From the NCBI GenBank assembly GCA_017454295.1, contig JAFTDF010000036.1, positions 1 to 49,885 on the forward strand: a DNA stretch of 49,885 nt, given 5' to 3'. Origin of the DNA: Bacilli bacterium. Its GTDB lineage: Bacteria > Bacillota_I > Bacilli_A > RFN20 > CAG-826. Positions 1-49,885 of the stretch are shown here, one piece after another. The notes beneath the pieces were generated by a model. It saw only the letters and a list, made by a program, of their open reading frames with translations, had not been told where the DNA came from and made no database searches. Position numbers and translations under genes: made by a program. How positions within the stretch are numbered: the stretch's first letter is position 1; each line of letters begins with the position of its first letter.

Positions 1-1
1 C

Positions 2-115
2 CGTAAGTATATGGGCACGCATCCCACAGCGGCCCACATTATAGCGGAAACCCTCGATCGAGGCAAACCCGCCCATCAGACTTCCCAAGAAAGGAGATTG
101 TATTCTCGGGTCTGA
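2..115 (+). CDS. Possible C-terminal end of a gene cut by the window edge
   Basis: One forward frame is open from the left edge to a TGA at 113-115, about 37 codons. The residues (for example THPTAAHIIAETLDRG) match no family I can name. The reading is short and could be chance. No start is visible because the gene would begin outside the window. Confidence 0.22.
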   Translation, partial: RKYMGTHPTAAHIIAETLDRGKPAHQTSQERRLYSRV

Positions 116-137
116 ATGGTACGAATTGAGAATACAA
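98..137. repeat. Perfect 10-bp inverted repeat
   Basis: TTGTATTCTC at 98-107 is the exact reverse complement of GAGAATACAA at 128-137, with a 20-nt spacer. It lies directly upstream of the small ORF starting at 147 and could be a hairpin in its leader or an operator. There is no T-tract, so it does not look like a terminator. Confidence 0.5.
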
Positions 138-146
138 GGCCTAATC

Positions 147-338
147 ATGGATAAGAAAACAAAGAAAGAACCCTTCCCGGAAGAAGGCGACGATATCATT
201 TGGGTCACCAAGGTCGTCAACGGGCAGATCGTGTGCTGCCCCCACAAAGCCACGGCGTTAGACATCGCCTATCGCAAGGCGCATCAAAACATGCGTTTGA
301 TCGATCCGCGGACCGGAAAAGAAGTCAAAGACGATTAA
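147..338 (+). CDS. Small hypothetical protein (63 aa)
   Basis: I do not recognise a family. The protein is 63 residues, charged and soluble: a Lys/Glu-rich start (MDKKTKKEPFPEEGDD), then a compact part with two adjacent cysteines (IVCCPHKATALDIAYRKAHQ) and an acidic end. The ATG at 147 is preferred to a TTG at 126, which lies inside the upstream inverted repeat; the ribosome site is weak (AAGG at 136-139). Its stop at 336-338 overlaps the stop of a small minus-strand gene, so the two converge tail to tail. Function is unknown. Confidence 0.5.
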   Translation: MDKKTKKEPFPEEGDDIIWVTKVVNGQIVCCPHKATALDIAYRKAHQNMRLIDPRTGKEVKDD

Positions 339-496
339 AATCGTTTCCGGAGCACGAGGAAGACATGGGTGAGGTAGGGGATCCAGACAATGGCTAAAAT
401 CCCACCCGAGAACGCGTCTGCGATGACCATTTGCCGATTGGTATTGGCTTCGTTGGCATCGTATTCCGCTCGGTAGGGATTGATTTCCTCACTCAT
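335..496 (-). CDS. Small membrane protein (53 aa) coupled to the STAS-kinase gene
   Basis: This short minus-strand ORF encodes 53 residues. The N-terminal half is polar (MSEEINPYRAEYDANEAN) and the C-terminal half is one hydrophobic segment ending in basic residues (about residues 29-53, ending VLRKRF), as in a single-pass membrane protein with its N-terminus outside or in the periphery. Its ATG at 496 lies inside the last codons of the upstream STAS-kinase gene (stop at 491-489), an 8-nt overlap typical of translational coupling. The coupling suggests it works with that kinase, perhaps as a membrane anchor or sensor; this is inference. I know no named family. Confidence 0.55.
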   Translation of the reverse strand: MSEEINPYRAEYDANEANTNRQMVIADAFSGGILAIVWIPYLTHVFLVLRKRF

Positions 497-1646
497 AAGG
501 GATGATCAAATCGTCGTAACGATCGAGCAATTCGTAGAGACGGCCCCGGCACCCTTCCATACGGACGTTGTTTTGGGGTTCGTTGAGGCGGTTCCACCAG
601 ACCATGTGGATATAGCTGACGATGCGGATTTTATTTTTGACGTCTTCGCCATGGTCGGTGAAGGTGCGGTCGACGAGTTCGTTATAGAGTTTGTTGACGA
701 CCTTTTGGTCCACCTTGAGGAAGCGAAGGGAATTGCCCGGATCGTCTTCGTCGAAGGCGCAATAGGGGGCATAGAGGGCGGCGAATTCAAAGATGGGATG
801 GCCGACGGAGAGGGTATCCATGTCGATGAGGATGAGCTCTTCGTTTTGGACCATGATGTTCTTGAAATGGCAATCGCCATGGACGAAGGTTTTCCGATTG
901 GGGATGCCTTTGAGCATCTTCTTCGCCTTTTCGTAATGGGCCTGGTCCAAATAGGGTTTGATGGTTTCGAGTTTTTGTAAGGTGAATGCCTTGATATCGG
1001 GAATCTCGGGGTTCTCGCATTCGGTGGTGTTGATCTTCTTGAGTAACGCCACATATTTATTGAGATATTCCTCGGCTTTTTCCGGATGGGCGACGACGAC
1101 GTCGCGAAGCGACATGCAGTCGAGCATCTCGAAGCGCACCCCGAGCTTGTCATCGACTTTGACGATGTCAAAGGAAATGGCGGTGGGGATACCTAGGATA
1201 AAGGCCTCTTTGGCTAAACGAAGTTCCCGTTCGACCTGTTCGGGATCGGAGACGCGGTTGAAGACTTTGATGATGGTGTCTTTATCCAAACGGTAGACGG
1301 TGGAAAAGAATCCTTGGCCGATGACTTCCGCCCCGGAGACGTAGACGCGCTTGAGGGCTTTCTTCACGGGCATGATGTTGGTGAAGCCCGTCATGTTGAA
1401 GATGTCATAGACTTCCAGCGAGCAATTGATCGCGGAGACGTCGTTATACTTTTGCTTGAGCTTTAGCACGATGCGGAGCCCGGCGCTGGAGATATAGCTG
1501 AGGTGCTCCAAGTCCAACACTAAGGTTTTGAATTCCTTGCCGTGGACGGTTTCAAATGCCTCTTTTTCCACGCCGGCGGCGTTATAAGAATTCAGCTCCC
1601 CTTCGAAATAAAGGGTCAAAGTTTGGTTTTCCAAGTGGAATCGCAT
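489..1646 (-). CDS. STAS domain fused to an APH-type kinase
   Basis: This 385-residue protein joins two modules. Residues 1-100 form a STAS domain of the anti-sigma-factor-antagonist type, with the usual SSAGLR region that carries the phosphorylatable serine in SpoIIAA-like proteins. Residues 105-385 form an aminoglycoside-phosphotransferase/choline-kinase-like fold: a glycine-rich loop (GQGFFSTVYRL), lysine in TIIKVF, a catalytic HGDCHFKN loop and a metal-binding LIDMDT. The substrate is unknown, and drug resistance is not implied. The start at 1646 has a good ribosome site (GGGAGGAA at 1651-1658), better than an in-frame ATG at 1673 that lies in the -10 box. The gene overlaps the small membrane protein downstream. 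The fusion suggests a signalling role in which the kinase state is linked to a partner-switch domain. Confidence 0.8.
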   Translation of the reverse strand: MRFHLENQTLTLYFEGELNSYNAAGVEKEAFETVHGKEFKTLVLDLEHLSYISSAGLRIVLKLKQKYNDVSAINCSLEVYDIFNMTGFTNIMPVKKALKRVYVSGAEVIGQGFFSTVYRLDKDTIIKVFNRVSDPEQVERELRLAKEAFILGIPTAISFDIVKVDDKLGVRFEMLDCMSLRDVVVAHPEKAEEYLNKYVALLKKINTTECENPEIPDIKAFTLQKLETIKPYLDQAHYEKAKKMLKGIPNRKTFVHGDCHFKNIMVQNEELILIDMDTLSVGHPIFEFAALYAPYCAFDEDDPGNSLRFLKVDQKVVNKLYNELVDRTFTDHGEDVKNKIRIVSYIHMVWWNRLNEPQNNVRMEGCRGRLYELLDRYDDLIIPYE

Positions 1647-1672
1647 AGGGTTCCTCCCGTTTGGTTTGGGCA

Positions 1673-1704
1673 ATTATAGCACGCTTACGTGTCCTCACGT
1701 ATGC
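1673..1704 (-). promoter_or_regulatory. Promoter of the STAS-kinase gene with an overlapping palindrome
   Basis: A perfect TATAAT lies on the minus strand at 1678-1673. The -35 position shows no good hexamer. Instead it is covered by TACGTG-tcct-CACGTA (1686-1701), which extends by two more G-C pairs on each side across a T-T mismatch. A perfect -10 with a poor -35 under a palindrome fits a regulated promoter. Confidence 0.5.
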
Positions 1705-1754
1705 GCAAAATTGGAAACGGACGATGGCATCGAAGTTTTGGCGGTGCATTTTCT

Positions 1755-1782
1755 TTGACTTTTCCGTTCCGGGGCGTATCAT
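1755..1782 (+). promoter_or_regulatory. Promoter of the riboswitch-transporter operon
   Basis: TTGACT (1755-1760) and TATCAT (1777-1782) are separated by 16 bp. Transcription should start near 1789, just before the first strand of riboswitch helix P1, which supports both calls. Confidence 0.7.
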
Positions 1783-1790
1783 AACCCCCG

Positions 1791-1978
1791 ATCGAATAGA
1801 GGAGCGCTACAGAAAAGTAGCCTCAATCCCGCTTCACATTTGGCAATAGGGATGAGGTGAAAGGCAAGAGCGCCGAAACCTTCTTCGGGTTGGAAATTGC
1901 CCCAATCGGAGTTGCGTTGGACTAGGGAGGAAATACCCCCTAGGCTCTCCCGGATGATTCTGGGTTGGCGCTATTGAT
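1791..1978 (+). promoter_or_regulatory. Lysine riboswitch (L box)
   Basis: The leader carries the landmarks of the lysine riboswitch in order: ATAGAGGAGCGC near the 5' end, AAAAGTAG at 1813-1820, GAGGTGAAAGGCAAGAGCGC followed by GCCGAA (1854-1877), and a long arm containing AGGGAGGAAATACCCCCT near 1924. The closing helix P1 pairs ATCGAATAG (1791-1799) with CTATTGAT (1971-1978), with one bulge. The block at 1860-1880 closely matches the known AAAGGCGAGGGCGCCGAAG pattern of characterised L boxes, recalled from memory. It controls the ABC transporter that follows. Confidence 0.85.
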
Positions 1979-1990
1979 GTGAAGAAGAAT

Positions 1991-2055
1991 CCTCCGGTTT
2001 GGATCTGATCGCATTGGTAAAAAAGCCAGTCGATCAGGCGAAACGAATCAGGAGG
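1991..2055 (+). promoter_or_regulatory. Riboswitch expression platform sequestering the ribosome site
   Basis: CCTCC at 1991-1995 is complementary to the Shine-Dalgarno GGAGG at 2051-2055. Between them a strong hairpin forms from TGATCG/CGATCA and ATTGG/CCAGT (2006-2036). Folding would hide the ribosome site of the first transporter gene. The TTTTT after GGAGG also allows a terminator reading, so translational or transcriptional control cannot be told apart by eye. Confidence 0.55.
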
Positions 2056-2064
2056 TTTTTATTT

Positions 2065-2919
2065 ATGCATTCTCACTCGCTTAGGAAATTGGCCCTTCTG
2101 GGCTTGGTCGCTGGAGCGCTTTGTTCTTGCGGCAATTCAGGAAACAAGGACACCATTCGCATCGGACTCGAATGTGCCTATATCCCCTTTAACTGGGTGG
2201 CGAAAAACCCAGGTGAATTCACCCTTCCCATCCAAAACCATCCCGGCACCTATGCCGATGGCTATGACATCCAAATCGCAAAGCGAATCGCCAAGCAAAC
2301 CGGCAAAAAAGTGGAGATCGTGCAAACCAATTGGGAAGCCCTCATCACCGATTTGCAGATGGGTTCCATCGACGCCATCATCGCGGGGATGACCGACACC
2401 GAAGCGCGGCGGAAACAAATTTCCTTCACCGACGAATATTATCGTAGTGAGCTGGTGCTTATCACCTCCAAAGCCGTCGCCCAGGCGCATCCAGATCCCT
2501 TGTCCGCGAGCGATTTCAAGATGGTGGTGAATGGGCAAAACGTGGTGAGCCAAGTCTCAACCGTGACCGATGAGGTCATCGATGTCTTCGCTTCGGATTA
2601 TGGGGCGAAGCACGTGACCCCAGTGGCGACCTTCGCTTTGGCGGCCCAAGACGTGGTGAATGGATCTTCCTTCGCCATGACAGCCGAATTACCCGTGGCG
2701 CGCAGTATCGTCTCCCAATATGCGGGCTTAGGCATCCTCCATATCGACCAAGCGATTTTGGGCGAATATCGGGCCGAACTTGGCGTGTCCATCGGGGTGC
2801 GGAAAGACGATACCGAACTACAAAGCCAAATCAATGGCGTTTTGGCCACCATCGACGCGGAAGAACGCTTGGAAATCATGGAAGCGGCGGTGCAACGCTC
2901 CGCGGGGGTGGAAGCGTGA
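2065..2919 (+). CDS. Amino-acid ABC transporter substrate-binding lipoprotein (probably lysine)
   Basis: This is a periplasmic-binding-protein class 3 (SBP_bac_3) lipoprotein of 284 residues. The signal peptide (MHSHSLRKLALLGLVAGALCSC) ends in a lipobox with cysteine 22, so it is anchored outside the membrane. The mature part begins with the family pattern (IRIGLECAYIPFNW) and continues with the ligand-binding region (DGYDIQIAKRIAKQTGK, DAIIAGMTDTEARRKQISFTD). The ATG at 2065 is chosen because it follows the ribosome site GGAGG at 2051-2055 and starts a normal signal peptide; an upstream in-frame start at 1999 lies in the regulatory leader. The protein family binds polar amino acids in general. 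The lysine riboswitch just upstream makes lysine the likely substrate. Confidence 0.88.
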   Translation: MHSHSLRKLALLGLVAGALCSCGNSGNKDTIRIGLECAYIPFNWVAKNPGEFTLPIQNHPGTYADGYDIQIAKRIAKQTGKKVEIVQTNWEALITDLQMGSIDAIIAGMTDTEARRKQISFTDEYYRSELVLITSKAVAQAHPDPLSASDFKMVVNGQNVVSQVSTVTDEVIDVFASDYGAKHVTPVATFALAAQDVVNGSSFAMTAELPVARSIVSQYAGLGILHIDQAILGEYRAELGVSIGVRKDDTELQSQINGVLATIDAEERLEIMEAAVQRSAGVEA

Positions 2920-3689
2920 ACCTCGGGGAAGATATCGCCACCTTGCTGACCACCTATTGGAAGGAATTCCTTTTAGGCACCGCGGGCACCTTGCTCCTAT
3001 CGGTAGTGGGCACCGGGGTGGGACTCCTCCTTGGCATCTTCCTCGCAATGGGAAAGCGACTCCGCCCAAAGACGGGGGACCCTTGGTATGCCAAAGCGGG
3101 CAAAGGGGTTTTGCATGGTTTTTGCGCGGTTTATTCTGCCGTGGTGCGGGGAACTCCGATGATGGTTCAGGCGATTTTGTTTAAATATGGCACCATGGCC
3201 TTGGGCGTGAATTGGAACGATATCCTGCCCGGAATCGATGTCTTTAACGGCTGGATGGTGGCGGGGCTTATCGTCATCACGCTCAACACGACGGCCTATA
3301 TGGGCGAAGTGGTGCTCTCTGGTTTACAAGGCGTCGACCCGGGTCAAGAAGAAGGGGCCCGTTCCCTGGGTTTGACCTCGGCCCAGACCTTCCGCTTGGT
3401 GGTTTTGCCCCAAGCCCTTCGCAACGCCATTCCCACCATTGGCAACGAATGGATCGTCAATATCAAAGACTCTTCCGTCTTGAATGTCATCGGCGTCGCT
3501 GAACTCTATTTCGAAGCCTACATGGCCGCGAACACGTCCTATGCGTTCATGGCCAGCTACTTGATCATCGCCGTGATTTATCTATTGCTGACCTTAGGGA
3601 GCAATTTGGTGTTGAAACTCATCGGCATCAAATTGGAAGGTCGTTCCATCTTCCGCTTCACTCATGGGGCAAGGAGGGCCCAGGCATGA
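2916..3689 (+). CDS. Amino-acid ABC transporter permease (probably lysine)
   Basis: This 257-residue integral membrane protein is a His/Glu/Gln/Arg/opine-type permease, the membrane channel of the importer. It has the N-terminal helix with GTLLLSVVGTGVGLLLGIFLA, the RGTPMMVQ motif, and the EAA loop that docks the ATPase (GARSLGLTSAQTFRLVVLPQ). It starts at a GTG whose last base overlaps the TGA stop of the binding-protein gene (GTGA), so the two are translationally coupled. It in turn overlaps the ATPase gene by ATGA. Substrate choice is inferred from the upstream riboswitch. Confidence 0.9.
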   Translation: MNLGEDIATLLTTYWKEFLLGTAGTLLLSVVGTGVGLLLGIFLAMGKRLRPKTGDPWYAKAGKGVLHGFCAVYSAVVRGTPMMVQAILFKYGTMALGVNWNDILPGIDVFNGWMVAGLIVITLNTTAYMGEVVLSGLQGVDPGQEEGARSLGLTSAQTFRLVVLPQALRNAIPTIGNEWIVNIKDSSVLNVIGVAELYFEAYMAANTSYAFMASYLIIAVIYLLLTLGSNLVLKLIGIKLEGRSIFRFTHGARRAQA

Positions 3690-4414
3690 GTATCCTATCC
3701 GTCGAGCATCTACGTAAATCCTTCGATGGGGAAATGGTTCTCCAAGACGTCTCGTTTACCTTAGAACAAGGGGAATGCCTCACGATTTTAGGCAATTCCG
3801 GATCGGGGAAATCCACGTGTCTACGTTGTTTGAACCAGCTGGCCCTTCCCGATTCGGGCGCCATCTATTTCGAAGGGAAAAACACCTTGGAGAAGGGTTA
3901 TGACGTCAATTATCTGCGTTCGAAGGTCAACATGGTGTTCCAATCGTTTAACCTCTTCGCCAACATGGATGTGCTGAAAAACTGCACCTTGGCCCAGCGA
4001 AAAGTGCTCCATCGCGGTGCGGTGGAAGCCGAAGCGGTGGCCAGGCGAGAACTGGCGAAGGTGGGCTTGCAAGAAAAAGCCCATGCCTTTCCCGCCTCGC
4101 TTTCGGGCGGCCAAAAGCAACGCGTCGCCATTGCCCGCAGCCTTTGCATGGATCCTTCCATCTTGCTCTTCGATGAGCCGACCAGCGCCCTCGATCCGGC
4201 GATGGTGGCGGAAGTGTTACGCGTCATGGAAGGCCTGCGCAAAGAGGGGGTGACCATGGTTTTGGTGACTCACCAAATCGAATTCGCGCGTCGCATCTCC
4301 TCGAAAATCCTCTTCCTCCATCAGGGCAAGGTGAATCTATTTGGCACCCCCAAGGAGGTCTTCGCATCTCCCACCCCGGAATTCGCCAGTTTCCTCGCGC
4401 TGGAAGGGAAATGA
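3686..4414 (+). CDS. Amino-acid ABC transporter ATP-binding protein (probably lysine)
   Basis: This is a 242-residue cytoplasmic ATPase of the GlnQ/HisP type that powers the importer. Walker A is GNSGSGKST (about residues 34-42), the Q-loop is NMVFQSFNLF, the ABC signature is LSGGQKQR, Walker B is LLFDEPTSALDP and the switch histidine is in VTHQIEF. Length is normal. The start overlaps the permease stop (ATGA). It is the last gene of the riboswitch operon; a weak hairpin and T-rich stretch follow. Confidence 0.92.
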   Translation: MSILSVEHLRKSFDGEMVLQDVSFTLEQGECLTILGNSGSGKSTCLRCLNQLALPDSGAIYFEGKNTLEKGYDVNYLRSKVNMVFQSFNLFANMDVLKNCTLAQRKVLHRGAVEAEAVARRELAKVGLQEKAHAFPASLSGGQKQRVAIARSLCMDPSILLFDEPTSALDPAMVAEVLRVMEGLRKEGVTMVLVTHQIEFARRISSKILFLHQGKVNLFGTPKEVFASPTPEFASFLALEGK

Positions 4415-4417
4415 GTT

Positions 4418-4440
4418 TTCGCTAGAAAAAGCGGACTTTT
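4418..4440 (+). terminator. Weak terminator after the transporter operon
   Basis: TTCGCT (4418-4423) can pair with AGCGGA (4430-4435), including one G-T pair, followed by CTTTT and further T-rich sequence. The stem is only 6 bp. Confidence 0.35.
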
Positions 4441-4453
4441 GCTTTGTTTTTAC

Positions 4454-4482
4454 TTTCGCGAGAGCGCGCTTGGGTATATAGT
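4454..4482 (+). promoter_or_regulatory. Promoter placing +1 on the cdaA start codon
   Basis: TATAGT at 4477-4482 with TTTCGC at 4454-4459 (17-bp spacer, weak -35). Seven bases past the -10 is position 4489, the A of the cdaA ATG. There is no Shine-Dalgarno upstream of that ATG, so a leaderless mRNA is suggested. Confidence 0.5.
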
Positions 4483-4488
4483 AAATCT

Positions 4489-5310
4489 ATGACTTTCCCA
4501 TTCCTTTATTTTCTCTCTGGCCCCATTGGGAGCCTCGACCATATCGAAAACTTACTCTCCTTCCTCTTCGCCTTCTTCCTGCTAGCGGGACTTGGAACGG
4601 TGAGTTTCTTCCTCTTCAAACGTCTCGTGCCGCGGATTTTCATCCTTGGCGGTGGCGTGGTCATTCTCTTGTCTTGGCTATTCGGATTAAATATCGTCGC
4701 CTTCGTCGCCGGCATCATTTTGGCTTGTGGCATCGTTTATTTCTTGATTGCGAATATGAACGAAAATCGGGAGTTCGTCGGCAACAATATGCTCGCCAAA
4801 GGCGGCAAGGCCAAAAGCAAACGCCGGATCCACGCCGAAGCCCTCTTCGACCGCGAAGCGATGTATAAGAAGATTGAGACCGCCGTCTTCACCTTATCCC
4901 GGCAAAAAGTGGGGGCGCTCATCACCTTCGAAAAGAAGGATTCCCTTACCGCGGTCATGAAATCGGGGACCCGCATCGACGCTCCGGTCTCCGCCGAACT
5001 TTTGCAAACCATTTTCTATCCCGGTACCCGTCTCCATGATGGCGCCGTCATTATCCGCAACGACAAAATCGTGGCCGCTTCGGTCTATTTCACCCCGACC
5101 ACCCGTCCCTTAAGCGGGAAATATGGCAGCCGCCACCGCGCCGCCATCGGCATCTCGGAAATCTGCGATGCCGTCACCGTCGTCGTTTCCGAAGAAACCG
5201 GACGCGTCTCCATCGCTTACGAAGGGGAACTCCAGCCCGTGGCGCCGGATACCTTCCTCGAAACCTTCGAAACTTACATGTCCCAGGCCAAAGAAAGTTC
5301 TCAGGAGTAA
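4489..5310 (+). CDS. cdaA: Diadenylate cyclase CdaA
   Basis: CdaA condenses two ATP into cyclic di-AMP, the messenger that controls potassium and osmotic balance and cell-wall state in Gram-positives. The 273 residues comprise membrane segments in the first 90 residues, a linker, and a DAC domain from about residue 115. Key motifs are visible: DGAVII and GSRHRAAIGISE (the DGA and RHR motifs of the active site). The start is set at the ATG 4489 rather than the TTG at 4444: no ribosome site precedes it and the -10 box fits a leaderless start. The gene leads directly into glmM and glmS. The usual partner gene cdaR (YbbR domains) between cdaA and glmM is absent. The TrkA/TrkH potassium system at 39519-42487 is of a type known to respond to c-di-AMP in other Firmicutes. 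Confidence 0.88.
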   Translation: MTFPFLYFLSGPIGSLDHIENLLSFLFAFFLLAGLGTVSFFLFKRLVPRIFILGGGVVILLSWLFGLNIVAFVAGIILACGIVYFLIANMNENREFVGNNMLAKGGKAKSKRRIHAEALFDREAMYKKIETAVFTLSRQKVGALITFEKKDSLTAVMKSGTRIDAPVSAELLQTIFYPGTRLHDGAVIIRNDKIVAASVYFTPTTRPLSGKYGSRHRAAIGISEICDAVTVVVSEETGRVSIAYEGELQPVAPDTFLETFETYMSQAKESSQE

Positions 5311-5312
5311 CC

Positions 5313-6578
5313 TTGGAACGTTTCGGCACCGACGGCATTCGCTTTCTTTACGAAGGGGAGTCTTCCCCTTTTTTCGCTTATCGGCTCGGTCGGGCCATTG
5401 GGCTACTACCCCAAGCCGAAATCATTCTCATCGGCCGGGATAACCGCCCTAGTGGCAAGGCCCTTGCTTCGGCCTTGATCTCGGGACTCCATGCGATGGG
5501 GATGGTGGCGCTTGATCTTGGGGAGATTTCCACCCCGGCATTTGCCTATTGCCTCACCGCACACCATGCCCAATACGGAGTGATGGTCACCGCCTCCCAT
5601 AACCCCGCCGCCTATAACGGCTTTAAGGTCTATACCGGCAATGGCCATAAAATCGGGGCGGATTTGCAGCGTCAAATCGAAGCCCATTTGGATTTTTCGG
5701 GGGCGATGATGGGTTCTTCCTATCCAAACGAAACCATTTCTCCTAAGCCCTATTTAGAAGCGCTGGAATCGGCTTTTGCCGGGAAAGTTTTCCAAGGGCG
5801 ATATCTCTTCGATTTTGCCAATGGCGTCAGCGCGACCTTGGCCAAAGAAGTTTTGTCTCGTCACCTCGCGCATCCTCATTTTAGCTTCGATGGGGATGGA
5901 AGCCAGGTGAACGAAGGTTGTGGCGTCACCCATCCCGAGGCCATCCTTGGCCGCTGTCATGAATTTGATTTGACCTTCCTCTTTGATGGCGACGGCGACC
6001 GCGTCATGGCCTATCTTCCCGATGGGCGCTGCCTCGATGGGGCTTCCTTCCTCTTTGGGTTTGGACGGCTACAAAAGCAACCCGTTGTTTCCACGGTGGT
6101 GGCGACCTACGCCCTAGAAACCGAACTATCGAAAGTGGGGGTGCAAACCTATTTCGAATCGGTTGGCGATGCCGGCGTCTTAGAAAAGATGGAAGCGGTG
6201 GGCGCCACCTTAGGCGGTGAGCCCTCGGGCCATTTGATTTTCCGCGACTTTTCCCCTTCTGGGGATGGGCTATATGCCGCCTTGCGACTGATCGACCTCC
6301 GGGAAAACCATCCTGAGGATTACGAGAACCTCATCGCGTTCCGTCCTTATCCCTTCGTTTCGAAAAACCTCTTGTTCCCAAACGAAGAAGCCGCCCGTTT
6401 GGCTTTAGAAAACCCGGCCTTTTTGCAAACCCTAGAAGAAATCCGCGCCTGTTTTGACGGCCGCATCGTCGTCCGCCTCTCCGGCACCGAGCCGATGGTG
6501 CGTCTTTTCATCGAATCCCCAAACGAGGAGGAACATGATACAATTCTAGGTTGGCTTATCGCCGCTTTAGGACAATAG
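5313..6578 (+). CDS. glmM: Phosphoglucosamine mutase GlmM
   Basis: GlmM converts glucosamine-6-phosphate to glucosamine-1-phosphate for UDP-GlcNAc and peptidoglycan. The 421 residues carry all four family blocks: the N-terminal FGTDGIR, the catalytic phosphoserine loop TASHNP, the metal loop FDGDGDR, the sugar loop GGEPSGH, and the phosphate-binding loop RLSGTEPMVR near the end. It is slightly shorter than the usual 445-450 residues. It starts at TTG 5313, three bases after the cdaA stop, with AGGAG at 5303-5307; the second residue is followed directly by the conserved FGTDG, so no later start is possible. In B. subtilis-type bacteria GlmM binds and restrains CdaA, consistent with the order here. 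Confidence 0.93.
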   Translation: MERFGTDGIRFLYEGESSPFFAYRLGRAIGLLPQAEIILIGRDNRPSGKALASALISGLHAMGMVALDLGEISTPAFAYCLTAHHAQYGVMVTASHNPAAYNGFKVYTGNGHKIGADLQRQIEAHLDFSGAMMGSSYPNETISPKPYLEALESAFAGKVFQGRYLFDFANGVSATLAKEVLSRHLAHPHFSFDGDGSQVNEGCGVTHPEAILGRCHEFDLTFLFDGDGDRVMAYLPDGRCLDGASFLFGFGRLQKQPVVSTVVATYALETELSKVGVQTYFESVGDAGVLEKMEAVGATLGGEPSGHLIFRDFSPSGDGLYAALRLIDLRENHPEDYENLIAFRPYPFVSKNLLFPNEEAARLALENPAFLQTLEEIRACFDGRIVVRLSGTEPMVRLFIESPNEEEHDTILGWLIAALGQ

Positions 6579-6580
6579 AT

Positions 6581-8347
6581 ATGTGTGGCATCATCGGCGG
6601 CATCGGAAACACCGATTTCCGTTCCTTCCTCTTAACCGGCTTGACCAAGCTTGATTACCGGGGCTATGACTCGGCGGGCGTGGCTTATTTCGAAGGCGAT
6701 AAAATCGAGATCCGCAAAGTCTGCGGACGGGTGGCCGCTTTATCCTTGCTCGTCCCCCAAACCCTGCACACCAAAGTCGGCATTGGCCATAGCCGCTGGG
6801 CAACCCATGGCCGTCCTAGCGTCGTCAACGCCCATCCCCATGCCTCCCAATCGGGGATGTTCGCCATCGTCCATAATGGCGTGATCACGAATTTCAAAAC
6901 CCTGCAAAACCAATTAAAAGCGCGCAGATTCCAATTTGTTTCCCAAACCGATTCCGAGGTGATTCCCCATTTGTTGGAGTGGTATTACACCCGTTCCGGC
7001 TCGGTGATGGAGGCGCTTCGCCTCGCCGCGGAAGAATTGCAGGGCTCCTATGCCGTGGCCATTCTTTGCAAGGATGACCCCAATCATCTTTATTACCTCA
7101 AAAAAGGTGCGCCTTTGCTCATTTGCAAAACCCAAGACGGAATTTTCGTTTCTTCCGATCCGACGCCTTTAGCGGAACTTGGGGGCGACTTTTACGATTT
7201 ACCCGAAGGAAGTTATGGGTATTTAGGCGAACAAGAAGTCGTTTGCTATTGCGGCGAAACGCCCACCGCGCCCACCCCGTTCCCCTATTCCGGCGTCGCT
7301 CAATCCAACGAACTCCATGGCTATCGTTACCACATGGAGAAAGAAATCGCCGATATCCCCTATGCGATCGCGGCCTTAAGCGACAATTATCTTTCGAACG
7401 GAGCGCTTTGTTTCGACGAGAATCTGCTCTCCGCCTTATCCGGCGCCAAACGGATTCATTTCTTAGGATGCGGTTCTTCTTTTTTCGCCTGCCAATGCGG
7501 GGTTTCCGCGTTCCGGGCCCGGGGCAAAGAAGCTTTGGCCTCGGTGGCCTCGGAATGGCTTGGCTTCCCCTATGACCTCGATGGCACGACCTTCTTCATC
7601 TTGGTCTCCCAATCGGGGGAAACGGCCGATTTGATCCGCTGCCAAGCCATCTTAAACGAGAAGGCCATTCCCCATTTGACCGTTACCAACACCAAGATGT
7701 CTTCCTTAGAAAGGAAGTCCACCTATTCGTTATTGCTTTATGCCGGACTAGAAACGGCGGTGGCCGCGACGAAGACGTTCGTCTCCGAAGTCGTATTGTT
7801 AGAACTACTGGCTTCCGCCCTTGGCGGCGCCGCGGTGACGGAGGCGGATTTAAATTGCCTCATCGAAGGGGCCAATGCCGTTTTGGGCCGCCGCAACGAC
7901 CTCGAACGTTTGCTCTCCGCCTTTGGCGAGAACACCTTCTGCTTGGCCACGGGACGGCTATTGCCGATTGCCCGCGAAGCCGCGTTAAAGTTGAAGGAAG
8001 TGGGGTATCTCCACGCCGAGGCTTTGGCCTCCGGGGAGATGAAACATGGGCCTTTGGCCTTAATCGGCGAAGGATTTCCCGTGCTTGCTTTGGTGGGGGA
8101 AATCTGCGGTCAAGAAGGATTGCGGGCCTCGCTTGAGGAAATCAAAACCCGGGGCGGCGTTCCCTTGGTGATTTCCATGGCCAGTTACGCCCAAGACGAG
8201 GACGCCTTTGTCTTACCGAACGTCCCCGCTCCGCTCGTCCCCTCTTTATTCGCCATCGTGGTCGATCTATTTGCCTTCGTCTTAGGCCAAAGTCGCAACC
8301 ATCCCGTCGACCATCCCCGCAATTTGGCCAAATCGGTGACGGTTTGA
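6581..8347 (+). CDS. glmS: Glutamine-fructose-6-phosphate aminotransferase GlmS
   Basis: GlmS makes glucosamine-6-phosphate from fructose-6-phosphate and glutamine, feeding GlmM. The 588 residues include the N-terminal glutamine amidotransferase domain with cysteine 2 as nucleophile (MCGIIGG, then RGYDSAGVA) and two SIS sugar-isomerase domains (LGCGSSFFACQ, SQSGETADLI, TKTFVSEV). The C-terminus ends in the conserved HPRNLAKSVTV. The start at 6581 is required because the Cys must follow the initiator Met; a possible start at 6551 would bury it. It follows glmM by two bases. No glmS ribozyme is possible in the 2-nt gap. Confidence 0.95.
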   Translation: MCGIIGGIGNTDFRSFLLTGLTKLDYRGYDSAGVAYFEGDKIEIRKVCGRVAALSLLVPQTLHTKVGIGHSRWATHGRPSVVNAHPHASQSGMFAIVHNGVITNFKTLQNQLKARRFQFVSQTDSEVIPHLLEWYYTRSGSVMEALRLAAEELQGSYAVAILCKDDPNHLYYLKKGAPLLICKTQDGIFVSSDPTPLAELGGDFYDLPEGSYGYLGEQEVVCYCGETPTAPTPFPYSGVAQSNELHGYRYHMEKEIADIPYAIAALSDNYLSNGALCFDENLLSALSGAKRIHFLGCGSSFFACQCGVSAFRARGKEALASVASEWLGFPYDLDGTTFFILVSQSGETADLIRCQAILNEKAIPHLTVTNTKMSSLERKSTYSLLLYAGLETAVAATKTFVSEVVLLELLASALGGAAVTEADLNCLIEGANAVLGRRNDLERLLSAFGENTFCLATGRLLPIAREAALKLKEVGYLHAEALASGEMKHGPLALIGEGFPVLALVGEICGQEGLRASLEEIKTRGGVPLVISMASYAQDEDAFVLPNVPAPLVPSLFAIVVDLFAFVLGQSRNHPVDHPRNLAKSVTV

Positions 8348-8350
8348 GCC

Positions 8351-8386
8351 TTTTCCCTAGGGAAAATGAAATCTTTCGTCTATACT
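8351..8386 (+). promoter_or_regulatory. deoD promoter region with a 16-bp perfect palindrome
   Basis: TTTTCCCTAGGGAAAA at 8351-8366 is a perfect palindrome just after the glmS stop. TATACT at 8381-8386 is the -10 of deoD, and its -35 position falls inside the palindrome. It may be an operator for deoD; without a loop or T-tract it is a poor terminator. Confidence 0.5.
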
Positions 8387-8416
8387 AAAGTCGATTACTA
8401 AAGAAAGGTCTTTATT

Positions 8417-9139
8417 ATGCCAACTTCTCACAATTCGGCCGTCAAAGGCGATTTCGCCAAAGTCGTGCTAATGCCGGGGGATCCCCTCCGCGCCAAATTC
8501 ATCGTCGATAATTTCCTCCACGATGCCGTCTTGGTGAATAACGTCCGCGGAATCCAGGGCTATACCGGATACACCAAAAACGGAAAGCGGATTTCCGTCA
8601 TGGCTTCGGGGATGGGGATGCCTTCCATCGGCATCTACTCTGCCGAACTCTATAGCCAATATGGCGTGGAAACGATCCTTCGCATCGGCACTGCCGGAAG
8701 CTATCGCGAAGACGTCAAAGTCGGGGATATCGTCTTAGCCATGGGCGCTTCCACCAATAGCGGTTGGCCCAATCAATACGAACTCCGTGGCGGCACCTAT
8801 TCCGCCATCGCCTCCTTCCCCGTGCTCGAAGCCGCCCGTCAGGCCGCCCTTGCCCAAGGCAAGACCGTCCATTGCGGCAATACCTTGTCCTCCGACATCT
8901 TCTATGACGTCGACCCCTTGTTCTGGAAGAAGTGGGCCGATCTTGGCATCATGGCCGTCGAAATGGAAGCCTATGCCCTTTATTGCAACGCCGCCCGCGC
9001 CGGCAAAAACGCCCTTTGCATCCTCACCATCTCCGATTCGTTCGTGGCCCGTGAGATTTTGACTCCCGAGCAGCGGCAAACCGGCTTGATCGGAATGATC
9101 GAAGTCGGCATCGCCACCGCCGAAGCCTTCGCTGATTAA
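8417..9139 (+). CDS. deoD: Purine-nucleoside phosphorylase DeoD
   Basis: DeoD splits purine (deoxy)ribonucleosides with phosphate into base and sugar-1-phosphate in the salvage pathway. The 240-residue length and motifs fit the hexameric DeoD type: MPGDPLRAKFI near the N-terminus, GMGMPSIGIYSAEL, GTAGS in the phosphate site, EMEAYALY in the ribose/base site and ISDSFV with the catalytic aspartate. AAGAAAGG at 8401-8408 serves as ribosome site. The gene has its own promoter with a palindrome and is followed two bases later by the NERD-like gene. Confidence 0.93.
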   Translation: MPTSHNSAVKGDFAKVVLMPGDPLRAKFIVDNFLHDAVLVNNVRGIQGYTGYTKNGKRISVMASGMGMPSIGIYSAELYSQYGVETILRIGTAGSYREDVKVGDIVLAMGASTNSGWPNQYELRGGTYSAIASFPVLEAARQAALAQGKTVHCGNTLSSDIFYDVDPLFWKKWADLGIMAVEMEAYALYCNAARAGKNALCILTISDSFVAREILTPEQRQTGLIGMIEVGIATAEAFAD

Positions 9140-9141
9140 CC

Positions 9142-9759
9142 ATGCCTTATCCCGCCGAGTTGACGTTATTGATTGTCGTAACCGTGATCGCCGCGGGATT
9201 TTTGGCCACCTTGTTCTTCTATGGTCCGATCAAGCGTTGGCTTTATGCCCATATGACGGTGCGGATGTATTATTCGAAAGTCAAACGCATCGCCGAAGAC
9301 CACGATTATTATTTGATCAACAACTTCAAGAGCCGGACCAACGACGACGAATCCTTCCACATCGACCATTTGCTCGTCGGCAACAAATATATCTATTGCA
9401 TCCGCGACCGTTATTACCCGGGGGCCCTATCCGCCCAACCCGACGATAAATCTTGGATTTATTACAAGCGGAAAAACGCCCAATACATCGATAATCCCAT
9501 GTTGAAGAACGTGGTCCGTACCGAGCGGCTTGCCTTGGTCAGCGGCATCTCGCGCAACATCTTCATCTCCATCGTGGTGATCAATGACGATTGCTACCTT
9601 TCCCCCTTCGATAACCAACAAAAGGATTCTTATTTGATATCCCTCAAAACCTTGCCTGCGCTCATCGCCCAGTTAGAAAGCGAGGATGTGCCCGCCCTCG
9701 ACGAATGGGAAGTCGAACGGGTCGTGGCCGATTTCGCGGAGTTAAAGCGGAATGGCTAG
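9142..9759 (+). CDS. Membrane-anchored NERD-like protein
   Basis: This is a 205-residue protein with one N-terminal membrane segment (about residues 7-30), a basic stretch and then a soluble domain. The soluble part has the look of a NERD (nuclease-related) domain: an IDHLLVGNKYIYCI strand pattern near residues 73-86 and later IVVINDDCYLSPF. NERD domains are thought to act on nucleic acids, but the catalytic residues are not clear by eye. The start is two bases after the deoD stop with no clear ribosome site, so it may rely on coupling. It overlaps the next membrane-protein gene. Confidence 0.6.
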   Translation: MPYPAELTLLIVVTVIAAGFLATLFFYGPIKRWLYAHMTVRMYYSKVKRIAEDHDYYLINNFKSRTNDDESFHIDHLLVGNKYIYCIRDRYYPGALSAQPDDKSWIYYKRKNAQYIDNPMLKNVVRTERLALVSGISRNIFISIVVINDDCYLSPFDNQQKDSYLISLKTLPALIAQLESEDVPALDEWEVERVVADFAELKRNG

Positions 9760-10780
9760 GCAATCCCGCTCCGCGGTGTATGCCGCCGCTTATCTTTCCT
9801 TGAAAGGCCATATCGGTTCCCTTTTGGGCGCCGGGGCCTTGTTTTTCTCGTTTACCTTGGTCATTGCGGGGCTCACCTTGCTCACGCCGCTTACCTTATT
9901 GATTACGATTCCGTTTCTATTTGCCCCTGGCTATTTCGTGTTTCTCCTCTACACGGCGAATTCGGTGTCGACCGCCCCGCGCCCCATCCCCTTTTCGGAG
10001 CTGCTTCGCCGCTATTTCTCGCCAGGTTATTACCGCGTCTTCCGTCCTTTTGTGGGCATGGCGAAAGCGGTGGGCTTTGGCATGGCCTTCATGGTTCCTG
10101 CCACCGTTGTCTATGCCATCGTCTCCAATGCCATCAATCCCGATTTCGGGGTGATGATGGCCCGCTTCATGGACGCCTATGTCAATCTGGATATGAACTT
10201 GCTCTCTTCGATTATCTTCGAAGATCCCGCGTTTGTGCATTTGGCCATGTTCGCCTCGTTTGTCTTTTCCGCGGTCGCTTTGACGGAATTGATGATCCAT
10301 TTCTCCCGTTATTCGTTTAACGTCTATGCGCGTCGCGTGGTCTTGACCTCGGATCTATTGGCCATCAACGAACTCTTCCTCAAATCCTATCGTCTCCATA
10401 AGAAGGATGACGTTTGGCCTTATGTTTGGCCCTTAGATGCCTTGAGTGCCCTTTGGAGCGTCTTCTCCTTTTTCCTCGTTGGGTTTTTGGCGATGCGCTT
10501 CTCCATCCCGGAGATGTTCGCCTTCCCCTTGGCCCTAGGTTTGGCGTTCTTCTTACTTTCCTTCTTATTGCCGTTTTGGTTTTGTTTGGCCCAAGTGCTA
10601 TCCCGTCGGGTGATGACCCATATGGTGATGGACTCTTATTATTCGCTGCTTGCCTATGGCAAAGAGGCCCCGCCCCAGCAACAAGAGATGATTCGGGCGA
10701 AGATGGCATCCTTCCGCAGCGCCGTCGACCCCTTGGAATGGGCCGAACTCGCCCCCGAATACGAAACCGAGACGGAATAA
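9752..10780 (+). CDS. Polytopic membrane protein of unknown function (342 aa)
   Basis: This protein has about six hydrophobic segments, including long ones near residues 22-70 (GALFFSFTLVIAGLTLLT) and 225-280. The overall plan of several helices with short cytoplasmic loops recalls DUF624/YesL-like or DUF975-like proteins, but I cannot assign it. The C-terminus is acidic (EYETETE). The ATG at 9752 overlaps the stop of the NERD-like gene by 8 nt, so the two are probably made together. A strong terminator follows within 5 bases of the stop. Confidence 0.6.
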   Translation: MARQSRSAVYAAAYLSLKGHIGSLLGAGALFFSFTLVIAGLTLLTPLTLLITIPFLFAPGYFVFLLYTANSVSTAPRPIPFSELLRRYFSPGYYRVFRPFVGMAKAVGFGMAFMVPATVVYAIVSNAINPDFGVMMARFMDAYVNLDMNLLSSIIFEDPAFVHLAMFASFVFSAVALTELMIHFSRYSFNVYARRVVLTSDLLAINELFLKSYRLHKKDDVWPYVWPLDALSALWSVFSFFLVGFLAMRFSIPEMFAFPLALGLAFFLLSFLLPFWFCLAQVLSRRVMTHMVMDSYYSLLAYGKEAPPQQQEMIRAKMASFRSAVDPLEWAELAPEYETETE

Positions 10781-10784
10781 AGAA

Positions 10785-10812
10785 AAAACCTCCAGCGCGG
10801 AGGTTTTGTTTT
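10785..10812. terminator. Bidirectional terminator between two convergent units
   Basis: AAAACCTCC (10785-10793) pairs perfectly with GGAGGTTTT (10799-10807) around a 5-nt loop, followed by TGTTTTT on the plus strand. The flanking A-run gives T's on the minus strand, so it can end both the deoD operon and the minus-strand gltX-tRNA unit. Confidence 0.85.
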
Positions 10813-10815
10813 TCA

Positions 10816-10890
10816 TGGTGATCCCAACTGGAGTTGAACCAGTCATTCGACCTTGAGAGGGTCGCGTCTTAACCGATTGACCATGGGACC
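10816..10890 (-). tRNA. tRNA-Glu (anticodon CTC)
   Basis: The minus strand gives a full cloverleaf: acceptor GGTCCCA/TGGGATC, anticodon stem CGACC/GGTCG with loop CTCTCAA (anticodon CTC), T-loop TTCAACT, and an encoded CCA end. It sits 55 bp downstream of gltX on the same strand with no terminator between them and a strong terminator right after it. It is therefore likely co-transcribed with the synthetase that charges it. Confidence 0.92.
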
Positions 10891-10945
10891 GGCGAAGAAG
10901 ATTAAACCACGGAAGTTCCCGTTAGGCAAATCTTTTTCTTCCAAA

Positions 10946-12598
10946 CTATCGTTTTGCCTTCTCTAAACGGCGAAGGACTTCTGCTTGGCCTAGGATCTCC
11001 AAGACCTCGTGGAGGTTGGGGGATTGGGCCCGTCCCACCACGGCGATGCGGAGCAACTCGGCGCAGTCGGAGAGGGAACCGGCATAGGCCTCGGGGTTCG
11101 CTTTATAGTCCTTATTGGAAATGGCGAAGCGATGGGCCGCGCCCACTTCCTTGATAAAGGAGAACCAAGTGTTCTCATCGGTGCCAAATGGCATGGATTT
11201 GAACGCTTCGAGGATGGCGACGATTTCCTCATGGGAAAGTTTGCCATTCCAAGGAAGCCCAGCTTCGGCGACCTTATCATATTCATCGGCATAGAAGAAG
11301 GAGATCAGCGGATAGATATCGCTATATTTGGCATAATCCTTGCGCGGATTCTTATCCTGCTTGCCGATATTGAGGATCTTTTTGACGTAGTTCGGATTCT
11401 CCTCGATGCGGGCAAAGAAAGCAGGCTCATGGGCTTGGGCGTATTCCCGAACCAAGGCAAACTCTTCTTCTAAGGGCATCTTGGCGATGATTTCGCGAGC
11501 GAAATAATTGAGCTTATCCATATCGAAGAGGGCGCCGTCGGCGGACATCTTCTTGATGGAGAACTTAAACGCGTTTAGATCAAACGATTTGTTGGCGATG
11601 GTCCATTCCTCGAAACTGGAATTGGCGATCGACATCAAATAGACCTTCAAGGCTTCCGGCGGATAACCGGCATCGAGGAAATAAGAGACGGCGGCTTCCG
11701 GATCTTTGCGCTTGGAAAGTTTCCGCTTGTTGCCGTTATCTAGTTTCATGATGGAAGGAAGATGGGCATATTTGGTCGGCTTCCAGCCTAAGGCGCGGAA
11801 CAAATCCAAATGGATTGGCGTGGAAGGAATCCATTCCTCGCCGCGGGTGACGCAGGTCGTCCGCATGAAATGGTCATCGACCACGTGGGCGAAATGATAC
11901 GTGGGGAGGCCATCCGATTTTAAGATGACCACATCGGTGTCGTTCTCCTGGAGCTCGATTTCGCCGCGGATCAAATCGGTGAATTTGGTTTTCTTTTCAT
12001 GGTCGCCAAAGCTTTTAAAACGAATGACCCAAGGCGTTCCCTTTTGAATCCGTTCCACCCGTTCCTCGTAGGAGAGGTTGCGGTCGCGGGCATAAACCCC
12101 ATAATAGCCGGGCAAATCCTTGCGTTCTTCTTGGATTTTGCGGATGGCGTCGAGGTCTTCGGGGGTGCAGAAGTCGGGGTAGGCCCGTCCTTGGCGGATC
12201 AGTTCTTTGATGACGGTCTTATAGATCGAGGCGCGGTCGGATTGGCGGTAAGGCCCATAAGCGCCACGGTCGCCTTCGGGGAAATAGCCTTCGTCGGCCA
12301 CGATGCCAAAATAGGCGAGCTGATCGATCAAATCGCGGTCGGAACCCTCGATGGTGCGCTTGGTATCGGTGTCTTCCAAACGGAAGCAATACACCCCGCC
12401 GCTTTGCTTGGCGTAGGTGGAGGAGACCATGGCCGTAAACAAAGAACCGGTATGGAGGAATCCGGTGGGGGAAGGCGCAAAGCGCGTCACTTGGGCACCT
12501 TCTGGTAAATTCCTCAGAGGGAAACGCTGCTCCAAATCGGCGATGGTTTCTTTGATTTCGGGGAACAATAATTCGGCTAATTCTTCGTTGTGATCCAT
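10946..12598 (-). CDS. gltX: Glutamyl-tRNA synthetase GltX
   Basis: GltX attaches glutamate to tRNA-Glu (and in many Firmicutes to tRNA-Gln for later amidation). The 550 residues have a 38-residue extension, then RFAPSPTGFLHTGSL, the class I HIGH-type signature. The KMSKS-type loop is KLSKRKD (about residue 293). The long form with an N-terminal extension occurs in Clostridia and relatives. AGAGGA precedes the ATG. A minus-strand TATAAT lies 24 bp upstream. The next feature downstream is tRNA-Glu(CTC), so enzyme and substrate seem to share a transcript. Confidence 0.93.
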   Translation of the reverse strand: MDHNEELAELLFPEIKETIADLEQRFPLRNLPEGAQVTRFAPSPTGFLHTGSLFTAMVSSTYAKQSGGVYCFRLEDTDTKRTIEGSDRDLIDQLAYFGIVADEGYFPEGDRGAYGPYRQSDRASIYKTVIKELIRQGRAYPDFCTPEDLDAIRKIQEERKDLPGYYGVYARDRNLSYEERVERIQKGTPWVIRFKSFGDHEKKTKFTDLIRGEIELQENDTDVVILKSDGLPTYHFAHVVDDHFMRTTCVTRGEEWIPSTPIHLDLFRALGWKPTKYAHLPSIMKLDNGNKRKLSKRKDPEAAVSYFLDAGYPPEALKVYLMSIANSSFEEWTIANKSFDLNAFKFSIKKMSADGALFDMDKLNYFAREIIAKMPLEEEFALVREYAQAHEPAFFARIEENPNYVKKILNIGKQDKNPRKDYAKYSDIYPLISFFYADEYDKVAEAGLPWNGKLSHEEIVAILEAFKSMPFGTDENTWFSFIKEVGAAHRFAISNKDYKANPEAYAGSLSDCAELLRIAVVGRAQSPNLHEVLEILGQAEVLRRLEKAKR

Positions 12599-12622
12599 AA
12601 GTCAGTCCTCTTATGCGGGATG

Positions 12623-12628
12623 ATTATA
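12623..12628 (-). promoter_or_regulatory. -10 box of gltX
   Basis: A perfect TATAAT on the minus strand. The -35 is poor, so strength is uncertain. Confidence 0.45.
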
Positions 12629-12692
12629 GTCCGCGCGGGTGCGAAATTCCACACGCGTTCGCATTCAATCTCCGCAAAAGCAAAAAATGCAC

Positions 12693-12722
12693 TTGCAAAC
12701 GGATTATAGGGGGCTATATAAT
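12693..12722 (+). promoter_or_regulatory. Promoter of tRNA-Gly
   Basis: TTGCAA (12693-12698) and TATAAT (12717-12722) with an 18-bp spacer, 21 bp before the tRNA. Confidence 0.75.
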
Positions 12723-12743
12723 TTGCAAGCCCGAAAGGGTCAT

Positions 12744-12817
12744 GCTGGAGTAGTTCAGTGGTAGAACATTACCTTGCCAAGGTAACTATGCGGGTTCGAT
12801 TCCCGTCTCTAGCTCCA
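12744..12817 (+). tRNA. tRNA-Gly (anticodon GCC)
   Basis: Cloverleaf with acceptor GCTGGAG/CTCTAGC, anticodon stem TTACC/GGTAA with loop TTGCCAA (anticodon GCC), T-arm GGGTTCGATTCCC and encoded CCA. It has its own promoter and terminator. Confidence 0.93.
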
Positions 12818-12827
12818 TCGGCAACCT

Positions 12828-12850
12828 AAGCCTCCCCGTGAGGCTTTTTT
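12828..12850 (+). terminator. Terminator of tRNA-Gly
   Basis: AAGCCTC (12828-12834) pairs with GAGGCTT (12840-12846), followed by a T-tract. Confidence 0.85.
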
Positions 12851-12895
12851 CTTTTATCTACGATAGAACCGGCAATTGTGCTAACCTTAATCAAT

Positions 12896-13903
12896 ATGAA
12901 ACGTCCCCCTTTACTTCATCGTGGCGATGCCATCGCGTTGGTGGCTCCTTCTTTCGGCTGCACGACCGAACCCTACATTACTCGCTTAGGCGTCGCGACC
13001 GAGCGCTGGCGCAAAAAAGGCTTTGAAGTGGTGGCGGGCCCCAACGTCTTCCGAGAAGATGGAATCAGCGCTTCCGCCTCGCCCCAAGAACGGGCCAAGG
13101 AAATCATGGACGCTTTGCAAAGCAATGCGTCTTTGGTGCTTTCCGTCGGCGGGGGAGAGCTGATGAACGAGATGATGCCGGAACTCGATTTCGCCTCCAT
13201 CGCCAAATTGCCCCCGAAATGGTTCATGGGCTTTTCCGATAATACCAACTTGACCTTCTTCTTAACGCTCCATTGCGGCTGGGAAACCATCTATGGGCCT
13301 TGCGCCGGCGCTTTTTTTCAAAAGCAGTGGCGCTTATGCGAAGCCGATGCCTTTGCCCTGCTACAAGGCCAAACCCATTTCGAGGGATATCCCAAATACT
13401 CCATTACCCGCAGCAATCCCGATCGGCCTTTGGCCGCTTATCGCTGCACCCAACCCAAAGTGATCACCCCCCATCTTTACGAAAAGCCTTTCGAAGGGAC
13501 GTTGATGGGCGGCTGCCTCGATGTCTTGATCCTCCATTGCGGGACCAAGCTCGACCGGGTGAAGGCATTTAACCAAGAACATCCCGAAGGCATCATCTGG
13601 TATTTGGAAGCCTGCGATTTGAATCCGCTGGCCCTGCGGCGCGCCTATTTCCAACTTCGCCAAGCGGGCTGGTTCGATAACGCCGTCGGGTTTATCCTCG
13701 GCCGCCCCAAATCCGCGATGGAACCGTTGCTGGGCGTGGACCGGTTCAACGCCGCCATCGATATCCTCGGCCCTTTGGGAAAACCTATCCTCATCGACGT
13801 CGATCTCGGTCATATCTCCCCCTCCATGCCGATTCGCAATGGGGCGAAAGCGAGAGTGGCCTACGAAAACGAAAACCTCATCATCGATTATTTAGAAGCA
13901 TAA
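12896..13903 (+). CDS. S66-family peptidase (LD-carboxypeptidase/MccF type)
   Basis: This 335-residue protein belongs to serine peptidase family S66, which includes L,D-carboxypeptidases that trim murein tetrapeptides in recycling and MccF enzymes that inactivate microcin C. The opening GDAIALVAPS is typical. The nucleophile serine is in MGFSDNTNL and the catalytic histidine in DLGHISPSMPI; the catalytic glutamate is probably in WYLEACDL. The ATG at 12896 is chosen over a GTG at 12878, which would lie in the promoter region. There is no clear ribosome site, so a short or leaderless 5' end is possible. Family placement is firm; the exact substrate is not. Confidence 0.82.
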   Translation: MKRPPLLHRGDAIALVAPSFGCTTEPYITRLGVATERWRKKGFEVVAGPNVFREDGISASASPQERAKEIMDALQSNASLVLSVGGGELMNEMMPELDFASIAKLPPKWFMGFSDNTNLTFFLTLHCGWETIYGPCAGAFFQKQWRLCEADAFALLQGQTHFEGYPKYSITRSNPDRPLAAYRCTQPKVITPHLYEKPFEGTLMGGCLDVLILHCGTKLDRVKAFNQEHPEGIIWYLEACDLNPLALRRAYFQLRQAGWFDNAVGFILGRPKSAMEPLLGVDRFNAAIDILGPLGKPILIDVDLGHISPSMPIRNGAKARVAYENENLIIDYLEA

Positions 13904-13914
13904 AGGAGCAACCT

Positions 13915-14421
13915 ATGATTCAACTCAAAATCAAAGATCTCGGCACCATCGAGATCGAACTCGACCGTGAGGCCGCGCCCATCAGCGCCGCCAATTTCAC
14001 CGCTTTGGTCAAGAAAGGCTTTTACGATGGACTGATTTTCCACCGCGTCATCAAGGGCTTTATGATCCAAGGTGGCGATCCCAAGGGCAGTGGCATGGGC
14101 GGACCTGGCTATGGCATCAAAGGCGAATTCAGAGCCAACGGGGTGGATAATCCCTTATCCCACAAGCGTGGCGTCATCTCCATGGCCCGTTCCTATTTCC
14201 CGGATTCGGCCGGTTCCCAATTCTTTATCTGCGATAAGGACGATCTCTTCCTCGATGGCCAATATGCCGCGTTTGGCAAAGTCGTCTCCGGCATGGAGGT
14301 GGTGGACGCCATCGCCGCGACCAAAACCGGGGCTAACGACCGCCCCAAGACCCCCGTCGTCATCGAAAAGGCCATCGCCATCGACGAACCCGACGTGGAA
14401 TTTGAAAGGATTCGTTCGTGA
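13915..14421 (+). CDS. Cyclophilin-type peptidyl-prolyl isomerase
   Basis: This 168-residue cytoplasmic cyclophilin catalyses cis-trans isomerisation of prolyl bonds and aids protein folding. It has the complete family core: FHRVIKGFMIQGGDPKGSG, then SAGSQFFI and the LDGQYAAFGKV block. There is no signal peptide. AAGGAG precedes the ATG by a normal distance. It lies 11 bp after the S66 peptidase gene and overlaps the lipid-kinase gene by GTGA, so the three are likely one operon. Confidence 0.92.
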   Translation: MIQLKIKDLGTIEIELDREAAPISAANFTALVKKGFYDGLIFHRVIKGFMIQGGDPKGSGMGGPGYGIKGEFRANGVDNPLSHKRGVISMARSYFPDSAGSQFFICDKDDLFLDGQYAAFGKVVSGMEVVDAIAATKTGANDRPKTPVVIEKAIAIDEPDVEFERIRS

Positions 14422-15302
14422 ACCAAGGGAAAGCGCTCTTCCTTTATAGCGACGCCACGGGAACGGGTTATGTCAACGCCCACCTTCCCGAAGTTGTCGC
14501 TCGGCTGAAAGCCGCCTTTTCCTCACTCGAAGTGGTGAAAACCGAATCCCAAGAACAAGGCTGCCGATTGGCCAAACAAGCCTGCGGCACCTATCAATAC
14601 CTCATCGTCGCCGGTGGGGATGGGACGATGCACCATGTCGTTAACGCCATCGCCGAAGAAGAAAATCCCCCCATTTTGGGTTATATCAACGCGGGGACGA
14701 TTTGCGACATCGGCGCCAATTTCGGCGTCCACGGTTCCTATAAGCGAGCGTTGAAGATCATCGAACAGGGCCATACCGTCGAATTTGATTTGGGGAAAGC
14801 CAACGATATCTATTTCACCTATGTGGCCGCGGTTGGTACCTATGCCGACATCCCCTATGTGACCCCCCGGAAATATAAGAAACGCCTCGGACGCCTTGCC
14901 TACTATTTCGCGGCCGTCAAGGAAGCGTTCATACCCAAAAAAGTCCCCGTCCACGTGGAATGCGATGGCCAAGTGTATGACTTAAAGGTCCCTTTCTTGC
15001 TACTGCTTTCTGGCAAATACGTCGGCGGTTTTTACGTGAACAAATCCAGCTCCTCGATTCGCGATGGCAAGATGGAGCTCTTCCTCACCAAGCCCGGCCT
15101 ATTCAACGGCCTCGTCCATTACCTCTTCTTTAAATCGCGCACGGTCAAAATCTCCGGAAGCCATTTCCACATCCAAACCAGCCACCCATTCCCATGGTGT
15201 CTGGATGGGGAACCGGGCCCGATCGGGGATGTCGAAATCTCCGTGATTCCGCGGAAACTGCGCATTTTTTGCGCCGAAAAAATCGCGAAAAAAGCGAAAT
15301 AG
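14418..15302 (+). CDS. Diacylglycerol/lipid kinase family protein (YegS/DagK)
   Basis: This 294-residue enzyme of the DAGK catalytic family phosphorylates diacylglycerol or a similar lipid with ATP. The nucleotide-binding motif GGDGTMHHVVNAI sits near residue 68. LFLYSDATGTGY near the start and LDGEPGP near the end also fit. The start is a GTG overlapping the cyclophilin stop, with AAAGGA upstream. The C-terminus is rich in lysine. Recycling of diacylglycerol from lipoteichoic-acid synthesis is the usual role in Gram-positives, but the substrate is not proven by sequence. Confidence 0.82.
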   Translation: MNQGKALFLYSDATGTGYVNAHLPEVVARLKAAFSSLEVVKTESQEQGCRLAKQACGTYQYLIVAGGDGTMHHVVNAIAEEENPPILGYINAGTICDIGANFGVHGSYKRALKIIEQGHTVEFDLGKANDIYFTYVAAVGTYADIPYVTPRKYKKRLGRLAYYFAAVKEAFIPKKVPVHVECDGQVYDLKVPFLLLLSGKYVGGFYVNKSSSSIRDGKMELFLTKPGLFNGLVHYLFFKSRTVKISGSHFHIQTSHPFPWCLDGEPGPIGDVEISVIPRKLRIFCAEKIAKKAK

Positions 15303-15329
15303 CCGTATTTTGCGGTCTTTTTTTGGTTA

Positions 15330-15359
15330 TTGCTAGTCCGCGTGCGTATCGCCTATAAT
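15330..15359 (+). promoter_or_regulatory. Promoter of the TAEDIR-repeat protein gene
   Basis: TTGCTA (15330-15335) and TATAAT (15354-15359) with an 18-bp spacer. A strong ribosome site (GGAGGAAAG) precedes the start at 15389. Confidence 0.7.
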
Positions 15360-15388
15360 TTGGAAAGAAAATTTGCGGAGGAAAGCAA

Positions 15389-17602
15389 ATGAGAAAAAAA
15401 GTAGTTGCCACATCAGTGATCGGCTTTATTTTCATGGTAGCCGGCCTGGTGTTCTTTCCGTTGATTGGTAATTTCATCAACGGAGGGGCCATCTTCAACC
15501 TCAACGGGATTCTCAACAACAGTGGTAATCCAATGGCCACGATCCAGAATCTCGTGATCGGTTCCCTTACCAAGGGAGCTCCTATGGGCTTTGTCGCCCT
15601 CGGCGTCGCCGCGCTGTTCTTGATCTTTGCGATCGTTGTGCTCATCCAGGCGATCCGGAAGCGCCATGGCGCCGCGGCTTGGGCTTTCATCGCCGTTTTG
15701 CTTGAGGCGGTCGTTCTCTACGCCTTCTTGCTCTTGGCCTTTGTCCCCGGCTATTATGCCCAATACGGCCAGTCCATGTATGCCTACAACGGCTTAGCCG
15801 TTACCGACCAATTCCCCGGTTTCTACGGCTGGATCTTTGCCGTAGGCAACCAAGCCGGTAATATCGGCCTTGCCATCCTTGCCTTGGTGCCGACCATCGT
15901 CTTCGTCACCGGTTTCATCCTCGCCCTCATCGCCGTGATCGGCGAAATGCGTTATCTCGCTTCCCTCGATCGCCCCGAAAAGGCGCCCGAAGTCAGCAAT
16001 GACGAAGTCTTCGTCCTCGATGACGATGATCTCGAAGATGAAGATAAAGCCGAAAAGGCCGCGGCCAACCTCGAACGCCAAGGTGGCTATCAGGAACGCC
16101 GTCCCGAACCCTTGCCTGCCGCCCCTGGCATCCAAGGACCCTTGCTGGTGCAATACATCAACACCTATGCCCCCGCCGGCGAACAACAAGTTCGCAACCA
16201 AAAGGGCAATGTCCCCCTTTCCGAAATCCAATCCAACATCACCGGTGAAAAGCCTTTGACCGCCGAAGACATCCGCAAGATCATCGCGGAAGAACTCGCC
16301 GAAAAGAAAGAACCCGCTCCCGTGATCGTGTCCGTCCCCGCGCCGGAAAAGCCTGCCGAACCGCAACCTGCCGCTTCGGCTGAAAAGCCTTTGACCGCCG
16401 AAGATGTCCGTAACATCTTCTCCGAAGAACTCGGTCGTTACCTCGCCCAAGACGAAGACGGCTACCAAGATGGCGATATCGTCGTCGAAGAAGAACCCGA
16501 GCCGATCCTCACCGCCGCCGACATCCGTTCCATCATCGCCGAAGAGCTTGCCGCCGCTAAGCCGGCAATCGAAGAAGAACCCGCGCCGGCTCAACCTGAG
16601 GAAAAAGCCCCCGAGGCCAAACCCGAAAACGTCCGCGATGCCATCCGCGAAGAACTCGCCGCCTATCAGGCCGCCCGCGAAGCGGAAGCCCGCGCCAAAG
16701 AAGAACAGGCCGCTGCCGCCAAAGCCCGTGAGGAAGAATTAGCTTCCGCCCGTGCCGAAGCCGCCGAAGCCGCCCGCAAGGAAGTCGAAGAAAAGTATCA
16801 GACCGCCAAAGCGGAAGAAGAAGCACCGAAGCCGATGACGGCCGAAGACATCCGTTCCATCATCGCCGAAGAGCTTGCCAAAGCCCCGGCCGAAGAAAAG
16901 AAGGAAGAAGTCGGCATCACCGCCGAAATGATCCGCGAAATCATCCGTTCCGAACTCAAGGACGCCACTCCGGTTAAGGAAGAAAAAGTCGTGCCCGTGA
17001 CCGTGGTCGTCAAAGAGAAGGAAGAAGTCGTCCAGCCCGAGCCGCAACCCGAACCGGCACCCGAACCCGAACCGGTGGTCGTCCCCGTGGTCGCCCCCGT
17101 CGCCGCCCCGGCCCGTGCCGTTGGCGAAGTCAACCCCGACCTTCCTCCCCACGACAAAATCATCCGCATTCCCTTCCCCACCCGCATGGTCGAAGGCGAA
17201 AAGGACCTGAAGTCCAACTACAATGAACTCAAGTCCGAAATCATGTCCTATGGCGTGAAGTCCCGCGTCTCCAATTCCGGCGATACCTTCCGTCTCCACA
17301 AAGTCACCTTCGTGAAGATCACCGTTGCCGGTAAAGGCTTGAAGCTCTACTTCGCCCTCAATCCGAAGGATTACGCCAATAGCACCCTTCCCGTCCAGGA
17401 TGCGGGCCACAAGGGTACCTACCGCGATATCCCGCTCGTGTTCAAGGTCAAGAGCAAACTCTCCGTCCGCCGCGCCAAACAACTCATCTCCGACGTCATG
17501 GAGAAGAATGGCATCGAACAGGGCAAGATCGAACCCCATAACTGGGCCGAAGAACTCAAGGACTACAAACCCGCCGGATCCGATAAGGACGACGACGAAT
17601 AA
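15389..17602 (+). CDS. Large membrane protein with six TAEDIR-type repeats
   Basis: This 737-residue protein has three parts. Residues 1-200 contain four membrane helices. Residues about 200-590 form an acidic, Glu/Ala/Pro-rich low-complexity region that carries six copies of a short motif, consensus (L/M)TAEDIRxIIAEEL (near residues 289, 333, 374, 413, 482 and 510), separated by charged spacers and one coiled-coil-like stretch (AREAEARAKEEQAAAAKARE). Residues about 600-737 form a folded domain (KLYFALNPKDYANST, then VKSKLSVRRAKQLI) that I recall from other large Firmicutes proteins of unknown function. The whole suggests a membrane-anchored scaffold whose repeated helices bind partners on the cytoplasmic side. 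The gene has its own promoter and terminator. Function is unknown. Confidence 0.7.
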   Translation: MRKKVVATSVIGFIFMVAGLVFFPLIGNFINGGAIFNLNGILNNSGNPMATIQNLVIGSLTKGAPMGFVALGVAALFLIFAIVVLIQAIRKRHGAAAWAFIAVLLEAVVLYAFLLLAFVPGYYAQYGQSMYAYNGLAVTDQFPGFYGWIFAVGNQAGNIGLAILALVPTIVFVTGFILALIAVIGEMRYLASLDRPEKAPEVSNDEVFVLDDDDLEDEDKAEKAAANLERQGGYQERRPEPLPAAPGIQGPLLVQYINTYAPAGEQQVRNQKGNVPLSEIQSNITGEKPLTAEDIRKIIAEELAEKKEPAPVIVSVPAPEKPAEPQPAASAEKPLTAEDVRNIFSEELGRYLAQDEDGYQDGDIVVEEEPEPILTAADIRSIIAEELAAAKPAIEEEPAPAQPEEKAPEAKPENVRDAIREELAAYQAAREAEARAKEEQAAAAKAREEELASARAEAAEAARKEVEEKYQTAKAEEEAPKPMTAEDIRSIIAEELAKAPAEEKKEEVGITAEMIREIIRSELKDATPVKEEKVVPVTVVVKEKEEVVQPEPQPEPAPEPEPVVVPVVAPVAAPARAVGEVNPDLPPHDKIIRIPFPTRMVEGEKDLKSNYNELKSEIMSYGVKSRVSNSGDTFRLHKVTFVKITVAGKGLKLYFALNPKDYANSTLPVQDAGHKGTYRDIPLVFKVKSKLSVRRAKQLISDVMEKNGIEQGKIEPHNWAEELKDYKPAGSDKDDDE

Positions 17603-17613
17603 GCCCAAACACA

Positions 17614-17644
17614 AGGCCTCCCTTCCAAAAAGGGAGGCTTTTTT
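17614..17644 (+). terminator. Terminator after the repeat-protein gene
   Basis: GCCTCCCTT (17616-17624) pairs with AAGGGAGGC (17630-17638), followed by TTTTTT. Confidence 0.88.
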
Positions 17645-17651
17645 GTATAAT
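17623..17651 (+). promoter_or_regulatory. Promoter overlapping the terminator
   Basis: TATAAT at 17646-17651 with TTCCAA at 17623-17628 as -35 (17-bp spacer). The -35 lies inside the terminator stem-loop. Confidence 0.5.
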
Positions 17652-17680
17652 AGAGCCCAATTTAAAGGAGGTGATGGCAG

Positions 17681-18703
17681 TTGGACGATATACCTAGTTG
17701 GCTATCCGTTTTACTGCTGTTCCTTTTCTTGGCGATGTCCGCCTTCTATTCCTCGGCGGAGACCGCTTTTTCTAACATCAATAAGTACAAATACAAAGCC
17801 TTGGCCGACGAAGGCAATCGTCGGGCGAAGTTGATTCTCTATCTCGCCGAGCATTTCGATTCCACTCTTGTTACGGTGCTGATCGGCTATAACGTTTTCG
17901 CCATCTTGATCTCCACCTTCTCCACCTTCCTCTTCATGCGGTGGCTTAGCCCATATATCAACGAAACCGCCCTTTCGTTTTTGATTTCCGTCGGCATGGC
18001 CATCATCACCTTCTTATTCGGGGACACCATCCCTAAGTTCTTAGGTAAGCGTCGGCCCGAATCGATGGCCGCCTTCTGCGCCTATCCTTTGGCCTTCTTC
18101 GTCATTTTGTTTTTCCCGGTATCCTTCCTATTTAGTAAGATCGGCCAAGGCATTGCCAAGCTATTTGGCAGCGATAAGGAAGTGGAACTTTCGGAAGAGG
18201 ATTTCGCTTCCGCGATCGATATCGCCGAAGAGCAGGGCCTATTAGAAGAAAACGAATCCGATATCATCCAGGCCACCTTCGATTTCGCCGATACCAAAGT
18301 CAAAGAGGTCCTCACCCCGAAAACGCGGATGACCATGATCGACGCCAGCAAAATCAAAAAGGAAAGCCTCCATGCCTTCCTCGTCGACACCCCGTTCTCC
18401 CGCATCCCGGTGTATTACAAAGACAAAAACAAGGTCCTTGGGATTTTGGTGGTGAAGAACTACCTTAGCGCTTATTTCCAAGATCCGCGCGTCTCCTATC
18501 TATCTTATTTGCAAAAGCCTTATTACGTGACCCCGTCGGTCAAAATCGACGATCTTTTGGAAGGCTTCCGGAAACGGCATACCCAAATCGCCTTGGTCAA
18601 AAAAGACGATAAGCTCCTTGGCATGGTAACCGCCGAAGACGTGCTGGAAGAACTCGTTGGGAAGATCAATGAGCAAAATCCCGCGAAGGAGGGCTCGTTA
18701 TGA
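17681..18703 (+). CDS. CNNM/CBS-domain membrane protein (first copy)
   Basis: This 340-residue protein has a CNNM (DUF21) transmembrane domain (residues 1-165, three to four helices, with SAFYSSAETAFSNI) and a tandem CBS pair (VLTPKTRMTMID and later IALVKKDDKLLGMVTAEDVLEELV). Relatives (YrkA, CorB/CorC, TlyC) take part in magnesium or cobalt transport or efflux. The start is TTG 17681: a perfect AAAGGAGGTGA lies 7-17 bases upstream, while the ATG at 17674 opens a frame that stops after seven codons. It lacks the C-terminal CorC_HlyC domain present in the next copy. It overlaps the second CNNM gene by ATGA. Confidence 0.85.
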   Translation: MDDIPSWLSVLLLFLFLAMSAFYSSAETAFSNINKYKYKALADEGNRRAKLILYLAEHFDSTLVTVLIGYNVFAILISTFSTFLFMRWLSPYINETALSFLISVGMAIITFLFGDTIPKFLGKRRPESMAAFCAYPLAFFVILFFPVSFLFSKIGQGIAKLFGSDKEVELSEEDFASAIDIAEEQGLLEENESDIIQATFDFADTKVKEVLTPKTRMTMIDASKIKKESLHAFLVDTPFSRIPVYYKDKNKVLGILVVKNYLSAYFQDPRVSYLSYLQKPYYVTPSVKIDDLLEGFRKRHTQIALVKKDDKLLGMVTAEDVLEELVGKINEQNPAKEGSL

Positions 18704-19983
18704 CCCCTTACGCGAAGATGGTGCTCTATTTCTCCATCATTGCCGTCCTCATGCTTTGCAGCGCCTTCTTTTCCTGCGCGGACATGGTGTATTCTTCCGT
18801 CTCCTTGTCTCGACTGGAGCGCACGCCTGGGAAACGGGCCAAAAAGGCCTATGATTTGGCGAAGAATTATGAGAATACCATCGTCGCGATTCTCTTTGGC
18901 AACAACTTGGTGAACATCGTAGCTTCGTCTTTGGGCGCAGCCATCTCCTTGCTCGACCTCGCCCCGTTTAACAAAAATCCCTCGGTGGCGGCCCTGGTCA
19001 TCGAATTATCGATGCTTGGTCTGATCCTTTGCTTTGGCGAAATCCTGCCCAAGACCATCGGCAAGCGTTTCAATTACCGCCTCTCCCTGGCTTTCTGCGA
19101 TATCGTCAAAGGCCTCGGCTATCTCTTCTATCCCTTCGTCAAGATTTCCCATTGGTTTGCGCGGCTGGTTTCCCGTCCCGTGCTCAATCAAATCGAAGAA
19201 GATGACGAAACCAAAACCGACGAAGAACTCCAGGCGATGGTGGATGTCATCGAAGAGGAAGGTCTCATCGATGAAGACCAAAGCGAGTTGCTTTCCCGTT
19301 CCATCGAATTCAAAGACACCCAAGCTTTCATGGTCATGACCCCGCGCGTCAATATCGAGGCCCTCGAATTCGGCGATGATCCGATCACCGCTTTGGAAAA
19401 GGGCAAACTCAACCATTCCCGCATCCCCGTGTTTCGGAAAAACTTGGACAATATCGAAGGCTACATTCCCCTGAAAAACTTGCAAAGAGAGGTTCTTTCT
19501 GGGAAAAAGCCGGAGATTTCGGACTTATTGCTCCCGATCCTCTCCGTCCCCCGGAGCATGCCGATTTCCGCCGTGCTGGATTTGTTTAAGCAAGAAAAAC
19601 GCCATATCGCCTTGGTCAAAGACGAGTTTGGCGGCAACGAAGGCATCCTCACCATGGAAGACATCCTCGAAGAACTCGTCGGGGAAATGTATGACGAGTC
19701 CGAAACCAAGATCGAGGACATCGAAAAAACCGATAAGCGCAACGTCTATCATGTCCGTGGCATTACCGAATTCGACGCTTTATTAGAATATTTCGGCCTC
19801 CCTCTCCCCGAAGAGGAAGTTTCCTATTCCACCGTCTCCGGTTTCCTGGTTGAGCGGCTGGGCCGCTTTGCGGAAGTGGGGGATAAGGTGAAATATGGCA
19901 AACTCGATTTCACCGTCGAAAAAGCCGGCCCCTATGTGGTGGAGTCGGCCTTGGTGGTTTATCATCCTCGCCGCAAAGCTTAA
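18700..19983 (+). CDS. CNNM/CBS/CorC_HlyC-domain membrane protein (second copy)
   Basis: This 427-residue paralogue of the preceding protein has the CNNM membrane domain (residues 1-190, with CSAFFSCADMVYSSVS), a CBS pair (VMTPRVNIEALE, then HIALVKDEFGGNEGILTMEDILEELVGE) and a C-terminal CorC_HlyC transporter-associated domain (about residues 345-425). GAAGGAGG precedes the ATG, which overlaps the upstream stop, so the two proteins are made together and may form a heterodimer for divalent-cation handling. The stop overlaps the stop of the convergent guanylate-kinase gene. Confidence 0.87.
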   Translation: MTPYAKMVLYFSIIAVLMLCSAFFSCADMVYSSVSLSRLERTPGKRAKKAYDLAKNYENTIVAILFGNNLVNIVASSLGAAISLLDLAPFNKNPSVAALVIELSMLGLILCFGEILPKTIGKRFNYRLSLAFCDIVKGLGYLFYPFVKISHWFARLVSRPVLNQIEEDDETKTDEELQAMVDVIEEEGLIDEDQSELLSRSIEFKDTQAFMVMTPRVNIEALEFGDDPITALEKGKLNHSRIPVFRKNLDNIEGYIPLKNLQREVLSGKKPEISDLLLPILSVPRSMPISAVLDLFKQEKRHIALVKDEFGGNEGILTMEDILEELVGEMYDESETKIEDIEKTDKRNVYHVRGITEFDALLEYFGLPLPEEEVSYSTVSGFLVERLGRFAEVGDKVKYGKLDFTVEKAGPYVVESALVVYHPRRKA

Positions 19984-20516
19984 CCGTGGATCTTTTGGTG
20001 GTAAAGGGTAACGATTTTATCCGTTAACGCCTCCACGCTTTCGTCATTGGAATCGATCACGAAATCGCACGGGGGTACGTTTTCTTTGGCAAAGGCAACT
20101 TCGTCGTTAGCGAGCCGCTTTTGAATGAGTTCTGGGTCGTCTCCCCGCCCCTCCATCCGCGCTTTACGCGTGGCTTTGGAAGCTTCCAGATAAAAGGTGA
20201 CCAGACTCGGATCGCCTAAGGCGATATAGGAAGCCACGCCCACGGGATCGACGACGATACAGCGATCGATGCCAAGCTCGGCTTTCGAGCAGCCATAATG
20301 ATTGCCGTTATAGTAGGTGGTTTCGACAAAGGCGCCTTCTTGCTCCATTTTGGCAAAGGTGGCTTCGTCGACGAAATGGTAGTCGATATCCTGACGCTCG
20401 CCCTTGCGCATGGGACGTGTAGTATGGGTGGTTGCTTTCACAATGCCATAAGCCGACGCCAAGCGCTTGGCGATTTCCGTTTTTCCGGAGGCGGAGGCCC
20501 CAATTAACAAAATCAT
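19980..20516 (-). CDS. gmk: Guanylate-kinase-like protein
   Basis: This is a nucleoside-monophosphate kinase of the guanylate-kinase family (GMP to GDP with ATP). The P-loop is GASASGKTEIAKRL at the N-terminus. The GMP-binding block is TTHTTRPMRKGERQDIDYHF. The lid arginines appear in ARMEGRGDD. About 178-180 residues, slightly short for the family. An ATG at 20522 lies two codons upstream, but the promoter (TTGTTT, 17 bp, CATAAT) places +1 exactly on the ATG at 20516, and the family usually begins just before the P-loop, so 20516 is preferred. The GMP-binding site is conserved but divergent, so substrate is likely rather than certain. The 3' end overlaps the CNNM gene. Confidence 0.8.
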   Translation of the reverse strand: MILLIGASASGKTEIAKRLASAYGIVKATTHTTRPMRKGERQDIDYHFVDEATFAKMEQEGAFVETTYYNGNHYGCSKAELGIDRCIVVDPVGVASYIALGDPSLVTFYLEASKATRKARMEGRGDDPELIQKRLANDEVAFAKENVPPCDFVIDSNDESVEALTDKIVTLYHQKIHG

Positions 20517-20522
20517 GTTCAT

Positions 20523-20551
20523 ATTATGAACAAAAAGCTTTTCGAAAACAA
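20523..20551 (-). promoter_or_regulatory. Promoter of gmk, leaderless spacing
   Basis: On the minus strand, TTGTTT (20551-20546) and CATAAT (20528-20523) are 17 bp apart. The seventh base after the -10 is 20516, the A of an ATG. Confidence 0.6.
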
Positions 20552-20614
20552 TTTTTCACTTTTATTCTCAAAACGCGAGGCATCCCCCGTAAAAGAAAGT
20601 AGGAGGACCTCACG

Positions 20615-20956
20615 ATGATTCCATCTGAAAACGAAAACGCCGCCACCTTGCGCAAAGCGTTCCGCCTTGCCTTGCTTGAATTAGGGAAAAGCCCGGATTA
20701 TCACATCTACGATTTAACCGATGATTTCCTCTTGGGCAGAAAAGAAGGGGAATCCCGTCGTTTGTTGATCCGCGTCAAGCAATTCTTTGATGGATTAAAA
20801 CCCGAAGAGCAAAAGTATTTCATCTATGAATGTCTGGAACGGGAACGCCATTATCGGTTCTGGTATTTGGGCGATTACCATGAGAAGGAATGGGCCAAGG
20901 CCCGCGCGGATATGGAGCAGAAAATCCAGGAGGCATTTCCATGCCGCGTTCTTTGA
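20615..20956 (+). CDS. Hypothetical protein at the head of the Tad locus (113 aa)
   Basis: This soluble, charged protein is mostly helical (for example RLLIRVKQFFDGLKPEEQKYFIYECLERE). It vaguely resembles the uncharacterised small MG284/MPN403-type proteins of Mollicutes; that likeness is a memory-based impression only. A strong AGGAGG precedes the ATG. Its 3' end overlaps the secreted-protein gene by 16 nt, so it is the first gene of the pilus operon or is co-expressed with it. No signal peptide. Confidence 0.5.
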   Translation: MIPSENENAATLRKAFRLALLELGKSPDYHIYDLTDDFLLGRKEGESRRLLIRVKQFFDGLKPEEQKYFIYECLERERHYRFWYLGDYHEKEWAKARADMEQKIQEAFPCRVL

Positions 20957-21939
20957 TCCTGCTTTCCGCCTCCTTGCTTGCGCCTTTATTCGCCCAAAAG
21001 TCAAGCTTGCCCGTTCGTTATGAAATCGGCCCATGCTTCGCCGGGGAAGTAGGACACATCTATTTAGATGTGGATACGGCGCAATATCCGCGGTTTTATT
21101 CGTTCCTTCGGGTCCAAAACGGAACCCGTTACGATTACTACGATCAGACTTACCATCGGGGTTCGGGCGAGCGCGATATCATTGATATTCCCATTCCGAC
21201 CACATTAACGAATCGAGGCACTTTCACCGTAGAATTCGGTTTTCAAAGCAACTCATTCCAGTCGAGCAAGCCTTCGACCTATGTCATTAATTTCCAAGAA
21301 ACCATCACGGCGGGACAACGTTACCAAAATCTGGTGATTGACCACGATCAAATCCTCGATCCGGAACGGGCAAGAATCGTACTGGACGAAACCTCTCCCT
21401 ACCATTCTTATGCCCTTCATGATTCTTATACCTTTCAAGGGGTATCGGCTTCTTCTTCCAATCAACATCGCCTCATCCCTGTTTCGGCTATGAGAATCAC
21501 TTATAGCAATGAACGATTCGAGAAAGGGAATCTAGCCGGAATCGGGGCCGAATTACGGGTTTTAGATTATCCGGATGACTTTTCGGGCATCGGGGAAAAG
21601 ATAGGCGATGCCTATCGTTCCATTCCCTTAACGCCGGTGGTTCACGCCTCCAACGGTTACCAGACGACGATGTCGTTCAAACTCGCTTCCCTATATTCCT
21701 ATTCCCGCATCGATTACCGTGTGGGAGGAAGAGGGCCGCAATTCATCTCGGATCAACTCTATGCGCCTTTGCGGATGGGCCATGACGATGCGACGTATCG
21801 CTACCAAATCGTTTTGACCAACGCGTCCGAAGCAAAAGACTCTTTCTTCATCTCTTCCGCGGTGTCTTTTGCTCGCCGCGTATTCGGGCCCTGCGCCCAA
21901 AGCGAGTACTGCTTGATGATTGGAGGAAAGGCCTCATGA
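20941..21939 (+). CDS. Secreted protein in the Tad locus (332 aa)
   Basis: The N-terminus is a signal peptide (MPRSLILLSASLLAPLFAQ), so the protein is exported. The rest is rich in tyrosine, serine and beta-strand-like stretches with no motif I recognise. The start at 20941 is chosen because it begins the signal peptide and follows CAGGAGG; an upstream in-frame start would put charged residues first. It overlaps both neighbours, including ATGA with the next gene. Position suggests a pilus-associated surface or tip protein; this is inference from context only. Confidence 0.6.
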   Translation: MPRSLILLSASLLAPLFAQKSSLPVRYEIGPCFAGEVGHIYLDVDTAQYPRFYSFLRVQNGTRYDYYDQTYHRGSGERDIIDIPIPTTLTNRGTFTVEFGFQSNSFQSSKPSTYVINFQETITAGQRYQNLVIDHDQILDPERARIVLDETSPYHSYALHDSYTFQGVSASSSNQHRLIPVSAMRITYSNERFEKGNLAGIGAELRVLDYPDDFSGIGEKIGDAYRSIPLTPVVHASNGYQTTMSFKLASLYSYSRIDYRVGGRGPQFISDQLYAPLRMGHDDATYRYQIVLTNASEAKDSFFISSAVSFARRVFGPCAQSEYCLMIGGKAS

Positions 21940-22322
21940 TGCTTTTCATTTATGCGGCATTTGCCATGGTTTTGGGCGCCTCTTTAGGCGCTTCGGCCTA
22001 TGCTTCGTTTGGCACGCAGCAGGCGTATCTAGGTCTCTATAAGGGAATTCTCGAACGACATGTCGTCGTGCTGGATGCAAGCGGGTCATATCTGGCCAAA
22101 CCTTATTTCGATCTGGATGGATTAAGGCAAAGCCTTCACGTCTATTTCCTCAACAATTTGGCACCCTATTGCCGCGAATACGATTACGCCGTGCGGGTGA
22201 GCGCCGACTATGGCCCGGAATATCCGACTGCCATCGAGATCAACCTTCATACTTCTTACGCCCATTTATGGAATCGTTCCTATTCCGCTTACTTTTCCAT
22301 CGAAAGGACCAACCATGGATAA
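21936..22322 (+). CDS. TadE-like or minor pilin-like membrane protein (128 aa)
   Basis: The protein has one N-terminal hydrophobic segment (MMLFIYAAFAMVLGASLGASAYASF) and an extracellular part of about 100 residues. Such a plan, in front of a CpaF ATPase gene, fits a TadE/pseudopilin-like subunit, but no diagnostic motif is visible. Coupled by overlap to genes on both sides. Confidence 0.5.
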   Translation: MMLFIYAAFAMVLGASLGASAYASFGTQQAYLGLYKGILERHVVVLDASGSYLAKPYFDLDGLRQSLHVYFLNNLAPYCREYDYAVRVSADYGPEYPTAIEINLHTSYAHLWNRSYSAYFSIERTNHG

Positions 22323-23289
22323 ATCGCGAATCGTTACTTATGTGGAAGCTTCCTTCTTGGCTCCGTTGTTAGCAAAAGACACCATCACCGATATTTCTTG
22401 GAATGGAGAGGCCCTTTTCTACGAAGATCGCGCTCAAGGACGGAAGAAAGCCAAAATCCCCGTCACCAATATGCAAGTGGGGGACTTTCTACGGCAAATC
22501 TCCAATTATGCCGAAGCCCAGTTTACTTATCTCAATCCGATTCTGGATGTCTCCTTTGGCCGTTATCGTCTCAATGCAGACTTCTTTTCCATCGTGCGAA
22601 TGAGAGACGAAAAGGCCTTCTCCTTCTGCTTGCGGATCGGTCATCCGGGTTCGGTGGTTGGAGAGGATCCCGATTTCTTTCCCGGGAAAACCAAACGGCT
22701 GCTATTCGAAGCCTTGTCCCGCCGGGAAACCATCGTGATCGCCGGGGAGACGGGGAGTGGGAAAACCGAACTCCAAAAATACTTGCTGATGAACCTTCCC
22801 TCCGCGACGCGCGTCATCGCCATTGATAACGTGGAGGAACTAGAACTTTGCCGTGAAGAAGAAGGCACGCTGGATTTCACTTCTTGGCATGTCGATGATC
22901 GCAATCCCCGTGCTTCCTTTTCCGCGCTGATCCAAAACGCTTTGCGCAACAACCCGGATTATCTCCTCGTCGCGGAAATCCGGGGCGAGGAAATGTATGC
23001 GGCTTTGCAGGCGCTCATGTCGGGAAACCCCATGATCACAACGACCCATGCCGCCTCGATGGCTTTGATTCCCCATCGCCTTGCCCGTCTTGCTCAAACA
23101 GGTGGTACAAACCTCGTCTATGAAGATTTGTTGGGCGATATTAATAAACATGTATCTTTACTTGTATACTTGAAGAAAGAAACGAAAAACAACCGTGTCC
23201 ATCGCTATATCCAAGAGATTGGCCGGTTACTGCCAAGCGGAGAAATCATCACCTTGTTCTCCCTGAAACATGCACAGGAGGAATTATGA
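22315..23289 (+). CDS. tadA: Tad/CpaF-type secretion ATPase
   Basis: This 324-residue hexameric ATPase of the type II/IV secretion superfamily powers pilin assembly. It has the N-terminal domain (ITDISWNGEALFYED), Walker A AGETGSGKTELQKYLL (about residue 143), the Asp box, a Walker B region ending in LLVAEIRGEEMYAALQAL, and the His-containing TTTHAAS. It is shorter than Gram-negative CpaF because the long N-terminal extension is missing. The ATG at 22315 follows AAAGGA and overlaps the previous stop. It is followed by the TadB gene with an ATGA overlap. Confidence 0.88.
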   Translation: MDKSRIVTYVEASFLAPLLAKDTITDISWNGEALFYEDRAQGRKKAKIPVTNMQVGDFLRQISNYAEAQFTYLNPILDVSFGRYRLNADFFSIVRMRDEKAFSFCLRIGHPGSVVGEDPDFFPGKTKRLLFEALSRRETIVIAGETGSGKTELQKYLLMNLPSATRVIAIDNVEELELCREEEGTLDFTSWHVDDRNPRASFSALIQNALRNNPDYLLVAEIRGEEMYAALQALMSGNPMITTTHAASMALIPHRLARLAQTGGTNLVYEDLLGDINKHVSLLVYLKKETKNNRVHRYIQEIGRLLPSGEIITLFSLKHAQEEL

Positions 23290-24017
23290 AACGCGCCTCC
23301 CCCTATCTTTACGCATTCTTCTTCTCCTTGATCCTTGGCGGCAGCGCGTACCTGGCTTCCGACCAATGGATCGTCGCTCTCGGCGTGCTCGCTCTTTCGT
23401 TCGTGGCGTCTTCCCTTCTTTTCGTTCCATCTCTCCTACGCCACCTTCAGGAAGAGCGAGTGCGCCATGAATGCTACCAATTCGTCAACTCGTTCCTTAT
23501 CACGCTTTCGGTGTGCCAGTCGCTTGACCATTCTTATGAAGTTGCCATTAGCGGGATCCAAGGGGAGTTCAAGGACCTAACTGCCAAAATCACCCATATG
23601 CGCGTCGATGAGCGCATCGAGTATCTGAAAGATTACTTCCGGCTTGAAATCTACGCCATGTTCGTATCGATCCTTCGCCTCTATATCGATCGGGGCGGGG
23701 ACGTATTGAACCTTGCATCCGAATTGCTGAATGAACTTACCAGAATCGAAGAGACCGGACGCTATCTCTCCGGCAAGAAGCGGCGAAACGCGGTTCAGTT
23801 CGTGCTCATGTGGACGATGGCGCTGCTGGTCATGTGCTTTGTGCGGTTTGGACTCAATAGCTTCTTCGATTCTATCAAAACCTCCCGGACCTTCCTTTTG
23901 GGCATCACGGTGTTCTACGGCTTCCTGCTCATCGCTTTCTATATCTATCTTCGCGTTTATACGCGCCCCTTACTCGTCGCCAGAAAGGAGGATTCCAGCC
24001 ATGGCAAGCCTGCGTAA
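23286..24017 (+). CDS. tadB: TadB-like pilus assembly membrane protein
   Basis: This 243-residue inner-membrane platform protein has the T2SF plan: two N-terminal helices (about residues 8-50), a cytoplasmic helical domain (FVNSFLITLSVCQSLDHSYEVA, a T2SF-type stretch) and two C-terminal helices (about 170-230). With the next gene it forms the TadB/TadC pair on which the ATPase acts. Coupled by ATGA to the ATPase gene. Confidence 0.78.
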   Translation: MKRASPYLYAFFFSLILGGSAYLASDQWIVALGVLALSFVASSLLFVPSLLRHLQEERVRHECYQFVNSFLITLSVCQSLDHSYEVAISGIQGEFKDLTAKITHMRVDERIEYLKDYFRLEIYAMFVSILRLYIDRGGDVLNLASELLNELTRIEETGRYLSGKKRRNAVQFVLMWTMALLVMCFVRFGLNSFFDSIKTSRTFLLGITVFYGFLLIAFYIYLRVYTRPLLVARKEDSSHGKPA

Positions 24018-24669
24018 AAACATGGAAGCGGTGGGATGTTCCTTTAAAAAGGAAATCCTTCTCTATTTGCTCATCGCATTCCTCTTTTTGGGTGCCGGTG
24101 CGGCATTATGGTATTTCCGCGGAGCCGATGTGCTGCTTCTAGTTCCAACGGCAGGACTGGTGGTGTTCTCCTTCTTCTATTTCAGCCGTTATTCGACGAT
24201 TCGGAAAGCGCGTTTGGCGCAATTAAACGATGAATTCGTCACGTTATTTACCTTCTTCGGCATCTACATCAACGACGGGTTCAACGTCTATAACGCCCTC
24301 GAAGCGATCCAAGCCTATGCCTCCTTTTCTTTCCGCGCCCATTTGGGTTGGCTGCTCAAAGAAATCGAGGAAGACAAAAGCGTGCGCCCTTATGTGAATT
24401 TCGCCGAAAAGATGGAGTCGCTTCAAATCAAAGAGGTGATGATTTCCATTTACCAAATGGTGGACGAAGGCGGTGGCGGAGCCTACATCCAACAATTCCG
24501 CCATCTCTTTGGCGCCCTCTCCGATCAACGTCATGAAGAACAGCGCGAAAAGCGGATGTCATCATTAGAAACATTAGCGATTCTGCCTCTTGCAGGAAGC
24601 GCGGTTGCCATGGTGGTGCTCGCCCTTTCCATCGTAGAAATCATGGGAGGTATCATGAGTGTCTTATAA
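24001..24669 (+). CDS. tadC: TadC-like pilus assembly membrane protein
   Basis: This 222-residue T2SF-type membrane protein is the second platform subunit. It has two N-terminal helices (residues 18-60), a cytoplasmic region (LNDEFVTLFTFFGIYINDGF) and a C-terminal helix (LAILPLAGSAVAMVVLALSI). The ATG at 24001 follows AAAGGAGG and overlaps the end of tadB. It is shorter than a full TadC. Confidence 0.75.
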   Translation: MASLRKNMEAVGCSFKKEILLYLLIAFLFLGAGAALWYFRGADVLLLVPTAGLVVFSFFYFSRYSTIRKARLAQLNDEFVTLFTFFGIYINDGFNVYNALEAIQAYASFSFRAHLGWLLKEIEEDKSVRPYVNFAEKMESLQIKEVMISIYQMVDEGGGGAYIQQFRHLFGALSDQRHEEQREKRMSSLETLAILPLAGSAVAMVVLALSIVEIMGGIMSVL

Positions 24670-25000
24670 ATTAGCTTTAATCCTATCCACACCGTTTTTG
24701 ATGATGGTGCTTTTGCTGCTGGGCGATATCGCCGACATCACCCTGGTCAAAAGCGGTTTGGATTCGCTTGCCACGGTCGTGGGCTATCGCATCGCCTATG
24801 GTGGGCGGCTCGATGCCAACACCGAGGCCATGATCGCCGATTATGGGGCAACAATCGTCTTATTAGACGAGGAAACGCCCCGCATCGGTGACACCGTCGC
24901 ATTCCGCCTCTATAAGGAATACGACCCATTCATCGTTTCGTCTAGCCCATTGCAAATCACCGTCACCCGGTCGACTGTGGTGGGTTATTACGATCATTAA
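24659..25000 (+). CDS. Pilin-like or TadE-like protein (113 aa)
   Basis: The short polar tip (SYK) is followed at once by a hydrophobic helix (LALILSTPFLMMVLLLL) and a soluble tail of about 90 residues, the plan of a type IV-like minor pilin. The start is GTG 24659, with GGGAGG about nine bases upstream; it overlaps the tadC end in another frame. No typical G/xxxxE prepilin peptidase site is obvious. Role as minor pilin is inferred from position. Confidence 0.5.
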   Translation: MSYKLALILSTPFLMMVLLLLGDIADITLVKSGLDSLATVVGYRIAYGGRLDANTEAMIADYGATIVLLDEETPRIGDTVAFRLYKEYDPFIVSSSPLQITVTRSTVVGYYDH

Positions 25001-25018
25001 AGAAAGGAGGTGAAGACT

Positions 25019-25171
25019 ATGTCTGAGATCAAAGGGCAACTGCTCGGTGTCTTGCTTGTGATGCTCTTATTTACCGGCATCATGGTCACCGTTTTCGCCA
25101 GTTTCAAAGACACCTCGACCAGCATCGCCAATAAGGCGGCGCTCGAGACGGCTTTCGTGGCTGACAACTAA
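25019..25171 (+). CDS. 50-residue Flp-like pilin candidate
   Basis: This very short gene codes for 50 residues: a polar start MSEIKG, one hydrophobic helix (QLLGVLLVMLLFTGIMVTVFAS) and an Ala/Thr/Ser-rich polar tail. Size and plan match Flp-type major pilins, which are 50-60 residues. The likely processing site would be after the glycine in KG-QLL, though the usual +5 glutamate is missing. It has the best ribosome site of the operon, a perfect AAAGGAGGTGA, and is the last gene before two strong hairpins. That is expected for the most abundant product. The pilin call is inference. Confidence 0.6.
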   Translation: MSEIKGQLLGVLLVMLLFTGIMVTVFASFKDTSTSIANKAALETAFVADN

Positions 25172-25181
25172 TTCGGGACAC

Positions 25182-25223
25182 GAGGGAATTTAGGAAATGT
25201 TTGGTGGGAAGCCTTATTCCCTC
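25182..25223 (+). repeat. 8-bp stem-loop after the pilin gene
   Basis: GAGGGAAT (25182-25189) and ATTCCCTC (25216-25223) are perfect complements. It precedes the terminator and may protect the 3' end of the pilin message. Confidence 0.5.
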
Positions 25224-25224
25224 A

Positions 25225-25254
25225 AAGAGGGGTTCTGAAGAAGGGCCCCTTTTT
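25225..25254 (+). terminator. Terminator of the Tad operon
   Basis: GGGGTTC pairs with GAA and CCCC (25229-25249, small internal bulge), followed by TTTTT. Confidence 0.8.
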
Positions 25255-25281
25255 CGCTAGGCTTTACCCTGCGTTCCTGCG

Positions 25282-25310
25282 TTGAATTGGGCTTCCTTTC
25301 GCCCTATAAT
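25282..25310 (+). promoter_or_regulatory. Promoter of acpP
   Basis: TTGAAT (25282-25287) and TATAAT (25305-25310) with a 17-bp spacer. Confidence 0.75.
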
Positions 25311-25329
25311 TGCAACGAGGCAAATGACT

Positions 25330-25557
25330 ATGGATAAAATGGAAGAATTCCGTTCGATGTTCGCTACTCGCCTTGGCGTGAAACGGGTCGACGAAAATAA
25401 AACGTTAAAAGAACTCGGCTTAGATTCCCTGGATGTGGCCGAAATGTGTCTGGAACTCGAAGATCGTTTCGGCGTCTCCATTGACATCAGCGAATTCGCG
25501 TCGCTGAAAACCGTGGCCGATCTCTACGCTTTGGTCGCCGTCAAACTCGCCCAATAA
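25330..25557 (+). CDS. acpP: Acyl carrier protein
   Basis: This 75-residue ACP carries growing acyl chains on 4'-phosphopantetheine. The attachment motif is LGLDSLDVAEM, with Ser33 as the site. The acidic helix II and the ending VADLYALV fit the family. The ATG at 25330 is preferred because GAGG lies nine bases upstream and the family starts here; an ATG at 25324 is too close and an in-frame one at 25282 is in the -35 box. It stands alone, away from fatty-acid genes, so it may serve lipid synthesis generally. Confidence 0.92.
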   Translation: MDKMEEFRSMFATRLGVKRVDENKTLKELGLDSLDVAEMCLELEDRFGVSIDISEFASLKTVADLYALVAVKLAQ

Positions 25558-25618
25558 GTCTAATCCTTAACGGATTAAGCGCTCTCAACATCTTTTTACG
25601 GTTTCGTATTTAAAGTTG

Positions 25619-25647
25619 TTGCATTTAAAACGGCGTTTCACTATCAT
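25619..25647 (+). promoter_or_regulatory. Promoter of the tRNA-Asn/tRNA-Glu pair
   Basis: TTGCAT (25619-25624) and TATCAT (25642-25647), 17-bp spacer, 9 bp before tRNA-Asn. A 6-bp hairpin (TAATCC/GGATTA, 25561-25577) without T-tract lies between acpP and this promoter. Confidence 0.7.
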
Positions 25648-25656
25648 TATCCCGCT

Positions 25657-25731
25657 GCTTACCTAGCTCAACGGCAGAGCAATCGGCTGTTAACCGATCG
25701 GTTGTAGGTTCGAATCCTATGGTAAGCGCCA
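25657..25731 (+). tRNA. tRNA-Asn (anticodon GTT)
   Basis: Acceptor GCTTACC/GGTAAGC, anticodon stem ATCGG/CCGAT with loop CTGTTAA (anticodon GTT), T-arm GTAGGTTCGAATCCTAT, encoded CCA. Confidence 0.93.
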
Positions 25732-25732
25732 T

Positions 25733-25809
25733 GGCCCGTTGGAGAAGCGGCTTAACTCACATCCCTTTCAAGGATGCATTCACGCGTTCGAATCGCGTAC
25801 GGGTCACCA
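25733..25809 (+). tRNA. tRNA-Glu (anticodon TTC)
   Basis: Acceptor GGCCCGT/ACGGGTC, anticodon stem CATCC/GGATG with loop CTTTCAA (anticodon TTC), T-arm GCGTTCGAATCGC, encoded CCA. One base separates it from tRNA-Asn, so both come from one transcript. It complements the CTC tRNA-Glu at 10816-10890. Confidence 0.93.
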
Positions 25810-25820
25810 ACAAAAAAACG

Positions 25821-25844
25821 AATCCCCCGATGGGGGATTTTTTG
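25821..25844 (+). terminator. Terminator of the tRNA pair
   Basis: AATCCCCC (25821-25828) pairs with GGGGGATT (25832-25839), followed by TTTTT. The reversed A-run also makes it usable on the minus strand. Confidence 0.88.
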
Positions 25845-25956
25845 TTGTCGCCCCTCGCTTGAACGCGTTCATTGTTCGTTAATCCGTTCCCCAAGGGCCG
25901 CGCCTACCATAGGATTCTCACTTCCCCGCCCCACGGTTGCGCGATATCGTTCTTGA

Positions 25957-25986
25957 TTGCAGTTTGCTATCGAAAACAAGGATAAT
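25957..25986 (+). promoter_or_regulatory. Promoter of the 195-residue membrane-protein gene
   Basis: TTGCAG (25957-25962) and GATAAT (25981-25986), 18-bp spacer. The rest of 25845-26014 shows nothing else I can support. Confidence 0.5.
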
Positions 25987-26014
25987 GATGCAATCTATTA
26001 ATTGAGGTAGAAAG

Positions 26015-26602
26015 ATGGATACGGAAAAGCGGCTTGGCATCAAAAAATCAAAAGCAATCTTCCTCTTTGTGCAGATGATTTTAACGGTTCTTTTGCTCGT
26101 CGCAGCCATTTATTTATTGGTTTTTTCCATCACCAATCTTCTGGGCGGATGGATGGTGGTCTCCTATATCCTGGTTTTGATTTCGGTTATCTCGATTCTG
26201 GGGTATGGCATCATCGGATACCGAAAAGGGGATGTTGCCTATTCCCTTGCCATCATCCCCTTTTTAGGCGCGGTTTTCGCCAATCTTCTTTTACCTAGCC
26301 GTGACCCATTTCAAGTCGCGATGCTGGCGCTACTTTTTGCCGCGGGTTTCGGCTTTTTGTTAAGACAAAAGGACACCAGATTCACCTATATCGTCGCTTT
26401 CGTGATGGTTGGCGCTTCTTTGGCGTTCTCGATTTATTCCGCCATCAAAGCAAATCCACAATTCGCAGGCGATATCTCTACCAACTGGCCGACCTATATC
26501 GCCATGTATGTTTCGATTTTCATCCCCACGATTATGTCCGCGACGATCCTTTTGACCTATAACGTCAGAACGACGAGACACCTTCTTGAGATCCGGGAAT
26601 GA
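26015..26602 (+). CDS. Six-helix membrane protein of unknown function (195 aa)
   Basis: After a short basic N-terminus (MDTEKRLGIKKSK) there are six hydrophobic segments, near residues 16-36, 42-62, 70-88, 95-112, 118-138 and 158-180. No family motif stands out. GAGG lies before the ATG at a normal distance. Not clearly in an operon: the next gene has its own -10 box. Confidence 0.6.
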   Translation: MDTEKRLGIKKSKAIFLFVQMILTVLLLVAAIYLLVFSITNLLGGWMVVSYILVLISVISILGYGIIGYRKGDVAYSLAIIPFLGAVFANLLLPSRDPFQVAMLALLFAAGFGFLLRQKDTRFTYIVAFVMVGASLAFSIYSAIKANPQFAGDISTNWPTYIAMYVSIFIPTIMSATILLTYNVRTTRHLLEIRE

Positions 26603-26648
26603 GTTTCCACGGGCGGATATTCGTTAGCGCTTTAGATAAAGATGAGAT

Positions 26649-26654
26649 TATAAT
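26649..26654 (+). promoter_or_regulatory. -10 box placing +1 on the cstA start codon
   Basis: A perfect TATAAT ends seven positions before the A of the ATG at 26661. No Shine-Dalgarno lies between; the -35 is weak. Confidence 0.5.
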
Positions 26655-26660
26655 TTCTGC

Positions 26661-28160
26661 ATGGTTACTTTTTTTATCGCAATCGCCATGCTGATTGGAG
26701 GCTATTTCCTCTATGGCAAATTCAGCGAAAAGGTGTTTGTCATCGACGGAAGAAAAACCCCGGCCGTGGATCATCCCGATGGTGTGGATATTCAGCCTCT
26801 TCCAAAATGGAAGGCGTTTCTCGTCGAATTATTGAATATCGCCGGCACCGGTCCGATTTTTGGTGCCATTAGCGGCGCGCTGTTTGGCCCGATCGTTTTT
26901 CTTTGGATCGTCTTTGGCTGCATTTTGGGCGGTGCCGTCCACGATTATTTTTCCGGCATGATCTCTTGCCGCAATCACGGCGATTCCCTTGCCCAAGTAT
27001 CCGGCAAATATGGAGGAAAGGTCCTCAAGGCATTTTTACGGGTGTTCTCCGTCATTTTGCTCATCCTCGTGACGGCGGTTTTCGTGGTTTCCCCCGCGAC
27101 ATTGTTACAAGAATTGACCGGCGGATCGGTCCACGCCTGGATCTGGATGATTGTTATCCTTGCCTATTATTTGCTTAGCGCCGTCGTACCCATCGACAAA
27201 ATCATCGGCAAAGCCTACCCCGTTTTCGGGGTGATCCTCATCGGCATGGCATTGGCCGTCATCGGCGGGATCATCTTCCAACAAGGGAAGTATCCGATGC
27301 TCGAAATCATCGGCCATCTAAAAGATTATTCGGCGATGCACGGGGATTTACCGTGGTGGCCGTTTATGTTCGTTACCGTGGCTTGCGGTGCTGTCAGTGG
27401 ATTCCACGCAACACAAACCCCCGTCATCGCCAAATGCATCAAAAGCGAAAAAGAAGGCCGCCAAGTCTTTTATGGGGCTATGATCGCCGAAGGCATCATC
27501 GCTTTGATTTGGGCGGCGGCCGCGATGGCTTTTTTCCGCACCGATTCGGCGGAGGGGTTCCAAGCACTGGTCGATTTGGGCGGCGGCAATTCGCTTTCCG
27601 TCATGAAGATTTGCGAAGGCATCCTTGGTCCCGTTGGGACGGTTCTAGCCATTGTGGGTGTCGTGATATGTCCCATCACCAGCGGCGATACGGCGTTACG
27701 CAGTTGTCGTTTGATCATTGCCGAAGCCACCCATCTCGATCAGAAAAAGATGAAGAACCGTTTGATGATCACGCTGCCTTTATTCGCTTTAGTCGTCGGT
27801 TTAAGCATTTGGGATTTCGCCGACCCCGGCAATTTCAATATCTTGTGGCGCTGGTTTGCTTGGTCAAACCAAGTCATCGCCGCCTTTGCCTTATGGATTT
27901 CCTCCTTCTATCTCATCCAAGAAGGGAAATACCGATGGGGCTCCTTAATCACGGCCATTCCCGCCGCGTTTATGACCGCCGTCACCGCGACTTATCTATT
28001 GGGTGAGCCCAAAATCGCGCTGGGACGATGGATTCCCATAAACGTCGCTTATATCGTTGGCGCGGTGATCGCGGTGGCTTCCTTCGTCGCCTATTTTATT
28101 TACTTATTTCGAAAGCGGATTTGCCGCAAAGACAACGAAACGCCGCAGATACAGCCGTGA
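26661..28160 (+). CDS. cstA: CstA-family carbon starvation/peptide or pyruvate transporter
   Basis: This 499-residue integral membrane protein belongs to the CstA family, which imports pyruvate or peptides. The family opening is clear (VDIQPLPKWKAFLVELLNIAGTGPIFG) as is GAVHDYFSGMISCRNHG. About 13 hydrophobic segments span the rest, with HATQTPVIAKC and PITSGDTALRS as conserved loops. It is the short type, without the long C-terminal extension of E. coli CstA. No ribosome site lies before the ATG; the -10 box fits a leaderless message. The stop overlaps the GTG of the flavodoxin-like lipoprotein gene. Confidence 0.88.
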   Translation: MVTFFIAIAMLIGGYFLYGKFSEKVFVIDGRKTPAVDHPDGVDIQPLPKWKAFLVELLNIAGTGPIFGAISGALFGPIVFLWIVFGCILGGAVHDYFSGMISCRNHGDSLAQVSGKYGGKVLKAFLRVFSVILLILVTAVFVVSPATLLQELTGGSVHAWIWMIVILAYYLLSAVVPIDKIIGKAYPVFGVILIGMALAVIGGIIFQQGKYPMLEIIGHLKDYSAMHGDLPWWPFMFVTVACGAVSGFHATQTPVIAKCIKSEKEGRQVFYGAMIAEGIIALIWAAAAMAFFRTDSAEGFQALVDLGGGNSLSVMKICEGILGPVGTVLAIVGVVICPITSGDTALRSCRLIIAEATHLDQKKMKNRLMITLPLFALVVGLSIWDFADPGNFNILWRWFAWSNQVIAAFALWISSFYLIQEGKYRWGSLITAIPAAFMTAVTATYLLGEPKIALGRWIPINVAYIVGAVIAVASFVAYFIYLFRKRICRKDNETPQIQP

Positions 28161-29095
28161 AATTCCCAATTCTATTTGTCTTGCCTTTTCTCCTTGCCGG
28201 ATGTGGCTCCAACTCGGCTAGCAGCAGCGCTCAACAAAGCGTCGCTTCAAGCGCCTCGTTTGCCAGTGGTGCCGCTTCTTCGAGCAATACTTTGGTAGCC
28301 TACTTTTCCGTGACCAAGCACACCAAAGGCATCGCCAGTTATGCCCAAGAGCATCTTGGATGCGATCTCTTTGAGATCGTTCCCAAGCAGGAATATACCT
28401 CTGTGGATATCGATTATCAGTCGGACTGCCGTGCTAACCGCGAGCAAAACGATCCTTCCGCCCGCCCGGAAATCCTCAACCAAATCTCCGATTTCTCTTC
28501 TTATGACACCATTGTCCTAGGCTATCCCATTTGGTGGAGTCAAACCCCGAAGATCCTCTATACCTTTCTAGAGTCCTATGATTTTACCGGCAAAGTCATC
28601 CTTCCTTTCTGCACCTCCGGCAGCTCGCCCATCGGGAATAGCGCCATCAATCTCGCCAAAAGCGCTCCGACCGCCCGTTGGCTTGAGGGAAAACGCTTCT
28701 CCGCTAGTGATAGCAAAGAAGAGGTGGCAAATTGGCTGGATCAATCCTTACAGGAGAAAAATATCATGACCTTAACCATTTCCGGTAAACCCATCGATGT
28801 GACGTGGGAACAAAATGACAGCGTGACGGCATTAAGCCGCCTGAAGCCCCTCGAGGTCTCTATGTCTCGGTTTGGGGGATTTGAACAAGTGGGGCCATTA
28901 GGCCACACTTTACCTAGCCATGACGTCAACCTTACCACCGTGCCTGGTGACATCGTCTTATATTCGTCCAACCAAATCGTGGTCTTCTTCGGTTCCAATA
29001 CCTGGGCCTACACCAAGCTGGGTCACATCGTGATGTCACAAGAGGAATTAACCGCTTTGCTAGATCATCCCAATGTGATGTTAAACATTCGATAA
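28157..29095 (+). CDS. Lipoprotein with flavodoxin and cyclophilin-like domains
   Basis: This 312-residue protein begins with a lipoprotein signal (MKFPILFVLPFLLAGC, Cys16), followed by a Ser/Ala linker. A flavodoxin-type domain follows (LVAYFSVTKHTKGIA, then LGYPIWWSQTPKILYTFLE and LPFCTSGSSPIGNS), which should bind FMN. The last 110 residues form a cyclophilin-like domain of the Cyclophil_like type (TISGKPIDVTWEQND, then GDIVLYSSNQIVVFFG). The start is the GTG at 28157 that overlaps the cstA stop (GTGA); reading from 28028 would remove the signal peptide. A surface-anchored flavoprotein next to a transporter suggests extracellular electron transfer or reduction, which is inference. Confidence 0.82.
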   Translation: MKFPILFVLPFLLAGCGSNSASSSAQQSVASSASFASGAASSSNTLVAYFSVTKHTKGIASYAQEHLGCDLFEIVPKQEYTSVDIDYQSDCRANREQNDPSARPEILNQISDFSSYDTIVLGYPIWWSQTPKILYTFLESYDFTGKVILPFCTSGSSPIGNSAINLAKSAPTARWLEGKRFSASDSKEEVANWLDQSLQEKNIMTLTISGKPIDVTWEQNDSVTALSRLKPLEVSMSRFGGFEQVGPLGHTLPSHDVNLTTVPGDIVLYSSNQIVVFFGSNTWAYTKLGHIVMSQEELTALLDHPNVMLNIR

Positions 29096-29111
29096 GTGGG
29101 GGAGCATTCCA

Positions 29112-29648
29112 ATGAAGAAAGTATTGATTATTTCGAGTAGTATCCGCGCAGGAAGCAATTCCGAAATCCTTGCAAAAGCCTTCGAAAAAGGGGCGAAAGA
29201 GGCGGGAAATGACGTGGAATTCATTTCCTTAAAAGAAAAAAACATCGCGTTTTGCAAAGGCTGCCTTGCTTGCCAAAAAACCAAACGATGTGTCATCGAA
29301 GACGACGCCAACGCCATCACCGATCGAATTTGCGATAGCGAGGTCATCGTATGGGCCACCCCCATTTATTACTATGAGATGTCCGGCCAAATGAAGACCT
29401 TGATCGACCGTGCCAACTCCCTCTATTGCCGGGATTACCGCTTCCGCGAAGTTTACCTTTTGACCGTGGCCGCGGAAGAAGATGAGGAAGTGCCGACGAA
29501 AGCCATTCAAGGGTTGCAAGGCTGGATTGATTGCTTCGACGGGGTTGAAATGAAAGGGACCCTCTTCGCTGGTGGCTATGGCGGCCCTAAGGAAATCCAA
29601 AACAGTCCCTTGCTTCAGCAGGCCTTTGAACTAGGCAAGAATCTCTAA
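29112..29648 (+). CDS. NADPH-dependent FMN reductase-type flavoprotein
   Basis: This 178-residue flavodoxin-like fold protein has the FMN phosphate-binding loop ISSSIRAGSNSEILAKAF at the start. The CKGCLACQKTKRC segment (four cysteines) is like that of iron-sulfur flavoproteins or multimeric reductases. WATPIYYYEMSGQMKTLIDR is the usual dimer/flavin loop. GGGGGAG precedes the ATG. It follows the flavodoxin lipoprotein by 16 bp, so the two flavoproteins are probably one unit. A terminator follows. Confidence 0.85.
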   Translation: MKKVLIISSSIRAGSNSEILAKAFEKGAKEAGNDVEFISLKEKNIAFCKGCLACQKTKRCVIEDDANAITDRICDSEVIVWATPIYYYEMSGQMKTLIDRANSLYCRDYRFREVYLLTVAAEEDEEVPTKAIQGLQGWIDCFDGVEMKGTLFAGGYGGPKEIQNSPLLQQAFELGKNL

Positions 29649-29694
29649 AACAAACCAATTCGGCACGATTCAAAGAGCCCCCAAATACGAACTG

Positions 29695-29732
29695 TACCCC
29701 AAATCCTGGACAACAGGAGGAGGGGTATTTTT
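29695..29732 (+). terminator. Terminator after the FMN reductase gene
   Basis: TACCCC (29695-29700) pairs with GGGGTA (29722-29727), inner CCT/AGG, then a T-tract. Confidence 0.7.
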
Positions 29733-29778
29733 CAAATCGTTAAAGAAAATAAAAAATATATTTTTTAATAACGGATTT

Positions 29779-29808
29779 TTCTCATATTTTCTCTTTTCCC
29801 CGTATAAG
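29779..29808 (+). promoter_or_regulatory. Promoter of tnpB
   Basis: TTCTCA (29779-29784) and TATAAG (29803-29808), 18-bp spacer. Confidence 0.4.
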
Positions 29809-29827
29809 AAAGCGAGAGGCCCTTTGT

Positions 29828-30979
29828 ATGAGTCAATTCCAAAACACTTCCTGTCTATTCCGGGTTTATCCCAATCAAACCCAGGAGCAAAAGCTCCTCT
29901 ATTCCTTCCTCGTCAGTAAACGAATATGGAACGATCTCCTTTTGCAAGAGAATCGACGCCGAGAGGAGGGTTCTGCGCCAACCCCTTGCGATTTGTTGCG
30001 CCTTCAAAGCAAACGTTACGTGGTAAAAGAAGATTGCAAAGGCGGCGACCCCATTGCCTATGGGGAAGTGGGGGCGAACCTCTATCGGGCAATTCGTCGT
30101 CACCTCCTCGCGCCCAATCAATGCCGTTACCCCAAACCTAAGGTGATCCACGCGACCACCGGCTCTTATGCCCGGTCCAACGAAGACGGAGCCATCTCCT
30201 ATCAGGATGGAAAACTCTATCTTCCCTATTTGGAGCACCTCAAAATCCGGGGCCTTAGCCCCATTCCCTTTGGGGCGCGAATCATCTCGGTCGTCATTCG
30301 GAAAAAAGCCAGCGGCAAATACGTGGCCTCGATCACGTATTCCGTTCGTGCCAAAGCCCCGGATCCAGCCTCATTCACCCCCGTGGGGAAAACGGTGGGG
30401 CTCGACTATTCCCCCGCCCGTCTGTTCGTGGCTTCCGATCCGGACTTGCAGATCACCAAGGAAGAAGTCGCGGCTAATCGAGCCGATGTGCGCAAGATCA
30501 AGAAAACCGATTCCAAAATCCGTTCATGCACCCACCTTTCCAACAACCAAAAGAAACTGCGCCTCAAAGAAGGCATCCTAATGGAAAAGATCGCCAACCG
30601 GCGAAAAGACCTCATTGAAAAATACTCCACGAAGATCAGCAAGGAATACGATGCCGTTTTCATCGAAGATATCGATGTGAAAGAAATGGCCGATCGCCAC
30701 AGCCCCTATCGCTTCGGAAGGATCATCGCCCAGTCGGCATGGGGCCTGTTTATAAAACGCCTCAGCCAAAAATGCAAACAAAGGCAAAAAAGGCTCATCA
30801 AAGTCAGCCGTTATTATCCTTCCTCGCAGTTATGCTCTTCTTGCGGTTACCGCCAGCAGATCCCTTTGGAAAAGCGAATTTACACTTGCCCTAAATGCGG
30901 GCTGCAGATTAGTCGCGACTTCAATGCTGCGTTAAACATCCAAAAAGAAGGTCTGCGTTTACTGAAAACCGCCCATTAA
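29828..30979 (+). CDS. tnpB: RNA-guided endonuclease TnpB
   Basis: TnpB is the compact ancestor of Cas12; it uses a guide RNA made from the element's right end to cut matching DNA. The 383 residues fit the family. The N-terminal helix-turn-helix (FRVYPNQTQEQKLLYSFL) is present. The split RuvC site is complete: Asp in VGLDYSPARLF (about residue 193), Glu in FIEDIDVKEM (about 279) and Asp in ISRDFNAALNI (about 364). The zinc ribbon has both CxxC pairs (CSSCGY and CPKCGL). All key residues are intact, so the protein looks functional. AGAGG precedes the ATG. Confidence 0.93.
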   Translation: MSQFQNTSCLFRVYPNQTQEQKLLYSFLVSKRIWNDLLLQENRRREEGSAPTPCDLLRLQSKRYVVKEDCKGGDPIAYGEVGANLYRAIRRHLLAPNQCRYPKPKVIHATTGSYARSNEDGAISYQDGKLYLPYLEHLKIRGLSPIPFGARIISVVIRKKASGKYVASITYSVRAKAPDPASFTPVGKTVGLDYSPARLFVASDPDLQITKEEVAANRADVRKIKKTDSKIRSCTHLSNNQKKLRLKEGILMEKIANRRKDLIEKYSTKISKEYDAVFIEDIDVKEMADRHSPYRFGRIIAQSAWGLFIKRLSQKCKQRQKRLIKVSRYYPSSQLCSSCGYRQQIPLEKRIYTCPKCGLQISRDFNAALNIQKEGLRLLKTAH

Positions 30980-31131
30980 AACCCGTCGACTTGGGTCGCA
31001 AGGAGACGTTAAACGCCTTGAGGGTCTCCTCCCGATAGGTAGGGTCCACGCTCGGACCCACGACGCGGTTCGCGTCTCTGGTACCTCGCGTGGTGATGCC
31101 GCTGTCCCGTGGCTAGCCACGTGAGGCCAAA
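30980..31131 (+). ncRNA. Predicted omega RNA (guide scaffold) of TnpB
   Basis: Downstream of the tnpB stop four hairpins follow in tight order: AGGAGAC/GTCTCCT (31001-31007, 31024-31030), GGGTCC/GGACCC (31042-31047, 31054-31059), GACGCG/CGCGTC (31062-31076) and the palindrome CGTGGCTAGCCACG (31108-31121) followed by TGAGG. This matches the known layout of TnpB guide RNAs, which begin within or near the end of tnpB and end in the right-end hairpin. The guide would be the next 16-20 bases (about 31131-31150), which come from the 3' end of znuB. The 5' end is not defined. Confidence 0.6.
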
Positions 31132-31934
31132 GCTTTTTTCTTAAAGAAGGTCACCAAAGCACGCACGATCAGCGTGATCAATAACGCGCTCACGGCGATG
31201 CCGGCCGAAGTCGCGCCAGGCTTCCAATCCAAATAATACGAAGCCACGATTCCCCCCAGCATCGCAAGCAGAGAATAACCAAGGGAAGCAAATAAGGTAA
31301 AGCAATATCCTTTGCGTAGTAACAGAGCGCTTGCGGTGGGCAAAACGACCATCGAGGAGACGACCAAAGCGCCCACGGCCTTCGACCCGATGGCCACGGC
31401 TAGGGCGAATAACAGGGAGTGGAGCAAATCCAGCCATCCCGTCTTGATACCCGAAATATGCGCCTCTTCTTCGCTATAAAGGCAATGGAGCTGGCGTTGG
31501 TAGAAGAAAATGGAGAATAACAACGTCACCAGCAGCAAGCCCGCGACGACATAAACCTCTTCGTAAGAGAGCAGCAAAATCGACCCGAAAAGATAGGAAT
31601 CGAAGTTCGCAGCCTTCGCATAACCCGACAAAATCCCCGATAATGCAATGGCGCCGCTGAGCACGACAACCACGCCAATTTCCGCATGTTTGCCGAATTT
31701 GCGGCGCAAAACCCCGATGATCAAAAAGGAAACCACGCAGGTTATGATGGAAATCAGCATCGGGTTTAATCCACTCACCAAACCGATGGCAATCCCGGCG
31801 AGTGAAGAATGGGCTAAGGCATCGCCACTGGAAGAAAGTTTTTTATAGACCACGGGTCCACCTAGCAACGGAAACACCAGGGCCAACATGGTCGCCACGA
31901 CGAAGGCGATGATCATGAATTCATAATGAAACAT
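31113..31934 (-). CDS. znuB: Zinc ABC transporter permease ZnuB
   Basis: This 273-residue ABC-3 family permease carries zinc (or manganese) across the membrane. It has about eight helices and the family segments ALVFPLLGGPVVYKKLSSSGDALAHSSLAGIA near the N-terminus, and GSKAVGALVVSSMVVLPTASALLL. AAGGGGG lies before the ATG at 31934, which overlaps the end of znuC. The last three residues (SRG) and the stop are encoded by the hairpin of the TnpB element's right end, so the natural 3' end was replaced by the insertion; the lost tail is likely short and non-essential. Confidence 0.87.
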   Translation of the reverse strand: MFHYEFMIIAFVVATMLALVFPLLGGPVVYKKLSSSGDALAHSSLAGIAIGLVSGLNPMLISIITCVVSFLIIGVLRRKFGKHAEIGVVVVLSGAIALSGILSGYAKAANFDSYLFGSILLLSYEEVYVVAGLLLVTLLFSIFFYQRQLHCLYSEEEAHISGIKTGWLDLLHSLLFALAVAIGSKAVGALVVSSMVVLPTASALLLRKGYCFTLFASLGYSLLAMLGGIVASYYLDWKPGATSAGIAVSALLITLIVRALVTFFKKKALASRG

Positions 31935-32580
31935 GGTGATGCCCCCTTTCGAGTTCGTGCTGATAACTTAAGATTTCCCCGTCTTCGATGAAATAGATGG
32001 CATCGGCCTCTTCCAAATCGTGAGGATGGTGGGACACGAATAGAATTGTCTTTCCTTCTTGATGCAATTCATTAATCAAATGGACTAAACGGTGGTGGTT
32101 TTCTTCATCGAGCCCCGCATCGGGTTCGTCGAAAATGACTAAAGTGGGGTCGGCGACGATGGTTTTGGCAAGCCGTGCCCGCTGCAATTGACCTCCGGAT
32201 AGTTCGCGGAGCAATTTCTTGCGCAGGGGATATAGATCGAAACGGTGAAGAGCCGCTTCGACTTTCTTTTTATCATCCCGGTTTAGAAACCATTTCTTTC
32301 GCCCGATAAGCCCCATACCGACGAGTTCTTCGACGGTGCATTGGAAATCATGGTCGTCGCGACCCGAAGTCTGCGATAGATAGGCGATGACTTGGTCGGT
32401 CACCGTCAGGGTTCCGCTTTGTGGCTTTAAAATCCCCAAAGCCAATTTCAAAAAGGTGGATTTGCCACCCCCGTTGGGCCCGAGGATTCCGACGAATTGG
32501 CCATCCTCCAAACGGAAGGAAATGTCTTTTAGCAAGGCACGGTCGGCATAGGAAAAACTGACGTGGGAAAATTCGATCAC
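31921..32580 (-). CDS. znuC: Zinc ABC transporter ATP-binding protein ZnuC
   Basis: This 219-residue ATPase powers the zinc importer. Walker A is GPNGGGKST (about residue 35), the signature LSGGQLQRARLAK, Walker B LVIFDEPDAGLD, and the switch His in VSHHPHDL. The start is GTG with CAGGAGG upstream, overlapping the znuA stop (GTGA). It overlaps znuB by 14 nt. The C-terminus ends in a His-rich stretch (YQHELERGHHHVSL), which may bind metal. Confidence 0.9.
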   Translation of the reverse strand: MIEFSHVSFSYADRALLKDISFRLEDGQFVGILGPNGGGKSTFLKLALGILKPQSGTLTVTDQVIAYLSQTSGRDDHDFQCTVEELVGMGLIGRKKWFLNRDDKKKVEAALHRFDLYPLRKKLLRELSGGQLQRARLAKTIVADPTLVIFDEPDAGLDEENHHRLVHLINELHQEGKTILFVSHHPHDLEEADAIYFIEDGEILSYQHELERGHHHVSL

Positions 32581-33449
32581 GGTTTTGCCTCCTGGATTTT
32601 ATGAAGGTTTTCTAAATAGACGCTGAAGTAAGTGGCACCCTCGGCGATTTCGTCTTCTTCTAATCCTTCTAAGGGATTGAGCGATTCGGCTTTCGCGCCG
32701 CTGGCCTTGGCGATGGCTTGGGCGACGGCGGGGCTAGCGAGCTCCTCGAAAAAGACGGTGTCGATTCCATAGGAAGCAATGGCGTCCAACACTTGCGTCA
32801 TCGTTTGCTGGGTCGGTTCTTGATCGGGCGAGAGTCCATTGATATAGATTTGTTTGAGATGGAATTCATTACATAGATAACCATAGGCGGCATGGGAGAC
32901 GGCAATCGGTTTTCCCGCAATGGAGGCGGCGATTTCCTTGGCGCTTGCTTCCATTTCCGTCAAATCCGCGCAAAAAGAAGCGAAATTTGCACGGAATTCT
33001 CCGGCATACGAAGGCAAGGCCTGAACCATGGAGGATAAAACTTTTTCGCCCATTTGGCGGTATAAGGCCGTATCCAGCCAGATGTGAGGATCGACGGCAC
33101 CGTCCACGCTTTGAGTGGGCAGGCCTTCGCTTAATATGATGGTTTTCTTTTGATAGGAAGGGAGCAAGGAATCCGTCCACGCTTCCATGCCAAGCCCGTT
33201 GACGAAGCAAAGGGAAGCATCGGCGATCTTCCGCACGGCGCTGGGAACGAGTTCGAAATCATGCGGTTCGGTACCGGCGGGGGTGAGGTTTTCGACGTCG
33301 ATCGCGTCGCCTCCAATGGCATCCGCCAGAAACCAAACCGGATAAAAAGAAGCGACCACCAAAGGCCGATCCAGCTGCGTTGGGCCACAAGAACATAGCC
33401 CAAGAAGCGGTAAGAGGAACCTGATTTTGCGCAATGACTTGATTCTCAT
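32577..33449 (-). CDS. znuA: Zinc-binding lipoprotein ZnuA
   Basis: This 290-residue cluster A-I substrate-binding protein begins with a lipoprotein signal ending LGLCSC. The three metal-binding histidines are seen in EPHDFEL, DPHIWLD and SHAAYGYL, with an acidic fourth ligand probable near the C-terminus (PLEGLEEDE). The His-rich loop of Gram-negative ZnuA is absent. First gene of the znuACB operon, divergent from the Fur-family gene. The shared 7-1-7 box at 33463-33477 should shut the operon off when zinc is plentiful. Zinc is preferred over manganese because of the regulator, but this is inference. Confidence 0.87.
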   Translation of the reverse strand: MRIKSLRKIRFLLPLLGLCSCGPTQLDRPLVVASFYPVWFLADAIGGDAIDVENLTPAGTEPHDFELVPSAVRKIADASLCFVNGLGMEAWTDSLLPSYQKKTIILSEGLPTQSVDGAVDPHIWLDTALYRQMGEKVLSSMVQALPSYAGEFRANFASFCADLTEMEASAKEIAASIAGKPIAVSHAAYGYLCNEFHLKQIYINGLSPDQEPTQQTMTQVLDAIASYGIDTVFFEELASPAVAQAIAKASGAKAESLNPLEGLEEDEIAEGATYFSVYLENLHKIQEAKP

Positions 33450-33461
33450 TTATCCTTCTAA

Positions 33462-33491
33462 TTGCAAATGATTTGCATTTGCGACTATAAT
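33462..33491 (+). promoter_or_regulatory. Promoter of the Fur-family gene
   Basis: TTGCAA (33462-33467) and TATAAT (33486-33491), 18-bp spacer. The -35 lies inside the 7-1-7 box. Confidence 0.7.
33463..33477. promoter_or_regulatory. 7-1-7 Fur-family (Zur) operator
   Basis: TGCAAAT-G-ATTTGCA is a perfect 7-1-7 palindrome, the pattern bound by Fur/Zur/PerR dimers. It sits between znuA and the regulator and covers the regulator's -35, so it probably controls both. Confidence 0.8.
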
Positions 33492-33522
33492 ATAGCATCG
33501 TCCCTTAGGGAGGGCAAAGGAA

Positions 33523-33936
33523 ATGAACGAAAAAATATTGCTGAAAGATCATGGTCTCAAAGCCACGCCATCGCGTCTATCCATCTTGCATTACCTTTCC
33601 ACCCTCGATGCCCCCATCACCGCTGAGGAACTCTTCCGCCGCTTACAAAGCCAAGGGCTTGATCTCTCCACGCTTTATCGAAACCTCAATACCTTCGTCG
33701 AAGCCGGACTTGCCAAACGGGAAGTGGGGCATCACAAAGAAAATATCTATTCCCTCATCCAAGAAGAGGAGCGCCATTTTTTGGTGTGCTTACGCTGCCA
33801 AAAGAAGATTCGGTTAGAAGGCTGCCCTTATCACGAAGTCAACGAAGCCATCGAATCCCAAACCGGTTTCCGTGTCCTCGATCACAATACGGAAATCTAC
33901 GGAATCTGCCCAAATTGTCAACGTCAAGAACCTTGA
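33523..33936 (+). CDS. zur: Fur-family regulator, probably Zur
   Basis: This 137-residue metal-dependent repressor has an N-terminal winged helix (GLKATPSRLSILHYL, then STLYRNLNTFVEAGL) and a dimerisation domain with the structural zinc cysteines (CLRC and CPNC). His residues in EVGHHKENIYSL and EERHFLVC form metal sites. AAAGG precedes the ATG. Its position opposite znuACB and the shared operator make Zur the best call; Fur or PerR cannot be excluded by sequence alone. Confidence 0.86.
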   Translation: MNEKILLKDHGLKATPSRLSILHYLSTLDAPITAEELFRRLQSQGLDLSTLYRNLNTFVEAGLAKREVGHHKENIYSLIQEEERHFLVCLRCQKKIRLEGCPYHEVNEAIESQTGFRVLDHNTEIYGICPNCQRQEP

Positions 33937-33941
33937 CCTCC

Positions 33942-33960
33942 CTTTTCTACAAAAGAAAAG
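33942..33960 (+). terminator. Possible weak terminator after zur
   Basis: CTTTTC (33942-33947) and GAAAAG (33955-33960) are perfect complements around a 7-nt loop, but no T-tract follows. Confidence 0.3.
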
Positions 33961-33975
33961 ATGCGTTCTACTGTG

Positions 33976-34000
33976 AAACTGAGTAAAATGTTGTCAGTTT
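33976..34000 (+). promoter_or_regulatory. Inverted repeat framing a -10 box
   Basis: AAACTGA (33976-33982) and TCAGTTT (33994-34000) are perfect complements around TAAAAT (33984-33989), a possible -10 box. Outer GATGC/GCATC (33960-33964, 34007-34011) extends the structure. It may be an operator or, if transcribed, a two-helix leader for the gene at 34029. Confidence 0.5.
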
Positions 34001-34028
34001 TAGGGTGCATCCCGTCTTAGGAGGCCTT

Positions 34029-34307
34029 ATGGCAACAAGAAAACTCATCATCGAACGGCGGAAAGGCCAATTCGGCCGTTTTCCTGCCTGCGCGATCCTC
34101 TCCGACGAAAAACGAATCGGGGAGATGGCGCAGGACCAAATGAAAGGCGAATTCGCCATCAGCAAAGGCGAACACGCCATCCAAGCCCAAATCGAAGGAC
34201 CCGATGGCCGGCTCTATCGCTCGAATTCCTATTTTTCCCTCGGTGGGAAGGACGTTGTCCTTTATTTGACCATCGATGGCAGCAAACTCGTTCTCGCCTA
34301 TCGTTAA
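34029..34307 (+). CDS. Hypothetical 92-residue protein
   Basis: I do not recognise the family. The protein is soluble, with a pattern of alternating strands (RKLIIERRKGQFGRFPACAIL, then GKDVVLYLTIDGSKLVLAYR) that suggests a small beta-sandwich. The ATG at 34029 follows TAGGAGG; the upstream in-frame ATG at 34005 lies in the inverted-repeat region. It ends 10 bp before the oxidoreductase gene, so both share a promoter. A role with the oxidoreductase is inferred only from that. Confidence 0.55.
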   Translation: MATRKLIIERRKGQFGRFPACAILSDEKRIGEMAQDQMKGEFAISKGEHAIQAQIEGPDGRLYRSNSYFSLGGKDVVLYLTIDGSKLVLAYR

Positions 34308-34317
34308 GGAGACCATT

Positions 34318-37044
34318 ATGAAAGAACAAGAACCCATTCTCTACGAAGGAAAACCCGTTGCCGACGGCGATAAGCCCCTTCGCCCCAAAATCGTCAAAGT
34401 CGCCAAAATGATCGGCGGTCCCTCGGGGATGATGAACAAAATCGATGCCAATGCCCCGGAATACTATTCCCTTGCCGGCTCGGTCTCCGATGAGGAATGC
34501 GATTTCATCCTCTCCCTTGGACTTCGCAAAATCCGGACCGATGAATATGTGGCCAAGAAACTTGGCTGGGACATCGACCGCGTCCACAAAGTCGGCGATC
34601 ACCTTGGCTATCTTGGCACGCTTCGCGTCGACTATTTCGAAGAAGACGGGCATTACGAATACTTCTGCCCCATTTTCGCCCCTGGCCTTTTGGAAATCAT
34701 GGTCGTTTCGCCCAACGCCAAAGACCATCCCGAAATCCGTCGCGCCTTCAACCAATACACCCATGACCGCCTCCAAAACATGGGTCCGATGATTCCCGAA
34801 GGTTATGGCCTCATGCGCGTCATCCCGATTGAACGCGCCCTCCCCAAAGACGAGAAACCCGATCCCCGCGATACCCTTTCCTATTATTTGGATAAATACG
34901 ACTACTATTCCGTCGGTCAATGCTCTTGCCGCGTTTCCCGTACGACCATGGGCGAAGGCTGCGGCCATCTTGCCGATGATCGTTGCATCAAACTCGGCAA
35001 AGCCGCCAAATACTTCGTCCGCACCGGCAAAGACCGCGAAATCAGCCGCAAAGAGCTCGAGACCATCATGCACAATTGCGAAGAAGAAGGTCTCATGCAC
35101 TGCATCCCCAACATCGAATCCATCCGCGATGGCAATACCACGGCTATTTGCGACTGCTGTGATTGCGCTTGCTTCGGTTTGCGTCCGGTCGAAGAATTCA
35201 AGACCAATGACGCCGTTGCCTCCAACTATCGTTGCGTCGTCGAAGCCGCCAACTGCGTTGCCTGTGGCAAATGCGTCGAATACTGCCCGACCAACGCCAT
35301 CAAACTCGGCGTCAAACTCCATCAAAAATGCGAGCCGAAAATCGCCTTCTCCAAATCCGTTGGGGATCATGGCGCCGCTAGTGTTCGCAACCCCGACTAT
35401 CGTTTCACCCGCACCGACGTCATCCCCGAAACCGGGACTGCACCTTGCAAATCCTGGTGCCCGGCCCATATCGGGATCCAAGGCTATATCAAGATGGCCA
35501 GCGAAGGCCGTTATAAAGAAGCCCTCGCCCTCATCAAGCACGAGAACCCCTTCCCCGCCGTCTGCGGCCGTATTTGCAACCATCCTTGCGAACTCCATTG
35601 CACCCGTGGTTCCGTTGATGAGGCCATCGCCATCGACGACATCAAGAAATTCATCGCCGAGCGCGAACTTTCTCCTGAAGGACGCTTCCTCCCCTGGAAA
35701 CGCCACGATTATTCCGATAAGAAGATTGCCATCATCGGCGGCGGCCCGGCTGGTTTAAGCTGCGCTTATTACCTCCTCCAAGATGGCTATGACGTCACCG
35801 TCTTCGAAAAAGAAAAGAAACTCGGCGGTATGCTGACCCTTGGCATCCCCGCCTTCCGTCTGGAAAAGAACGTCGTCGAAGCCGAAATCGACATCATCCG
35901 GGAAATGGGTTGCCATTTCAAAACCGGCGTCGAAGTGGGCAAAGACGTCACCATCCCCGAGCTCCGTAAGCAGGGTTTCAATGGCTTCTTCATCGCCATC
36001 GGCGCCCAAGCCTCCCGTCACCTTGGCTTAGAAGGCGAAGACCATCCCGATATCATGGGTGGGATCGATTTCTTACGCGAAGTCAACCTCGGCAAAGGCA
36101 AGAAGTTCAAAGGCGAAGTCATCGTCGTCGGTGGTGGTAACGTCGCCATGGACGTCGCCCGTACGGCCCTGCGCCAAGGCGCGACCAAAGTCGATCTCTA
36201 TTGCCTCGAATCCCGTGAGGAAATGCCTTCCGCCAAAGAAGAAATCGCCGAAGCCGAAGCCGAAGGCATCGTCATCCACAATTCCTATGGTCCGAAAGCC
36301 ATCCTTCGCGACGGCAAGAAACTCGAAGGCATGTCCTTCCGGAAGTGTCTCTCCGTCCGCGACGCCGAAGGCCGTTTCAACCCCACGTTTGACGAAACCG
36401 AAATCATCGAAGCCAAAGCCGGAGATATCCTCTTGGCGATCGGCCAGTCCTTCGATTACGGTAAACTCCTCGAAGGCACCCAGGTCGAACTCACCCGTGG
36501 CAACACCGTCCTTGCCGATCCCTTCACCTTACAAACCACCGATCCCGATATCTTCGCCGGCGGCGATTGCCATCGTGGCGCCCGCTTCGCCATCGAAGCC
36601 ATTGCCGAAGGCAAAGCCGCGGCCATCTCCTTGCATCGCTATGTCCAGCCCGGACAACTTCTCGATGCCGGACGCAACCATCGCGATTTCTTCGGCCTCG
36701 ATGTCAATAACATGGAACTCGATGGCTTTGATAAAGCCCCGCGTCAAATCCCGCAATCCCGCCCCATCGACACCAAATCCTTTGCCGATAATCGCGGGAT
36801 CTTTACCGAAGACCAAATCAAGAAAGAAGCCGCCCGTTGCCTTAGCTGCGGGAAAGCGGTGGTCGATCCCAACCTTTGCGTTGGCTGCGGTCAGTGCGTC
36901 ATCAAATGCCAATTCGATGCCGCTCACCTCGTCAAGAAGACCAAGATCTACGCCAGCAGCTTCGACTCCTTGCTCCCCAAGGCCATTGGCCACACCATCA
37001 AGCGCGGCATCAAGATCGCCGCGACCGCGTTGAAGAGGGATTAA
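34318..37044 (+). CDS. Large 4Fe-4S/FAD oxidoreductase related to GltD
   Basis: This is a 908-residue multidomain redox protein. Residues 1-190 form a region I cannot name. Residues about 200-335 are cysteine-rich (QCSCRVSRTTMGEGCGH, CDCCDCAC) and end in a ferredoxin motif (CVACGKCVEYCP). Residues 370-460 form the GltD-type N-terminal iron-sulfur domain (CKSWCPAHI, CGRICNHPCELHCTRG). An FAD fold (IIGGGPAGLS, about residue 474) and an NAD(P) fold (VGGGNVAMD, about 604) follow. The end carries a second ferredoxin motif (CVGCGQCVIKC, about 856). It likely moves electrons between NAD(P)H and a carrier or partner, perhaps by bifurcation. The partner is not in view. The next gene is hypA-like, 3 bp away. 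Confidence 0.8.
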   Translation: MKEQEPILYEGKPVADGDKPLRPKIVKVAKMIGGPSGMMNKIDANAPEYYSLAGSVSDEECDFILSLGLRKIRTDEYVAKKLGWDIDRVHKVGDHLGYLGTLRVDYFEEDGHYEYFCPIFAPGLLEIMVVSPNAKDHPEIRRAFNQYTHDRLQNMGPMIPEGYGLMRVIPIERALPKDEKPDPRDTLSYYLDKYDYYSVGQCSCRVSRTTMGEGCGHLADDRCIKLGKAAKYFVRTGKDREISRKELETIMHNCEEEGLMHCIPNIESIRDGNTTAICDCCDCACFGLRPVEEFKTNDAVASNYRCVVEAANCVACGKCVEYCPTNAIKLGVKLHQKCEPKIAFSKSVGDHGAASVRNPDYRFTRTDVIPETGTAPCKSWCPAHIGIQGYIKMASEGRYKEALALIKHENPFPAVCGRICNHPCELHCTRGSVDEAIAIDDIKKFIAERELSPEGRFLPWKRHDYSDKKIAIIGGGPAGLSCAYYLLQDGYDVTVFEKEKKLGGMLTLGIPAFRLEKNVVEAEIDIIREMGCHFKTGVEVGKDVTIPELRKQGFNGFFIAIGAQASRHLGLEGEDHPDIMGGIDFLREVNLGKGKKFKGEVIVVGGGNVAMDVARTALRQGATKVDLYCLESREEMPSAKEEIAEAEAEGIVIHNSYGPKAILRDGKKLEGMSFRKCLSVRDAEGRFNPTFDETEIIEAKAGDILLAIGQSFDYGKLLEGTQVELTRGNTVLADPFTLQTTDPDIFAGGDCHRGARFAIEAIAEGKAAAISLHRYVQPGQLLDAGRNHRDFFGLDVNNMELDGFDKAPRQIPQSRPIDTKSFADNRGIFTEDQIKKEAARCLSCGKAVVDPNLCVGCGQCVIKCQFDAAHLVKKTKIYASSFDSLLPKAIGHTIKRGIKIAATALKRD

Positions 37045-37047
37045 GCC

Positions 37048-37389
37048 ATGCATGAGCTTGGCTATGCCACCGAACTCGTGGCCACCCTCGAGGAGTTGAT
37101 GGACCAAGAACACCTCAGCGTCATCCGTTCCGTCACGTTGCGCGTTGGGGAAGCCACCGGCGTCATCCCCCGGTATCTTTACGAATGCTGGCCTGCCGCC
37201 ATCGAAGATAGCCGTATCCCCGATTGCGAGCTAAAAATCGACTATACCCGCGCCGTCGGACGGTGTCGGGATTGCGAAGAGGAATATATCGCCTCCGCCA
37301 CCCATGGGGTCTGCCCCAAATGCGGCTCGAAGGAATACGATCTCCTCAACGGTTACGAATTCGAAGTCGTGGAAATCCACGGCAAATAA
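37048..37389 (+). CDS. hypA: HypA-family nickel metallochaperone
   Basis: HypA delivers nickel to [NiFe] hydrogenase (or urease) during assembly. The 113-residue length is normal. The nickel site (MHE at the N-terminus, His2) is present, and so is the zinc loop with two CxxC pairs (CRDCEEEYIASATHGVCPKC). It follows the oxidoreductase gene by 3 bp. No hydrogenase structural genes and no hypB-F occur in this window, so its client is unclear. Confidence 0.85.
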   Translation: MHELGYATELVATLEELMDQEHLSVIRSVTLRVGEATGVIPRYLYECWPAAIEDSRIPDCELKIDYTRAVGRCRDCEEEYIASATHGVCPKCGSKEYDLLNGYEFEVVEIHGK

Positions 37390-37432
37390 GGAAATCTCTC
37401 CCATTTCTCCAAAGGAGGTATATCATTTTCGT

Positions 37433-38155
37433 ATGCTAAATCGTTCCGCTTTCGATCCGCGTGTGTTCCATGGCATCGCCCACCGCGGATACCATGATCA
37501 AGTCTCCCCCGAAAACTCGATGGAGGCTTTTGAAAAAGCCGTTGCCGCCGGGCTGCCGTTTGAATGCGATGTCCATCTAACCAAAGACGGGCAAGTCGTC
37601 ATCAGCCACGATTCCCTTCTGAAGCGTATGACCGGCAAGGAAGGAAAGATCGAGGAGCTCACCTTAGCCGAACTCCGGGCTGGCTATAAATTGCCGAATG
37701 GTGCCGACCTCCCCTTGCTAAAAGAGGTGCTGGACTTTGTTCAAGAACGGGTCCCCATCGTCGTCGAAATCAAAGTGGTGGACCGTAACTACAAAGCCAT
37801 CGTCGCCGCCGTATTGCCCTTGCTTTCCCGCATCAAAGAAAAGAAAAACATCTCCATCATCTCCTTCGATCCGCGAGCGCTTACTCGCTGCAAGAAAGCC
37901 GGGTTTAGCCGCGGCTTGCTCATTGAAAAGAACAACACCTGGGTGCTCATGTTCCGCGGCAAATTCGATTACCTCGACGTCGAGGATTGCCTCGTCGACG
38001 AGCCGCGCATCGTCAAATATCGCCGTAAAGGCGGACTGGTAAACGTCTGGACCGTGGATACCCAAGAAAAATTGGCCCACGTCAAAGGAAAAGTCGACAT
38101 GATCACCTTCCAGCATCTGCCCCTAGATGCGGTGGAGGACGCTCATCATGGATAA
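37433..38155 (+). CDS. Glycerophosphodiester phosphodiesterase (GDPD family)
   Basis: This 240-residue enzyme hydrolyses glycerophosphodiesters to glycerol-3-phosphate and an alcohol. The catalytic AHRGYHDQVSPENSMEAF and the metal-site FECDVHLTKDGQVVISHD are intact. Residues VEIKVVDRN and VWTVDTQEKL complete the barrel. No signal peptide, so it acts in the cytoplasm. The only good ribosome site (AAAGGAGGT at 37411-37419) lies unusually far (about 14 nt) from the ATG; no other in-frame start is closer. It overlaps the sirtuin gene by 8 nt. Confidence 0.88.
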   Translation: MLNRSAFDPRVFHGIAHRGYHDQVSPENSMEAFEKAVAAGLPFECDVHLTKDGQVVISHDSLLKRMTGKEGKIEELTLAELRAGYKLPNGADLPLLKEVLDFVQERVPIVVEIKVVDRNYKAIVAAVLPLLSRIKEKKNISIISFDPRALTRCKKAGFSRGLLIEKNNTWVLMFRGKFDYLDVEDCLVDEPRIVKYRRKGGLVNVWTVDTQEKLAHVKGKVDMITFQHLPLDAVEDAHHG

Positions 38156-38879
38156 GGAAGCCTTAGATCGCTGCCGCAAAGCCATCGCCGAAGCCAAAAC
38201 CATCGTCTTTTTGGGTGGGGCGGGGGTCTCCACGGGATCGGGCATTCCCGATTTCCGCTCGCCCCAAGGGCTATATAACGTCCGCAGCGAATACGGCGTG
38301 GAATATGAAACCATCCTCTCCCATTCCTTCTTTGAAACCTATCCCGACGTTTTCTATGACTTCTACTGGAAGCATATGGTGGCCGAAAAGGCCAAACCCA
38401 ATCGTGCCCACTTGGCTTTAGCCAATTTTGAGCAAAAGCATCATAACCTGACCATCGTCACCCAAAATATCGATGGGCTCCATCAAGACGCCGGCTCCGT
38501 CCACGTCCTTGAAGCCCATGGTTCGGTGCGCCGCTACCATTGCCAAAAATGTGGGAAGCCCTATGCCCTCGACCAAATTCCCCATCATGGGGTTCCCCAT
38601 TGTTCTTGCGGTGGCCAAATCAAACCCGACGTCGTCCTCTACGAAGAACCCTTGGACGCCGCGACTTTGGAAGAAGCGGTGCAACGGGTGCGTTTTGCCA
38701 ACGTCTTGATCATCGGTGGCACCTCGATGCGGGTCTATCCCATCGCCGCCTTGCCCCAATATTTCAACCTCGGCACCCAAATCATCATCAATGCCGAACC
38801 GACGCCTTACGACCGGTATTGCGATTACGTCTTCCATGAGGATATCGGTGCCACGCTCGAAGCGCTATTAGAGGATTAG
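38148..38879 (+). CDS. Sirtuin NAD-dependent protein deacylase
   Basis: This 243-residue Sir2-family enzyme removes acyl groups from lysines, using NAD. Motifs: GAGVSTGSGIPDFRS (NAD binding), TQNIDGLHQDAG, the catalytic His in EAHGS, and a zinc site of CQKC and CSC spaced by about 18 residues (the second pair is CSCG). Length is normal. GGAGG precedes the ATG at 38148. Its 5' end overlaps the GDPD gene and DUF5662 follows directly. Confidence 0.9.
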   Translation: MDKEALDRCRKAIAEAKTIVFLGGAGVSTGSGIPDFRSPQGLYNVRSEYGVEYETILSHSFFETYPDVFYDFYWKHMVAEKAKPNRAHLALANFEQKHHNLTIVTQNIDGLHQDAGSVHVLEAHGSVRRYHCQKCGKPYALDQIPHHGVPHCSCGGQIKPDVVLYEEPLDAATLEEAVQRVRFANVLIIGGTSMRVYPIAALPQYFNLGTQIIINAEPTPYDRYCDYVFHEDIGATLEALLED

Positions 38880-38880
38880 C

Positions 38881-39522
38881 ATGGGCCATTTCTTCGCGCA
38901 TCTTCGTCTCATCACCAAACATCGGCATCGCGTGATTTCCAACGGAAGGAAATGCGGGATTTTCTGGCATTGCCTCAAGCACGATCTTAGCAAATATTCC
39001 TATAAGGAATTCCATACTTCGGCAAAGTATTATAACGGCCATCATTCCCCCGTTTTTGAGGAGCGGATCCATAACGGTTACTTTTCCACCGTCTGCCAAC
39101 GCCACACCCGTAAGAATCCCCATCATTGGGAATATTGGACCGACTATTTTATGGGCCGTCTCGTCGTCAAGACGATGCCTTGGGTCTATGCGACCGAATA
39201 TGTCTGCGACATGCTTTCGGCCTCCTATGTCTATAATCCAAAGGGATTCACCCCGGAAGCGACCCTGGATTACTTCATTCACCGTCAAGACCATTACTAT
39301 ATGACCGCGGCGACGAGGGAATACGTCACGTGGTGTTTGACCCGTTACAAAGACCTCGGCTTTGCCGGATTAAAGAAAAAAGATACGAAAGCCAAATACG
39401 CCGAAATCACGTCACGTCTCCCCCAAATCGAACTTTTCGAAACCCTTCACCCTACAGGTGAATTGCCCTCCGACCCAAAGATGGCTATAATGCAACCGCT
39501 CCAAAGCAAGGAGAACCCATGA
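38881..39522 (+). CDS. DUF5662 family protein
   Basis: This 213-residue protein of unknown function matches DUF5662 as I recall it: LITKHRHRVISNGRKCGIF near the start, then HDLSKYSYKEF and the His-rich KNPHHWEYWTDY. The conserved HDxSK and paired histidines suggest a metal-dependent hydrolase. AGAGGA precedes the ATG. It overlaps the first TrkA gene by 4 nt. Confidence 0.75.
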   Translation: MGHFFAHLRLITKHRHRVISNGRKCGIFWHCLKHDLSKYSYKEFHTSAKYYNGHHSPVFEERIHNGYFSTVCQRHTRKNPHHWEYWTDYFMGRLVVKTMPWVYATEYVCDMLSASYVYNPKGFTPEATLDYFIHRQDHYYMTAATREYVTWCLTRYKDLGFAGLKKKDTKAKYAEITSRLPQIELFETLHPTGELPSDPKMAIMQPLQSKENP

Positions 39523-39938
39523 GAAATCGTTCATTCGTAATCGGATGTGGGCGCCTTGGCGCCTCCATCGCCAGCTATTCCTCGCAACAAGGCGAGGATG
39601 TCGTCGTCTTGGATGCCAACAAGGAATCTTTTGGCAAACTCGACGATTCTTTTACCGGTTACACCATCGTCTGCGATGCCACCGATGCCTCCGAGCTGGA
39701 GGAAGCGGGCATCAAAAACGCCTACGAAGTCATCGTCACCACCGGCGACGACAACGCCAATTTGTTCATCGCCCATATTTGTCACGATATCTACGAAATC
39801 CCCAATATCTTCGTCCGTTTCGACGATCCGGAGAAAGGGCTACTCATCCAAGGGAAGAAAATCAAACCGATTTACCCCTTCCAACTTTCCCGCGACCGGT
39901 TCAACGCATTGCAGTTACAGCGAGGTGAAGAAGAATGA
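39519..39938 (+). CDS. trkA: TrkA-N (RCK) potassium regulator, short form
   Basis: This 139-residue protein is an RCK_N domain alone: a Rossmann nucleotide-binding motif (VIGCGRLGASIASYSSQQG) and an acidic second strand (VVLDANKES). It should bind NAD/ATP and gate the TrkH channel. The RCK_C domain is missing. AAGGAG lies before the ATG. It overlaps the next TrkA gene by ATGA. Confidence 0.86.
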   Translation: MRNRSFVIGCGRLGASIASYSSQQGEDVVVLDANKESFGKLDDSFTGYTIVCDATDASELEEAGIKNAYEVIVTTGDDNANLFIAHICHDIYEIPNIFVRFDDPEKGLLIQGKKIKPIYPFQLSRDRFNALQLQRGEEE

Positions 39939-40822
39939 AAGTCGTCATTGCCGGCGGCACCAGCCAAGCCGAATTCATCATCTCCATGTTCAAGGGGAAG
40001 GACAACCAATTGATCGTCATCAACCCCGATAAAGCCGTGGCCGATAACCTCGTCAAACGCTGCCGCGTCCCCGTTTTGGTGGGCCAGCCCTGGCGGAAAA
40101 TCACCTTGGAAGAGGCCAACGCCTACGATAGCGACGTCTTTATTTCGCTTTGCGAAAAAGACACCGATAACTACGCCTCCTGCATCCTGGCCAAAAACGT
40201 TTTCGCTGCCAAAAAGACCATCTGCGTCGTCAATAACCCCAACAACGTCGAGCTCTACAAGCGACTCGGGTTGGACTCGGTGATCTCTTCGACTTATCTG
40301 CTCGCCCAATCAATCCGCGGCGAATCCTCTTTGACCTCCATCATCAAAACCCTCTCCCTCGATAACGACAAGATCAACGTCGTCGAAGCGGTCATCCTCT
40401 CCAAATACTCGATTTGCTTCCAAGCCATCAAGGATATCCACTTCCCCCGATATGCCTCCATCGCGGCCATTTATCGCAACTTCCAGATCATCATCCCTTC
40501 CGGTATGGTCGTCCTCCAACCCAAAGACACCTTGCTGATGGTCACCGCCCCAAGCAACATCAAGAAGCTTTTGGCCTATGTCCAGCAAGAACGCGAAGGC
40601 GGTTTAGCCACGATTTCCCAACTGGTGCAAAACAAGATGCGCACCTCGAAGAAAAACGCGGATGGATCCACGGAAACCCTGCCGGAGAAAAAAGAAGGCA
40701 CCGTGGTGGCCTCCGCCCCGCAGGCAAACGTCTCCGTCAAAGATGTGCGGGCCGCCCGCAAAACCATCATCGCCGCCAAACGCTCGACGGCCCAAGGCAA
40801 AAAAGAAACCAAAGGCAAATAA
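39935..40822 (+). CDS. TrkA-family (RCK) potassium regulator, second subunit
   Basis: This 295-residue protein has an RCK_N domain (VVIAGGTSQAEFIISM; the usual GxGxxG is altered to GGTSQA), an RCK_C domain (about residues 130-215), and a Lys/Thr-rich, probably disordered tail (about residues 235-295). RCK_C domains of this kind are known c-di-AMP targets in other Firmicutes. With its short partner and TrkH it forms a three-gene potassium module. Confidence 0.82.
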   Translation: MKVVIAGGTSQAEFIISMFKGKDNQLIVINPDKAVADNLVKRCRVPVLVGQPWRKITLEEANAYDSDVFISLCEKDTDNYASCILAKNVFAAKKTICVVNNPNNVELYKRLGLDSVISSTYLLAQSIRGESSLTSIIKTLSLDNDKINVVEAVILSKYSICFQAIKDIHFPRYASIAAIYRNFQIIIPSGMVVLQPKDTLLMVTAPSNIKKLLAYVQQEREGGLATISQLVQNKMRTSKKNADGSTETLPEKKEGTVVASAPQANVSVKDVRAARKTIIAAKRSTAQGKKETKGK

Positions 40823-40825
40823 GAC

Positions 40826-42487
40826 ATGAAGGAACGAAAGGAAGTCACCGGATTTCGGCTGGTACTTGGCTATTTGGGGATCTTTTTGATCCTCGTGGGC
40901 TTTTTGACCGCCTCTCCCTTGATTATCGTTTTCGCCTACCCGGAAGAACATGGAGCCATCGTTCCCTTCTCCATGGTGGCCCTCGCCGATATCGTGGTGG
41001 GGCTGCTCTTCTATTTCCTCTTCATCTTCCGTAGGAAACGTTCCAAATTCCGCCGTCATGAGGAATTCGCCCTTTTGACGTTTATCTGGGTATTCGCCGT
41101 CATTTCCGGGGCTTTGCCGTTTTATTTTGCCAAAGACCACCTGGTGGCGATGAACTTCACCAAAGCCATCTTCGAATCCACCTCCTCCTATACCGGCACG
41201 GGGCTCACCGGATTCATGGATTACATCGATGTCGAAACCGCCTTTGCGCCCCATGTCTATACCTACCATCGTTCCCAAATGCAATTCATCGGGGGCGTCG
41301 GCTTGGTCTTGCTCGTCGCTTCGGTCTTAGGGGCCAACGCCGGGGTCAAACTCTATGTCTCCGAAGGGCATAGCGATAAGCTGCTCCCCAACATCGCCAA
41401 ATCCGCCAAGCTCATCTTCGGCATTTACTCCATGTATAGCTTCTTTGGCACCTTGGCCTTATATTTTGCCGGCTTGCCCTGGTTCGATGCCGTTTGCACT
41501 TCCATGTGCGCCTTGTCGGGTGGCGGCATGTCACCGCGATCCACCAACATCGGCTTCTACCGTGGCGTGGATGGGGGCTATCTCCCTGGCTGCATCTTCG
41601 CCGTCAATTCCATCGCCGTCGAAGTCATCGTCATGATCCTTGTCATCCTGGGGATGATTTCCTTCGTTTTGCATACCTTCTTACTCCGGGGCAAATTCAA
41701 AACCTTCTTGAAGGATTGCGAAACCAAATACATCATCTGCACCGGTTCCCTCGCGTTATTGATTTCCTTCTTGGGGGCTTGCTCCTCCGTCTCGCTTCAA
41801 TTGCAACGGGGTTTCTTCGACGATGCGGGCAATATCTTCCGCGACGTCATCTTCTATGTGGTGGGCTCGTTTACCACCTCCGGCTTTGCCGTGACCAGTC
41901 CCACCTCCACCTATCATCTATTAGATGGCGGTTCCGCGGCTTCCTTAGGTAAGCCATTGCTCTTCAGCTGTATCCTCTTGATGCTCGTTGGCGCCGACTC
42001 GGGCTCCACCGGTGGTGGTATCAAGCAATTCCGCATGGTCGTCGCGATCAAAGAGATCTTCTATAACATCCGTTATAAGTTCGCCCCCCATCATCAGCTC
42101 CAGCCCCATGTCGTCTATCGTTATGGCGAAGTCAAGGATATCGACGAAGAAACCGCCCGCGAGGCCTTTAACTATGTCTTGCTCTATTTGGGGGTGTTCA
42201 TCGTTTCCGTCTTGATCCTTTGCTTCCATCCCTCCTTTGACGCCGAAATCGCCGCCTTCGACGTGGCTTCGGCCATGGGCAACGTCGGACTTGGCCTCGT
42301 CGACTATGTGCCGCTTCCTCATGAAGGAGTGGAATTCATTCCCTATTGGGTCTTATCCATGGATATGTTGCTTGGCCGTTTGGAAATCATGCCGATTATC
42401 TATGCCGGCAGCAATGTCCGTGAGGAAATCGCCTACCATCTTAGCGAGCGCCGCAAACGCAATGCCGAGATCACGGCTTTAGAATAA
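40826..42487 (+). CDS. trkH: TrkH/KtrB-family potassium uptake channel
   Basis: This 553-residue membrane protein is the ion-conducting subunit. All four pore loops are recognisable: SSYTGTGLTGF, CALSGGGMSPRSTN, GSFTTSGFAVTSP and SAMGNVGLGLVDY, with the GRLEIMPIIY ending of the family. It follows the two TrkA genes by 3 bp. No strong ribosome site, so it probably depends on coupling. Confidence 0.92.
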   Translation: MKERKEVTGFRLVLGYLGIFLILVGFLTASPLIIVFAYPEEHGAIVPFSMVALADIVVGLLFYFLFIFRRKRSKFRRHEEFALLTFIWVFAVISGALPFYFAKDHLVAMNFTKAIFESTSSYTGTGLTGFMDYIDVETAFAPHVYTYHRSQMQFIGGVGLVLLVASVLGANAGVKLYVSEGHSDKLLPNIAKSAKLIFGIYSMYSFFGTLALYFAGLPWFDAVCTSMCALSGGGMSPRSTNIGFYRGVDGGYLPGCIFAVNSIAVEVIVMILVILGMISFVLHTFLLRGKFKTFLKDCETKYIICTGSLALLISFLGACSSVSLQLQRGFFDDAGNIFRDVIFYVVGSFTTSGFAVTSPTSTYHLLDGGSAASLGKPLLFSCILLMLVGADSGSTGGGIKQFRMVVAIKEIFYNIRYKFAPHHQLQPHVVYRYGEVKDIDEETAREAFNYVLLYLGVFIVSVLILCFHPSFDAEIAAFDVASAMGNVGLGLVDYVPLPHEGVEFIPYWVLSMDMLLGRLEIMPIIYAGSNVREEIAYHLSERRKRNAEITALE

Positions 42488-42498
42488 AGGAGTCTTCT

Positions 42499-42915
42499 AT
42501 GCTGATCGATGAAATCAAAAAGGCCAATTTATTGGCCATGAAAGAACATAACGCCGACAAACGGGCCGCCTATTCGATGGTCATCTCCCGTTATCAAACC
42601 TTGCTCACTTCGGGCAAAGGCGGGGAGATCAAAGACGAAGACGTCATCGCCATTTTGATGAAATTCGCCAAGGAGCTCGAAGAGGAAGCCGAAGGCTATC
42701 GTAGCGCCGGTCGGGAAGAATCCTATCGTTCCACCTTGGCCCAAAAAGAAGCGGTGGCCGCCTTCTTGCCCAAACTCCTCTCCGAAGGGGAGATCAAAGC
42801 CATCATCGCCGGGCTTGAGGACAAATCTATCCCCTCCGTGATGAAATATTTCAAAGCCAACTATGCCGGGAAATGCGATATGAGTTTGGTTTCGAAACTC
42901 GCCCGCGGCGCCTAA
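42499..42915 (+). CDS. YqeY-like GatB/YqeY domain protein
   Basis: This 138-residue protein is the YqeY family, related to the tail of the amidotransferase subunit GatB and thought to act with tRNA. The helical opening IDEIKKANLLAMKEHN and the ending GKCDMSLVSKLARG are typical. AAGGAG precedes the ATG. It lies 11 bp after trkH, and tRNA-Trp comes next. Confidence 0.88.
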   Translation: MLIDEIKKANLLAMKEHNADKRAAYSMVISRYQTLLTSGKGGEIKDEDVIAILMKFAKELEEEAEGYRSAGREESYRSTLAQKEAVAAFLPKLLSEGEIKAIIAGLEDKSIPSVMKYFKANYAGKCDMSLVSKLARGA

Positions 42916-42919
42916 AATC

Positions 42920-42948
42920 TTGTTTTCTCCTTTTGATAAGGATATAAT
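42920..42948 (+). promoter_or_regulatory. Promoter of tRNA-Trp
   Basis: TTGTTT (42920-42925) and TATAAT (42943-42948), 17-bp spacer. Confidence 0.8.
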
Positions 42949-42988
42949 CCCTCTCGCCTTAAAAAGGCAATTGTTCCTTCGGGGCAAT

Positions 42989-43062
42989 AGGGGCATGGTT
43001 CAATGGTAGAACAGAGGTCTCCAAAACCTTTGATGAGGGTTCGATTCCTTCTGCCCCTGCCA
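42989..43062 (+). tRNA. tRNA-Trp (anticodon CCA)
   Basis: Acceptor AGGGGCA/TGCCCCT, anticodon stem GAGGT/ACCTT (one mismatch) with loop CTCCAAA (anticodon CCA), T-arm GGGTTCGATTCCT, encoded CCA. It marks the border to the A+T-rich accessory region. Confidence 0.93.
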
Positions 43063-43074
43063 TCATCGAAACAG

Positions 43075-43098
43075 AAACGACCTGTCACGGTCGTTTTT
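43075..43098 (+). terminator. Terminator of tRNA-Trp
   Basis: AAACGACC (43075-43082) pairs with GGTCGTTT (43089-43096), then TT. Confidence 0.85.
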
Positions 43099-43255
43099 AT
43101 TATATAAGGATCATGAACATCTGCATTTTTGACCCGAATTGGTATGACCGAGGTCGGGCTATTTCATCTTGGAATGTTTAAAGAGAATGTAATTTAGTTA
43201 AAATTTGTTTGTAATCTCCGCTAAATCCAATATTATTGTATTTGGAGGTGCAAAT

Positions 43256-43858
43256 ATGATAATTACCACTTCAATGTTAAGAAGGAAGTACAGCGATTAT
43301 AGCAATCCACTAGATAAAATCAAAAGAGATACAAACAGCGGTGTTCTTATCCGACTTACCAGGGGTATATATGAAACCGATGGTGGAGTCAATCCCTGTC
43401 TTTTGGCATCTTCGATCCTATCCCCCTCTTATCTTAGCTTTGATTGGGCATTGTCTTATTATGGATTGATACCTGAAAAGTCAGTGGCTGTGACATCCGC
43501 AACTTTAAACGTCAGAAAGAACAAAACATTTGTGAATAAGTTTGGCAGATATGAATACAGTGATATTCCTGCTCCCGCGTTCTCAGAAGGTTTGACTTAT
43601 CTGGAAAGCGGGGAATATATCGTCAAGATTGCCACCAAGGAAAAAGCCATCTGTGATTCTTTGTCTAAGTGGCGAGTAGTGAGAAACATCAAAGATCTGA
43701 AAGAACTGTTGTTTGTTGACAAAAGAATGGATGAAGATGAATTCTCCACTTGTGATTTCAAATCAATGATGAGATTGGCAGCTCTATATAGGAAAACCAA
43801 TTTGGATATGCTGATTAAATTGATTAGAAAGGAATATGACCATGAACCGTGTGATTGA
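43256..43858 (+). CDS. AbiEi-type antitoxin/transcription factor
   Basis: This 200-residue protein fits the antitoxin side of AbiE systems: an N-terminal winged-helix part (LIRLTRGIYETDGG) followed by a domain with YLSFDWALSYYGLIPE and ATKEKAICDSLSKW, both typical of AbiEi-like proteins. Such antitoxins also repress their own operon. GGAGGTG lies before the ATG at 43256. It overlaps the toxin gene by 17 nt. Base use is richer in A+T than the core genes, so it was probably acquired. 43100-43255 holds no gene; TTGTTT at 43205 may start its promoter. Confidence 0.8.
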   Translation: MIITTSMLRRKYSDYSNPLDKIKRDTNSGVLIRLTRGIYETDGGVNPCLLASSILSPSYLSFDWALSYYGLIPEKSVAVTSATLNVRKNKTFVNKFGRYEYSDIPAPAFSEGLTYLESGEYIVKIATKEKAICDSLSKWRVVRNIKDLKELLFVDKRMDEDEFSTCDFKSMMRLAALYRKTNLDMLIKLIRKEYDHEPCD

Positions 43859-44732
43859 AACAATGCTGGATAGATATAAACCGCAAAACAACGAGGAAAG
43901 AGAAAACGCCATCAAAGAAATCATGCAAGAAATAGCTTTGGCTGGTCTGTCTCGCGGTGGTTTCTTCGATAAGGCGGCTTTTTATGGTGGAACATGCTTA
44001 CGCATTTTTCATGGTTTGAATCGTTTCAGCGAAGATCTTGATTTCGCTTTGCTGGAAAAAGATCCAAGCTTTCAATTGGAGGCTTATTTTCCTGCATTGG
44101 AAAAAGAATTCCAATCCTATGGGATAGACATAAGCATCGAATCAAAAAACAAAGACGAAAATAAAGCTGTACAAAGTGCTTTTCTTAAAGGAAACACGCT
44201 GATGCTCATGATGTCCTTTTTCCCAAAAAGCGAAGATGCAAGAAGAATAGTGTCCAATCAAAAGATAAAGATCAAGTTTGAATTAGATACCGATAACCCA
44301 AGGGATGGTATCACTGAATTCAGATACCAAATGCTGCCTGCTCCGTATGAAGTGCTTATATTTGATGAAGCCACTTTGTTTGCTGGCAAGATACATGCAA
44401 TTTTATGCAGAAATTATAAAAACCATGTGAAGGGAAGAGATTATTATGATTATCTTTTCTATATTGGAAAAAGAAGCGAAATCAATCTCAGATATCTTGA
44501 AAACAAACTGAAGAATACTGGTGGAATCATTGATGACGATGAAATCCTGACATTGGATAAAGTAAAAGAATTGCTGAAAGCCAAATTTGAATCTGTTGAT
44601 TATGAAGAGGCTAAAACAGATGTCTCTAACTTCATCAGCAACAAGGAAAGCCTCATTTTTTGGAAAAAAGAACTGTTTGTTTCAACACTCAGTGAACTAT
44701 CTGCCAGTGAATTCAATGGATATCATCACTAA
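43842..44732 (+). CDS. AbiEii-type nucleotidyltransferase toxin
   Basis: This 296-residue protein of the AbiEii/AbiGii family is a nucleotidyltransferase-like toxin that arrests growth. The active-site pattern is visible: YGGTCLRIFHGLNRFSEDLD, the GGT...R...S.D.D motif. ARDYYDYLFYI-type sequence appears as KGRDYYDYLFYI. The start at 43842 is preferred to 43836 because AAAGGA (43828-43833) has the right spacing there. It is coupled to the antitoxin gene. Some members block phage, some stabilise DNA; which applies here cannot be read from sequence. Confidence 0.85.
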   Translation: MNRVIETMLDRYKPQNNEERENAIKEIMQEIALAGLSRGGFFDKAAFYGGTCLRIFHGLNRFSEDLDFALLEKDPSFQLEAYFPALEKEFQSYGIDISIESKNKDENKAVQSAFLKGNTLMLMMSFFPKSEDARRIVSNQKIKIKFELDTDNPRDGITEFRYQMLPAPYEVLIFDEATLFAGKIHAILCRNYKNHVKGRDYYDYLFYIGKRSEINLRYLENKLKNTGGIIDDDEILTLDKVKELLKAKFESVDYEEAKTDVSNFISNKESLIFWKKELFVSTLSELSASEFNGYHH

Positions 44733-44938
44733 GACAAAAAGGCAGATGTCAACTCCTATTGCATCTATACAATAGCTGAGAATGGGAAGATGGATATCAA
44801 TCTGGCAAAGAAGAGTTTCACGCAATATCTATGGTTCGTATTTTCCAAGTGCAATGAACTATGGAAGCTTCAAGAACTGTTTGATCATGATGAATGATTA
44901 TGACAGGCATGTATATTCCTTTGATATCGTGAGCTAGA
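44733..44938 (+). pseudogene. Decayed ORF after the toxin gene
   Basis: No intact gene lies between the toxin and the DUF3800 promoter (234 nt). Two frames give protein-like text that is cut by stops: an open stretch after 44782 with NIYGSYFPSAMNYGSF, ending at 44898, and another frame from 44882 (NDYDRHVYSFDIVS) to a TAG at 44938. Together they look like one coding region broken by a frameshift. I cannot name the family. Confidence 0.3.
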
Positions 44939-44966
44939 AGGAGGAATTCGAATTTCCGCGCCCGTA

Positions 44967-44995
44967 TTGTTTTTCTCCAAGAAGGAAAGTATATT
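44967..44995 (+). promoter_or_regulatory. Promoter of the DUF3800 RNA
   Basis: TTGTTT (44967-44972) and TATATT (44990-44995), 17-bp spacer. Predicted +1 falls near 45002, close to the first paired base of the RNA. Confidence 0.55.
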
Positions 44996-44998
44996 ATA

Positions 44999-45051
44999 GG
45001 TGGCCTGGGGGAAACCTCTAGGGCTACCGAAGCGCCGACAGTTACGTCGGC
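44999..45051 (+). ncRNA. Structured leader RNA, candidate DUF3800 motif
   Basis: Two helices stand between the promoter and the DUF3800 gene. The first pairs GGTGGCC (44999-45005) with GGCTACC (45022-45028) and contains an inner GGGG-GAAA-CCTC hairpin with a GNRA tetraloop. The second is GCCGAC-AGTTAC-GTCGGC (45034-45051). A T-rich stretch without a Shine-Dalgarno leads to the ATG at 45063. Conserved RNA structures upstream of DUF3800 genes have been described as the DUF3800 motifs; which class this is, I cannot say. Confidence 0.65.
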
Positions 45052-45062
45052 ATTTCTTTTCT

Positions 45063-45758
45063 ATGAGACGTAGCAGACAGTTGGATATTTATATCGATGA
45101 GTCGGGGAATTTTGCTCCATATACGAAACAAAACCCGATCTATTCGGTGTCCTTTATCTTTGTAGAAAGAACGAACGAAACATCGGAGCGTTCCTCGTTC
45201 TTTTCAAAATCCCTTTCCAGGTTGCAGGGCGGCGAAACGTTTGTCCACGTTGGGAACCTTGTCCGCGGAAAGGACCCTTACGAGGGGATGTTACGCGAAG
45301 ACCGGCAGAAGCTCTTCTACTGTCTTTTTATGTATGCTAAAAGGCTTGACATGTCGTTTTACTCTTTCCATGTTCACAAGGACGAGTCCGGCGGTAATGT
45401 CTTCGGCTTGTCCGCGAAGATTCATGCGGCTATTGAGAAGATGCTTGCGGACTACCACGGGTATTTCGAATCCTTTGGCCGCGTCGTTGTCCATTATGAC
45501 AACGGGCAAACGGAGTTGGGGTTGGTCCTGCAATCCTCCTTTCTAGGGGGTGTTCCTTGTGAGGTACAGTTCGTCGAAACGCGCCAGCAAGAAGAGCCGA
45601 TCATGCAGGTCGCCGATATGGTCTGCTATTTAGAGACCCTATATTTCAAGCTAAAGGAAGGACATCCGACGAGCTCAGATCTTTCTTTCTTTGGCAAAAC
45701 GAAAACGGACATCGATCGGAAATACCTGAACCCGCTGAGAAAAAAGAAGCTGAGATAA
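45063..45758 (+). CDS. DUF3800 domain protein
   Basis: This 231-residue protein belongs to DUF3800, an RNase H-like fold of unknown role, common in mobile regions and near defence genes. The opening LDIYIDESGNF carries the conserved acidic DESG motif, VVHYDNGQTELG may provide a further acidic site, and the ending IMQVADMVCYLE carries QxAD. The ATG at 45063 begins the family domain; a GTG at 45000 would run through the RNA helices. No ribosome site lies before it. The structured RNA upstream is the most telling context. Confidence 0.8.
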   Translation: MRRSRQLDIYIDESGNFAPYTKQNPIYSVSFIFVERTNETSERSSFFSKSLSRLQGGETFVHVGNLVRGKDPYEGMLREDRQKLFYCLFMYAKRLDMSFYSFHVHKDESGGNVFGLSAKIHAAIEKMLADYHGYFESFGRVVVHYDNGQTELGLVLQSSFLGGVPCEVQFVETRQQEEPIMQVADMVCYLETLYFKLKEGHPTSSDLSFFGKTKTDIDRKYLNPLRKKKLR

Positions 45759-45794
45759 CTCCCTATCTTTTCACGCCATTGCATAGCATTTACG

Positions 45795-45800
45795 TATAAT
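45795..45800 (+). promoter_or_regulatory. -10 box of the lipoprotein gene
   Basis: TATAAT 17 bp upstream of the ATG at 45818; -35 unclear. Confidence 0.45.
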
Positions 45801-45817
45801 TAAAGTGGTTAACCATT

Positions 45818-46930
45818 ATGAAAAGCAAATTACTCTTAGCCATTTTGACATCTACATTATTGCTTAGCGGCTGTACAGCTGTTGATAACGGAGAATATTA
45901 TTCATTTAACGATATTGCTGGTATCGAAACCTCAAATATTATCGATTTTAAGGTTAGCGAGAGCATTTACACGTCGTTTGCATGGCAATATCAATATGAC
46001 GATTATTCGTTTTTAAACACAAAATATGAAAAAATTGATTTCAGTATCAAGACTGAAATGTTTGATAAAGAACCATCCGATGGTGGCGATGCAATAACCA
46101 TACATTTGATGACCGATATTCTTTTAGAATCATATCCGCCTCAAAACTATTCATTTAATATGTACATTAGTCACGCGGATTATCATTTATATTATGGATC
46201 CACAATTGAAGGAGCCACTAATGCATATCGTTCCAAAAATAGAATATCTGATAAATATATAAGCTTGTTAAAAGACCAAAGGAATAGGGATGGTGCATAT
46301 CTTTTAAGAGTTAGTGGCAATTCAAACGCATCTCCTGATTTGCCAAAGACTGGGCATTATGCTCCTGGACACAAATTCAGTTTTAAAGTCGAACATGTCA
46401 CTGATTTAACATTTTATGCATATTTGAATGAAGGGTTGCTAACACCAGTGAAAGATGATGGAACATTAGGCGGTTATTCATTTTATGAATTTGAAATGCC
46501 CTCTCAGGATTCGGCGTTGGCGATAACAAGCGACGAGTTTTATGTATATAGACCATATTCATTTGCAGAAGTATTTTCTTGGGTAAATGCTATTACAAAG
46601 GATACATTGAAGGGTGTTTGTATCGAAGATGGCTACATTGGTGTTAATCCTGAAACTGCCAATCCAACTATCAAATATAGCGAAGATGAAAGAGATATTG
46701 ATTATAATTTGATGGTTTTAGAAACAGAGCCTCTTGTCAAGACTGGATACCAACATATTGATGGTGGCACTTATCGACTTGTAACGTACGTTCTTAATAA
46801 TGGTGCTGAATACGAAATCGAAATAAATAATGGCCATGTTATTTATAGAGATTTTAATTCATATCAGGAATTCAGGTTTGATTCTACGCCAACGAGTATG
46901 CCTGATGTTTTTTATCCAGAAAACAATTGA
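45818..46930 (+). CDS. Hypothetical lipoprotein (370 aa)
   Basis: The signal peptide MKSKLLLAILTSTLLLSGC ends in a lipobox with Cys19, so the protein is attached to the outer face of the membrane. The rest is rich in Tyr, Asp and Asn with no repeat or motif I recognise. It is encoded in A+T-rich DNA, unlike the core genes, and has a short leader without a clear ribosome site. A terminator follows, so it is transcribed alone. Function unknown. Confidence 0.65.
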   Translation: MKSKLLLAILTSTLLLSGCTAVDNGEYYSFNDIAGIETSNIIDFKVSESIYTSFAWQYQYDDYSFLNTKYEKIDFSIKTEMFDKEPSDGGDAITIHLMTDILLESYPPQNYSFNMYISHADYHLYYGSTIEGATNAYRSKNRISDKYISLLKDQRNRDGAYLLRVSGNSNASPDLPKTGHYAPGHKFSFKVEHVTDLTFYAYLNEGLLTPVKDDGTLGGYSFYEFEMPSQDSALAITSDEFYVYRPYSFAEVFSWVNAITKDTLKGVCIEDGYIGVNPETANPTIKYSEDERDIDYNLMVLETEPLVKTGYQHIDGGTYRLVTYVLNNGAEYEIEINNGHVIYRDFNSYQEFRFDSTPTSMPDVFYPENN

Positions 46931-46942
46931 TTTGGAGTTAGC

Positions 46943-46984
46943 AAAAGGATTCGAGCCGAATTGCAGGTTTGAATCCTTTTTTTG
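46943..46984 (+). terminator. Terminator after the lipoprotein gene
   Basis: AAAAGGATTC (46943-46952) pairs perfectly with GAATCCTTTT (46971-46980), then a T-tract. Confidence 0.85.
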
Positions 46985-47030
46985 TTTCTATAAGGCTTCA
47001 TAAATCACTTTTATAAACTATCTAAAACTC

Positions 47031-47036
47031 TAAAAT
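47031..47036 (+). promoter_or_regulatory. -10 box near the hydrolase start
   Basis: TAAAAT ends eight positions before the A of the ATG at 47044, no Shine-Dalgarno between; near-leaderless start suggested, -35 weak. Confidence 0.35.
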
Positions 47037-47043
47037 TGTTGGC

Positions 47044-48033
47044 ATGAATCATTTTGTTATTAATCAATCTGTTATTCTTGGCGGACTAGAACAAGCCATT
47101 CAAATTAAGGGAGTTGACAATAATAATCCCCTATTATTAGTGATTCATGGTGGTCCTGGCTGTTCTGAAATGGGTATAAGCGCTACATATCAATTTCCTT
47201 GGGAAGAAAAATATACAGTAGTCAACTGGGATCAACGCTACGTTGGGAAAACTGCTTTATTATCTGGAAACAAAGCAAAAAACAGTTTTTCTATGAACGA
47301 TATTGTCGAAGATGCTCATCAGCTGTGTTTATGGCTTTTAAAAGAATTCAATAAAGAAAAATTAGTTGTTATTGGGCATTCTTGGGGTACCGTGATTGGA
47401 TCCCAACTCGCTTATTTATATCCTGAATTATTGTATGGTTACATTGGATGGGGCCAAGTTGCTAATATGATTAAGAATGACCGCATCGCGTTCGAACATA
47501 TTCGTGAAGAAGCAATTAAGCGCAATGATAAGAAGACATTGAAAAAGATTAAGAACTGGGAAGGCTATCCAAATGGAGATAGTCCAAAAGAGGAAATGCT
47601 TAAGAATCTTTTTAAACTAACATCTATCAAATATAGTTACGGATATAGCAGCACCAAATATCCAAGCGCTTTAAAAGAATATCGCCATAACATCAAAAAC
47701 GCTAAAAAGAATCTAGATTATCCAAATAAAGCCATCCATTATATGTATAATTCCACACCATATTTGGATATTATGTTTGGCGATTTAATGAAGTTTGACT
47801 TATTAGAATGCTGCCCTGGTTTTAAAATGCCAGTACTATTTGTTTTTGGCGATAATGATTGGCAAACTCCATTTGTTTTAACAAAAGAATACTTAGAAAA
47901 GATTAAAGCCCCCTTTAAATCATTTGACCTAATCTACAATAGTGGACATTCTACTGCGTTAGATAATCCAGAAGAATTTGCAAAATATCTTACTGAAAAA
48001 GCCTATAATTTTATCTTTTGTTCAAGAAGGTAA
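47044..48033 (+). CDS. Alpha/beta hydrolase, proline iminopeptidase-like
   Basis: This 329-residue serine hydrolase of family S33 type removes N-terminal residues (often proline) from peptides. The oxyanion motif HGGPG is in LLVIHGGPGCSE. The nucleophile elbow is GHSWGT, the acid is likely in FGDNDWQTPF and the His in SGHSTALD. No signal peptide. DNA is A+T-rich. Followed by two hairpin terminators. The substrate could also be another small amide. Confidence 0.82.
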   Translation: MNHFVINQSVILGGLEQAIQIKGVDNNNPLLLVIHGGPGCSEMGISATYQFPWEEKYTVVNWDQRYVGKTALLSGNKAKNSFSMNDIVEDAHQLCLWLLKEFNKEKLVVIGHSWGTVIGSQLAYLYPELLYGYIGWGQVANMIKNDRIAFEHIREEAIKRNDKKTLKKIKNWEGYPNGDSPKEEMLKNLFKLTSIKYSYGYSSTKYPSALKEYRHNIKNAKKNLDYPNKAIHYMYNSTPYLDIMFGDLMKFDLLECCPGFKMPVLFVFGDNDWQTPFVLTKEYLEKIKAPFKSFDLIYNSGHSTALDNPEEFAKYLTEKAYNFIFCSRR

Positions 48034-48139
48034 AAATAGGGCGTTCAATGTAATTAGGAAGTGTTCAATTGCCATCAAATCACTAATTCATACCCACAGA
48101 AGCATAGAATACTTTCGTATTTAATCAAAAGTATCGATG

Positions 48140-48163
48140 AACAGCCGACTTCAGCTGTTTTTT
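48140..48163 (+). terminator. Possible terminator downstream of the hydrolase
   Basis: AACAGC (48140-48145) pairs with GCTGTT (48154-48159), then TTTTTT. Confidence 0.6.
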
Positions 48164-48200
48164 GTATCATCTACGTTCGCCAAAGCCAATTTTGTTAAAT

Positions 48201-48230
48201 AGGATTGATACAAGTGTGTCAGTCCTTTTT
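48201..48230 (+). terminator. Second terminator before the TetR gene
   Basis: AGGATTGA (48201-48208) pairs with TCAGTCCT (48219-48226, one G-T), then TTTT. It lies at the end of the minus-strand TetR gene and may serve both directions. Confidence 0.65.
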
Positions 48231-48231
48231 C

Positions 48232-48759
48232 TTAGCTGTTGATTCCGTCTCTGATTGTTTTGACCGTTAAATCAATCATGTCATCAACCGGCATCTTTTT
48301 CTCTCTTCTCACCCATTCTTTATAAAAGAATAAAGTAGCGTTCACCAAATATCCGATTTTAAAACTTCTATCCATCGTAATCGTGGTTTCGTCAACGCTT
48401 CTGGTCATGACGTCTTTGATCATTTGATTCCTGATATAGGCGTTTTCACTATTCAAAGTAAGGCGTTCATAGAACTTTCCTTGCGATTCCGAAAAATAGA
48501 AAAACTGCTTTGTGCATTCATATAAATCATCAATGGGATCCAATCCTTTGACTAAATTAGAAAAATCGTCCGCTAATTGTTTTTGCGTGGCTTCTAATAA
48601 ATCATCCAAAGATTGGTAATGGAGATAAAACGTTTTCCTATCGATGGAAGCAAGACGGCACAACTCGCTAACGGATATATCTTCAAAATATTTGCTCGCC
48701 AACAATGTTTTGAATGCATAACGTATCTGCTGTTCTTTTTTGATATATCGTTGGTCCAT
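48232..48759 (-). CDS. TetR-family transcriptional regulator
   Basis: This 175-residue regulator has an N-terminal helix-turn-helix (IRYAFKTLLASKYFEDISVSEL, then DRKTFYLHYQS) and a variable effector domain. It is divergent from the aldo/keto reductase gene across 124 bp that hold a repeated 12-mer, so it probably controls that gene and itself. GGTGG lies before the ATG. Confidence 0.85.
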   Translation of the reverse strand: MDQRYIKKEQQIRYAFKTLLASKYFEDISVSELCRLASIDRKTFYLHYQSLDDLLEATQKQLADDFSNLVKGLDPIDDLYECTKQFFYFSESQGKFYERLTLNSENAYIRNQMIKDVMTRSVDETTITMDRSFKIGYLVNATLFFYKEWVRREKKMPVDDMIDLTVKTIRDGINS

Positions 48760-48782
48760 TTTAATCCACCTTTTTCCTTAAG

Positions 48783-48869
48783 CTGTGGAATAAGCAAGTT
48801 CGCTTCTTGCTGCGTTAACGAAGCCATTGTATTCTAAGCGTGCAAGTTAATCAACAACTGTGGAATAAG
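48783..48869. repeat. Direct repeats of CTGTGGAATAAG between tetR and the reductase gene
   Basis: CTGTGGAATAAG occurs at 48783-48794 and 48858-48869, same orientation, 75 bp apart; each copy lies close to one of the divergent starts. Candidate operators. GCAAG/CTTGC (48794-48810) adds a small inverted repeat. Confidence 0.5.
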
Positions 48870-48883
48870 TGGAGGAGACCAGG

Positions 48884-49747
48884 ATGAAAACAGTGAAGTT
48901 AAACAATGGAATTGAAATGCCCCAATTGGGTATCGGCGTTTACGCTTTAAGCCCAGACGATGCGGAATTTGCCGTCAAAACCGCACTGGAAAACGGCTAT
49001 CGCCTCATTGATACCGCCAATGTTTATCGCAATGAAAAAGCCGTAGGTCGCGGAATCAAAGCCAGCGGAGTTAGCAGAGAAGAAATCTTTATTACCACCA
49101 AGTTATGGCCGCAAGATTATAAGTATGAAGACGCTAAAAAAGCGATCGACGCTTCTTTGAAAAGACTAGGCGTGGACTATATTGATCTGCTTCTTCTTCA
49201 TCAACAATATGGGCCATATTTGGAAGCATATAGAGCCATGGAAGATGCGGTGAAAGAAGGCAAAGTAAGAGCAATCGGCTTGTCCGACTTTAACGCAAAA
49301 AGATTCCAAGATGTCGTTGATCATGCCTCCATCATGCCGGCAGTGCATCAGGTTGAAACTCATCCGTTCTTTCAAGAAAGGGATTTAGCGGACTTGGCGG
49401 GTAAAGTGAATTGCCACATCGAATCCTGGTTCCCGCTTGGCGGAAGGGATGATATCCAAAAGATCATTGGTAACGAAACGGTTGTTCGCATTGCTAACGC
49501 TCACCATAAATCGCCGGCCCAAGTCGTGCTAAGATGGCACTTGCAGATGGGATATATCGTTATTCCTGGAAGCAGAAACAAAGATCACATCTTAGATAAC
49601 ATCAATGTCTTTGATTTTGAACTAACAAGCGAAGAGATGGAACAAATCCATCAATTGGATGGCACGGGTAGATTCTTCAATATGAGCGAAGAAGATCAAG
49701 AAAGATGGTTCTTAGGATCCACGATTGATTTCGATGCCCAAAAATAG
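48884..49747 (+). CDS. Aldo/keto reductase
   Basis: This 287-residue AKR reduces aldehydes or ketones with NADPH. The tetrad is visible: Asp in LIDTANVYRNE, Tyr of the same segment, Lys in ITTKLWP and His in LLLHQQ. VRAIGLSDF and VIPGSRNKDHILDNI form the cofactor site. GGAGGAG precedes the ATG; a GTG 15 bases upstream is less likely. Probably controlled by the divergent TetR protein. Confidence 0.9.
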   Translation: MKTVKLNNGIEMPQLGIGVYALSPDDAEFAVKTALENGYRLIDTANVYRNEKAVGRGIKASGVSREEIFITTKLWPQDYKYEDAKKAIDASLKRLGVDYIDLLLLHQQYGPYLEAYRAMEDAVKEGKVRAIGLSDFNAKRFQDVVDHASIMPAVHQVETHPFFQERDLADLAGKVNCHIESWFPLGGRDDIQKIIGNETVVRIANAHHKSPAQVVLRWHLQMGYIVIPGSRNKDHILDNINVFDFELTSEEMEQIHQLDGTGRFFNMSEEDQERWFLGSTIDFDAQK

Positions 49748-49885
49748 GAGGCTAACTATTAGAAATCAATAGAAATTTCTCTTCTTGCGACTCCTCTTTG
49801 CAAAAGCCGGCCTGAAAACCGCGCGAGGCGAGTGTCGAATCGCGGAATCGTTCTTTGAAAAAGCTAGACTAACGCAGTTTGGACG
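49748..49885. other. Right edge, no supported gene
   Basis: AGAAAT/ATTTCT can pair near 49760 but without a T-tract. A minus-strand frame is open from the edge for about 42 codons, yet has no recognisable content. Confidence 0.3.

Follow-up and report, generated by a model that had tools for sequence, protein, structure and literature searches.

The closest described system is a flavoprotein family that was named IsrA, for putative isoprene reductase (Kronen et al., 2023; PMC10134865). In Acetobacterium wieringae, the isr operon is strongly upregulated during isoprene reduction, and hypA and hypB were noted in its neighborhood without a hydrogenase (PMC10134865). The same study found six cysteines of IsrA to be close in space and proposed nickel at this site of the N-terminal domain (N-domain), which was likened to the A cluster of acetyl-CoA synthase (PMC10134865). 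Among 988 homologues, HypA was encoded near 73% and HypB near 56% (within five genes), while DUF5692 was found near 40% (PMC10134865). Since A. wieringae also possesses CODH/ACS and lactate racemases (PMC10134865), the nickel argument of 2023 was confounded in that organism, which is not the case in the genomes studied here. We found no later biochemical study of IsrA in the open-access literature.

Relationship of the locus to IsrA

We analyzed a 49,885-nt stretch of DNA from a Bacilli bacterium (the window), which carries a flavoprotein gene followed by hypA. Like IsrA of A. wieringae ISORED-2 (VUZ27132.1) and its "clade 9" homologues, the window protein is ~900 aa long, has an unannotated N-terminal region (~270-300 aa) that contains six cysteines, including two CxC motifs, and presents its domains in the same order, i.e., N-domain, Fer4, DPYD domain II, FAD/NAD(P) core and C-terminal Fer4. 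As in that group, hypA is adjacent and neither hypD nor a [NiFe] hydrogenase is present. Its flavoprotein is 48% identical over 897 aa to a homologue from a metagenome-assembled genome (MAG) of A. woodii. The loci differ in that hypB is encoded apart from the window cassette, which starts with a 92-aa ORF ahead of the flavoprotein and has neither a second hypA nor a ferredoxin gene. In the tree, the window protein also groups apart, in a long-stemmed clade of Bacilli, and isoprene reduction is the putative role of the A. wieringae protein. Although a hypB within five genes is frequent in clade 9, it is not a defining feature; none lies that close at the window, where hypB co-occurs genome-wide instead. 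Judged by sequence and gene order, the window system is thus a member of the published IsrA family and not a new system. An earlier note on this DNA had suggested a new nickel-linked electron-transfer system; the nickel link has held up, since HypA, HypB and N-domain occur together in the absence of HypD or hydrogenase, whereas the novelty has not, because IsrA and its hypA/hypB neighborhood were published in 2023 (PMC10134865).

To place the family more widely, 84,980 species in the genome_contigs collection were scanned, giving 80 loci in Clostridia, Bacilli, Spirochaetes, Chloroflexi, Desulfobacterales and Gammaproteobacteria. Members from Clostridia and other phyla are usually encoded in an operon of the order hypB - flavoprotein - hypA, which a gene for a DUF5692 membrane protein frequently accompanies. 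Six-frame searches of these loci recovered hypA in 68 and hypB in 49, several of the remainder being short contigs; DUF5692 accompanied 23 of them and a GntR regulator 22.

Organization of the cassette and the flavoprotein

The cassette consists of three closely spaced ORFs on the + strand (Table 1). ORF coordinates and Pfam matches bear out the earlier description of a 908-aa redox protein with hypA directly behind it, although the start given there for the pair (34029) in fact opens the separate 92-aa ORF. Ribosome-binding sites are good for both this ORF and the flavoprotein, for which an alternative in-frame ATG at 34276 would yield 922 aa. Twelve related loci (L056, L058, L060, L062-L069, L071) have a homologue of the 92-aa ORF immediately 5' of the flavoprotein; the ORF precedes every "type A" flavoprotein of the clade, and none was seen elsewhere in the IsrA family. 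The arrangement of flavoprotein and hypA and the domain content are not due to chance. Directly 5' of the cassette, at 31113-33936, are a zinc importer of the ZnuABC type (- strand) and a regulator of the Fur family (+ strand), an arrangement that related loci do not share. Beyond these, at 29828-30979, is a TnpB/OrfB_IS605-like gene with a Cas12f1-like TNB domain.

Table 1. Features of the cassette (positions in the window).
Feature	Position	Strand	Remarks
92-aa ORF	34029..34307	+	First in cassette; GGAGG upstream; no Pfam match
IsrA-family flavoprotein, 908 aa	34318..37044	+	ATG at 34318; AAGGAG upstream
Winged-helix-like part of N-terminal domain, aa 20-146	34375..34755	+	Model fold matches with Z only up to 7.5, so may mean just a common arrangement
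Six-cysteine region, aa 202-285 (C202, C204, C223, C278, C280, C285)	34921..35172	+	Proposed nickel/Fe-S site; equivalent to cluster V of IsrA
[4Fe-4S] ferredoxin motif, aa 309-330	35242..35307	+	Pfam Fer4 (aa 309-329); C313/316/319/323 invariant
Fer4_20 / DPYD domain II, aa 374-450	35437..35667	+	PF14691
FAD/NAD(P)-binding GltD-like core, aa 469-776	35722..36645	+	PF07992 Pyr_redox_2, aa 469-765
C-terminal ferredoxin motif, aa 841-871	36838..36930	+	Pfam Fer4_6 (aa 847-867); Cys invariant
hypA, 113 aa	37048..37389	+	PF01155, 93 bits (cut-off 28.9); starts 3 bp past flavoprotein TAA

The two ferredoxin motifs, the GltD-like core and the unnamed N-terminal region recognized earlier were all borne out by Pfam, with no family matching the first ~305 residues and the first match beginning at aa 309. 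An AlphaFold2 model of the full-length protein was confident (pLDDT 89.6, pTM 0.90), and its core matched the electron-bifurcating transhydrogenases NfnABC and StnABC (PDB 9bov, 9n5u, 8oh5), with which it has the GltD-like FAD/NAD(P) core and DPYD domain II in common at 33-38% identity over ~470-520 columns. Unlike these enzymes, the window protein has an N-terminal six-cysteine domain, for which no counterpart was found by sequence, and is linked to HypA. It also scored below the NCBIfam GltD equivalog cut-offs (TIGR01316, 266.6 vs. 471.75 bits; TIGR01318, 260.4 vs. 482.95 bits). A sequence search of the PDB with the N-domain returned no homologue beyond its ferredoxin motif, and a separate model of the domain (pLDDT 78) gave only winged-helix pieces and no Foldseek match at E ≤ 0.001, an absence that proves nothing.

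Window HypA begins with MHE and has CxxC motifs at aa 73-76 and 89-92; every start-intact HypA of the genome set likewise has His-Glu after the start codon and two CxxC motifs, and HypB keeps its CH motif throughout. These proteins thus belong to the same chaperone families, with nickel and zinc motifs, as the HypA/HypB pair that loads [NiFe] hydrogenases and ureases. They differ in that their genome has no HypD, [NiFe] hydrogenase or urease, and in that window HypA remains under the cut-off of the hydrogenase equivalog TIGR00100 (66.5 vs. 88.1 bits).

Nickel enzymes and HypB in related genomes

The earlier note had allowed that the hydrogenase served by HypA might lie elsewhere in the genome. 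The window's own assembly (1.63 Mb in 47 contigs, 89.8% complete) contains a single hypB, on contig C14 and apart from the window cassette, and no HypD or [NiFe] large subunit was found in it. Across 96 related genomes, of which 62 have a completeness of 90% or more and little contamination, HypD, from which we judged the HypCDEF assembly, was never found, and the large subunit (PF00374) was represented by one fragment below the cut-off and none above it. A [NiFe] hydrogenase is therefore excluded as far as the assembly permits. CODH/ACS and CODH/HCP were likewise absent from all 96 genomes, LarA occurred in one, which lacks HypB, and urease was confined to a single one of the 35 HypB-positive genomes, not the window's own. 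[FeFe] hydrogenase is present in 83 of the 96, own genome included, indicating hydrogen metabolism of another kind in these fermenters.

To examine co-occurrence, an N-domain was scored as present at >90 bits, with fragments at contig ends counted. N-domain and HypB (above cut-off) occurred in an identical set of 35 of the 96 genomes (Fisher P = 5e-27, kinship ignored), and HypA in 34 of these; the exception, G024, is 84% complete. Positives span 12 genera, within four of which presence is mixed, and G085 shows the two decaying jointly, as its HypA is interrupted by an in-frame TGA and an N-domain remnant lies on the same contig. Almost every hypA locus of the relatives includes an adjoining flavoprotein gene. 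In a second, class-wide sample of 120 genomes, which partly overlaps the first, full-length homologues were accompanied by HypB in 12 of 12 cases. The thirteenth HypB of that sample (G159), the only one unaccompanied by a full-length homologue, is explained by its place in a real hydrogenase cluster, amid hypF-, hypD-, hypE-like and hydrogenase-subunit-like genes (named from sequence). HypA, HypB and the N-domain are hence present or absent together across relatives, and the pair is tightly linked rather than scattered among them, with no hydrogenase set elsewhere.

The own genome holds a second, diverged flavoprotein-hypA pair on C14. With ~43% identity between them and widely separated positions in the tree, the two flavoproteins probably reached this genome by independent acquisitions. 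The C14 pair is preceded by a TetR gene and an ABC importer of the FecCD type, a class that includes NiuBDE. NiuBDE provides a precedent for nickel import (PMC5140060, PMC7840056). Neighbors of HypB were also considered as nickel clients and proved uninformative, consisting within the genus only of a conserved block of unrelated genes.

The six-cysteine N-domain

Both CxC motifs (C202-x-C204 and C278-x-C280), C223 and C285 are invariant in our alignments. In two genomes (G046 and G050), the sole hypB-hypA adjoins a stand-alone N-domain ferredoxin (362-368 aa) that has no flavin core (L049:9707-10795, L055:10356-11462), which points to the N-domain as the common denominator. These ferredoxins resemble the isr-operon ferredoxin VUZ27135.1, to which they are likened by description only. 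They lack H261, so this histidine cannot be an indispensable nickel ligand in every case. More distant N-domain polyferredoxins of 430 aa occur in Bacilli (L196-L200), where the six cysteines are kept and four of the five genomes have no HypB; in those four, Gln replaces H261 and the polyferredoxins are the only N-domain proteins. The N-domain is consequently ruled out as a strict marker of nickel.

Interpretation

The co-occurrence, the absence of a hydrogenase and the invariant cysteines together support a nickel link for the pair, which comparative genomics renders well supported, with nickel itself predicted to occupy the site. We lean toward the view that the pair consists of a reductase of the IsrA family and a nickel chaperone dedicated to it; the reductase would hold nickel in the six-cysteine site of the N-domain and reduce carbon-carbon double bonds. 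FAD of the GltD-like core would take electrons from NAD(P)H, and these would continue via Fer4_20 and the ferredoxin-type [4Fe-4S] clusters to the six-cysteine site, into which HypB (from C14) and HypA would load nickel. There, an unactivated or conjugated C=C could be reduced as an electron sink. Counting against a nickel reductase are the HypB-less 430-aa relatives, the missing H261 in the hypBA-adjacent ferredoxins, the lack of a substrate-specific neighbor at the window locus and the long stem of the window clade.

The distant proteins that have the same six cysteines and no HypB would also fit an arrangement in which HypA and HypB assist the flavoprotein but the site carries an Fe-S cluster, whether ordinary or unusual, and the chaperones provide another metal or a structural service. 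We consider this unlikely, as the His-Glu nickel motif of HypA and the CH motif of HypB are kept throughout and a metal-transporter-type importer stands beside the second pair. HypA and HypB might instead serve another, unrecognized nickel enzyme, their adjacency to the flavoprotein being incidental. The nickel search covered only a few enzyme families, the genomes are incomplete and hypB is apart from the pair in the genus, all of which would allow for such a client; nevertheless, the exact co-occurrence of HypB with the N-domain and the adjacency of the genes across many phyla make it quite unlikely.

A function mainly as electron-transfer partner of [FeFe] hydrogenases, like that of the GltD-like subunits of bifurcating complexes, would agree with a core closest to NfnABC and StnABC and with the prevalence of these hydrogenases in the related genomes and the window's own. 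It is nonetheless very improbable, given that [FeFe] hydrogenases are common with or without the pair, are missing in several genomes that have it (G015, G016, G036) and are not known to use HypA or HypB. Barely credible is a complete [NiFe] hydrogenase hidden in the unassembled portion of the genome; incompleteness and fragmentation leave some room for one, but the lack of HypD in all 96 relatives and a large subunit reduced to a single sub-cut-off fragment speak strongly against it.

Returning to the nickel reductase, the IsrA family as a whole probably comprises nickel-dependent reducers of carbon-carbon double bonds. Known classes of nickel enzymes are few, and the family, if nickel-dependent, would add one, with an N-terminal six-cysteine site that has no solved relative by sequence search. 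To the work of 2023, our analysis adds co-occurrence in small genomes that lack CODH, hydrogenase and (where HypB is present) LarA, the clients that had left the proposal open. It also adds linoleate-isomerase-like neighbors which, with the oleate-hydratase ones, make a fatty-acid substrate directly testable.

Possible substrates

Genes of the family of PDB 2b9w were found within six genes of seven IsrA-like genes (L133, L143, L149, L158, L160, L168, L180). This structure is titled a putative aminooxidase and is the linoleate isomerase PAI (polyenoic fatty acid isomerase) of Propionibacterium acnes. In L180 (6424-10670), the match (E 5e-107) lies 8 bp upstream of the IsrA-like gene, at a locus in whose 17 kb a six-frame search found no hypA; in Alkaliphilus transvaalensis (L149:5655-12090), the gene (E 3e-62) is upstream of hypB, and L160 gave a weaker match (E 2e-21). 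In a MAG labelled A. woodii, an oleate hydratase is directly ahead of hypB. That neighbor was also noted in the 2023 study, which mentions neither linoleate nor isomerases (PMC10134865). PAI is a pathway neighbor at some family loci and not a relative of the flavoprotein, and the window locus has no PAI-like, oleate-hydratase or other substrate-specific neighbor.

Such neighbors suggest that some members of the IsrA family act on conjugated fatty acids. Isoprene has been proposed for IsrA of A. wieringae, and conjugated fatty acids are plausible for those members beside linoleate-isomerase-like genes. More tentatively, the family may form a widespread nickel enzyme class that hydrogenates conjugated C=C bonds at a novel site of six cysteines, either a nickel or a Ni-Fe-S site, with some members acting as conjugated linoleic acid (CLA) reductase in the biohydrogenation carried out by gut and rumen anaerobes; we would not yet favor this broader proposal. 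In 2007, the purification of a CLA reductase from Butyrivibrio fibrisolvens and the sequence of its gene were reported (Fukuda et al., as cited in PMC4478896), so that the question becomes whether the IsrA family adds a different reductase. As a separate observation, three genomes (L048, L060, L064) have Rnf-type genes (RnfG, RnfE) and one resembling ApbE at no more than ~10 kb from the flavoprotein, which may be chance.
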